A stretch of 36,470 nt of DNA from Candidatus Saccharimonadota bacterium (GTDB lineage: Bacteria > Patescibacteriota > Saccharimonadia > Saccharimonadales > Saccharimonadaceae), in NCBI GenBank assembly GCA_017431465.1, contig JAFRLA010000003.1, positions 1 to 36,470 on the forward strand, written 5' to 3'. This document shows, piece by piece, positions 1 to 36,470 of this stretch. The position numbers and the translations under genes are program-made. Numbering within the stretch: the stretch's first letter is position 1; the number at the start of each line of letters is the position of its first letter. Below the pieces are notes generated by a model. The model worked only from the letters and a program-made list of their open reading frames with translations. It was not told the origin of the DNA and did no database searches.

Positions 1-95
1 ATAATGACTGACAAGTTAAATTGCACAACTAAACTGTTAAACTTCTGCCATAGACAGCATAAAATACAAGATCTCGCAGCTGTTAGACTATTCCT

Positions 96-124
96 ATCTT
101 ATCGCATCTAAAATAAAATGTCAA
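96..124 (-). promoter_or_regulatory. sigma-70-type promoter firing leftward out of the window
   Basis: On the minus strand a TTGACA box (119-124) and a TAAGAT box (96-101) are separated by exactly 17 bases. Transcription would run left, through about 90 bases without a clear ORF, and leave the window. The transcript begins near base 89 and contains AGCTGCGAGATC, which resembles a conserved block of the RNA loci described at 7.6 kb and 27.9 kb, but too little is visible to assign it. Confidence 0.6.
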
Positions 125-190
125 GCACTTTTTTCGACTTTTTTGAAGATTTTTCATATTTTTAGGCATTTTCCCTGTTTTGCCCAAAAA

Positions 191-206
191 TTGGACATCT
201 GCCCAA
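191..206. promoter_or_regulatory. operator-like dyad TTGGACA-TC-TGCCCAA
   Basis: A 16-base near-palindrome. It sits in a longer shared stretch (181-206) that reappears almost unchanged at 30669-30694 beside a tetR gene. It lies about 70 bases upstream of the leftward promoter at 96-124, so it could be a distant site of the same regulator. The function is inferred from the repetition only. Confidence 0.4.
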
Positions 207-213
207 TCTTAAT

Positions 214-675
214 CTAAGCAACCGAAACTAATCCGTACAGATAGTAGGCCAGCGTCCCAACGACCAGGCCCAACAAAATCCCCACTGCCGCCTGCGGCAA
301 AGTATGCCCCTCGACCAACTTCTGCGGTTTGGTCTTCACATTATTATCCGAAACCGCAATCTCGTTCAACAACTTTCCGTGCTCCCCTACCGCATATCGC
401 ACATTCACTGCATCGTAAATAATAATCACTGACATACAGATCAAGATTACGCATTCTACTGAGGTAAACCCGCGAATCCAGCCGCAAGCCGTCGCCGCCG
501 CAATGAAACTCGCCGAGTGGCCAGAGGGCATCCCGCCCGACCGAAATAGCCAGTAAACTACCTCTTTACCACTCATCTTTCCCTTGTTTTTAATCAGCGC
601 GCCGACCAGTTTCGAGACCTGCGCAACCACAAAACCGGAAACAAACGCCAAAAGTATTGTAATCCCATCATCCAT
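214..675 (-). CDS. divergent PAP2 (DUF212) family membrane protein
   Basis: 153 aa, which is the usual size of the DUF212 / divergent PAP2 family, related to acid phosphatase and vanadium haloperoxidase folds. The family signatures are visible: a PSGHS motif around residue 51 (GGMPSGHSASF) and the later YDAVNVRYAVGEH segment followed by LLNE. Three to four hydrophobic segments (N-terminal, around residues 70-85, and the C-terminal helix) make it an integral membrane protein. Substrate unknown; a lipid or polyprenyl phosphate is an inference from the fold. The start is chosen at 675: the -10 box TATAAT (682-687) ends only 6 bases before the ATG, leaving no room for a Shine-Dalgarno site, so the mRNA is probably leaderless. 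Confidence 0.85.
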   Translation of the reverse strand: MDDGITILLAFVSGFVVAQVSKLVGALIKNKGKMSGKEVVYWLFRSGGMPSGHSASFIAAATACGWIRGFTSVECVILICMSVIIIYDAVNVRYAVGEHGKLLNEIAVSDNNVKTKPQKLVEGHTLPQAAVGILLGLVVGTLAYYLYGLVSVA

Positions 676-692
676 ACCTCTATTATAGCATA

Positions 693-1739
693 CTATTTAC
701 GCTTTTTGTCCCCCTTCTTATGAAACGGCAGAATCGGCCAGAAAAACCACGAAAATGCCCCGAGCGCCCCGATAGAAAGCAGTGCCACAAATCCTAGCCA
801 CCACATTAAATACGATTTATCGCCGTTTTTCCCTCCCAATTCCGGCACTTCAACAGCTCCATCTCCGGCGTCCGCAACCTCTGCCTCTCCGATATTAGTC
901 TCGCCAGTCGCAGAATCTCCGACGCTAGCCTCCTCAGTCCCAGCCACTACGGCACCAAATCCGCTAATACCCGCTCCACCAGCGCCACCAACCCCGACGC
1001 TACCGCCAACGCCGCCAACCCCGCCAGCCGCTTCAGCCACGCTTACGCTCACCTCTGCTACGCCTCCTAAAGAAGCTTCTTTTTCGACATATTTCACCTC
1101 TGGCAGCGGCTTCAATTTCCGCCAATCCTGGTTATACGCATCGTAAAACGATTCCCCGCTTGCCCATTCATCTCGCGCACAAAACACGCTTCCGTCCAAT
1201 TTATAGCCCTCTGAATTCACGCATCGCGAGTAATCGAATCGCCCTGCAAGAATCTTATCTGAATACCCTGGCGCTAAAGCCTTAATCTGAATCGCATACG
1301 AAACTATCTTGGTCGGATTATCCGCCAGACTGACCCCTGTCGCCGCCGGAAATTCCACCTGGTACCAACTCCGCATAAACTTCTCTTCGCCATCCGATCC
1401 CTTAGCAATCGTAGTTACGCCCTCAGTACTCTCTACCATCTCCGGCATCTTCTCATCACTCACCTCACCCCAGAAAAAATGGTATTTTTCGACAATATAC
1501 TCTGGATAATTCGGGTCATTAGTAGCCGTAAACATCCCTGTAATCGTATTCTTTCCCTCGTTGATTTGCGAGAAAACAAACCCGCCATCTCTGTTAAGTG
1601 ACGCGACCTCCGCCGGCAATCCCGCCGATAAGACCGTTGCAGCCGACCCGATCGACCCCACCGATGTCAGCCCCATCAAGGCCAATACCGCCCCTGTTAA
1701 AATTGATATTCTCGCGTTTCTTCGCTGATGTTTTCTCAT
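693..1739 (-). CDS. predicted cell-surface protein with signal peptide, Gly-rich linker and C-terminal anchor
   Basis: 348 aa, no family recognised. Residues 1-10 are basic (MRKHQRRNAR), followed by a hydrophobic core and small residues ending near ATVLSAG, a signal peptide. The middle (about 45-215) is a soluble extracellular domain. Residues about 233-263 are a Gly/Val/Ala low-complexity run, followed by an acidic stretch. The C-terminus has one strong membrane helix (about 310-335) and a basic tail HKKGDKKRK, the layout of Gram-positive-type surface proteins, but no LPXTG is seen. The start is supported by AAGGAG ahead of ATG and a TATACT -10 box (about 1772-1777) just past the gyrA terminator. 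It may be an adhesin or wall protein; this is inference from layout. Confidence 0.7.
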   Translation of the reverse strand: MRKHQRRNARISILTGAVLALMGLTSVGSIGSAATVLSAGLPAEVASLNRDGGFVFSQINEGKNTITGMFTATNDPNYPEYIVEKYHFFWGEVSDEKMPEMVESTEGVTTIAKGSDGEEKFMRSWYQVEFPAATGVSLADNPTKIVSYAIQIKALAPGYSDKILAGRFDYSRCVNSEGYKLDGSVFCARDEWASGESFYDAYNQDWRKLKPLPEVKYVEKEASLGGVAEVSVSVAEAAGGVGGVGGSVGVGGAGGAGISGFGAVVAGTEEASVGDSATGETNIGEAEVADAGDGAVEVPELGGKNGDKSYLMWWLGFVALLSIGALGAFSWFFWPILPFHKKGDKKRK

Positions 1740-1792
1740 AGAAAACTCCTTCCTTTAAATTGTTACCTCGCGAGTATATACCAAAAAATCAA

Positions 1793-1836
1793 AAAATTAC
1801 AAGGAAAATTTCGCACAATTTTTTCCTTGTAATTTT
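1793..1836. terminator. bidirectional hairpin terminator after gyrA
   Basis: A perfect 16-bp inverted repeat (1793-1808 with 1821-1836) around a 12-base loop, with A-rich and T-rich flanks on either side. On the minus strand the stem is followed by TTTTGATTTTTT, typical of intrinsic termination of the gyrB-gyrA operon. The promoter of the next minus-strand gene begins inside its right flank. Confidence 0.8.
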
Positions 1837-1856
1837 CTCTTAAAATATGCTATAAT
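1827..1856 (+). promoter_or_regulatory. possible antisense promoter at the gyrA 3' end
   Basis: TTGTAA (1827-1832), an 18-base spacer and TATAAT (1851-1856), preceded by ATGC as in other promoters of this window (TGCTATAATG). It would transcribe into gyrA in antisense. The same TTGTAA-N18-TATAAT spacing is used by the two RNA loci at 7.5 and 28 kb. No ORF downstream looks real. Confidence 0.3.
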
Positions 1857-1863
1857 GAAAGAT

Positions 1864-4461
1864 TTAGCTCTCTTGTTCCTCTTCTTCCTCTGGCAAAATC
1901 CCAATCGACGCCACTGTATCGCCTTCGCCCATCTTCATAATGCGAACCCCTTGGGTCGCGCGTCCGAGCGTCGGAATCTCCGCCGTTGCGACTCGAATCG
2001 CCTGGCCCTTAGTCGACATCATAATCACCTCTTTAGCATTCGGCTCCAAGGTGTGCACTGCCACAATCGGACCAGTCTTCGCGGTTACCGCCGCGACCTT
2101 AATACCGACTCCGCCGCGCTTGTGCTCAGGGAAGTTTACGACCTCTGTTGCTTTACCATAGCCATTCGCCGACACAGCGATCAACTTTTGGTTTTCTGGA
2201 TCAGTAACCACGTCCATACCGACGAGTTCATCTTTCGGACGAATACGCATACCGCGAACCCCACGCGCCGCCCGGCCCATCGCACGCACCTCAGACTCAT
2301 TAAATCTGAGCGCCTGACCTGCCGAGGTCGAGACCACGATATCGTTCGAGCCAGTCGTTCCCTTGACCCATTTCAGCTCATCGCCTTCGTCGAGTTTAAT
2401 CGTAATCAGACCATTTGTCCGGATATTCTCATAATCCTTCAGAGAAGTCTTTTTTACCGTCCCCTTCTTAGTCGCCATAAACAGGAACCCTTCTGGCCCA
2501 GCCTCCGACCCCTGTTTAATGATCGCTGTGATTCTCTCCTCTGGGTGCATATTCAGGACATTAACCGCCGCTGTGCCCTTTGCCGCCAGCGATGCCTGTG
2601 GCACCTCATAGGCCTTCAAGCGGAAAATTCGCCCCTGGGAGGTGAAGAACAATAGGAAGTCATGCGAGTTTGCCGTTACAATCTGTGCAATCACATCCTC
2701 TTCCTTTGTCGTCATTCCGCGTTTACCTTTACCGCCCCTGTTCTGCTTGCGGAAATCATTCTGCGAAACCCGCTTAATGTAATTCTCAGACGTGAGCAAA
2801 ATCACGCTCTCTTCCTCTGGGATCAGCTCTTCCTCAGAGAACTTACCAACCTCATGGTTAATAATCTTCGAGCGGCGCTCATCACCATATTTCTCTTTAA
2901 GAGCGATAAGCTCAGTCTTAATTACCTCAAGAATCTTCTGCTCATCTGCAAGAATGCCCTCAAGCTTCTTAATTAACTCATGGAGTTCTTTCAGCTCTTC
3001 TTCAATTTTGTCGCGCTCCAACCCCTGTAAACGTCGAAGTTGCATCGCCAAAATCGCCGCCGCCTGAATCTCAGACAAACCAAACTTCTTCATAAGCTGT
3101 TTGTCCGCATCATCATACGAAGCTCGAATTGTCGCAATCACCTCGTCAATGTTATCCAGCGCGATCTTCAAGCCTTCAAGAATATGCGCACGCTCTTTCG
3201 CCTTCTTAAGCTCAAACTCCGTCCGACGACGCACCACCTTCTGGCGGTGTTTAATAAACTGCGCCAAAATCTCTTTCAGCCCCAAAACACGCGGGGTCAA
3301 ACGCTCTTTTTTACCCTTCGGCGTATCTACGACCTCTGGAATCAACGCCAGAATATTATAGTGGAACGCAGTCTGAAGCGGCGTCATCTTATAAAGTTGG
3401 TTCAAGATCTTCTTCGGGAAGGCATCTTTCTTGAGCTCAACGACGACCCGGATTTTACCCCTAGCCGACTCATCACGCGCCCCTGCGATATGATCGAGTT
3501 TCTTATTCTGCGCCAACTCGCCGACCTGCTTAATAAACGCTTCCTTCGAGAACCCATACGGCACCTCTGAAATTACGATGTTATAGCGACCGCCTTTTCT
3601 TTCTTCGATATTCGCTACGCCTCTGATCGTGACCGAACCCTTACCTGTCGCATAGGCCTGCTTCATCGGCGTGCCACCATAAACTTCCGCCCCTGTCGGG
3701 AAGTCTGGACCCTTGACGTATTTCATCAATTCATCGAGAGAAATCTCTGGATCGTCAATCTGTGCAACCGTCGCATCGATCAACTCACCGAGGTTGTGTG
3801 GCGGAATATTGGTCGCCATACCAACCGCAATACCCATCTGACCATTCAAGAGAATATTCGGCACTGCCGCCGGCAAAACCTTTGGCTCTTGCTCGGTTCC
3901 ATCGAAGTTATCCTGAAAATCAACCGTCTCTTTCTCAATATCAGTCAAAAGCTCCGCACCAACTTTGTCCATTCGCGCTTCAGTATAACGGTAAGCCGCC
4001 GGCTCATCACCATCCATCGAGCCGAAGTTACCTTGTCCCTCGACTAGCGTATAGCGCATCTTCCATGGCTGCGCCATATTCACCATCGCCATATAAATCG
4101 ACGAGTCGCCATGCGGGTGGTATTTACCCATTACGTCACCGACGATACGCGCCGATTTTACGGTTGCGTGTGGGGCTTTCCAGCCGTTTTTATTCATCGT
4201 ATAGAGAATACGGCGGTTTACCGGCTTCAAACCATCGCGCACATCAGGGAGCGCACGGTCCACGATAACCGACATCGAATATTTGAGGAAGTATTCCTCC
4301 ATCGTCGACTCAACGCCGCGGTTTTCGATTCCGTCAACAATCTCGCCCTCAGTAGAACCACCCTCGTCTGCCCCAGATTCCGTCTCTGGCGCGTCCAGAA
4401 CACCCTCGGTCTGAGCCTCGTTCTCTTCTGGAATATTCTTTTTCTTATCTTCTTCTGCCAT
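1864..4461 (-). CDS. gyrA: DNA gyrase subunit A
   Basis: 865 aa. GyrA cleaves and rejoins DNA in the A2B2 gyrase that introduces negative supercoils. Seen: an acidic N-terminal extension of about 50 residues before [13 protein letters not shown]; the breakage domain with KYHPHGD and the catalytic-tyrosine context [10 protein letters not shown]; a coiled-coil tower; and the C-terminal beta-propeller with the GyrA box QNRGGKG, which identifies gyrase rather than topoisomerase IV. The start has a strong AAGGAGG site 4 bases upstream and lies 9 bases after the gyrB stop, so the pair is one operon. Odd point: in the quinolone-determining region the sequence is HGDSSIYM, so the position equal to E. 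coli Asp87 is Met124. Confidence 0.98.
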
Positions 4462-4470
4462 ATTTCCTCC

Positions 4471-6453
4471 TTAGAAATCCAAATCCTCAAGATCAATTGT
4501 CGAGGCGCCGGCCTGAATGAAATTCTTACGAAGATCGACCTGATCCCCCATCAGCTTCGTAAACACGGCGTCCGCCTTTTCTGCATCATCAATATGTACC
4601 TGAACGAGAATCCGATTCTCTGGGTCCATCGTCGTCTCCCAGAGCTGCTTCGCGTCCATCTCACCCAGACCTTTAAATCGTTGCTGGGCAGTATAGCCAG
4701 CCTGTTTGAACCGCTCTTGGTTCTCATCGATCTTTGTCCCGGCCTTCTTGCGCTCCTCGATTTTCTCTGTCAGTTTCCGCTCAAGCGCAACCTCGTCATA
4801 GACGTAGTCAATCTTCCGACTAGAGCCAGTCCCCTTAATTAGACCAAATAGCGGCGGTTTCGCCAGATAAACGTGCCCCTCAGAAATCACCTCTGGCATA
4901 TACCGGAAGAAGAAAGTCATCAGTAGCGTTGCAATATGCAAACCATCGACGTCAGCATCGGTCATGAAGATGATCTTATCATAGCGAATTCCATCGATGT
5001 TAAACTGATCGCCAATCCCAACCCCGATACCTTTAATCAGGGATACGAGCTCCTGATTCGCCAGCATCTTATCAAGGCGCGCCCGCTCAGTGTTGAGCAC
5101 TTTACCGCGAAGCGGCAAAATCGCCTGAATCTGCGGGTTTCGCCCCTCTTTCGCCGAACCAGCCGCCGAGTTACCCTCTACGATGAAGAGTTCACACTCG
5201 CTCCGGTCCCTAGAGCTACAATCTGCCAACTTCGAAGGCAGGTTCAGCCCCTCGAACGCCCCCTTACGGATAACGTTATCTCGCGCCGCCCGCGCCGCTT
5301 TACGCGCGCGCGCCGCTAGGGTTGCCTTCTGGACAATCTTCTTCGCAATCTGCGGATTTTCTTCGAGATAGTACCCAAAGTACTCGCTCATTACCTTATC
5401 GACGTAACCGCGCGCCTCTGGATTACCAAGTTTGTTCTTCGTCTGCCCCTCAAACTCCGGGTTCGACAACTTAATTAAGATTACTGCCGTCAACCCTTCC
5501 TTGATGTCGTCCCCCGTCAGATTCTCCTCTTTCTCTTTCAAAAGTCCAGATTTACGGGCATAGTCGTTGATCGTGCGGTTTAAGGCTGTCCTAAACCCGA
5601 CGACGTGTGTACCACCATCAGGGGTCAAAACGTTATTTACGAACGGTTTCATTGTCTCGGCATAGCTGTCATTATATTGTACGGCAATTTCTACACCAGC
5701 AGTTTCATCCTGTTTATCAACGTAGAAAATATCATCGCCAAGTACTTCCTTACCGTTATTCAAGCGCTTAATATAACTACGAATACCGCCTTCAAAGTAA
5801 AAGGTCTCCCGCGCCCCCGTTCGCTCGTCGTATGTGGCAATTACAACGCCTTTAGTGAGGTAAGCCTGGTGTCTAGCATAAGATAGTACCCAGTTAAAAT
5901 CAATTTTTGTTCCGCCTTTGAAGATCGTCGGGTCAGGGTAAAATGTGATCGAAGTCCCCTGTTTCTCAGTTTTACCCGTGACCTGTAAGTCTGAAGTCGG
6001 TTTACCGGTATCAAATTCGATGTGGTGGATTTTCCCATCCCTGTAAACTTCCGCTACCATATGGGTAGAAAGCGCATTCACGACCGAAGAACCGACGCCG
6101 TGAAGACCAGAGGAGGTCTTATAACCGCCATCACCAAACTTACCGCCGGCATGAAGCACGGTAAGAACTGTTTCTAGCGTAGATTTCTTAGTTTTGGGGT
6201 GAATATCAACCGGAATACCACGCCCGTTATCTTCGACCTTTACACCACCGTCTTCCTGAACGGTGATTTCAATTTTGGTACAGTAGCCGGCGATCGCCTC
6301 GTCAATCGAGTTATCTGCGATCTCCTTAATCAAGTGATGCAAACCGTCGTAACCTGTCGAACCGATGTACATACCTGGGCGAACCCGCACTGCCTCTAGC
6401 CCTTCCAACACCCGAATTTCAGAGCTATCGTAATTATTAGCTTTGTCTGCCAC
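4471..6453 (-). CDS. gyrB: DNA gyrase subunit B
   Basis: 660 aa, the ATPase half of gyrase. The N-terminal GHKL ATPase motifs are present (DNSIDEA near residue 47, DNGRGIP, then GLHGVGSSVVNALS), followed by a transducer domain. The TOPRIM domain shows EGNSAAGSA (usual EGDSAGGSA), the metal-binding TDADVDG, and the tail motif KGLGEMDAKQLWETTMDP. The E. coli-type insert is absent, as in most short GyrB proteins. The start is GTG at 6453, preceded by TTGAGG; no ATG fits as well. First gene of the gyrB-gyrA operon. Confidence 0.98.
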   Translation of the reverse strand: MADKANNYDSSEIRVLEGLEAVRVRPGMYIGSTGYDGLHHLIKEIADNSIDEAIAGYCTKIEITVQEDGGVKVEDNGRGIPVDIHPKTKKSTLETVLTVLHAGGKFGDGGYKTSSGLHGVGSSVVNALSTHMVAEVYRDGKIHHIEFDTGKPTSDLQVTGKTEKQGTSITFYPDPTIFKGGTKIDFNWVLSYARHQAYLTKGVVIATYDERTGARETFYFEGGIRSYIKRLNNGKEVLGDDIFYVDKQDETAGVEIAVQYNDSYAETMKPFVNNVLTPDGGTHVVGFRTALNRTINDYARKSGLLKEKEENLTGDDIKEGLTAVILIKLSNPEFEGQTKNKLGNPEARGYVDKVMSEYFGYYLEENPQIAKKIVQKATLAARARKAARAARDNVIRKGAFEGLNLPSKLADCSSRDRSECELFIVEGNSAAGSAKEGRNPQIQAILPLRGKVLNTERARLDKMLANQELVSLIKGIGVGIGDQFNIDGIRYDKIIFMTDADVDGLHIATLLMTFFFRYMPEVISEGHVYLAKPPLFGLIKGTGSSRKIDYVYDEVALERKLTEKIEERKKAGTKIDENQERFKQAGYTAQQRFKGLGEMDAKQLWETTMDPENRILVQVHIDDAEKADAVFTKLMGDQVDLRKNFIQAGASTIDLEDLDF

Positions 6454-6529
6454 TTGTTTTTACCTCAACTTTTATTAATATTACCCCTATTTTACACCGA
6501 ATCGCCAAAAAATTCAAGCGACGAGCACG

Positions 6530-6558
6530 AAAAAGCCCCGGCCAACCTAGCCGAGGCT
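6530..6558 (-). terminator. intrinsic terminator of the sigma-like gene
   Basis: On the minus strand AGCCTCGGC and GCCGGGGCT form a 9-bp GC-rich stem followed directly by TTTTT, a few bases after the stop codon at 6564. It separates this gene from gyrB. Confidence 0.8.
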
Positions 6559-6563
6559 CTCTC

Positions 6564-7394
6564 TTAGGAAAGGATAGTAAAATCTTTATAGCCTAACGCC
6601 TGAACTCTCTTCTCAATACTCAGCGCATCTCCTACCGTAAGGTCAGAGAAATTATCGTCTCTAAGCCAATCCTCCTTTGGGCGACTCAGAATATCCCGTA
6701 GGGTTTTGACGTTGGCTTTCTTCAAGTAAGCCGAAACGCGCTCATTGATAGATAAAACATCGCACGGTTTTTCTTCGTCGACACTAAAGTCGTACAGATC
6801 CGGAAATTTGTGCTCGCGCCACCTACGTCGAAGCACGCTCAGAGCACCAAGCAGGTGGCTGCGAATAGTAGTCTGATTTATACCCATACACTCTTCCATC
6901 TCCGCAAACGTACGGCAGCAGGGCCTATAGATAGTGTCAACCTCTTCATCGTCATCTAAACCAAAACGATAAATAATCGCCTCACGTTTTCTATCGCGCA
7001 AAAGAGATAATACCTCATCTATCGCCGCCAGCTGTTGGTCTGTTATAGGCTCTGCGTTCTCGTACCATTCCACATCACCTACAAGAGTAGAAATCTTCTC
7101 GTCAACCGAGTTCAACGTCCGAGAGCATTCTTCAAGCGTACCATAGAGTTCCAAGACTTTAAAAGTCCTATAGAGATCGTGTCGAATGAAGCCGGCCTCG
7201 TCTAAGGCGGCTACAACCTCTTTCTGCCTGGGCAATAGCTTGTCAAACTTCGGGTCAACTGCTAATTTTCGCCCTAAAACCACAAGCTCAACATAAGGAC
7301 CCTTCTCGTGCCCTGCCATTCTAGCAATTTTCGTCGGACTAAGGTTAAGTTCGTCTAACGATGTCAATGTTTCCGCCTTTCTCACGTATTCCAT
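6564..7394 (-). CDS. sigma region 4-like HTH protein with RNA polymerase alpha-CTD-like C-terminus
   Basis: 276 aa. Residues about 140-210 resemble sigma-70 region 4: a helix ending in RKREAIIYRFGLDDDEE, then a FAEMEECMGINQTTIRSH helix-turn-helix and the ALSVLRRRWRE recognition tail. The last 60 residues (INERVSAYLKKANVKTLRDI onward) match the helix-hairpin-helix pattern of the RpoA C-terminal domain. No sigma region 2 is visible, so it is unlikely to be a complete sigma factor. A transcription accessory or regulator is inferred. Start at ATG 7394 because AGGAGG lies 8 bases upstream; a GTG three codons earlier would overlap that site. The promoter is at 7477-7505 and the leader is about 75 bases. 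Confidence 0.7.
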   Translation of the reverse strand: MEYVRKAETLTSLDELNLSPTKIARMAGHEKGPYVELVVLGRKLAVDPKFDKLLPRQKEVVAALDEAGFIRHDLYRTFKVLELYGTLEECSRTLNSVDEKISTLVGDVEWYENAEPITDQQLAAIDEVLSLLRDRKREAIIYRFGLDDDEEVDTIYRPCCRTFAEMEECMGINQTTIRSHLLGALSVLRRRWREHKFPDLYDFSVDEEKPCDVLSINERVSAYLKKANVKTLRDILSRPKEDWLRDDNFSDLTVGDALSIEKRVQALGYKDFTILS

Positions 7395-7476
7395 ACGTAC
7401 CACCTCCTAAAAATCTCAACATTTTCATCCTTCCCAATTCTTAAAGTACACACTCCCTTGAGCTACTGTATTTCTA

Positions 7477-7505
7477 ATTATAGCACAAACGGTATATTTT
7501 GTCAA
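7477..7505 (-). promoter_or_regulatory. consensus promoter of the sigma-like gene
   Basis: TTGACA (7500-7505), 17 bases, TATAAT (7477-7482), with TGTGC directly before the -10 box. It is one of the closest matches to the sigma-70 consensus in the window and is divergent from locus A. Confidence 0.85.
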
Positions 7506-7545
7506 TATATTCTAGGGTGGGAACAGGGGTAAGTCATTTTTGTGC

Positions 7546-7575
7546 TTGTAAAAATTTGACAGAGTATGCTATAAT
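7546..7575 (+). promoter_or_regulatory. promoter of RNA/small-ORF locus A
   Basis: TTGTAA (7546-7551), 18 bases, TATAAT (7570-7575). The whole stretch, including a TTGACA inside the spacer and AGTATG before the -10 box, is nearly identical to the promoter of locus B (28008-28037), although the loci are 20 kb apart on opposite strands. Confidence 0.75.
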
Positions 7576-7581
7576 GGACGA

Positions 7582-7861
7582 CGTTTGGTTCGTTAAAATT
7601 TTTTAGGGGTGAAATTGAGGCGCGGGTGCGGCTTGCGCTAGAGCTACGCTCAAAAGCTGCGAGGCTCCTCAATAAACGGCTATTCTAGTTGCGCTAGAGG
7701 CGCTTAGAAAGGAGATATCTATGACTATCACGCTAGAAATTGCGCGCATAATCTTTCGTGTCGGCCTAAAAGTTGCCAAACTTAAAAAATAGTCAGCTGC
7801 CCTAGATAGGGCAGCTAGACGAACCAAACAGGGGAGTTATGTTACTAGAGCATAACTTTCC
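7582..7861 (+). ncRNA. structured RNA locus A enclosing a 23-codon ORF
   Basis: A transcript of about 280 bases. A 10-bp perfect long-range helix (7583-7592 GTTTGGTTCG with 7820-7829) would close the RNA into a ring. Inside are: helix P2 (7615-7620 TTGAGG with 7667-7672), which contains GGGTGCGG and AGCTGCGAGG; an unpaired AATAAACGGCTA; hairpin P3 (7683-7687 with 7705-7709) directly before the AAAGGAG ribosome site; the ORF 7721-7792; a 22-base perfect hairpin (7795-7816) after its stop; and a terminal hairpin (7831-7861). The same order occurs at locus B with compensatory base changes in the closing helix and P2. No named RNA family is recognised. Confidence 0.7.
7721..7792 (+). CDS. 23-aa cationic amphipathic peptide in RNA locus A
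   Basis: ATG with AAAGGAG at optimal spacing. The peptide is hydrophobic and amphipathic in its first 18 residues (MTITLEIARIIFRVGL) and ends in KVAKLKK, net charge about +5. It has no cysteine and no signal peptide cleavage site; a short membrane-active or membrane-binding helix is possible by composition. It shares size, the M-[TS]-[IV] start, an early Glu and a Lys-rich end with the peptide of locus B. The strong ribosome site and the duplicated context argue that it is translated. Function unknown: a type I toxin-like peptide, a regulatory leader peptide or a secreted peptide are all open. Confidence 0.6.
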   Translation: MTITLEIARIIFRVGLKVAKLKK

Positions 7862-7907
7862 TGTCATTATTTTATCACAAGCATATTCTCACGTCAACGA
7901 TCAAAGG

Positions 7908-8216
7908 CTACCAAACAAAGTAGCTATCTATATTCCTCTGATTTTCCTTTGGCGCTTCGGCTTCTGCTAGCCTCTTTTTTTCCTCTAGCGCTTCGCTCTC
8001 TTTTAATTTCTTCGAATATCCCTCAAATCCACTATCCTCTGTTCTTTCCCGATTTGGTGGCAACCCTATCTGGAAAGGAATGCTTTCCGTCAACACGCAC
8101 TGTTTCAAAAACATATTAACTGCCCCGGAGAGGTCTGTCCCAAGCTCTCGAAATAACTTCGTAGCCTCTTCTCTGGTATCCTTATCTATTCTAATTTGTA
8201 CCGGCATCGTTGTCAT
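7908..8216 (-). CDS. RelB/DinJ-family antitoxin-like protein
   Basis: 102 aa. The N-terminal 45 residues fit the RelB/DinJ ribbon-helix-helix family: a beta strand VQIRIDKDTREEA, a helix KLFRELGTDLSGAVNMFLKQ and the following SIPFQI segment typical of DinJ. The C-terminal 55 residues are charged and probably disordered without a partner. No RelE/YafQ toxin ORF lies next to it; the upstream gene is a Fic-like protein. Start at 8216 with AAAGGAG 7 bases upstream. It has its own promoter (8235-8263) in the Fic-RelB gap, overlain by three TGTAGT-like direct repeats that may be its autoregulatory operator. Confidence 0.8.
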   Translation of the reverse strand: MTTMPVQIRIDKDTREEATKLFRELGTDLSGAVNMFLKQCVLTESIPFQIGLPPNRERTEDSGFEGYSKKLKESEALEEKKRLAEAEAPKENQRNIDSYFVW

Positions 8217-8234
8217 ATTTTCTCCTTTACTACG

Positions 8235-8263
8235 ATTGTACTACAAAAACACTACAAATGCAA
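8235..8263 (-). promoter_or_regulatory. internal promoter of the relB-like gene with direct repeats
   Basis: TTGCAT (8258-8263), 17 bases, TACAAT (8235-8240). The spacer and downstream bases hold three copies of a TGTAGTG/TGTAGTA/CGTAGTA motif about one helical turn apart, a plausible site for the ribbon-helix-helix protein it drives. Confidence 0.5.
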
Positions 8264-8268
8264 TAAAA

Positions 8269-9195
8269 TTACTCAACTGGTGTAGTAATAAAGTCGCCCC
8301 AAGGTTCAGCCTCTGGCTCCGGCGTGAAGTCCGCGTCAATTTGCCAGCGTCCGTCATGCCGAAATGCCGGAATAACTTGCCGCTTAGCCTTATTTGACGC
8401 AATATTGGCTTTTATGTTGTAATTTTTCGCCCATTTACTCAGCGGAATTGTCTTTTTGCCCTCTAAAAGCGCGATAAAACGATGCAGCGATTCCACTAAT
8501 GCTAAAGCAAAAAACATTGTAAATCCGTCATAATTTCCGGCCTTTTTATACTGCGAAAATAGCTCTTGATACTCCGCCGAATTACCCCGATTTTGGACAA
8601 TAATTGGCGGAAAATCTAGCGCCATCAGCTGTTTATCAACGATCAATCGTCCAATCTGACCGTTCCCTGTTACGAACGGACGCATTGTTTCGAATTCTGC
8701 GTGAAAAAATGCGATTTTCTCTAAAAATTCACGAGGCTCCTCGTTGTATCGTTTTACCAGATTTTCCAGCAAAGCATAAACGAATTCCGCGTCTGCACCA
8801 GGTCGCGCATCCTTTTTTGTCCGCCGATTGTCAATCCTCAGCTGACCCGCCGCCGCGTCATCCACCCCTGCTAGAAACTTCTTATGCAATTCCAAAATCA
8901 GCGGCACCGACAGACTTTGACTCGGATTCCCCACGACGGCTTCCATCGCCGCTCCAAGGTTCTTTGTCAGGTAAACTTCTTTCACACTCGTGGCCTTTCC
9001 CACCTTACCGTGCAAGATAATATTTTTAGCCTCTTTGAGCATAAGCGTCGAGCCGTCGATTGCATTCGAATTACAAACCGCTTCCGGTATTTCTTTCTTC
9101 AAGATTTTCAAAAACCCCTGGGGATTTTCCTCAATAAGCTCATGGTATCTCTCTGTCAGGACCCGAATCTCCGTCTTCAATCGATTTATTTTCAT
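8269..9195 (-). CDS. Fic/DOC-family protein with a degenerate active site
   Basis: 308 aa. Fic enzymes transfer AMP or related groups through the motif HPFx(D/E)GNGRxxR. Here the aligned segment is RPFVTGNGQIGR (from residue 172): the catalytic His is Arg, the acidic metal ligand is Thr and the GNGR Arg is Gln, while the surrounding fold (HAEFETM before it, GRLIVDKQLM after) is kept. An N-terminal SNAIDG (near residue 45) resembles the inhibitory (S/T)xxxE(G/N) helix with Glu changed to Asp. The C-terminal 60 residues look like an added DNA-binding or adaptor tail. The TATAAT at 9203-9208 ends 7 bases before ATG 9195, so 9195 is preferred over 9204 and the mRNA is probably leaderless. Transcribed ahead of the relB-like gene. 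Confidence 0.8.
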   Translation of the reverse strand: MKINRLKTEIRVLTERYHELIEENPQGFLKILKKEIPEAVCNSNAIDGSTLMLKEAKNIILHGKVGKATSVKEVYLTKNLGAAMEAVVGNPSQSLSVPLILELHKKFLAGVDDAAAGQLRIDNRRTKKDARPGADAEFVYALLENLVKRYNEEPREFLEKIAFFHAEFETMRPFVTGNGQIGRLIVDKQLMALDFPPIIVQNRGNSAEYQELFSQYKKAGNYDGFTMFFALALVESLHRFIALLEGKKTIPLSKWAKNYNIKANIASNKAKRQVIPAFRHDGRWQIDADFTPEPEAEPWGDFITTPVE

Positions 9196-9229
9196 GTTCC
9201 TCATTATATCACGAAATTTTCACATTTCG

Positions 9230-9262
9230 CGTGAAAAATCTCAATTTTACGATTTTTTCACG
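9230..9262. promoter_or_regulatory. inverted-repeat operator upstream of the Fic-like gene
   Basis: CGTGAAAAATC (9230-9240) and GATTTTTTCACG (9251-9262) are inverted copies separated by 10 bases. A second partial dyad CGAAAT/ATTTCG overlaps 9213-9230, immediately upstream of the -10 box at 9203-9208. This is the layout of an autoregulated toxin-antitoxin promoter; the binding protein is inferred, not shown. Confidence 0.45.
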
Positions 9263-9415
9263 AAAAAGCTTATTTTTACTATTTTCCAGTCAAATCTAGC
9301 GGTTTTAAGTCGCTCTTCCCTGGCTCTAGCCATAAGCAAAACCCTATGCGCCCCTCAAGCCGCTTATGTCGGCGCACTCAAAAAACTTAAGCCTTCCGCT
9401 CTATTTAGCTTGTGC

Positions 9416-12376
9416 TTACCGAATTTTAATAATTTGATCTTCTTCCAAAATGTCTTTGTCCGGCATGCTTAACTCTTCCGCCGGCTTATGCAGCGCCTCC
9501 GCGACCTCCTCATCCGGCACGACATCCTCAAATACATCCGGCTCATCATGGGCTACGGCGGGTTCCGGCTCCGAGGCGACGGGTGACGCGTCGAGGGGCC
9601 CCGCCGGCTCCCGAGCCGAAAGGCGAGCGGAGTCGGATGGGCGATGCGACGCGGCAGGACCCGTCGCTTCAGCGCCTGGCACGACCGGCAGCCCATCATC
9701 CCCCAGCTGAATTGGCTCTGAGACGCCCTGAGAGCCCGTTTGAGCCGCTTTTTCCTTCCAGCCCTCCAGGAACCCACCCCGCGCTCCAGAGCCGTCTCCT
9801 GAACGCTCAGGCGACCGCTCAGCAGGGCTCTCCTGTGAGTGCCCAATGGAGCCAAGATGCGACGAGCCAGAATGTTCTTCCGAAGGGCCTAAGACTTGGC
9901 CAAGCGGCCCGGAGCGGCCCGAGGAAGAAGCGTTCTGGCTCGTCGCCCCTAATCGCTCGTTAATCTCGCGCTCCACCTCCGCTCTCATCCTCCCGTACTT
10001 CGTCGCCGAATACAACTTCAACGACTCCAACACCTCTGGATTTTCCTTCCCCAGCGGCGGATTCAAAGTCATCGTAAACGGCTTCGACGGCATATCAAAC
10101 ATCATCACCGTCGAAACCGCATGGAAGTTCGGCTGATTATGTAGATCCTCCGCATTAAACACCGGTACAAACGCCTTCTCCATCATCTCCGCATCTGTAA
10201 TACCGATCCTACCGCAGATAATCGTCCCCACGTTACCGAGAATCCCCTCGCGGATCTTATCTGTTAACTGGGTCATAAACTGGTTCGCCACCACAAGATT
10301 CAGTCGGAATTTACGAGCCTCAGAGAGAATCGACTCAAAGCTCTCCGTCGCGAAGTTCTGAAACTCATCCACGAACAGACAGAAGTCATTTCGTTCATCC
10401 TCAGGGGTGTCCACGCGAGACATCGCCGCCGTCTGGAACTTCATCACAAAAATCATACCGAGAAGCTTCGAGTTCAGCTCGCCCATCTTACCCTTGGACA
10501 GATTCACGAGCAAGATCTTCTTCTGATCCATAATCTCCCTGATATCAAACCCAGATTTAACCTGGCCCATCACATTTCGCATCATCGTATTAGAGAGAAA
10601 CGGCGACCACTTCGACACCATCCAGGTAATCACCTCACCGGCATCGTTCGATTTTTGAGACGCCGGAAACTCCTTCGTCCAATAATCATACACTGCCTTA
10701 TCTGTTACGTACTGCAACTTCTCTATGACAAACTCCGGGTCCGTAAAGCAGCGCGGAATCTCAATGAACGTCGAACCGGCAGGGTCGCTCATCAGAAGTA
10801 GCGCCGCATTTCTAAACATATGCTCCATTCTCGGCCCGACAATCCCCGTATGTCCCGGGTCATACAGAGAGTAAAGCATGTTGATCCCCTCTTGAACAAT
10901 AAAGTCCTTCTGGTCAGGAGAAGTAAACTCAAACATGTTCATCCCCATCGGATGTTCCAAATCGCCCGGATCGAAGTAAATTACATCGTCAATTCTCTCT
11001 GGTGGGATCATTGCCATAATTTCCTCACAAACATCACCGTGTGGATCAATAAAGGCAAACCCTCTCCCTGCCATCACATCTTGATACGCCAAATTCTTCA
11101 GTAGCACCGATTTACCCATACCGGTAGCGCCAATGACGTAAGTATGGCGCCGACGATCCTTCTCTGACAGATAAATCTTCTTCTTCTGACCCCTGAACTC
11201 GTTCACGCCCAGCCACAGCCCTTCGGTCGGCACCTTCGCCGGCCCATCAACCTGCTTAGTCAGTTGCCGCTCAACCTGGGAGGTCGGGATTGAGCTCTGA
11301 GATGGCAAATGAAAAATCGTCGAAAGCTCCACGCTGTTTAAGATGCAAGACCGACTAGAAACTGGGAAAATCCGGAAAATATAATCCGCACTTAATTTAT
11401 CTGCATCTTTCAACATATCATATTGGAAACCATTGTTCGCCGCCGAGTCGAACTGCGAAAATGCGCTAACTAGCCCCCCTAGGAGCGCCTCAGACCGTGC
11501 TTCAGTATCCGAGCTGGCAATTACCCTAATCAGCGTCTCAAACCCCGGAAAACGCGTCTTACCCTCAATTGCCGCAATTTCCTCTTGCTGCAAGTTCGTA
11601 ATTGGCTCCTCCCCAGCCTTCTTCTCCTTCTCTCGCATCTCTGGCACCTCGAACGGCATATGAATCAAATCCACAAAACCGTCGATAATCGCCAGACCAC
11701 TGCCGGCCCTCTTCTTTCCCTCTTTTATCTCCTGCACTCGCTGGGCAGCCTTTTTTACCCAACTCTGTTGCTCTACCGGTCTAAACATCACCTGCATCGC
11801 CATCCCCTCACCCGGCTTTACCGCTGACATTGCGTTCAGAATCGCCCCAGTTGCGTCCCATTTCGAATCTTCATAAGTCGCAATTGGATAAACAAACTCC
11901 TTCTTTAAGCTCAGTTCGCCCCCGGCAACTCCGCGCATCCCCCCTGTTTTACTGAAAATATTCTCTTCGTCCGCTTCCTCAAGTCGCGCCGTCGGATAGG
12001 CCGATACTACCGCCTGTTTCACCGTCTCTGTTAAGACCGCCGGCACTACCGCATAGTACTTGATCGTCCCATTACAAGCTACGATTTCAAACGAGATATG
12101 CCTCTGACCATAGATTTTTGCTTTCCACCCCTTATTCAGCGTCGAGGAGATGATCGAATACATCACCTGCGCCTCTGAAATCGCCTCATTCGTTACGTCT
12201 CGTTCGTCGCGTCCGCCTCCTTGAATATCGTCAGTCTGTGGTGGCAGATGAATCAACATCGGCACCATCTTTAGCCCCCGCTCGAGCTCCTTCCCCTCTC
12301 TCTGTCGCTTAATATTCAGAAGCCAAGCAAAAACCACTACCAGCCCTATTACCGCTAAAATTACGGCAAACATCAT
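9416..12376 (-). CDS. VirD4/TraG-like type IV secretion ATPase with disordered C-terminal tail
   Basis: 986 aa. Residues 3-22 are one membrane helix; an unassigned domain of about 370 residues follows. The motor domain has Walker A GATGMGKSVLL (near residue 415), FIDPHGD just after it, and Walker B LFVDEFQNF (near 667) followed by EARKFRLNLVVANQF, the pattern of conjugative coupling proteins (VirD4/TraD/TraG). The last 170 residues are Ser/Pro/Glu/Gly-rich low complexity without motifs. It probably energises DNA or protein movement across the single membrane. Start ATG 12376 has GGAGG 7 bases upstream. The gene upstream (12420-12935) is 43 bases away and likely co-transcribed. No VirB4-like, relaxase or pilin gene is in the window. 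Confidence 0.85.
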   Translation of the reverse strand: MMFAVILAVIGLVVVFAWLLNIKRQREGKELERGLKMVPMLIHLPPQTDDIQGGGRDERDVTNEAISEAQVMYSIISSTLNKGWKAKIYGQRHISFEIVACNGTIKYYAVVPAVLTETVKQAVVSAYPTARLEEADEENIFSKTGGMRGVAGGELSLKKEFVYPIATYEDSKWDATGAILNAMSAVKPGEGMAMQVMFRPVEQQSWVKKAAQRVQEIKEGKKRAGSGLAIIDGFVDLIHMPFEVPEMREKEKKAGEEPITNLQQEEIAAIEGKTRFPGFETLIRVIASSDTEARSEALLGGLVSAFSQFDSAANNGFQYDMLKDADKLSADYIFRIFPVSSRSCILNSVELSTIFHLPSQSSIPTSQVERQLTKQVDGPAKVPTEGLWLGVNEFRGQKKKIYLSEKDRRRHTYVIGATGMGKSVLLKNLAYQDVMAGRGFAFIDPHGDVCEEIMAMIPPERIDDVIYFDPGDLEHPMGMNMFEFTSPDQKDFIVQEGINMLYSLYDPGHTGIVGPRMEHMFRNAALLLMSDPAGSTFIEIPRCFTDPEFVIEKLQYVTDKAVYDYWTKEFPASQKSNDAGEVITWMVSKWSPFLSNTMMRNVMGQVKSGFDIREIMDQKKILLVNLSKGKMGELNSKLLGMIFVMKFQTAAMSRVDTPEDERNDFCLFVDEFQNFATESFESILSEARKFRLNLVVANQFMTQLTDKIREGILGNVGTIICGRIGITDAEMMEKAFVPVFNAEDLHNQPNFHAVSTVMMFDMPSKPFTMTLNPPLGKENPEVLESLKLYSATKYGRMRAEVEREINERLGATSQNASSSGRSGPLGQVLGPSEEHSGSSHLGSIGHSQESPAERSPERSGDGSGARGGFLEGWKEKAAQTGSQGVSEPIQLGDDGLPVVPGAEATGPAASHRPSDSARLSAREPAGPLDASPVASEPEPAVAHDEPDVFEDVVPDEEVAEALHKPAEELSMPDKDILEEDQIIKIR

Positions 12377-12419
12377 AGTCTGGCCTCCGTTGTCATGCTT
12401 CCCACCTCTAGACCACCCA

Positions 12420-12935
12420 TTACGCCGCGTTCCTCTCCCCTAGAATCCGGTTAAAACGCTTTCTCATGTACTCCTCTCGAAGCAACGCAACGTCGAGCAG
12501 TCGCTTATTGGGGTCGTTTTTCGTGTCAGATATCGCCCTACGCGCGCGCATCATCCACTCGGCTTCCATCTTATCTCCATCCTTCGCTACCTCTGGCGCG
12601 TCAATCGCAATTTCCTCTACCGTACGGTTGTCATGTGGCAGAACCCCTGACATCTGCGCCACAGTCGGTTCGCCCGCCATTTCCGCTATCCCGACCGTCG
12701 CAATCCCCAATGCATTCTGGAATCTCGGATCTGTCTCTGTTTCGCTATTCCGTTGTCCTTCCTTCGCAATCTCTCCCTCGCGTACCATTTCCCCAATGTT
12801 CAGCTCCTGTCCTGCCTCCGTGGTCATCTGTTCTGCCGACGTTTGCATCGAAAAATCTGGCTCCAAGCCAGCAAAATTCTCGGCACTCGCGCCAAACAGA
12901 TCTACCTCGTTTGAGCCACCTCCGAAATTATCCAT
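12420..12935 (-). CDS. acidic soluble protein upstream of the VirD4-like gene
   Basis: 171 aa, not recognised. No signal peptide or membrane segment. Residues 1-75 are Asp/Glu/Gln/Thr-rich and probably disordered; the C-terminal 50 residues (EAEWMMRARRAISDTKNDPN onward) are basic-acidic helical and could be a docking domain. Position suggests a partner or substrate adaptor of the ATPase; this is inference from the operon only. The TATAAT at 12942-12947 ends 6 bases before the ATG, so the operon mRNA is probably leaderless. Confidence 0.7.
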   Translation of the reverse strand: MDNFGGGSNEVDLFGASAENFAGLEPDFSMQTSAEQMTTEAGQELNIGEMVREGEIAKEGQRNSETETDPRFQNALGIATVGIAEMAGEPTVAQMSGVLPHDNRTVEEIAIDAPEVAKDGDKMEAEWMMRARRAISDTKNDPNKRLLDVALLREEYMRKRFNRILGERNAA

Positions 12936-12986
12936 AGATCCATTATATCGCGCTTATGCCTTATTTTCAAGCCTTTTTTGCGGATT

Positions 12987-13331
12987 TTAGACCAATTTTT
13001 TAACCAGAAAGCACATCAAGCCCACGAATACCAAGACCAATCCCGCCGTCAAAACAGAGAGACTACCGAATGAACGCACCAAAAGCAGCATGATCGGCGC
13101 AAAAGCAATCACCGCGGCATAAAATCGCCCCTTTCGCCCCATTTTTCGTTTGTTTATTCGGTAGACTAACTGGACCAACGCCGAAACTAGCCCGAACACA
13201 ATGATGTAAATTGTTGTAAAAAATAATAAAACCCCGAGAGGTCCAACCTCCATCGGGGTAGTAAAATTCATCATCACAAGCAGGACGATGGTTAAAGCCA
13301 AACTTACTAGCAGCATAACTCGGTTAAACAT
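12987..13331 (-). CDS. small four-helix membrane protein
   Basis: 114 aa, no family recognised. About four hydrophobic helices (residues 5-22, 28-55, 70-88, 90-112) with a basic cytoplasmic loop RINKRKMGRKGR after helix 2, consistent with the positive-inside rule. An upstream ATG (13349) overlaps the promoter, so ATG 13331 is chosen: TATAAT at 13338-13343 with an extended TG, then 6 bases, then ATG. It lies upstream of the 12420-12935 gene, which has its own promoter. Confidence 0.65.
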   Translation of the reverse strand: MFNRVMLLVSLALTIVLLVMMNFTTPMEVGPLGVLLFFTTIYIIVFGLVSALVQLVYRINKRKMGRKGRFYAAVIAFAPIMLLLVRSFGSLSVLTAGLVLVFVGLMCFLVKKLV

Positions 13332-13397
13332 AACCTCATTATACCACAAAGTTTAGTCTCTTGTAACCTCCCGGTTACTAGTCTGTGTTTATTTTTT

Positions 13398-13835
13398 CTG
13401 CAACCTAAAAACAGGGGCTGCGAAACCCTGTATTTGGGTCGCAGAGCGAGAGGTTATCCGGCACCTTAAACACAACTATTGGCCGCAACCTTTAATCTCG
13501 CTCCTTGACTTTTGACCGCTCCACGTATAGTGGGGCATAGTCCTTTACCTTCTCTTCCCTCTCTGTTATTTCTAAAGTACTAGTTGGAAGATCTAGTAGC
13601 GCTCTACGCTTTTGGAACTAGGTTTAACTTGCGTTCTACCTCTGTTCTTCTGCGGAGCTATAACTCGCGCGTTTGGCAGAGCTGTAGGTAATTCCTATAA
13701 GTGTAATTTATGGCTAGAAATTACCTAGTGGCCCAACCAAACAAGTACGTTATTTGTACTTCATTTTGGAGCATCCTTTCATTTTTGGCTGTTAATTTGC
13801 ATTTTGTCTTGGACTTTTTGTTTGGTCTTTCGACT
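13398..13835 (-). ncRNA. long structured non-coding RNA candidate (about 440 nt)
   Basis: Driven by TTGCTT-N17-TATAGT (13842-13870). No ORF longer than 10 codons fits. Predicted by eye, in transcript order: ACCAAACAA pairing with TTGTTTGGT about 90 bases later; a 13-bp hairpin TAGGTAATTTCTA/TAGGAATTACCTA; GCGAG/GCTCCGC; CTAGTT/AACTAG; a bipartite helix GAGCGAGA+AGGTT with AACCTCTCGCTC; and a 19-bp hairpin with few mismatches at 13398-13444. I could not match it to tmRNA, RNase P, SRP or 6S RNA. The 3' end is uncertain since no U-tract follows the last hairpin. The stretch from 13350 to 15110 holds no protein gene. Confidence 0.5.
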
Positions 13836-13841
13836 AATTTC

Positions 13842-13870
13842 ACTATAGCACACTTTCAAAAAATAAGCAA
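13842..13870 (-). promoter_or_regulatory. promoter of the long structured RNA
   Basis: TTGCTT (13865-13870), 17 bases, TATAGT (13842-13847), with GTGTGC before the -10 box, matching the local promoter style (TGTGC-TATAAT). Confidence 0.6.
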
Positions 13871-13893
13871 TACCTTTTTCGGATTTTTTCTAT

Positions 13894-13979
13894 GTATTTT
13901 TTACAACATACACTATTTTTACTCAGGTACTACCTCTGTTCTTTTTTACAACATCAGCCGTTGTATTTTTCACAACAAA
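13894..13979 (+). repeat. three copies of the TTTTTTACAACA box
   Basis: GTATTTTTTACAACATA (13894-13910), TTCTTTTTTACAACATC (13939-13955) and GTATTTTTCACAACAAA (13963-13979). Two further copies lie upstream of comM (15055-15071) and upstream of locus B (28064-28080, minus strand). All five are intergenic. The third copy also fits the relaxed DnaA-box pattern TTWTNCACA. Confidence 0.5.
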
Positions 13980-14089
13980 AGCCCCATTTTCCGCCATGTT
14001 TTTTGAACAATTCTTTTAAAAAGTCCGCATATTTACTTTTGAATTGCCGATTACGCATTCTTGACTTCCTGAACCATATTTTCTTGCTA

Positions 14090-14344
14090 ATTTTGGCCGT
14101 ATAGGATCGCCCCTGAGTGTGCATGCCGGAAGCCGGAGACTATTTTCTAGAAAAATTGATTCAAGCCAAAATAAAAATTGCAACTATTTAGTAAATTTTT
14201 AGCGCACGAGCGCAAGCGAGTCACCATAGCTAAAAATTTACGTTAAAAATAGTTGCAATTTTCATATTGCGCGCAGGGCCCTTTTCTAGAAAATAGTCTC
14301 CGGCTTTCAGTACGCACGCCGCACATAATCAAACCGGCCAAAAT
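14090..14344. repeat. 255-bp nested palindrome
   Basis: Three nested layers of inverted repeat: outer 10-bp ends ATTTTGGCCG (14090-14099 with 14335-14344); a 25-bp perfect arm (14130-14154 with 14282-14306), extendable outward by about 14 bases with transitions only; and an inner pair of 30 bases (14174-14203 with 14229-14262) that differs by one short bulge. No ORF and no target-site duplication is seen. It could be a MITE-like element, an extreme terminator or a transcribed hairpin. Confidence 0.8.
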
Positions 14345-14393
14345 GCCTGTGGAAAACTTTTAAAAAATTGTCAAAAAAAGTCCAAAAAACCTA

Positions 14394-14422
14394 TTGACAT
14401 AAGCTTTTTTATGCGATATTAT
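14394..14422 (+). promoter_or_regulatory. strong promoter of a small RNA
   Basis: TTGACA (14394-14399), 17 bases, TATTAT (14417-14422). The -35 box and spacer match the sigma-70 consensus. No protein ORF begins downstream before a terminator. Confidence 0.8.
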
Positions 14423-14428
14423 AGAGGT

Positions 14429-14543
14429 AGCTTTTGAATAAATAAATTATTCAGGGCCAAAAACAAACAACATAGCCAAAATAACTCCACACTCTCTAGA
14501 AAGACCCGGTTTCCTCGCAGTTAACGGGTCTTTCTTCTTTTTA
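14429..14543 (+). ncRNA. small RNA of about 115 nt
   Basis: Bounded by a consensus promoter and an intrinsic terminator (14499-14534: 10-bp stem GAAAGACCCG/CGGGTCTTTC, then TTCTTTTT). There is no ATG with a ribosome site. A short 5' hairpin TGAATA/TATTCA and an A-rich single-stranded middle (GGGCCAAAAACAAACAACA) would leave a free region for base pairing with targets. No RNA family recognised; it is convergent with tmRNA. Confidence 0.6.
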
Positions 14544-14574
14544 AAAGGCAAAATAAGTCCAAAAAAACGCCACG

Positions 14575-14601
14575 AAAAAGCCTGCAAATAGCAGGTTTTT
14601 T
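14575..14601 (-). terminator. tmRNA terminator (symmetrical)
   Basis: CCTGC-AAATA-GCAGG hairpin flanked by AAAAAG on the left and TTTTTT on the right, so it can act on both strands. It lies 20 bases past the tmRNA 3' end. Confidence 0.75.
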
Positions 14602-14621
14602 ACATCATAATGCTTTTAAAT

Positions 14622-14976
14622 TGGTGGAGCTGGCGGATACTGCCTCCGCGTCCGGACTATCACGGGGATATCGGTCTACGTGCGTAGTTCATTTCTTCAT
14701 TTTAGCAGAATTCTGGCAGGTGAGACAAACAAAGACTGTCAGATGCCGTGACTGATTTAGAGAAGACGTTCGTCGCTACGCTCCCCGATCCTCATACTAT
14801 GACAACTCAATACGCTATGAGAAATTGCGCAAGAGCCGAGCCTAAACTAAATTAGGCGTAAGCAGGTGCGTAAAGCACGTGCTTTGCAGTTTTGTTTTCT
14901 GCATTTAAACTATACTTACGGTATAAAACGGCACGCAAGATATCTGTTAATAGTTCGTCTAAGCTTGGTCAGCCCC
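14622..14976 (-). ncRNA. ssrA: transfer-messenger RNA
   Basis: 355 nt. The 5' GGGGCTG and 3' CAGCTCC-ACCA ends form the 7-bp tRNA-Ala-like acceptor stem, and the T-arm is visible near the 3' end (GTCCGGAC.. region). The tag reading frame (14852-14902) starts at GCA after TTTAAAT and encodes AENKTAKHVLYAPAYA before TAA. tmRNA with SmpB releases stalled ribosomes and tags the product for proteolysis. The -10 box TATAAT (14987-14992, extended TGTGC) lies 10 bases before the 5' end. The tag end (AYA rather than the usual ALAA/AVAA) is unusual. Confidence 0.94.
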
Positions 14977-15054
14977 AACTATTTTCATTATAGCACAAAC
15001 GCCTTAAAAAGTCCAGAGGGTGCCCGCCAGAAACCGCCATTTTCCCCTGTATTG

Positions 15055-15071
15055 GTATTTTTTACAACATC
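15055..15071 (+). repeat. TTTTTTACAACA box upstream of comM
   Basis: GTATTTTTTACAACATC, identical over 15 of its bases to the copy at 13894. It ends 3 bases before the likely -35 box of comM, a position suited to an activator or repressor. Confidence 0.45.
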
Positions 15072-15110
15072 CCCTTGCAATTTTTCAAAAAATAGTGTTA
15101 TCCTCTTACA

Positions 15111-16673
15111 ATGAAAGAAAGTAATATTCCAATCACCCCTAATCCTCCCATCAACAAAACCGCTAAAGTCTCGGCAATCGTCCCTGTTGGCGCAGACGGA
15201 GCATTAATCGAAGTCGAGGGTGCCATCGCTGAAGGATTGCCGACTTTTAATCTCGTTGGCTTAGCCAGCAAAACTGTCAACGAGGCTAGAGAGCGAGTCA
15301 AAAACGCTCTAAAATCAGCCGGGTTCAAATTCCCCTTAAAACGCGTCACTATCTCCCTTGCCCCCGCCGAACTTAACAAAGACGGCCCGCATCTCGACCT
15401 GCCGATCGCGCTCTCGGTCTTAATCCTCTCTGGCCAACTCCGCGAGGCCGACATAAAAGACGCCATCTTTGTCGGCGAACTTTCTCTAGAGGGACGTTTA
15501 CGTCCAGTCCGCGGTATTATCAACATTGTCGAAGCCGCCAAAAAACATGGCTACAAAACAGTTTATCTCCCTAAGCAAAATCTCAACACCGCTAGCCTTA
15601 TCAGCGATATTGAGATTTACGGCGTGAGTACCCTGTCCGAGCTCTTTTCGCATTTAAAGAGCCAAATCCATATCGCCCCCGCCACATCCCCCGCTAAAAA
15701 ATCGCCCCTAGGTCCGCTGAGCGCGCCTACAAGCCCTGAACTAGCCCTAAGCGGCATCCATGGCCAACCACGCGTCAAGCGCGCCCTGGCCATCGCTATT
15801 GCCGGGAGACACAATATACTCCTGACCGGCCCGCCCGGCGCTGGCAAAACTGCCCTTGCTAGAGCTTCAGCCGGCCTACTTCCGCCTCTGAACCAGCAGG
15901 AACAAATTGCCGTCACCAAGCTTCACTCTTTGAGATCCCCTCAGGAAGAAATTATTACCACTCCTCCATTTCGCTCGCCCCATCATACCGCTAGTCCCGC
16001 CTCTATCATCGGCAGCAGCAACGCCGCCAATATCTTCCCTGGCGAAATTTCTCTCGCCCATAAGGGGATTCTCTTTTTAGATGAACTCCCCGAATTTCCT
16101 CGAAACGTCCTCGAATCTCTTCGTCAACCCCTTGAGGACGGGCAAGTGACCATCTCTCGTGCCAATCAAAAGATTACCTATCCAGCTGATTTCATGCTTA
16201 TCGCTACTATGAATCCATGCCCTTGCGGTTATCTTGGCGAGCCTAATCACCGTTGTAGTTGTACAGCCGCTCAAATCCAAAATTATCAAAAGCGCATCTC
16301 TGGACCTCTTCTGGACCGCATTGACCTCTATACCGAAGTCCACCATGAAAGCACAAAAAACCTCTTATCTAATCCTGAAGTTCAAGTCGACCAAAATGCT
16401 CTAGCCCAGTCCCTAAAGACCGCTTATGCCCGTCAGAGCCTTCGCCATAAACGAAATGCGCGCCTGACCGCCGTCGACCTCCGCGAGCACGCCAATCTCG
16501 ATCGCCGTGCCAAAAACCTCTTGAATACTGCCGCCGACAAACTCGCCCTCTCCGCTAGAGCCTATCTGAAAACGCTCCGCGTCGCCCGCACAATCGCCGA
16601 TCTCGAAGATGAGGACCAAATCAAACAGCCCCATATCTCCGAAGCCCTTTCCTTCCGAAAAATCGAAAAGTAG
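15111..16673 (+). CDS. comM: ComM/YifB-family AAA+ Mg-chelatase-like ATPase
   Basis: 520 aa, the normal size. The N-terminal S5-fold domain (VGLASKTVNEARERVKNAL, then FPLKRVTISLAPAELNKDG) is the YifB/ComM signature. The AAA+ core has Walker A TGPPGAGKTALARA (near residue 242), Walker B ILFLDELPEF and the Mg-chelatase motif NPCPCGY with following CSCTAAQI cysteines; the C-terminal lid domain is complete. ComM is a branch-migration helicase that helps integrate DNA taken up by transformation, which fits the pilus genes at 34-36 kb. Probably leaderless: TTGCAA-N18-TATCCT, then 6 bases, then ATG 15111. Confidence 0.93.
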   Translation: MKESNIPITPNPPINKTAKVSAIVPVGADGALIEVEGAIAEGLPTFNLVGLASKTVNEARERVKNALKSAGFKFPLKRVTISLAPAELNKDGPHLDLPIALSVLILSGQLREADIKDAIFVGELSLEGRLRPVRGIINIVEAAKKHGYKTVYLPKQNLNTASLISDIEIYGVSTLSELFSHLKSQIHIAPATSPAKKSPLGPLSAPTSPELALSGIHGQPRVKRALAIAIAGRHNILLTGPPGAGKTALARASAGLLPPLNQQEQIAVTKLHSLRSPQEEIITTPPFRSPHHTASPASIIGSSNAANIFPGEISLAHKGILFLDELPEFPRNVLESLRQPLEDGQVTISRANQKITYPADFMLIATMNPCPCGYLGEPNHRCSCTAAQIQNYQKRISGPLLDRIDLYTEVHHESTKNLLSNPEVQVDQNALAQSLKTAYARQSLRHKRNARLTAVDLREHANLDRRAKNLLNTAADKLALSARAYLKTLRVARTIADLEDEDQIKQPHISEALSFRKIEK

Positions 16674-16677
16674 CCTC

Positions 16678-16706
16678 TTGAAAAATACCGTAGCTAGCTA
16701 TATAAT
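16678..16706 (+). promoter_or_regulatory. promoter of the 16738 gene
   Basis: TTGAAA (16678-16683), 17 bases, TATAAT (16701-16706), starting 4 bases after the comM stop codon. Confidence 0.75.
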
Positions 16707-16737
16707 TAAACCATAACTAATAATGAGGATACTATTC

Positions 16738-17673
16738 ATGGAGAACGCACCAAGCAACGTCTCAAACCCAAACCCAAACCCAAAAAACCAAAAGACCGAA
16801 AGATCGGTCAAATCACCCCTAATCATCGGCCTTACTATCGTGAACGTTCTTGCGGCAGCGGCAATTATTACGTGTCTAATCATTATGTTGAATTCAAAAA
16901 ATAATGAGCCCGTAGCTAATAACCAGGAACAGACGCAGACATCCGATACCTCAGCCGAAAAAATTCCAGAAGAAGCGACTGAACAAAAAATTGCCGATCA
17001 AGCTGTAGCTACTGATCTCATCAAAAAAGTTCAACTACTTTTCGGTAATTATCAAGGAGATGATTATACGCTCACTGGCGATAAGTCCATGGTCAGTAAC
17101 CCAGCGTTCTACCCAACTAAAGGAGCTATCGACAACTCACTGACTGAAGCCGATAAAATCGCCGTCGCCATTAACTACCACAATGTACTCGCCTCGAAAA
17201 AAGGCAACGTCGCCCGTACTTATACTGCCGCCGAAATCAATGATGCCTATAAAAAACTCTTTGGTACGGATATTCCTAACCCTCAAAGCGGAAAAACCAA
17301 CACTTGCTTTGGTAATTTCGCCTACAACGCCGCTCAACAAACCTACTCCACCCCGGTCACTGGCTGTGGCGGCACGATGACCCCATACGATTATCTCTAT
17401 GCTTATGAAACCACCGCAAAAGACGATACTGCCTACGTCTATGTCGCAGCTGGATCAATCGTACCGGAGACAAGTGGCACCGGATTTGTTTACACTCAAT
17501 TTAATGACCTAAGCGACCACTCTTCTCGCTCCAAAATCAGCTCATCTAGCGATTATGACCCTTCTAATAACCCTATTAACTCCAGCAATTATGACCAATT
17601 TACTAAATACCGTTTTGTTTTCAAAAAAGCCGCAGACGGCAGTTATTATTTCGAAAAAGTAGAAAAAATCTAG
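16738..17673 (+). CDS. membrane-anchored extracytoplasmic protein, function unknown
   Basis: 311 aa. A short Asn/Pro-rich cytoplasmic head (residues 1-24), one membrane helix (about 28-55, LIIGLTIVNVLAAAAIITCL), then an acidic Gln/Thr/Glu linker (58-90) and an outside domain of about 215 residues. The domain has two cysteines (NTCFGNF and TGCGGTM) that could form a disulfide, and Tyr/Ser-rich segments near the C-terminus. No lipobox (the Cys in the helix lacks the correct context). Start chosen at 16738 because GAGGA lies 8 bases upstream; an ATG at 16723 would include that site. No family recognised; related small anchored proteins are common in Saccharibacteria-like genomes (general knowledge). 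Confidence 0.75.
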   Translation: MENAPSNVSNPNPNPKNQKTERSVKSPLIIGLTIVNVLAAAAIITCLIIMLNSKNNEPVANNQEQTQTSDTSAEKIPEEATEQKIADQAVATDLIKKVQLLFGNYQGDDYTLTGDKSMVSNPAFYPTKGAIDNSLTEADKIAVAINYHNVLASKKGNVARTYTAAEINDAYKKLFGTDIPNPQSGKTNTCFGNFAYNAAQQTYSTPVTGCGGTMTPYDYLYAYETTAKDDTAYVYVAAGSIVPETSGTGFVYTQFNDLSDHSSRSKISSSSDYDPSNNPINSSNYDQFTKYRFVFKKAADGSYYFEKVEKI

Positions 17674-17682
17674 TCCAACCCC

Positions 17683-17711
17683 TTGAAAAAGGTTGTAGTT
17701 TGTGCTAAAAT
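17683..17711 (+). promoter_or_regulatory. promoter of the infC-rpmI-rplT-rpmB operon
   Basis: TTGAAA (17683-17688), 17 bases, TAAAAT (17706-17711) with TTTGTGC before the -10 box. The transcript start would be about 23 bases upstream of infC. Confidence 0.75.
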
Positions 17712-17740
17712 AGACAAGATACTAAAAAGGAAGGAGTAAC

Positions 17741-18259
17741 ATTAGTAACAATCAGCATACCCGGATTAATGGAGAAATTCGTTATCCAGAAGTCCGCGTA
17801 ATTGGCGCCAGCGGTGAGCAGCTCGGCATCATGTCCAGTAAAGAAGCTCAAGCCATCGCCAACGAACAAGGTGTCGACCTTGTCGAGATTGCCGCTAATG
17901 CGAATCCCCCTGTTGTCAAAGTCATCGACTGGGGTAAATACCAGTACCAGAAGATGAAAGAACAGGCCAAAAATCGTAAAAAAGCCCGCGAAAAACAATC
18001 CGAGCTCAAAACGATGAAAATTGGCCTAAAAATCAGCGACAACGACCTCGGTATCAAACTCCGCAAAATTAACAAATTCCTCGAGGACGGCGACCGCGTG
18101 AAGATTATGATCGTCTTCAGAGGCCGCGAAATGGCCCATAAAGAACTCGGCAACGAAATGCTAGATAAAGTCATCAACTTACTTGGCGAAGGCATCGTTA
18201 TCGAAGGAAAACCAAATTTTGCCGGAAGAAATCTTTCTGCGAGTGTTCGCCGAAGGTAA
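17741..18259 (+). CDS. infC: translation initiation factor IF-3, AUU start
   Basis: 172 aa, full IF-3 length. N-domain: RINGEIRYPEVRVIGASGEQ and SSKEAQAIANEQGVDLVEI; the central lysine linker QAKNRKKAREKQSE; C-domain: KIGLKISDNDLGIKLRKINKF and FRGREMAHKELG. No ATG, GTG or TTG gives the conserved N-terminus. The frame is open to ATT at 17741, preceded by AAGGAG, and codes I-S-N-N-Q-H-T-R-I-N-G. An AUU start is the well-known basis of IF-3 autoregulation in E. coli: IF-3 rejects its own start codon. A start at ATG 17831 would delete 30 conserved residues. First gene of the L35/L20 operon. Confidence 0.95.
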   Translation: MSNNQHTRINGEIRYPEVRVIGASGEQLGIMSSKEAQAIANEQGVDLVEIAANANPPVVKVIDWGKYQYQKMKEQAKNRKKAREKQSELKTMKIGLKISDNDLGIKLRKINKFLEDGDRVKIMIVFRGREMAHKELGNEMLDKVINLLGEGIVIEGKPNFAGRNLSASVRRR

Positions 18260-18385
18260 TTTAAGACTAGCTTTTGTAGTCCTACCAGATACGAATTCGG
18301 AAGAAGTTATTCCTGACTTCCACGGTTCCCTGGTCGCACATTTAAGAGGTCAAAAACCTAATATTAACTAAACAAGGAGAGAATT
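18260..18385 (+). promoter_or_regulatory. infC-rpmI spacer, possible ribosomal-protein leader
   Basis: 126 bases between infC and rpmI. Two hairpins can be drawn, GACTA/TAGTC (18265-18281) and GGAAG/CTTCC (about 18299-18323), ahead of the rpmI ribosome site. In other bacteria L20 represses through structures in this operon; a similar role here is inference. A 62-codon frame overlapping the infC end crosses it but lacks a ribosome site. Confidence 0.3.
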
Positions 18386-18580
18386 ATGCCGAAACTAAAG
18401 ACGCATAAGGGCACCGCTAAGCGTGTCAAACTCACCGGCACCGGTAAGATTTCCCGTGGCCGCGCCTATAAGAACCATATCTTGGCGAAAAAATCGAAAT
18501 CCCGGAAGCGCAACATGAAAACCGCTGCGTTTGTCCAGGGTAAAATCAAGAAAAACGTTAAGAATGCATTAGGAGTCTAA
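18386..18580 (+). CDS. rpmI: 50S ribosomal protein L35
   Basis: 64 aa, the normal length. The start [20 protein letters not shown] and the [20 protein letters not shown] body are the L35 signature. Very basic. AAGGAG is 8 bases upstream of the ATG. One base separates its stop from the rplT start. Confidence 0.97.
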
Positions 18581-18581
18581 G

Positions 18582-18929
18582 ATGAGAGTTAAACGAGGCG
18601 TACCTGCAAGAAATAAGCACAAGAAAATCTTAAAAGCCGCTAAGGGGATGCAACATTACCGCACCCGCAGCTATCGCATGGCAAAACAGGGTGTCATCAA
18701 AGCTTTAAGATACAGCTACCGCGATCGTCGCAACAAAAAACGCGATCTTCGCGCTCTCTGGATTACCAGAATTAACAATGCTTCCCGTGCTGAAGGCCTA
18801 AGTTATTCCCAGCTCATCGCTGGCATGAAAGCCAAGAATATTACTGTTGATCGCAAGATCCTTGCTGATCTCGCGGTGAACAACCCAGAAGCATTTAAGG
18901 CTATCGTAGCCACAGTAAAGGAGAAATAA
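18582..18929 (+). CDS. rplT: 50S ribosomal protein L20
   Basis: 115 aa. [20 protein letters not shown] and the [20 protein letters not shown] helix are conserved L20 features; the C-terminal globular domain ([20 protein letters not shown]) is complete. It binds 23S rRNA early in assembly. AGGAG site upstream, overlapping the rpmI end. It may also repress its own operon, as in other bacteria. Confidence 0.98.
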
Positions 18930-18930
18930 G

Positions 18931-19122
18931 ATGGCAATCTGTGAAGTCACTGGAAAAGGCAAAATGTACGGCCATAATGTCTCTTTCTCCCAGAGAAAGA
19001 CCCGCAAAGTCTTCAAACCAAACGTCCAGAAGAAAACTCTGGTGATCGATGGTAAAAAGGTGCGCCTAAACGTCGCAACCTCGACGCTCCGTACCTTGAA
19101 GAAAAAAGGCCTAGTTAAATAG
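18931..19122 (+). CDS. rpmB: 50S ribosomal protein L28
   Basis: 63 aa. MAICEVTGKGKMYGHNVSFS and the RKTRKVFKPNVQKK segment identify L28; the end LRTLKKKGLVK is complete. Only one Cys remains (in CEVTGKG), so the zinc-binding set of some L28 proteins is absent. AAGGAG precedes it and it follows rplT by one base, an addition to the usual infC-rpmI-rplT order. Confidence 0.96.
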   Translation: MAICEVTGKGKMYGHNVSFSQRKTRKVFKPNVQKKTLVIDGKKVRLNVATSTLRTLKKKGLVK

Positions 19123-19137
19123 CCAACCTTTAAGAGG

Positions 19138-19202
19138 GGAAAAATTAGGAGCTAAATCTCTGACGTGAGTAAACCGTCGGAGATTTAGCTCCTAATTTTT
19201 CC
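19138..19202. terminator. 27-bp hairpin between rpmB and rnpB
   Basis: A perfect 23-bp stem (GGAAAAATTAGGAGCTAAAT onward, with its complement ending at 19202), continued by TGAC/GTCG, around an 11-base loop. A/T-rich ends serve both convergent transcripts. It is much longer than an ordinary intrinsic terminator. Confidence 0.8.
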
Positions 19203-19210
19203 AAATCATT

Positions 19211-19550
19211 AAGGTGGTCCTCAATAAGCCGGGTTTTGTCCACGCGACAAGCGCGCTGGGCAACCATCTATCTAGACCCTAAATTGCTCTAGGGTTCTAG
19301 CGGTAAACGTGCATCCTCGGACCAAGGTTATCTAGCACTCCTTGCAGCCAGTGGGGTTTACCTCCGCACTATATCACTATAGCACGCCGTGAGCTCTTAC
19401 CTCACACTTTTCACCCTTGCCGGCAAAAGTCGGCGGTATTGTTTCTGTGGCACTTTCCCTATTCTTACGAACGGTCGCCGTTAACGACCACTGTGCCCTG
19501 TGCTGCCCGGACTTTCCTCTGAAAAATCAGCGGTTGCCTTTCAGACCACT
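19211..19550 (-). ncRNA. rnpB: RNase P RNA (bacterial type A)
   Basis: About 340 nt. The 5' end GTGGTCTGAAAGGCAACC, the universally conserved CAGAGGAAAGTCCGGGC just after it, and the 3' GACAAAACCCGGCTTATTGA are diagnostic; GTGGTC near 19549 pairs with GACCAC near 19213 as helix P1. RNase P RNA is the ribozyme that makes tRNA 5' ends. TATAAT on the minus strand (19554-19559) starts it, divergent from the promoter at 19567-19595. Confidence 0.96.
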
Positions 19551-19566
19551 ACCATTATACCATATC

Positions 19567-19595
19567 TTGAAAAAAATTGCCATATATGGTATAAT
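19567..19595 (+). promoter_or_regulatory. promoter of the 19644 gene
   Basis: TTGAAA (19567-19572), 17 bases, TATAAT (19590-19595). A CCATATATGG palindrome lies at 19580-19589, at the 3' end of the spacer, directly before the -10 box and just upstream of the divergent rnpB promoter. Confidence 0.75.
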
Positions 19596-19643
19596 ATAAG
19601 GATAGCACTTTAAAATTTTTGCCGAATGAGGGGGGTGATTAAA

Positions 19644-20459
19644 TTGGCAAACGAAAAGTTGGTTATTCTTGGCTTTATCGTGATATTCTACATCGCAACC
19701 CATGCTGCATACAACATTGAACACGAGGAGGCCACGCTACAAGAACTGAGGTGCGAAAAGGATAATCCCCGTAAAGTAGTAAACTACATTATACCCGGGA
19801 TGCTCCGCGTGCCCAAAAGCGCATTCCAACCGTTCGTTAACGAAATGGTTGGGGACGTAGTTTTTGTAGATTTAAACTGCACGGTCTGGGACAGCAAATT
19901 GTTTGCCAAACAGATCGTTGAAGACGCAAAAGCCAAAGGCTACCTGGACGTCCGTATTTTCGCAATCTCCATCGGCGACAAAGTCGCCCGGAAAATAGAT
20001 AGCAAAATCGGCCACGATCTACGAAAAGCTGGGGCGGTAATTACTACTTACGACATCAATCCTTGCGCTAACCGCGCCGAAGCCGCTAGCGGTTCCCGCA
20101 TCGGCCTAGTGCTCGGCGCGCCATTATTCAGGTTGGTGACTTTCCTGCTCGGGCCCCTGGGGTATTTAGATATTATCCCTGGCGACCGACCCAGCAAGTC
20201 GGATCCTAATCGCCACAGCCTGGTAGAACTGTCCTCCCAGATCTGGGCCATCGCGTTTGAAGACACTGGAAAATTTGGTCGCAGTAGTAACCTCGTCCTC
20301 AGTAAAGAAGACGCCAGGTTGAACAACCGACAAATCCGAGAGGACGCAGAAAGGGCTAATAGCATCGCCGTAATTAACAGTGGCCACGCCGACATCATCG
20401 GCTACCGTGATAATTACCTTGATGCTCTGAACGACCTTGGAGCGTTCGATGACGATTAA
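19644..20459 (+). CDS. membrane-anchored alpha/beta-hydrolase-like protein
   Basis: 271 aa from TTG 19644. The near-perfect ribosome site GGGGGGTGATT (19630-19640) best fits this TTG; ATG 19626 would precede the site. Residues about 5-22 are an N-terminal membrane helix. The rest has an alpha/beta-hydrolase look: YIIPGMLRVP, a strand DVVFVDLNC, then RIFAISIGDKVA, where the Ser sits in an A-x-S-x-G elbow rather than G-x-S-x-G, and a late NSGHADII with the candidate catalytic His. Identification is by pattern only; activity is uncertain because of the altered elbow. An intrinsic terminator follows at 20462. Confidence 0.6.
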   Translation: MANEKLVILGFIVIFYIATHAAYNIEHEEATLQELRCEKDNPRKVVNYIIPGMLRVPKSAFQPFVNEMVGDVVFVDLNCTVWDSKLFAKQIVEDAKAKGYLDVRIFAISIGDKVARKIDSKIGHDLRKAGAVITTYDINPCANRAEAASGSRIGLVLGAPLFRLVTFLLGPLGYLDIIPGDRPSKSDPNRHSLVELSSQIWAIAFEDTGKFGRSSNLVLSKEDARLNNRQIREDAERANSIAVINSGHADIIGYRDNYLDALNDLGAFDDD

Positions 20460-20461
20460 AG

Positions 20462-20492
20462 AGCGTCGCCGCTATTCAGGCGGCGCTTTTTT
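20462..20492 (+). terminator. intrinsic terminator of the hydrolase-like gene
   Basis: AGCGTCGCC/GGCGGCGCT 9-bp stem with one G-T pair, followed by TTTTTT, beginning 3 bases after the stop. Its end overlaps the stop codon of the convergent NUDIX-RNase H gene. Confidence 0.85.
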
Positions 20493-21378
20493 ATTCCTCG
20501 CTATGACTTCCGCCATCCCCCGGAATCTTAAAATGCCGATTTATTGCCTTATTTACCTCTTTATCCGCCGCCGCGTTCATATTCCGCCGAACGTGCACAA
20601 ATGCCACCGCCTCAAACTTTGGTAGCATCTTCTGAATATCATTATAGATCGGCGCAATATCTCGGTTCTTTACCTTGAAAATCCCGTTCATCTGATTAAT
20701 CATCATCAGATTATCGCCCACAAAGCGCACCCGGGATAACCCCAACTCTATGGCCTGTTCAATTCCCTCTTTAAGCGCATAATACTCCGCCACCCGAGAG
20801 GTCGCAAACCCGATAAACTCGCCACCTCGCCTCAAAACTTCCCCGTTTTCACCCACAATATAATAGCCAATCCCCGCCGGCCCCGGATTTCCGCGCGACC
20901 CGCCATCGACATAAACCGTCGCACCATTCGCCGCGCTCCTGGTTTCCTCCGCCGAATATGTCGGCGCCTTCTTTAGATTCTCAATCTGAAGGACCGAAGT
21001 TGTCGCCTCATCTAATCTCAGCCCTGAAAAATCAGCAGAAGACACATATTTATACGCCGAATACCGCTCGTGCGCCACCTCTATCTTCGCTGCCTCAGAC
21101 AACACTACCTCATAAACAATATACAAATTCCCCATCTGGGAGGAACCAACTAAACCTGTAAAAGTAATCGCATCTCTTAAATTAACAGACGAGACCTGAA
21201 CTCCCAGGTTCTCTGAAAACAGCCTAGATAACGCCTCTTCCGGCTGTTCGCCAAAGCGAATCTTCCCTGTTGGAAGCTCAAAACTTGGCATTTCCTCGCC
21301 TCGCCCACGCAGGCGCTTGAGTAACAAAATATCGTCACCTTTCTTGACAATTCCAACTACTCTGATTCTCTGTTTCAT
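20491..21378 (-). CDS. fused NUDIX domain and RNase HI
   Basis: 295 aa. Residues 1-140 are a NUDIX fold: the box begins GKIRFGEQPEEALSR but continues LFSENLGV, so the consensus REUXEEXGU has Leu and Asn at two metal-binding Glu positions. Residues about 152-290 are an RNase HI domain: VYVDGGSRGNPGPAGIG (first Asp), RVAEYYALKEG (Glu), VGDNLMMINQMNG (second Asp) and AAADKEVNKAIN (last Asp), so the D-E-D-D set is intact. RNase HI removes RNA from RNA-DNA hybrids. The NUDIX half is likely impaired or a binding module. Start at ATG 21378 with AAGGATGGG upstream; a structured leader precedes it (21399-21526). Confidence 0.88.
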   Translation of the reverse strand: MKQRIRVVGIVKKGDDILLLKRLRGRGEEMPSFELPTGKIRFGEQPEEALSRLFSENLGVQVSSVNLRDAITFTGLVGSSQMGNLYIVYEVVLSEAAKIEVAHERYSAYKYVSSADFSGLRLDEATTSVLQIENLKKAPTYSAEETRSAANGATVYVDGGSRGNPGPAGIGYYIVGENGEVLRRGGEFIGFATSRVAEYYALKEGIEQAIELGLSRVRFVGDNLMMINQMNGIFKVKNRDIAPIYNDIQKMLPKFEAVAFVHVRRNMNAAADKEVNKAINRHFKIPGDGGSHSEE

Positions 21379-21398
21379 TTAATCCCATCCTTTTAGTA

Positions 21399-21526
21399 AC
21401 CCCAATAGTCTTGTTTTCCCTGTAGTATGTACAAGGTGGGTAAAATCTTATGCCGCTTCCCACGGGAAGATGACCACGAAATCCCTTAAATATGATTATT
21501 CAGGAAAATCATATTACTATCGGGGT
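21399..21526 (-). promoter_or_regulatory. structured 5' leader or small RNA before the NUDIX-RNase H gene
   Basis: A -10 box TATAAT (21533-21538) places the transcript start at about 21526, exactly where the closing helix begins: ACCCCGATAGT pairs with ACTATTGGGGT (21399-21409), 11 bp with one G-U. Inside are a perfect 9-bp hairpin AATATGATT/AATCATATT stacked on the closing helix, CTTCCC/GGGAAG with a 3-base loop, and CTTGT/ACAAG. A multi-branch junction of about 128 nt ending 20 bases before the start codon looks like a riboswitch or protein-binding leader. No known class recognised. Confidence 0.5.
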
Positions 21527-21538
21527 ACTTCTATTATA

Positions 21539-22183
21539 TCACGCCCCGACTAGAAAATAAAAGAAGTCCAAAATCCCGTTCATTCCCCCGATTAACAACC
21601 GCGACAGCCCAGACGAGAACATCATTACGAGTAACAAAACAATCATTAGCCCGTATTTTTCCAGATTCTCCATTACTCTTCTCGCTCCATCTGGTGCAAT
21701 CGCATACAAAATTCGCGACCCATCAAGCGGTGGGATCGGGATTAAATTAAAGATAAAGAACCCTAGATTAATCATCACACCCTCGGCAAAAATCGTCCCA
21801 ACTATCCCGCTATCCGTCGTCTGGAGCGCCCCTGTAGCCCAGCCGATCAAGAAACAAAGGAGCGCTAGAAGGAAGTTCGTCAGCGGCCCAGCGACCGCTA
21901 CCAATGCCATTCCCCAAGGACCCCATTTTAGTCTTCTAGAATCCACTGGCACCGGCTTCGCACCCCCGAAAATCGGCCCACCGACAAGATATAAAATTAC
22001 CGGCACCACAATCGACATATACGGATCAATGTGCTTTAAAGGGTTCAGCGATAATCGACCGTTCTCTTTCGCCGTCGTATCGCCGAGAAGATAAGCCACG
22101 CCCCCATGCGCCATCTCATGAAGCACGGTCGAAACGACCAAAACCCCGATAACTATCAGAAACTGGGCTATATCAAATCTCAT
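21539..22183 (-). CDS. site-2 protease family (M50) membrane metalloprotease
   Basis: 214 aa. The zinc motif HEMAHG is at about residues 22-27 in the first part of the protein, and the second conserved motif NLIPIPPLDGSRIL supplies the Asp ligand near residue 150. About five to six membrane helices. This is the short rhomboid-independent, PDZ-less form common in bacteria. Substrate unknown. Its start codon overlaps the stop of the preceding gene by one base (TAATG), so translation is coupled. Confidence 0.9.
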   Translation of the reverse strand: MRFDIAQFLIVIGVLVVSTVLHEMAHGGVAYLLGDTTAKENGRLSLNPLKHIDPYMSIVVPVILYLVGGPIFGGAKPVPVDSRRLKWGPWGMALVAVAGPLTNFLLALLCFLIGWATGALQTTDSGIVGTIFAEGVMINLGFFIFNLIPIPPLDGSRILYAIAPDGARRVMENLEKYGLMIVLLLVMMFSSGLSRLLIGGMNGILDFFYFLVGA

Positions 22184-22722
22184 TAAAGCGAGATTACCTC
22201 AAGCGTCGCTGGTAGCGAGCTTTCGTTTTTCACCTTGTATTTCTTCTCTGTCCTTGCCGTCAACTTCAGCTCAGTTACCATGCCGTCGATATTCCCCATC
22301 GAAATCACTACCTTTGGCTCAACCTCGCGTACCGCTCGTACCGAAGAAGTACAGAGAATATCCGCCATGCCGAGTTCGTCCAAAGCCTTCTCGCAGCCGC
22401 CGATGATCCCAACGTGGACTCCGCCAATTTCTGCATCATAAATCGTCTGGCCCGAGCTCTTTACTACTCCGGCCTTGGCCACTTCTTTATCTGAAGAAGC
22501 CTCGTCGCCATCTTCGCTCTCGCCTTTTTCACCAGCGGTCGCCGCCTTATCAACGTCAATTCCCCGAATCGTTACGTCGCCAATCTCAAACTCGCCTGGC
22601 CCCTTGATTTTCCCAACCGTAAGCCCTGCATCAATCTCATTTTCAGCAATATTAAACGTTACTGACGTTTTTTTAGTGTTAATCGTAATTTCATCCGGAT
22701 TTTTGCTCTCGATATCAAACAT
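22183..22722 (-). CDS. degenerate metallo-beta-lactamase-fold-like protein
   Basis: 179 aa. The pattern GPGEFEIGDVTIRGI, then an acidic Gly/Glu/Asp/Lys-rich insert (about residues 60-85), then TIYDAEIGGVHVGIIGG, DILCTSSVRAV and EPKVVISM resembles the second half of COG2220-type (UlaG-like) metallo-hydrolases. The HxHxDH metal motif and the usual GD are absent, so it is probably not an enzyme. The assignment is by pattern only. It is in an operon with the HTH protein upstream and the M50 protease downstream. Confidence 0.5.
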   Translation of the reverse strand: MFDIESKNPDEITINTKKTSVTFNIAENEIDAGLTVGKIKGPGEFEIGDVTIRGIDVDKAATAGEKGESEDGDEASSDKEVAKAGVVKSSGQTIYDAEIGGVHVGIIGGCEKALDELGMADILCTSSVRAVREVEPKVVISMGNIDGMVTELKLTARTEKKYKVKNESSLPATLEVISL

Positions 22723-22730
22723 TTTGCCTC

Positions 22731-23336
22731 CTATTTTATAATTTTTTCTGGATCATAAATTTCCGAAATATCCATCTCAAACACTTCGGTAATAAACTTA
22801 TCTCTTACGCTCTTCCGGTACAGATAGTCCTCAAGCGACATAATTACGTAGTTCAGCGGCTTCCCCTGTTTCTTCTCGACTACCTCCGCCCAACGTGTCA
22901 ATTTCTTCGTCTTGTCGTCCCCGACAATCAGCATATCAATCCCGTCCTGGCCTGGAACTCGGTTTGTCACAATTAGACCCGAAACGTACTTCCGAACTGG
23001 CTTTACATATTCATCCCAAGTACTCTTACGAACATCTTTATCACGCACTGCTTCACCAATCTTTACCTTGAATAGCTCAGACAACGCTCGCGCATATGGA
23101 TGTTTCATATTTGCAGAATAATAAACCTTGTTGTCATAAGTCTCATTTCTAATAATTCCAATACTGTCGAGGTTCAAAAGTTCTCGCCGAACAGAATTAA
23201 TTTGTTCATCAATTACCCTAGTAATTTCCCTGACATAATACGACTTATTCGGATTCTCAAAGAATAATCTGAGGAGTTTCGTCCGAGTCTTCGACCCGAA
23301 CAATCTTTCTAGTGGACTAGCATTTTCTTTCACCAT
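22731..23336 (-). CDS. winged-helix protein with nucleotidyltransferase-like C-terminal domain
   Basis: 201 aa. Residues 8-85 are an ArsR/MarR-like winged helix (LFGSKTRTKLLRLFFENPNK, SYYVREITRVI, INSVRRELLNLDSIGII, then the wing NKVYYSAN). Residues 90-200 (VSGLIVTNRVPGQDGIDMLI) resemble the MNT-type nucleotidyltransferase-like domain often fused to such helices in archaea and CPR bacteria. A transcriptional regulator is inferred. The start lies inside the 3' end of miaA (20-base overlap). Confidence 0.65.
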   Translation of the reverse strand: MVKENASPLERLFGSKTRTKLLRLFFENPNKSYYVREITRVIDEQINSVRRELLNLDSIGIIRNETYDNKVYYSANMKHPYARALSELFKVKIGEAVRDKDVRKSTWDEYVKPVRKYVSGLIVTNRVPGQDGIDMLIVGDDKTKKLTRWAEVVEKKQGKPLNYVIMSLEDYLYRKSVRDKFITEVFEMDISEIYDPEKIIK

Positions 23337-24060
23337 CTTGTATACATTTTACCACACTTGGTACAATTTTTTCAAGCGGCAGCCAACAAATATTATCGTT
23401 CCTCTTAAACCAGGTCATCTGCCGCTTCGCCAAATGATAATCATCTAGCACCGCCAATCGCTTCGCCTCCTCAAGCGAATATTCCCCCTGTAAATACCCC
23501 CAAGCGAACTGATAAATATCGCTTTTCATCGCCTGCGACCCCCACCCATATTTTTGTACCAAAAACCTCGTTTCTGTATACAGCTCGTCACAAAATAGTT
23601 CATCAATTCGTTTTTTTAGCCGCTCTTTTAGCTCGTCCGTACTCCATTTTATCCCAAAAACTTTATACCTCGAGGACATTTCCGCCCGATCCGCATAATT
23701 CTTCTTTGCCTCCTCAGAAAACTGATAGTCATAGATTAGCGCGTCGACATACAGTCCCGTTCCCCCAGCAATAATCGGCACGTGCCCCCGCGCCTGAATT
23801 TCTACGATTTTCTGCTCGGCGTATTCCTTCCAATCCGCCACCGTAAATCGCTCGCCCGGCTCTACTAGATCCAGGCCCCAATGTGGCACCTCAGCCTGCT
23901 CGTGCGCCGTCGGCTTCGCCGTCCCAATGTCCATATGCTTATAAATCGCTCTCGAGTCCGCCGAGATAATCTCTCCGCCTACCTTCCCCGCAATCTCAAT
24001 CGCCGCCGAAGTCTTACCCGACCCCGTCGGACCAACGATTACCGGGACGAATGACGTCAT
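23317..24060 (-). CDS. miaA: tRNA dimethylallyltransferase (short form)
   Basis: 247 aa against about 300 in the family. It puts the isopentenyl group on A37 of tRNAs reading UNN codons. Seen: P-loop GPTGSGKTSAAIEI; DSRAIYKHMDIGTAKPT with the substrate Asp and Thr; GGTGLYVDALIYD; and the C-terminal QFAWGYLQGE..AKRQMTWFKR. The middle segment that usually carries the insertion domain and its HPND/RALE helix is missing: YDYQFSEEAKKNY leads straight to FGIKWSTDELKERLKKRI. Start ATG 24060 abuts the thrS stop. Confidence 0.92.
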   Translation of the reverse strand: MTSFVPVIVGPTGSGKTSAAIEIAGKVGGEIISADSRAIYKHMDIGTAKPTAHEQAEVPHWGLDLVEPGERFTVADWKEYAEQKIVEIQARGHVPIIAGGTGLYVDALIYDYQFSEEAKKNYADRAEMSSRYKVFGIKWSTDELKERLKKRIDELFCDELYTETRFLVQKYGWGSQAMKSDIYQFAWGYLQGEYSLEEAKRLAVLDDYHLAKRQMTWFKRNDNICWLPLEKIVPSVVKCIQDGERKC

Positions 24061-25845
24061 TTATTCCTGTAGTCCTTTAAGATAATCGGCTAGTTGCTCC
24101 AGCCCCACCTTCTCCTCGCGCGCGCCGCCTTCGGCCTGGTCATCGTGTACTCGAATCGAAACCTGCCCCTCCTCCGCATCCTTCGGCCCAACGATAATCA
24201 CGCATGGAATCTTCATATCTGTCGCGCGACGAATTTTCTTGCCTAGAGAATCTGACGAGTTATCCGTCTCAAACCGCAGTCGATTCCCCGCCACCGGCTC
24301 ATCCAAAACGACGCCAGATAAGACTTTCGCTACTTTCGCAACATAGTCATTAGTTTGATCATTAACAGTTAGGATTCGCACCTGCTCCGGCGCACACCAT
24401 AGCGGGAACCACCCTGCAGTATGTTCAATAAACACGCTCATAAACCGTTCAATCGAGCCAATCAGTGCACAGTGAATCATGATTGGCGTCTTCTTCGTGC
24501 CATCTTCCGCCACATATTCCAGTTTAAATCGCTCCGGCATCGCATAATCTAGCTGGACCGTCGCCAGTTGCCACTCGCGCCCCAGCGCATCTACCGCCAT
24601 AAAGTCCATCTTCGGCCCATACATCGCCGCTTCCCCCTCGCCAATGAAGTAATCCATCTTGAACTTGTCTGCCATGGCTTTAATCTGGCTCTCCGCCTGC
24701 TCCCACATCTCTGGCGTCCCGATATAGCCATCTCCATCATCGCGGAACGACAAGCGGAGGTGTAATTTCATATTTACCCGCTTGTACAAATCTTTCGCCG
24801 CTTCAATCAATTCACCGAAGATGTCCCCGACCTGCTCCGGCGTACAGAATACATGTGAATCGTCTTGCGTAATCGCCCGCACGCGAGACAGCCCGCCAAG
24901 CTCGCCTTTTCTCTCATCACGATAAACCATCGTCGTCTCAAGATACTTAACCGGAAGCTCCCGATAAGAGCGCGGCAACGAGGCAAAAATCTGCGAATGG
25001 TGTGGACAGCTCACTGGTTTAATCGCCAAATGGTCGCCCGATTCCTGCGAAACAAATTGTAGCATCTCTGGAAACTTCTCATAGTGCCCCGAAACCTTAT
25101 AAAGATCAACATTCGCAATATGTGGGATACAAACTTTCTTGTACCCAGCGCGCAAACGATAACCCTGAGTAAAATCGTTTAAAAGGTCGCGCAAAATCGT
25201 CCCCCGCGGCGTAAACAGCGGCAAACCCGAACCAACCAACGGCGAGTTGCAGAAAAGATCCAGCTGCTGACCAAGTTTACGATGATCGCGCGCTTTCGCT
25301 TCTTCTTGCTTCTTTAAATACTCTTCTAGCTCAGGCTCTTTTCCAAATGCCACCCCATAAAGTCGGGTCAACATCTGGCGCTTCTCGTCGCCACGCCAAT
25401 ACGCCCCCGCCACGCGATTCAACTTAAACGCTGGCGAAATCTCTTTAGAACTCTCAACATGCGGTCCCTTACAAAGATCTTCAAACAGCGTTTTACTGTC
25501 TGTTGTTGTAATTGTGTAGAAAGAAATTGTTTCCCCTTCTGGAAGTTCCTCAATTAGCTCACGCTTCAAATCCTGTTTATTTTCATCCGCCCACTTTAGA
25601 GCCTCCTCGCGCGATTTCTCCGCACGCTCCATCGTAAAACCAGCCTGGATAATTTTGCGCATCCTCTTCTCGATCTTCGCAAGATCCGCCTCAACGACTT
25701 TCGTTTTACCGAAGTCAATATCGTAATAAAACCCGTCGTCGATCGCTGGCCCAATCCCGAACTTTGCCTCCGGGTACATTTCTTTTACCGCGGCCGCCAT
25801 CACGTGCGAAAGCGTATGCCGCATACTTTCTAATTTTTCGCTCAT
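24061..25845 (-). CDS. thrS: threonyl-tRNA synthetase, lacking the TGS domain
   Basis: 594 aa; most bacterial ThrRS are about 640. The protein begins directly at the editing domain (MRHTLSHVMAAAV with the HxxxH pair, then CKGPHVESS). The catalytic class II core follows: motif 2 YRDERKGELGGLSR, zinc-site Cys in VSCPHHSQI, motif 3 GSIERFMSVFIEH; then an anticodon-binding domain (VRILTVNDQTNDYV). The start has AAGGAAG upstream and no open frame for a TGS domain precedes it. A TAAAAT box near 25868 may be its promoter. Confidence 0.97.
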   Translation of the reverse strand: MSEKLESMRHTLSHVMAAAVKEMYPEAKFGIGPAIDDGFYYDIDFGKTKVVEADLAKIEKRMRKIIQAGFTMERAEKSREEALKWADENKQDLKRELIEELPEGETISFYTITTTDSKTLFEDLCKGPHVESSKEISPAFKLNRVAGAYWRGDEKRQMLTRLYGVAFGKEPELEEYLKKQEEAKARDHRKLGQQLDLFCNSPLVGSGLPLFTPRGTILRDLLNDFTQGYRLRAGYKKVCIPHIANVDLYKVSGHYEKFPEMLQFVSQESGDHLAIKPVSCPHHSQIFASLPRSYRELPVKYLETTMVYRDERKGELGGLSRVRAITQDDSHVFCTPEQVGDIFGELIEAAKDLYKRVNMKLHLRLSFRDDGDGYIGTPEMWEQAESQIKAMADKFKMDYFIGEGEAAMYGPKMDFMAVDALGREWQLATVQLDYAMPERFKLEYVAEDGTKKTPIMIHCALIGSIERFMSVFIEHTAGWFPLWCAPEQVRILTVNDQTNDYVAKVAKVLSGVVLDEPVAGNRLRFETDNSSDSLGKKIRRATDMKIPCVIIVGPKDAEEGQVSIRVHDDQAEGGAREEKVGLEQLADYLKGLQE

Positions 25846-25883
25846 TGAAAAACTTCCTTTCTTATCTTTATTTTACCACGAAA

Positions 25884-26468
25884 TCAGCGTGAAAACTTAA
25901 AATCACTAGATAGCCACCACATGACAATCGATCCAACGAAATTCCCGACCACCGCCAGGACGATAGACCAATCAAAAATCCATGCCATCCCCATCGTAAT
26001 CACGTTGGCGATACAGTGCTGGAATCCACAGAAGATAAACAGTGGCACCCCGAGAAGAATCCCCAACTTCGATCCTTCCCGATAAATCTTCACAGCTAGA
26101 TACATAATCACGCCACACATCACCGACTTAATCAGAAACGGCACCGAAAATTCCCAGCCCATAACCTTCGTCGCCGCCACGCTGGCAATCTCCGGGTCCG
26201 CCATCCCAAAAATCATCCCGATAAGATATCCGCCAACAAGGTTCGCTAGCAAAATCAGTGAAATCTCTACCATCGGGATTTTGTCCTCAAAGATGAATCC
26301 GCATTTCCCCGTGAACAAGTTTTGCTTCAAAACGCAAACCCCGAGCAGTCCGAACGCGAACAAAAACGGCCCGATCGGCAATCCAATTTTTATTAAAACG
26401 TAATCTCCTAGCCCAATCAACAGGCTCGCGCCCACCGCTTTCTTAATTAGACCTCCATATTTCTTCAT
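25884..26468 (-). CDS. formate/nitrite transporter (FNT) family channel
   Basis: 194 aa, short for the family (about 260-280) but with all six membrane helices countable. FNT signatures: LKQNLFTGKCGF after helix 2 and GFQHCIANVITMGMAW near helix 5, where the central His of the pore lies. It probably conducts a small monocarboxylate such as formate, nitrite, lactate or hydrosulfide; which one cannot be told. Promoter TATAGT (26475-26480), then 6 bases, then ATG 26468: probably leaderless. Divergent from tRNA-Val. Confidence 0.88.
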   Translation of the reverse strand: MKKYGGLIKKAVGASLLIGLGDYVLIKIGLPIGPFLFAFGLLGVCVLKQNLFTGKCGFIFEDKIPMVEISLILLANLVGGYLIGMIFGMADPEIASVAATKVMGWEFSVPFLIKSVMCGVIMYLAVKIYREGSKLGILLGVPLFIFCGFQHCIANVITMGMAWIFDWSIVLAVVGNFVGSIVMWWLSSDFKFSR

Positions 26469-26525
26469 ACCTCTACTATACCATTTTTTGCCACTCTATG
26501 CTATAATCAAACTATAATCAAATAC

Positions 26526-26602
26526 GGGCGATTAGCTCAGTTGGCTAGAGCGCCTCGTTTACACCGAGAAGGTCGGGGGTTCGAGCCCCTCATCGCCCAC
26601 CA
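26526..26602 (+). tRNA. tRNA-Val (anticodon TAC), CCA encoded
   Basis: 77 nt. Acceptor GGGCGAT/ATCGCCC, D-arm TAGCTCAGTTGGCTAGAGC, anticodon loop TTTACAC giving UAC, T-arm GGGGGTTCGAGCCCC, then ACCA. A TATAAT near 26500 serves as promoter. Confidence 0.97.
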
Positions 26603-26641
26603 CAAAATAAAAGAATAGCCAAAGGCTATTTTTTTATTTTG
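26603..26641. terminator. long terminator after tRNA-Val
   Basis: An 18-bp near-perfect stem with a 3-base loop, core AATAGCC-AAA-GGCTATT followed by T residues. It starts on the base after the tRNA CCA. Confidence 0.85.
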
Positions 26642-26649
26642 TGGAAAGA

Positions 26650-26769
26650 CGGGCGAGCAAGTATTCGCGAAGTCGAATATAAGAAAAAGCTTGCTTTTTC
26701 TTATCGAGACGATGCGAATGCGAGCCGAAGGCTCAGGTGCTTTTTCAAAGAAAAAGCACTGCTCGCCCG
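26650..26769. repeat. four-hairpin element closed by a 10-bp stem
   Basis: CGGGCGAGCA (26650-26659) pairs with TGCTCGCCCG (26760-26769). Between them, in order: TATTCG/CGAATA; a perfect 12-bp hairpin (26679-26690 with 26693-26704); GAGCC-GAA-GGCTC (26722-26734); and a perfect 10-bp hairpin GTGCTTTTTC-AAA-GAAAAAGCAC (26737-26759). This gives a cloverleaf-like fold, on either strand, covering most of the 120 bases. No ORF. It sits at a tRNA, a common insertion point, and next to an AT-rich gene of foreign appearance. Confidence 0.75.
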
Positions 26770-26826
26770 GCTTACCATGAAATCGACATTTGTAGTATAA
26801 TGTTAGAAAATTATTTAATAAATCCC

Positions 26827-27186
26827 ATGTCATCAGTTACACGAAGAATTAGAGAAATTAAAGGAACAAAAGATGCTCAACCGAGAGGCGGTTATCTTCC
26901 GTTAAAAACCTTTGCCATAGAAGAATATGCCGATAATAAACTAGTCTCTATGTCTGATGAGAATATTAGCGCTAGCCTAGTTGGGACTGCTGTCGACTAT
27001 TTAGCAAGACTATCTTTTACAGACAATGCAGAAGAAATAATAAATCCATATCCAGATACCAATATCGGTGTATTCGAAATATGCCTGAAGGGGGCTATTC
27101 TGCTAGGGCAAAAACGAACGAAACAATGGGCATTTAATGCCGTTTCAGAAATTGTAGCCGACTACGCAGTGAATAAAAAAAAATAA
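26827..27186 (+). CDS. N-terminal part of a PD-(D/E)XK nuclease-like protein, ends at an A9 run
   Basis: 119 aa from ATG 26827 (M-SSVTRRIREIKGTKDAQ); a TATAAT box at 26796-26801 lies upstream. The stop TAA comes directly after nine A residues (27175-27183). A -1 shift there reads on as NKKKITDEMVVLACKLSGFD, joining the next ORF without loss. I recall full-length proteins of this type (SSVTRRI.., ..QPRGGYLP.. at the start, nuclease motifs later) as single-frame hypothetical proteins in other bacteria. Codon use is clearly AT-richer than neighbours, suggesting transfer. Either programmed frameshifting, slippage-based phase variation, a dead gene or a sequencing error. Confidence 0.7.
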   Translation: MSSVTRRIREIKGTKDAQPRGGYLPLKTFAIEEYADNKLVSMSDENISASLVGTAVDYLARLSFTDNAEEIINPYPDTNIGVFEICLKGAILLGQKRTKQWAFNAVSEIVADYAVNKKK

Positions 27187-27194
27187 CCGATGAA

Positions 27195-27698
27195 ATGGTT
27201 GTCTTAGCTTGTAAATTAAGCGGTTTCGATGTGGTATATAGGAGTAGCGCTTGGGAATATAAGCCTGTCAGCAAAATTAATCCGAACAAGAAAACAATCG
27301 GCAATATTAAAACAATGATAGACCGAACTTCGACTTATGTTTCCAAGTGTAAACCAATAATAGAATCTGGGTTCATTATCAGCGATTGTGGCGGAAAATA
27401 TGTAACGGTTGGAGATGGCGATCTGCTAACAGAAGACTCTATTATAGACTTTAAGGTATCCACAAGACCGCCAACATCAGATCATACTCTGCAACTTCTC
27501 ATCTATTATATTGCAGGGCTCCATAAAGATTTCGAAAAATTTAAAAATGTAAAAAAGCTCATTATTTTTAACCCTCGCTTAAATATCTCTTATACCTATA
27601 ATTTACACAATCTTGAAGATTGGATTTTTAATGAAGTAGAAAAAAACATTATAGGCATATCACCACATAAATCATTTAAGGAAATCCCTCATTGCTAG
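27195..27698 (+). CDS. C-terminal nuclease domain of the frame-split protein
   Basis: 167 aa counted from ATG 27195, though it is more likely translated as a continuation of the upstream frame. It carries the RecB/Cas4-like PD-(D/E)XK motifs: GDGDLLTEDSIIDFKVS (GxxD, then D-x-K) and the QLLIYYIAGLH helix corresponding to QxxxY. The fold around KKLIIFNPRLN looks complete. No ribosome site is seen before ATG 27195 (AACCGATGAA). A restriction-like or defence role is possible but not shown. Confidence 0.7.
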   Translation: MVVLACKLSGFDVVYRSSAWEYKPVSKINPNKKTIGNIKTMIDRTSTYVSKCKPIIESGFIISDCGGKYVTVGDGDLLTEDSIIDFKVSTRPPTSDHTLQLLIYYIAGLHKDFEKFKNVKKLIIFNPRLNISYTYNLHNLEDWIFNEVEKNIIGISPHKSFKEIPHC

Positions 27699-27741
27699 TC
27701 CTCTTGCCAAAAATCTTATGTTTTGCTACAATAAAATCATA

Positions 27742-28001
27742 GAGAGCAAGCCCCTAGAAAACTTACTCTCGTTGTTGGCAAGTTAGTCGCTACCGGCGGC
27801 TAACTTTTTTCTTGGCTTTCGCCCTTTTCAGGACTACGACAAGTTTCAAACCTAGAAATCTAAATTCTACGCTCATCCTCCTCCTTTCTAGAGGCTTCTA
27901 GCTTTATCTAGAATAGCCGTTCATTGAAAACCCCCTCGCAGTTTTGCTACGGATCCACACCCTGAGATTTCAACTTGTTGAACGCCAGGAAACGCCAACA
28001 C
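27742..28001 (-). ncRNA. structured RNA locus B enclosing a 28-codon ORF
   Basis: Second copy of the architecture at locus A. Closing helix TGTTGGCG (27993-28000) with TTGCCAACA-side bases 27773-27780; P2 TTGAAA/TTTCAA (27968-27973 with 27924-27929), which replaces TTGAGG/CCTCAA of locus A by compensatory changes, around GGGTGTGG and AACTGCGAGG; the shared unpaired block and hairpin start AACGGCTATTCTAG (27908-27921); P3 TTCTAGA/TCTAGAA; GGAGGAGG; ORF 27790-27876; a hairpin across the ORF end (27781-27805); and a 9-bp terminal hairpin (27742-27770). Confidence 0.7.
27790..27876 (-). CDS. 28-aa cationic peptide in RNA locus B
   Basis: ATG after AAAGGAGGAGG. Begins MSVEFRFLGLKLVVVL, then KRAKAKKKVSRR; net charge about +10. 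A hydrophobic first half and a Lys/Arg-rich second half, as in the locus A peptide but longer and more basic. The stop codon lies inside a stable hairpin, so translation termination and RNA folding would interfere. Function unknown. Confidence 0.6.
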   Translation of the reverse strand: MSVEFRFLGLKLVVVLKRAKAKKKVSRR

Positions 28002-28007
28002 GCCGCC

Positions 28008-28037
28008 ATTATATCATACTTGTCAATTTTTTTACAA
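28008..28037 (-). promoter_or_regulatory. promoter of RNA/small-ORF locus B
   Basis: TTGTAA (28032-28037), 18 bases, TATAAT (28008-28013), with a TTGACA inside the spacer. It aligns over its whole length with the promoter of locus A. Confidence 0.75.
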
Positions 28038-28063
28038 GCTCTAGCTCAATACAATTTTTCAGG

Positions 28064-28080
28064 GTGTTGTAAAAAAATAC
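28064..28080 (-). repeat. TTTTTTACAACA box upstream of locus B
   Basis: GTATTTTTTTACAACAC on the minus strand, about 30 bases upstream of the locus B -35 box and preceded by CTCTGTTCC, which also precedes the copy at 13939. Confidence 0.45.
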
Positions 28081-28098
28081 TGGAACAGAGACGGTTTC

Positions 28099-29289
28099 TT
28101 ATCTCTTCCGCATAAACTTCGGCTTCGCCACGCCAAAGTTAATCGCATTCTTCTGGAACGTCTTCACCGCCAGGCGAATCGCCACCACCGCAGAAACTAT
28201 TACGATAGAAGTTCCGATACAGAACTCGGGCACGCTAATCGTACCAAAACCGTTCCGAAGCATCAATGCAATCGGCGCCGTTATCGGGAAATACGTAAAG
28301 ACTTGTACGATTGTATTCGGCTCAGTTGCCATAAACATCTGCATGAAGTATAGCGGCAGAACCATCGCAATAATCGCCGGCCCAATGAACGATGAAGCGT
28401 CCCGCGCCGTAGATACCAACGCCCCCACGAAAGTACACATACCCGCATAAAACACCGCCGAAGCCACGAACAATATAATACTCAACGTAACCGCCAACGG
28501 ATCAACTTCGATCATTCCAAGAATCGACGCCAGAAATCCTTGATCGCGATTTAAGAATACCATCACCAGTATCGGTACTACCAACACCGTAATCTGCACC
28601 AACCCTAATATCAAAAGCGCAACAATCTTCCCTACAATCAGATGTTTTGACGAAATCGAAGTTAGAATCATCTCGCTGATGCGATTCTCTTTTTCCTCCA
28701 CGACCGTAAGCAAAAATCTATTCCCACATAACGCCACAAACATAAAGAACACCGCCCCCACAAACAGCGGAATAATCGCCTTACCCAGCACATTAGCGTC
28801 CGTCCCATCCTTTGCTAATTTATGGTCCGTAACTTCATATTCACCCGTCAGCACTAGGGCATCCAAATCATCCACCCGCGCCGATACATCCTGCGACAAA
28901 ATCCGCTTTAATATCGCCCCGTCATTATTAAATACCTCCAACCCCTCGGAAATATGATAGAACTCCGCCTTTTTATTCTCTGGAAAATCTTTCGGAATTA
29001 CGTAGTACAAATCCAGCTCGCCCTTCTCCAGCTTCTCAATATTTTGTTCTTTACTCTCGGTCGTTAGATATGGCACTTGCCCCGACAAAATCCCTGCCTC
29101 GTCAGAAATTGCAATCTTTGTATTCTCGTCAAATTTCGGTTCCGTATTTACGCCGTTAGACGAAACAAAAACGATAAAATACAGCACGCCAATCAAAGCC
29201 GGAATTAATAGTGTCGCTGCCCAGAAAGCTGGCTTTTTAAGCTGCCTGACAATCTCATATTTTGCTACCTGTATCGTCTTACTGCTCAT
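28099..29289 (-). CDS. ABC-2 type (NatB-like) exporter permease
   Basis: 396 aa. First membrane helix at residues about 26-46 (FWAATLLIPALIGVLYFIVF), a large outside loop of about 140 residues, then five helices in the C-terminal half with the ABC-2 segment ENRISEMILTSISSKHLIVGKI before them. Start at ATG 29289, which overlaps the ATPase stop by 11 bases (ATGAGCAGTAA); GGAGAG precedes it. Pairs with the ATPase 29279-30004 to form an exporter; Na+ or a drug/peptide is the typical cargo, unknown here. Confidence 0.9.
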   Translation of the reverse strand: MSSKTIQVAKYEIVRQLKKPAFWAATLLIPALIGVLYFIVFVSSNGVNTEPKFDENTKIAISDEAGILSGQVPYLTTESKEQNIEKLEKGELDLYYVIPKDFPENKKAEFYHISEGLEVFNNDGAILKRILSQDVSARVDDLDALVLTGEYEVTDHKLAKDGTDANVLGKAIIPLFVGAVFFMFVALCGNRFLLTVVEEKENRISEMILTSISSKHLIVGKIVALLILGLVQITVLVVPILVMVFLNRDQGFLASILGMIEVDPLAVTLSIILFVASAVFYAGMCTFVGALVSTARDASSFIGPAIIAMVLPLYFMQMFMATEPNTIVQVFTYFPITAPIALMLRNGFGTISVPEFCIGTSIVIVSAVVAIRLAVKTFQKNAINFGVAKPKFMRKR

Positions 29290-30004
29290 GATTCTCTCCA
29301 TATACATCTACGAAAATCTGGTCCAGACTCTTACCGCCAAATTCCCGCTTAATCTCTTTTATCGTGCCGTACGCTCGCGCCGTCCCATCTTTCAGAAGCA
29401 GCGCTCGATCACAAAATCGCTCCACCTCGTCCATATAATGTGTCACCATAATAATCGAAGCGCCCTTGGCATGGTGCTCGTCAATGATATCCATCAAAAG
29501 CCGCCGGTTAATCGGGTCAAAACCCTTCGTCGGCTCGTCCAAAATCAAAAGCTTCGGGTCTCCCATAATCGTAATCCCAAGCTGAATCTTTTGCTGCTGC
29601 CCGCCAGAAAGCTTATCAACCCGCTGGTCCGCCTTATCCGCCAGGCCTACTCTCTTTAAGTATTTAAGAATCCACTCGCGCGCGTTTTGTAACTTCTTCA
29701 GCTCCGCAAAATAGAGCATGTTATCCATCACCGTCTCCTTGCGATACAGCCCGCGCTCCTCCGGCAGATAGCCTACCGTCACGTCAGAATCTTCTGGATT
29801 AAACTTCTTCCCATCCATCAAAAGCTCTCCGCCTGTCGGCTCGTAAAATCCAAGCAACGCTCGAATCGTCGTAGTTTTGCCCGACCCGTTCGAGCCGAGG
29901 AACCCAAATATCTCCCCCTTCCCCACTGTAAACGACAAATCCTTAATCAAAGTTTTACCGCTAAACGCCATTTTAAAATGATTTACTTCTACCATGCTCT
30001 TCAT
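29279..30004 (-). CDS. ABC transporter ATP-binding protein (NatA-like)
   Basis: 241 aa. Walker A GSNGSGKTTTIRALLG, Q-loop region GYLPEERGLYRKETV, signature LSGGQQQKIQLG, Walker B LLILDEPTKGFDP and H-loop VTHYMDEV all intact. It drives the permease downstream. TATAAT (30011-30016) ends 6 bases before ATG 30004, and a good AGGAGGTGAT overlaps the tetR stop 13 bases upstream, so it may be translated both from a tetR read-through mRNA and a leaderless one. Confidence 0.95.
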   Translation of the reverse strand: MKSMVEVNHFKMAFSGKTLIKDLSFTVGKGEIFGFLGSNGSGKTTTIRALLGFYEPTGGELLMDGKKFNPEDSDVTVGYLPEERGLYRKETVMDNMLYFAELKKLQNAREWILKYLKRVGLADKADQRVDKLSGGQQQKIQLGITIMGDPKLLILDEPTKGFDPINRRLLMDIIDEHHAKGASIIMVTHYMDEVERFCDRALLLKDGTARAYGTIKEIKREFGGKSLDQIFVDVYGENHEQ

Positions 30005-30023
30005 AATTCTATTATATCACCTC

Positions 30024-30623
30024 CTAAACTTGGCCCTTCAAAATCTTCACGATTTCTGGCACATCTTTTCGTGCCACACTATCATCCAGCCCATTTGCCA
30101 GCCACCGCATCGCGAGTCCAAACAGCGCCGATGCATAACAGTCTATAATCACCCGCCGACTCGGACCATGGATATCCGACACCCCATCGCCGTCCGTATC
30201 CTCGCCATTAAAAGGTCCGTCCGAATCACCAGATGAGGCCCGCCGGGATAGCATCATATTGTTCCAATAATTCTCCGCCAAAATATAACAAACCTCGAAT
30301 AAATATTTTTCAAACACCGACCTAGACAACGAATTATAGATATGTCGAACCACTATCTGATTGTCACGCGTCAAATCAAGAACAGCATACAGGCACTCTT
30401 CTATCGAGTTCATCGTCGGATGTTTCGCAACCAGCTCATCCGCCTGGTCGACCACAATCGCCTCAACTACCGCCGGAATATCCCGAAAATGATAGTAAAA
30501 CGTATTTCGAGAAACCCCACACTTCTTCGAAATCTCCCTGACCGAAATCTCGCTCATCGACTTCTCGCGTAAAAGCTCTAAAAACGCCTGTTTTATCGCC
30601 TGTTTTGTGAACTCTGCCGTCAT
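30024..30623 (-). CDS. TetR/AcrR-family transcriptional repressor
   Basis: 199 aa. N-terminal HTH: TKQAIKQAFLELLREKSMSE, ISVREISKKCGVSRNTFYYH with the FYYHF signature; C-terminal ligand domain of helical type, with a Gly/Asp-rich insert near residues 135-150. First gene of the tetR-ATPase-permease operon. A -10 box TATAGT (30628-30633) ends 4 bases before the ATG and a second TATAAT lies at 30635-30640, with two operator-like dyads just upstream, as expected for autoregulation. It probably controls the divergent MMPL operon too. Confidence 0.92.
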   Translation of the reverse strand: MTAEFTKQAIKQAFLELLREKSMSEISVREISKKCGVSRNTFYYHFRDIPAVVEAIVVDQADELVAKHPTMNSIEECLYAVLDLTRDNQIVVRHIYNSLSRSVFEKYLFEVCYILAENYWNNMMLSRRASSGDSDGPFNGEDTDGDGVSDIHGPSRRVIIDCYASALFGLAMRWLANGLDDSVARKDVPEIVKILKGQV

Positions 30624-30649
30624 AATTACTATAAATTATACCATAAAAA

Positions 30650-30694
30650 TTGGGCAAATTGCCAAAAATGCCCAAAAATTGGACAAATGCCCAA
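30650..30694. promoter_or_regulatory. paired operator dyads between tetR and the MMPL gene
   Basis: TTGGGCAAATTGCCAA (30650-30665) and TTGGACAAATGCCCAA (30679-30694): two 16-base near-palindromes of pattern TTGGnCAAATnnCCAA, 29 bases centre to centre, between the divergent promoters. Size and position fit TetR operators. A related dyad is at 191-206. Confidence 0.65.
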
Positions 30695-30739
30695 AAATCA
30701 CCATACCCAAATCAAACAAACACCATTATAATAATGGTC

Positions 30740-32815
30740 ATGAAACTCAGCAAGTTAGTCGTAAAACATCGTATCGCAATCCTGTTAGCGACCTTAATTT
30801 TGATGATCCCCGCCACAATCGGTATGCTGAAAACCCGCGTGAATTACGATATGCTGACCTATCTCCCAAGCACGATGGACACTATGAAAGGCCAAGACGA
30901 ACTGAAAAAAGAATTCGGCAAAGGGGCCTTCTCGCTCATCGTCTTTGAAGATACTCCGGAAACCCAAGTCGATGAAGCCAAAAAACAGATCGAAGAAGTC
31001 CCTGGCGTAAATTCTGTCATCTGGTACACTTCCGCCGCTGACCTCAGCGTGCCAATGGAAATTCTCCCGACCGATTTATACAACGCCTTTAACTCCGAAA
31101 ACGGGACTATGCTGGCCGTCTTCTTTGACGAAGGTACTTCTGAGGACCTAACCCTCGACGCCGTCATTAAAATCCGCGAAGTTGCCGGCGAAAAAGCCTA
31201 TGTCTCCGGTATGTCCGCTCTCGTCCTCGACTTAAAACAACTCTGCGAATCCGAGGAAATGATCTATGTCGCCATCGCCGTCATCCTCTCCATTCTCGCC
31301 ATGCTTATTTTCCTCGACAACTGGCTAACTCCGTTCGTCTTCATCGCCTCAATCGGCATGATGATTCTCTTGAACCTCGGCACAAACATTTTCCTCGGCG
31401 AAATCTCCTTCATCACAAAAGCCTTAAGCGCTGTTCTCCAGCTCGCCGTAACCATGGACTATTCAATCTTCCTCTGGCACTCATACAAAGAGGAACAGGA
31501 ACACGCGAAAACCAATGAAGAGGCCATGACCCACGCCATCAAAAAGACCTTCTCCTCTGTCGTCGGCTCATCCATTACGACTGTCGCCGGCTTTGTCGCG
31601 CTCTGTTTCATGTCCTTTACTATGGGCCGCGACCTCGGCATTGTTATGGCTAAGGGCGTCATTCTCGGCGTCATCGGCTGCGTAACAGTCCTACCCGCGC
31701 TGATTCTCATACTCGACAAGCCCCTGTCAAAAGCTTCGCATAAACCGCTTCTTCGCCATACTGAAAAAATCAGCCATACCCTCTTAAAACTTGCTCCAGC
31801 CCTGCTCGCCATCTTCGTCGTCCTCATCCCGCCGGCTTATCTCGGCTATAAAGAGACCAATAACGAGGTCTATTATAATCTTGGCGAATCCATGCCAGAT
31901 CGTATGTCTTACAAAATCGCCTCGAAGAAGCTTGATGATAATTTCCATATGGGCGCGACCCACATGCTTCTCGTAAAATCCGATACGCCCGAGGAAAATG
32001 TCCGCGCAACCGTCGGCGAAATGAAAAACGTCGAAGGCGTAAAATATGTACTCAGCCTTGAATCGCTTGTCGGCGAACGCATTCCAATCGAATTCCTTCC
32101 GACCGAAATAACCGAAAAATTAAAGACCGACAAATGGGAGCTTGTGCTTATCGGTTCCGAATACGGCACCGCTTCTGACGAAGCCAACGACCAAGTCGCT
32201 AAATTAAACGATATTGCCAAAAAACACACCGAGGGTTCACTGCTCATCGGCGAAGCCCCAGCCATGAAAGACATGATCGAGACGACCGATACCGACTTTA
32301 AAGTCGTAAATGCCATCTCCATCATCGCCATCTTCATCATCATCGCCCTCGTTGAAAAATCTATTAGCCTGCCGTTCATTCTCATTGCCGTAATCGAACT
32401 CGCAATTTTCATCAACCTCGCCATTTCCCACTTTACCGGCACCAGCCTGCCGTTCATCGCCCCGATTTGTCTCAGTACAATCCAACTCGGTGCTACCGTC
32501 GATTACGCAATCCTTATGACTACGCGCTATAAAACCGAACGTCTCAACGGCAAAGCCAAAAAAGAAGCTGTTTTCATCGCTCTTTCGACTTCCATTCCGT
32601 CCATCATCGTCTCTGGTGCCGGCCTCTTCGTCGCTACCCTCGGCGTAGCAATTTACTCCGACGTCGACATCATCAGTTCGATCTGTCTGCTCCTCGCTCG
32701 CGGTGCCGTCATCAGCGTCATTATGGTGATTCTATTCTTACCTGCCATGTTCATGGTATTTGATAAATTAATTTGTAAAACCACAAAGGAGATGAAACCA
32801 TGTCTAAAAAATTAA
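30740..32815 (+). CDS. MMPL/RND-family membrane exporter
   Basis: 691 aa. Two halves each with one helix, a large outside loop (about residues 35-190 and 380-520) and five further helices, the MMPL plan. Proton-relay-type segments: LAVTMDYSIFLWHSYKEEQE in the first half and LGATVDYAILMTTRYKTER in the second, each with the conserved Asp-Tyr. No ribosome site; TATAAT (30727-30732) ends 7 bases before ATG 30740, so it is chosen over 30734 and over longer forms that would cross the operators. Overlaps the next gene by 16 bases. Likely exports a lipid, peptide or drug in concert with the protein encoded next. Confidence 0.9.
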   Translation: MKLSKLVVKHRIAILLATLILMIPATIGMLKTRVNYDMLTYLPSTMDTMKGQDELKKEFGKGAFSLIVFEDTPETQVDEAKKQIEEVPGVNSVIWYTSAADLSVPMEILPTDLYNAFNSENGTMLAVFFDEGTSEDLTLDAVIKIREVAGEKAYVSGMSALVLDLKQLCESEEMIYVAIAVILSILAMLIFLDNWLTPFVFIASIGMMILLNLGTNIFLGEISFITKALSAVLQLAVTMDYSIFLWHSYKEEQEHAKTNEEAMTHAIKKTFSSVVGSSITTVAGFVALCFMSFTMGRDLGIVMAKGVILGVIGCVTVLPALILILDKPLSKASHKPLLRHTEKISHTLLKLAPALLAIFVVLIPPAYLGYKETNNEVYYNLGESMPDRMSYKIASKKLDDNFHMGATHMLLVKSDTPEENVRATVGEMKNVEGVKYVLSLESLVGERIPIEFLPTEITEKLKTDKWELVLIGSEYGTASDEANDQVAKLNDIAKKHTEGSLLIGEAPAMKDMIETTDTDFKVVNAISIIAIFIIIALVEKSISLPFILIAVIELAIFINLAISHFTGTSLPFIAPICLSTIQLGATVDYAILMTTRYKTERLNGKAKKEAVFIALSTSIPSIIVSGAGLFVATLGVAIYSDVDIISSICLLLARGAVISVIMVILFLPAMFMVFDKLICKTTKEMKPCLKN

Positions 32816-34305
32816 TACCAACCATTTTAACTGCAGCAGCCATCGCTGGTAGCTTTGGTGTAACTTTTGCGCTAGCAAACAATAGCTCCGCCGCCAAAAA
32901 CGATCTCGACGAAGTTAAAATCGCTCAGGTCGCCACGACCGGAGATACGAGCTTGACCGGCTCGCTCGTTGATGAAACCGTCTATGTCTTCGCTAAAACC
33001 GATGGTTCAGTCAGAAAAACCATCTCTTCTGACTGGACAAAAAATTCACTCGGCGTCAGCGAATACAAAAAGACCGAGGGCAACGTAAAAACCCCGATCG
33101 AAATGAAAGTTAGTTACACTCTCGACGGCGAAGAAATTAGCGCCAAAGACCTCAAAGGTAAATCTGGCAAAGTCACCATCTCCTACGACTATAAAAACAC
33201 CGAAAAAACCGGCGGGCTCTTCGTTCCCTACGCCGTTATGACCGGCCTAATGCTCGACAATAATGTCTTCGAGAACGTCGAAGTCGAAGGCGGGAAACTC
33301 GTAAACGACGGCGATAAATCTATTGTTGCCGGCGTTGCTTTCCCAGGCATGAGCGAAAACCTCGGTATAGGTAAAAGCACAATAAGTATCCCGAGTTCTT
33401 TGAAAGTTACCGCCGATGTGAAAGGTTTCAAACTCGGTATGGCTATGTCTATTGCTACTAGTGAAATCTTTGACAGCCTAGATACTTCTAGCTTTAATTC
33501 AGTCAGTAGCCTAACTGGCGAACTCGGCAAACTTACCGGCGGCATGGATCAGCTCATCTCCGGCTCTTCCGCTCTTTATAATGGTCTTTCCGAACTGAAC
33601 GACAAATCTGGCGCCCTCGTCTCCGGCATTGATCAACTTACTGCCGGCGCTACCAGCCTAAAAACTGGTCTTGCCCAGATTAAAGAAGGCGCTTCCGACC
33701 TGAACACCGGTCTGAATAGCCTGGCCGAGCAAAATAATGCTCTAACAACTGGTGCCACTCGGGTCAAAGCTGGCCTCTTCCAACTCGCCAGCGGTAAACT
33801 TGCCAGCGACCTAACCGCCGCCGGCGCGCCAGCACAAATCATTGCTCTCGCTGCTCTTACCGAGGAAAACTATACCGATAACCTAGCAACCATTACTGAG
33901 AAAACTGGTTCTGATACCAGTGATTTGAAGATGCTTCTAGACGGCGCCGTCAGCCTGAACGCCGGCATCACTAACTATACTGGCTATGTCGCGCTTATGG
34001 CCAATAAAGCCCCAAACCTAACTAGCGGTGCCACAGCGGCCTACGCTGGCGCCGAAAAACTAGAGAGTGGCCTCGCTACCTTGAACGCTAAAACCCCAGC
34101 CTTAACGGATGGCATCACGAAGCTTAAAAACGGCTCAGGCGACCTTAAAAACGGCCTAGACACCTTTAACCAACAAGGTGTCGAGCGTCTCGTCTCCGCC
34201 GCTGGCAGTATCGAAAATCTCGCCAGCCGCTTGAAGAACACCGTCAATCTCGCCAAAGCCCAAAAACCAATTAAATACGTCTATCGCATAGACGAAATCA
34301 AATAG
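32800..34305 (+). CDS. secreted heptad-repeat protein coupled to the MMPL exporter (YhgE-like repeats)
   Basis: 501 aa. Signal peptide MSKKLIPTILTAAAIAGSFG ending near residue 30. A beta-rich domain follows (about 50-215). From about 235 to 490 there are many L-x-x-G heptads (GLSELNDKSGALVSG, GATSLKTGLAQIKEG, GASDLNTGLNSLAEQ), typical of YhgE/Pip-like and X-X-X-L-X-X-G proteins found with MMPL transporters; they form long coiled rods. No C-terminal membrane helix. AAAGGAG ahead of ATG inside the MMPL 3' end gives tight coupling. Possibly a periplasmic-space or wall-spanning adaptor; inference. Confidence 0.8.
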   Translation: MSKKLIPTILTAAAIAGSFGVTFALANNSSAAKNDLDEVKIAQVATTGDTSLTGSLVDETVYVFAKTDGSVRKTISSDWTKNSLGVSEYKKTEGNVKTPIEMKVSYTLDGEEISAKDLKGKSGKVTISYDYKNTEKTGGLFVPYAVMTGLMLDNNVFENVEVEGGKLVNDGDKSIVAGVAFPGMSENLGIGKSTISIPSSLKVTADVKGFKLGMAMSIATSEIFDSLDTSSFNSVSSLTGELGKLTGGMDQLISGSSALYNGLSELNDKSGALVSGIDQLTAGATSLKTGLAQIKEGASDLNTGLNSLAEQNNALTTGATRVKAGLFQLASGKLASDLTAAGAPAQIIALAALTEENYTDNLATITEKTGSDTSDLKMLLDGAVSLNAGITNYTGYVALMANKAPNLTSGATAAYAGAEKLESGLATLNAKTPALTDGITKLKNGSGDLKNGLDTFNQQGVERLVSAAGSIENLASRLKNTVNLAKAQKPIKYVYRIDEIK

Positions 34306-35511
34306 TTATCCGACGTTGTTTACGAGCGAGTAAATCGGGAATAGAATTGCGCCAATAATACCACCTGCCATCACCGCGAGCAGCACCATCATAATCGGCT
34401 CAATCATCTGCGAAATCCGCGCAACCTGCTCATCTACCTCGTCCTCATAGACCTGGGCGGCCTTACCAAGCATCTCGTCGATTTTACCCGATTCCTCACC
34501 GATAGATGCCATCTGCGGCACGAGCGGCAAAATGTAATCGGCCTCTTTTAGAGCCTCAGACAGCGGTCGGCCGGCCTGAACCTTCTTCTCGGCCTTATCA
34601 ATCTGCTCTTGTAAAACAACATTGTTCATTGCCTCTGCCGAAATCTTCATCGAATCAAGCATCGCCACGCCGGTCGAGAGCAAGTTCTGCATCGTTCGCG
34701 CAAATCGCCCCATATAAAGACGCAGGAATAGCCCCTTAAATAACGGGACGTTGAGTTTCACATTAGCGGCAGCTCTAATCCCCGTGTCAGTCTTCCTAAA
34801 CCACATAAAGAACCAAACTAAGCCAGCAATAATGATTAAAATTACCCACCATTGATTAATCAAGAAGCTCGCCCCCGCGACCATCACCGCCGTCAAAGCT
34901 GGCAACTCCTCGCCAAGACTCTCGTATAGGTCCTTAACCTGAGGCACAACTTCAAGCATCAAGAAAATAATCACCGCAATAATCACTGCAAGCGTAATTA
35001 ACGGATTAGTTAAGGCTGAACGAATCTTAGACAAAACCGATGCATCTTTCTCCTGCTGAGTCGCCAAGCGCTTCAAAGAAATATCGAGCGTACCGCTCAT
35101 CTCGCCAGCCGACAACAGTGCAAGATAAACTTTATCAAACACGTCTGGGTGTTTCGAACAAGCATCCGTCAAGCTCTTACCAGACTCTACGTCCGCCAAA
35201 ACTTCATCAATCACTGCGCGCATCGCTTTATTCTGCGTCTGCTCGGATAATGTCCTAAGCGCCCCTGCAAGCGGCAAACCCGCCCCAATCAGAGTAGCAA
35301 ACTGGCGAGTAAAGACGATTTTATCCTTAGTTGTAACCTTGTTCTGTAATTTCGAGAACAGCCCGCCCTCTTTCTCTTCTTCAATCGAAATCGGCGCCAA
35401 ACCTTGCTCAACCAACAGCTTCCCCGCCGCGCGCTCAGTCTCAGCCTGAATTACGCCTTTAACGTCCTTCTTGGCCTTTGGATCAGTAGCTTTGTAGGTA
35501 AATCGGCGCAT
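34306..35511 (-). CDS. pilC: type IV pilus inner-membrane platform protein PilC (T2SF family)
   Basis: 401 aa, normal length. N-terminal FTYKATDPKAKKDVKGVIQA, two T2SF domains (FTRQFATLIGAGLPLAGALR near residue 75, and GRFARTMQNLLSTGVAMLDS near 270) and three membrane helices, ending EPIMMVLLAVMAGGIIGAIL. It anchors pilus assembly motors. Three bases separate it from the pilT stop, with AGAGGA as ribosome site, so the two form one operon. Its stop codon abuts the stop of the convergent 32800-34305 gene with no base between. Confidence 0.95.
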   Translation of the reverse strand: MRRFTYKATDPKAKKDVKGVIQAETERAAGKLLVEQGLAPISIEEEKEGGLFSKLQNKVTTKDKIVFTRQFATLIGAGLPLAGALRTLSEQTQNKAMRAVIDEVLADVESGKSLTDACSKHPDVFDKVYLALLSAGEMSGTLDISLKRLATQQEKDASVLSKIRSALTNPLITLAVIIAVIIFLMLEVVPQVKDLYESLGEELPALTAVMVAGASFLINQWWVILIIIAGLVWFFMWFRKTDTGIRAAANVKLNVPLFKGLFLRLYMGRFARTMQNLLSTGVAMLDSMKISAEAMNNVVLQEQIDKAEKKVQAGRPLSEALKEADYILPLVPQMASIGEESGKIDEMLGKAAQVYEDEVDEQVARISQMIEPIMMVLLAVMAGGIIGAILFPIYSLVNNVG

Positions 35512-35514
35512 GAA

Positions 35515-36470
35515 TTATCCTCTTACCAACCTTTCGAACTCAGTCATATCAACCGCGAAATCACGCGCATCATCATACGAGATCACCCCTGTCTGGACCA
35601 TTTTAACCAGCGTCCGATCCATTGTCTGCATACCCTGCGATACGCCAGTTTGAATTGCCGTATCGAGCTGGTGGGTCTTACCCTCACGAATCAAAGATTT
35701 AATCGCTGGATTAGTAATCATAATCTCAGCTGCCGCAACTCGCCCGCCGCCAATTGCTGGGACTAAACGCTGCGCACAAACCGCCTGCAAAACCGAGGAA
35801 AGCTGCATCCTGACCTGTTGTTGCTGGTGCGCCGGGAACACATCTACCATCCGATCGATCGACTGCGCCGCCGAATTAGTATGTAGCGTCGCGAAAACTA
35901 AGTGGCCAGTCTCAGCAACCGTAATTGCCGCCTGAATCGTCTCAAGATCGCGCATCTCACCAATCAGCACTACGTCCGGATCTTCGCGAAGAGCCGACTT
36001 TAGAGCCCGCGAGAACGAATAAGTATCATAATGGACTTCGCGTTGCGCAACCAATGCCTTTTTAGACTTGTAAGTGAATTCAATTGGATCCTCAATTGTC
36101 AAAATATGTACTGGCTTCTCTTGGTTAATCTTCTCGAGAAGCGCCGCCAGAGTTGTTGACTTACCAGAACCAGTCGGACCAGTAACTAGCACTAACCCAC
36201 GTGGAAATTCAGTAAATTTTTCCACGATTGCTGGTAGCCCTAGCTCCTGGCAAGACAAAATCTTATCCGGGATTAAACGCATCGCCGCTGCTAGATTCCC
36301 CATCTCCTGGAAAGCATTTACCCGAAAACGCCCAATCGAACCAAATGCAAATGAGTAATCAAACTCTTTATCTTTGGCTAAAATCTGTTGTTGCTCCGAA
36401 TCCAACGTCGAAAAAATCATTTTTTCCGCATCCGCTTGAGTCACTACTGGCATATTCGGAATCGGCCTAA
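35515..36470 (-). CDS. pilT: type IV pilus retraction ATPase PilT (5' end outside the window)
   Basis: 318 codons visible; the frame stays open through the window edge (R-P-I-P-N-M-P-V-V-T..), where PilT normally has its N-terminal PAS-like domain, so ATG 36453 is internal. Seen: Walker A GPTGSGKSTTLAALL, Asp box TIEDPIEFTY, Walker B VVLIGEMRDLETIQAAITVA and the His box TLHTNSAAQSIDRMVDVFP, all PilT/GspE hallmarks; the GEMRD and the C-terminal tail suit PilT rather than PilB. It powers retraction for twitching and DNA uptake. Confidence 0.95.
   Translation of the reverse strand, partial: RPIPNMPVVTQADAEKMIFSTLDSEQQQILAKDKEFDYSFAFGSIGRFRVNAFQEMGNLAAAMRLIPDKILSCQELGLPAIVEKFTEFPRGLVLVTGPTGSGKSTTLAALLEKINQEKPVHILTIEDPIEFTYKSKKALVAQREVHYDTYSFSRALKSALREDPDVVLIGEMRDLETIQAAITVAETGHLVFATLHTNSAAQSIDRMVDVFPAHQQQQVRMQLSSVLQAVCAQRLVPAIGGGRVAAAEIMITNPAIKSLIREGKTHQLDTAIQTGVSQGMQTMDRTLVKMVQTGVISYDDARDFAVDMTEFERLVRG

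What the first reader, a model, noticed from the sequence alone, without database searches (positions are those of the whole stretch)
27742..28037. Locus B is a paralogue of locus A with compensatory base changes
20 kb away on the opposite strand, the same order of elements recurs: promoter TTGTAA-N18-TATAAT with TTGACA inside the spacer, closing helix, P2, the block AACGGCTATTCTAG, a hairpin, GGAG, a cationic 28-aa ORF, a stop hairpin and a terminal hairpin. Closing helix GTTTGGTTCG (A) is TGTTGGCG (B) and P2 TTGAGG/CCTCAA is TTGAAA/TTTCAA, both keeping pairing. Covariation between copies is strong evidence that the RNA fold is selected. This is the best candidate here for an undescribed system.
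Basis: partly seen in the sequence, partly recalled or inferred. Interest (0 to 1): 0.88.

Follow-up and report, generated by a model that had tools for sequence, protein, structure and literature searches.

The report
Toxin–antisense-RNA module in Saccharibacteria

Summary
In detail: locus B (27742-28037, minus) and locus A (7546-7863, plus) share promoter, closing helix, P2, AACGGCTATTCTAG, SD, short ORF and two 3' hairpins. The family is large: 83 of 174 same-genus genomes match, up to 5 copies each; full copies also occur in sister genera, none found elsewhere. It codes: 20-31 aa hydrophobic-then-cationic peptides, dN/dS 0.09-0.21 in three subfamilies. The RNA fold is selected: the conserved block pairs with the loop of the 3' hairpin in 64/68 copies, with compensatory variants (TTCTAGG/CCTAGA, TTCTAGT/ACTAGA, TTCCAGA/TCTGGA, GTTAGG/CCTAAC). 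Predicted antisense RNA: about 75 nt. Best reading: a new family of type I toxin-antitoxin modules resembling AapA/IsoA in layout; the B peptide also resembles AapA1 (0/20,000 shuffles). Toxicity, antisense transcription and direction of control are inferred. A 2025 paper restricts type I systems to Proteobacteria, Firmicutes, Tenericutes, plus its cyanobacterial case.

The parts
28008..28037 (-). Locus B sense (toxin) promoter, TTGTAA-N18-TATAAT, extended -10
27994..28001 (-). Locus B 5' strand of closing helix P1 (GTGTTGGC)
27968..27974 (-). Locus B P2 5' strand (GTTGAAA)
27924..27930 (-). Locus B P2 3' strand (TTTTCAA)
27907..27921 (-). Locus B conserved block AACGGCTATTCTAG+A; TTCTAGA (27907-27913) pairs with the terminal loop
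27880..27887 (-). Locus B Shine-Dalgarno AAAGGAGG
27790..27876 (-). Locus B peptide ORF, MSVEFRFLGLKLVVVLKRAKAKKKVSRR*; putative toxin
   Evidence: selection shown for other subfamilies
27780..27806 (+).
27773..27779 (-). Locus B 3' strand of closing helix P1 (GCCAACA)
27742..27770 (-). Locus B terminal hairpin (sense terminator); loop TCTAGGG (27752-27758) pairs with the block
27704..27732 (+). Locus B antisense promoter TTGCCA-N17-TACAAT, TG before -10
27739..27812 (+). Locus B predicted antisense RNA, about 74 nt; putative antitoxin
   Evidence: inferred from promoter and terminator
7546..7575 (+). Locus A sense promoter
7583..7593 (+). Locus A P1 5' strand GTTTGGTTCGT
7615..7620 (+). Locus A P2 5' strand TTGAGG (3' strand CCTCAA 7667-7672)
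7675..7689 (+). Locus A conserved block; TTCTAGT (7683-7689) pairs with terminal loop ACTAGAG (7844-7850)
7708..7716 (+). Locus A Shine-Dalgarno AAAGGAGAT
7721..7792 (+). Locus A peptide ORF MTITLEIARIIFRVGLKVAKLKK*
7794..7817 (-). Locus A antisense terminator hairpin
7819..7829 (+). Locus A P1 3' strand ACGAACCAAAC
7829..7863 (+). Locus A terminal hairpin (sense terminator)
7869..7897 (-). Locus A antisense promoter TTGACG-N17-TAAAAT
7787..7862 (-). Locus A predicted antisense RNA
   Evidence: inferred

Best explanation
Each locus is a self-contained type I toxin-antitoxin-like module. The sense promoter makes a roughly 270-nt mRNA that folds back on itself (closing helix P1; the 5' block kissing the 3' terminal-hairpin loop) and encodes one 20-31 aa peptide, hydrophobic in its N-terminal half and strongly cationic in its C-terminal half, that probably acts on the cell membrane. 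A convergent promoter, on average closer to consensus, just beyond the terminal hairpin makes an about 75-nt antisense RNA of two hairpins that ends at a terminator whose U-tract lies opposite the toxin's terminal Lys codons. This RNA is complementary to the 3' third of the mRNA and carries the same sequences as the mRNA's two 5' pairing partners (P1 5' strand and block). It should therefore start pairing by loop-loop contact at the terminal hairpin, displace the 5'-3' contacts and silence or destroy the mRNA; when its synthesis stops, the peptide is made. Shown by sequence: elements, pairing, covariation, coding selection, promoter and terminator conservation. Inferred: transcription of the antisense RNA, toxicity, membrane target, direction of control.
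For: Antisense promoter and terminator at both window loci and across the family: promoter at least 10/12 in 46/68 copies against 9/680 shuffled windows, terminator score of 18 or more in 61/68 against 10/680 (other controls); antisense -10 exact TATAAT in 36/68, 5/6 in 31/68, usually 8-11 nt from the hairpin. Peptide under purifying selection, dN/dS about 0.19, 0.21, 0.085 in three subfamilies. Block:loop pairing 64/68; all-Watson-Crick in 54 against mean 27 and maximum 36 of 5000 permutations; 15 of 23 variant blocks match their own loop perfectly, 0 match the consensus loop; energy z -10.5. P1 and P2 better than every one of 5000 swaps. Antisense promoter closer to consensus than sense (10.0 against 8.4 of 12). 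Multi-copy, with near-identical ORFs but diverged antisense-terminator hairpins inside one genome, as expected if cognate antisense RNAs are kept distinct. Degenerate copies with frameshift or lost start codon (L097, L075). Downstream gene strand random, 35:32. B peptide resembles AapA1 (AapA1 sequence from PMC10537873).
Against: No expression data; no toxicity test. Secondary-structure calculation does not show that the 5'-3' contacts hide the SD (opening energy 4.81 against 4.67 kcal/mol without the 3' end), so the control step is not explained by a simple AapA-like occlusion; local block:SD pairing is weaker (37/68 copies; z -2.2). Only the B peptide resembles a known toxin. Permutation tests do not correct for relatedness of copies, and hairpins were chosen as the best-pairing ones.
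Confidence: 0.78

Rival explanations
1. The peptide is a secreted or released antimicrobial or host-acting small peptide (leaderless bacteriocin-like), and the antisense RNA merely tunes its expression.
For: Short, strongly cationic (mean net charge +6.4), hydrophobic N-terminal half; the epibiotic lifestyle of Saccharibacteria (background knowledge).
Against: The unit is monocistronic, so no exporter or immunity gene is built into it; neighbouring genes are on either strand at random; the dedicated antisense gene and convergent terminators fit self-restraint better.
Confidence: 0.1
2. The structured RNA is the product (regulatory RNA, riboswitch or attenuator), and the ORF is a leader peptide.
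For: Strong conserved fold and block; small ORF behind an SD.
Against: The RNA ends at its own terminator and the downstream gene lies on either strand at random (35:32); the ORF is under amino-acid selection; no Rfam match.
Confidence: 0.07
3. A mobile non-autonomous repeat (MITE or REP-like) carrying promoter-like ends, without physiological function.
For: Multi-copy, and sites differ between close relatives: a B-type copy lies at a different place in sister genome G067, where the window has none.
Against: Locus A is kept at the same place at 88% identity, above its neighbours (72-83%); coding and RNA-pair selection; no terminal inverted repeats or target duplications noticed, though not systematically tested.
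Confidence: 0.05

Closest known systems
AapA/IsoA type I toxin-antitoxin family (Helicobacter, Campylobacter)
   Same: About 30-aa cationic peptide toxin, multi-copy chromosomal loci, about 80-nt cis-antisense RNA (IsoA3 80 nt), toxin mRNA with 5'-3' long-distance interaction (PMC6733600); B peptide VEFRFLGLKLVVVLKR aligns with AapA1 LKISFLGCKVVVLLKR.
   Different: Other family peptides do not resemble AapA1 (median score 15 against 45 for B); IsoA3 is described as encoded opposite the small ORF, whereas here the antisense RNA covers the 3' end and terminates inside the toxin's C-terminal codons; no SD occlusion by the long-distance contact could be shown; different phylum.
3'-overlapping type I pairs of Bacillus (yonT/SR6, bsrG/SR4, txpA/RatA)
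   Same: Convergent cis-antisense RNA overlapping the 3' end of the toxin mRNA; SR6 is a 100-nt antisense RNA overlapping yonT at its 3' end (PMC5848175 abstract); the others from background knowledge.
   Different: yonT toxin is 58 aa; no sequence relation known; the block:terminal-loop pseudoknot is not, to my knowledge, described there.
hok/Sok
   Same: Foldback of the toxin mRNA into a translationally inert form, antisense control (hok folding is discussed in PMC6733600).
   Different: No mok-type overlapping frame seen; peptide about half the size; no sequence relation (background knowledge).
msoT1/msoA1 (Microcystis)
   Same: Type I-like system reported outside Proteobacteria, Firmicutes and Tenericutes (PMC12390103).
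   Different: Cyanobacterial; no relation tested.

Membership tests
Type I toxin-antitoxin system | Small hydrophobic or cationic peptide gene under selection | tested here: met
   20-31 aa, mean charge +6.4; dN/dS 0.09-0.21
Type I toxin-antitoxin system | Antisense RNA gene with own promoter and terminator, complementary to the toxin mRNA | tested here: met
   Sequence level only; transcript not observed
Type I toxin-antitoxin system | Structured primary toxin mRNA (5'-3' fold) | tested here: met
Type I toxin-antitoxin system | Primary transcript not translatable because its SD is occluded | tested here: inconclusive
   hardly any difference with or without the 3' end; local block:SD pairing in 37/68
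Type I toxin-antitoxin system | Peptide toxic when over-expressed; antisense RNA neutralises it | not testable with these tools
   needs expression experiments
AapA/IsoA family | Peptide homologous to AapA | tested here: inconclusive
   Only locus B: score 45 against AapA1, 0/20,000 shuffles, 0/300 family-wide; all other copies at most 25; no PDB phmmer match
AapA/IsoA family | Long-distance contact hides the SD through a 3' anti-SD | tested here: not met
   by nested secondary-structure calculation; pseudoknots not modelled
Known Pfam, NCBIfam and Rfam families | Match to a curated model | tested here: not met

The most novel reading that the evidence does not exclude
First type I toxin-antitoxin family of the candidate phyla radiation, with a new control principle: one 5' element (the block) is shared between a local anti-SD-like hairpin and the loop of the 3' terminal hairpin, and the antisense RNA is a mimic of the mRNA's own 5' pairing elements (same P1 strand and block sequence), so that it acts by competing for the mRNA's intramolecular pseudoknot. 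Its terminator U-tract is encoded by the toxin's cationic tail, tying the two genes together.
Probability: 0.35. Interest if true: 0.85.

Novelty: new variant of a known kind. Interest (0 to 1): 0.77.

Why it matters
Type I systems are stated in 2025 to be known only from Proteobacteria, Firmicutes and Tenericutes plus one cyanobacterial case (PMC12390103). A widespread, multi-copy family in ultrasmall, genome-reduced epibionts would extend the kind to the candidate phyla radiation and show that genomes of 0.6-0.9 Mb keep several RNA-controlled peptide genes. The roughly 70 non-redundant copies give an unusually rich natural data set on how antisense RNAs stay specific between paralogues and how mRNA folding controls a small peptide.

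Tried and rejected
Block with one mismatch as a probe: mostly chance hits, the reversed control pattern did as well, and a gapped pattern was too strict; replaced by sequence models R1 and R2. SD occlusion by the 5'-3' contacts: not supported. Local block:SD hairpin as the conserved partner: weak (z -2.2). Riboswitch or leader of a downstream gene: rejected. Phage, plasmid or viral origin: no match in phages (locus A), plasmids (locus B) or viral contigs (one pattern from the main subfamily, which A and B themselves lack), so only weakly tested. Hits outside the family (L159-L164) lack the anatomy and are taken as chance. PDB, Pfam, NCBIfam, Rfam: nothing. R-scape not available; replaced by partner-swapping tests. 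Structure prediction of 23-31 aa peptides was not attempted as uninformative.

Full report
OBSERVATION. Both loci exist as described. The 14-mer AACGGCTATTCTAG is found exactly twice in the window and in the genome. Both RNAs fold better than dinucleotide shuffles (z -3.5 for A, -3.0 for B). Corrections: the A peptide has 23 residues, B 28; the TTGACA within the spacer is 8 nt from the -10 and cannot serve as -35 for it.

THE FAMILY. A sequence-only model of the stretch from about 35 nt before the block to the ATG (R1) was searched in all 174 held genomes of the genus: 83 have a match at E<=0.1, up to 5 per genome; weak tail matches are uncertain. Of 94 located copies, 91 carry an ORF of 20-31 codons at the expected place, nearly all behind a recognisable SD; of the other three, one is cut by a contig end, one has lost its start codon (L075) and one has a frameshift (L097). 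Copies with the full anatomy but other peptides occur in sister genera of the same family (e.g. L148, L150, L152, L153). Matches outside the family lack the anatomy. A 23-base pattern in the named genome collection hit only Candidatus Saccharibacteria, including Candidatus Nanosyncoccus alces. No match to phage records (A), plasmid records (B) or viral contigs (pattern) was found.

CODING. In three peptide subfamilies (MTIQINLLCII..., MGIKFSLWRI..., MVQFALIIIN...) codon changes are mostly synonymous (dN/dS about 0.19, 0.21, 0.085; a simple pairwise count over the first 12 codons after the start). Peptides average 26 residues and net charge +6.4, with 1.1 Lys+Arg in the first 12 residues and 6.1 in the rest.

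THE MISSING HALF. On the opposite strand, just beyond the terminal hairpin, both window loci have a sigma-70-type promoter with TG before the -10 (A: TTGACG-N17-TAAAAT, 7897-7869; B: TTGCCA-N17-TACAAT, 27704-27732), and the 'stop hairpin' followed by a T-run is an intrinsic terminator on that strand (A 7817-7794, B 27780-27806). In 68 non-redundant copies such a promoter scores at least 10/12 in 46, against 9 of 680 dinucleotide-shuffled windows; the terminator reaches score 18 in 61, against 10 of 680 (genomic control windows). The antisense -10 is exact TATAAT in 36 and 5/6 in 31, usually 8-11 nt from the hairpin. The A-run that supplies the antisense U-tract is the run of Lys codons at the end of the ORF, present in 62 of 69 copies. 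Predicted antisense RNA: median 75 nt.

RNA FOLD. The block is not just a sequence motif: its TTCTAGN pairs with the loop of the terminal hairpin. All six core pairs form in 64 of 68 copies (54 by Watson-Crick pairs only; permuted mean 27, maximum 36 of 5000). Of 23 variant blocks, 15 match their own loop perfectly and none the consensus loop: TTCTAGT/ACTAGA (locus A), TTCTAGA/TCTAGA, TTCCAGA/TCTGGA, GCTAGG/CCTAGC, GTTAGG/CCTAAC, GCTAGA/TCTAGC, CCTAGA/TCTAGG. P1 (own -9.8 against swapped -8.5 kcal/mol, sd 0.2) and P2 (-10.7 against -9.2, sd 0.25) also fit their own partners better than any of 5000 swaps. Stop and terminal hairpins use nearly all pair types at each stem position (these hairpins were picked for pairing, so only their diversity is informative). 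Relatedness of copies is not corrected for; R-scape was not available.

EVOLUTION. A sister genome (G067) keeps locus A in place at 88% identity with the neighbouring stretches at 72-83%, but with a different, still perfect, stop hairpin. It has a B-type copy between genes where the window has none, with a frameshifted ORF, and no copy at site B. Within single genomes, near-identical ORFs (0.89-1.00 over 54 nt within the MTIQ subfamily) carry stop hairpins only 0.43-0.71 identical, except one recent pair. That is expected if cognate antisense RNAs must not cross-react, but also if only pairing matters.

MECHANISM. Shown at sequence level: a peptide gene under selection, a 5'-3' folded mRNA, a convergent antisense gene covering its 3' end. 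Inferred: the antisense RNA, which carries the same loop sequence as the block and in A and B nearly the same strand as P1, nucleates on the terminal hairpin, displaces the 5'-3' contacts and silences or destroys the mRNA; its promoter is on average closer to consensus than the toxin promoter (10.0 against 8.4 of 12). Whether the pseudoknot is the ON or the OFF state is open: removal of the 3' end hardly changes predicted SD accessibility, while the block can also pair locally with the SD region in about half of the copies.

KNOWN RELATIVES. The layout is that of type I toxin-antitoxin systems and closest to AapA/IsoA: 30-aa toxin, 80-nt antisense RNA, 5'-3' long-distance contact (PMC6733600). 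The B peptide aligns with AapA1 over 16 residues without gaps (FLGLKLVVVLKR / FLGCKVVVLLKR core; score 45, 0 of 20,000 shuffles; family-wide 0 of 300; sequence from PMC10537873); other copies do not, so homology is unproven and convergence possible. The comparison with AapA1 was chosen because I remembered the resemblance, so the shuffle test understates the chance element. No Pfam, NCBIfam, Rfam or PDB match. No paper in the held library joins type I toxin-antitoxin with Saccharibacteria, Patescibacteria or candidate phyla radiation; subscription papers and preprints are not covered.

Noticed in passing
L097 / L145 (G067:C9:2444); window 1865-1876: A B-type copy with a frameshifted toxin ORF lies next to gyrA in sister genome G067, while the window has no copy there: copies come and go between close relatives.
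   Followed up: partly
L075 (G208:C3:66669): A copy with a lost ATG start codon but intact RNA elements, a degenerate toxin.
   Followed up: no
window 7908-9204: RelB/DinJ-like antitoxin ORF and a Fic-domain-like ORF directly downstream of locus A (recognised by eye from the translations, not searched).
   Followed up: no
window 14622-14976: tmRNA found by Rfam (90 bits, minus strand) but missed by ARAGORN, so divergent.
   Followed up: no
window 26737-27698: Two plus-strand ORFs beside locus B; the second (27195-27698) reads like a PD-(D/E)XK nuclease (IIDFK motif, by eye); it ends 6 nt before the antisense promoter of B.
   Followed up: no
L148, L150, L153, L155, L157 (sister genera): Sister-genus copies encode a different peptide type (e.g. 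MILRLYVFKLIVELRIRSRKLKKSTRR) with the same RNA anatomy, including compensated block/loop GCTAGG/CCTAGC in L148.
   Followed up: partly
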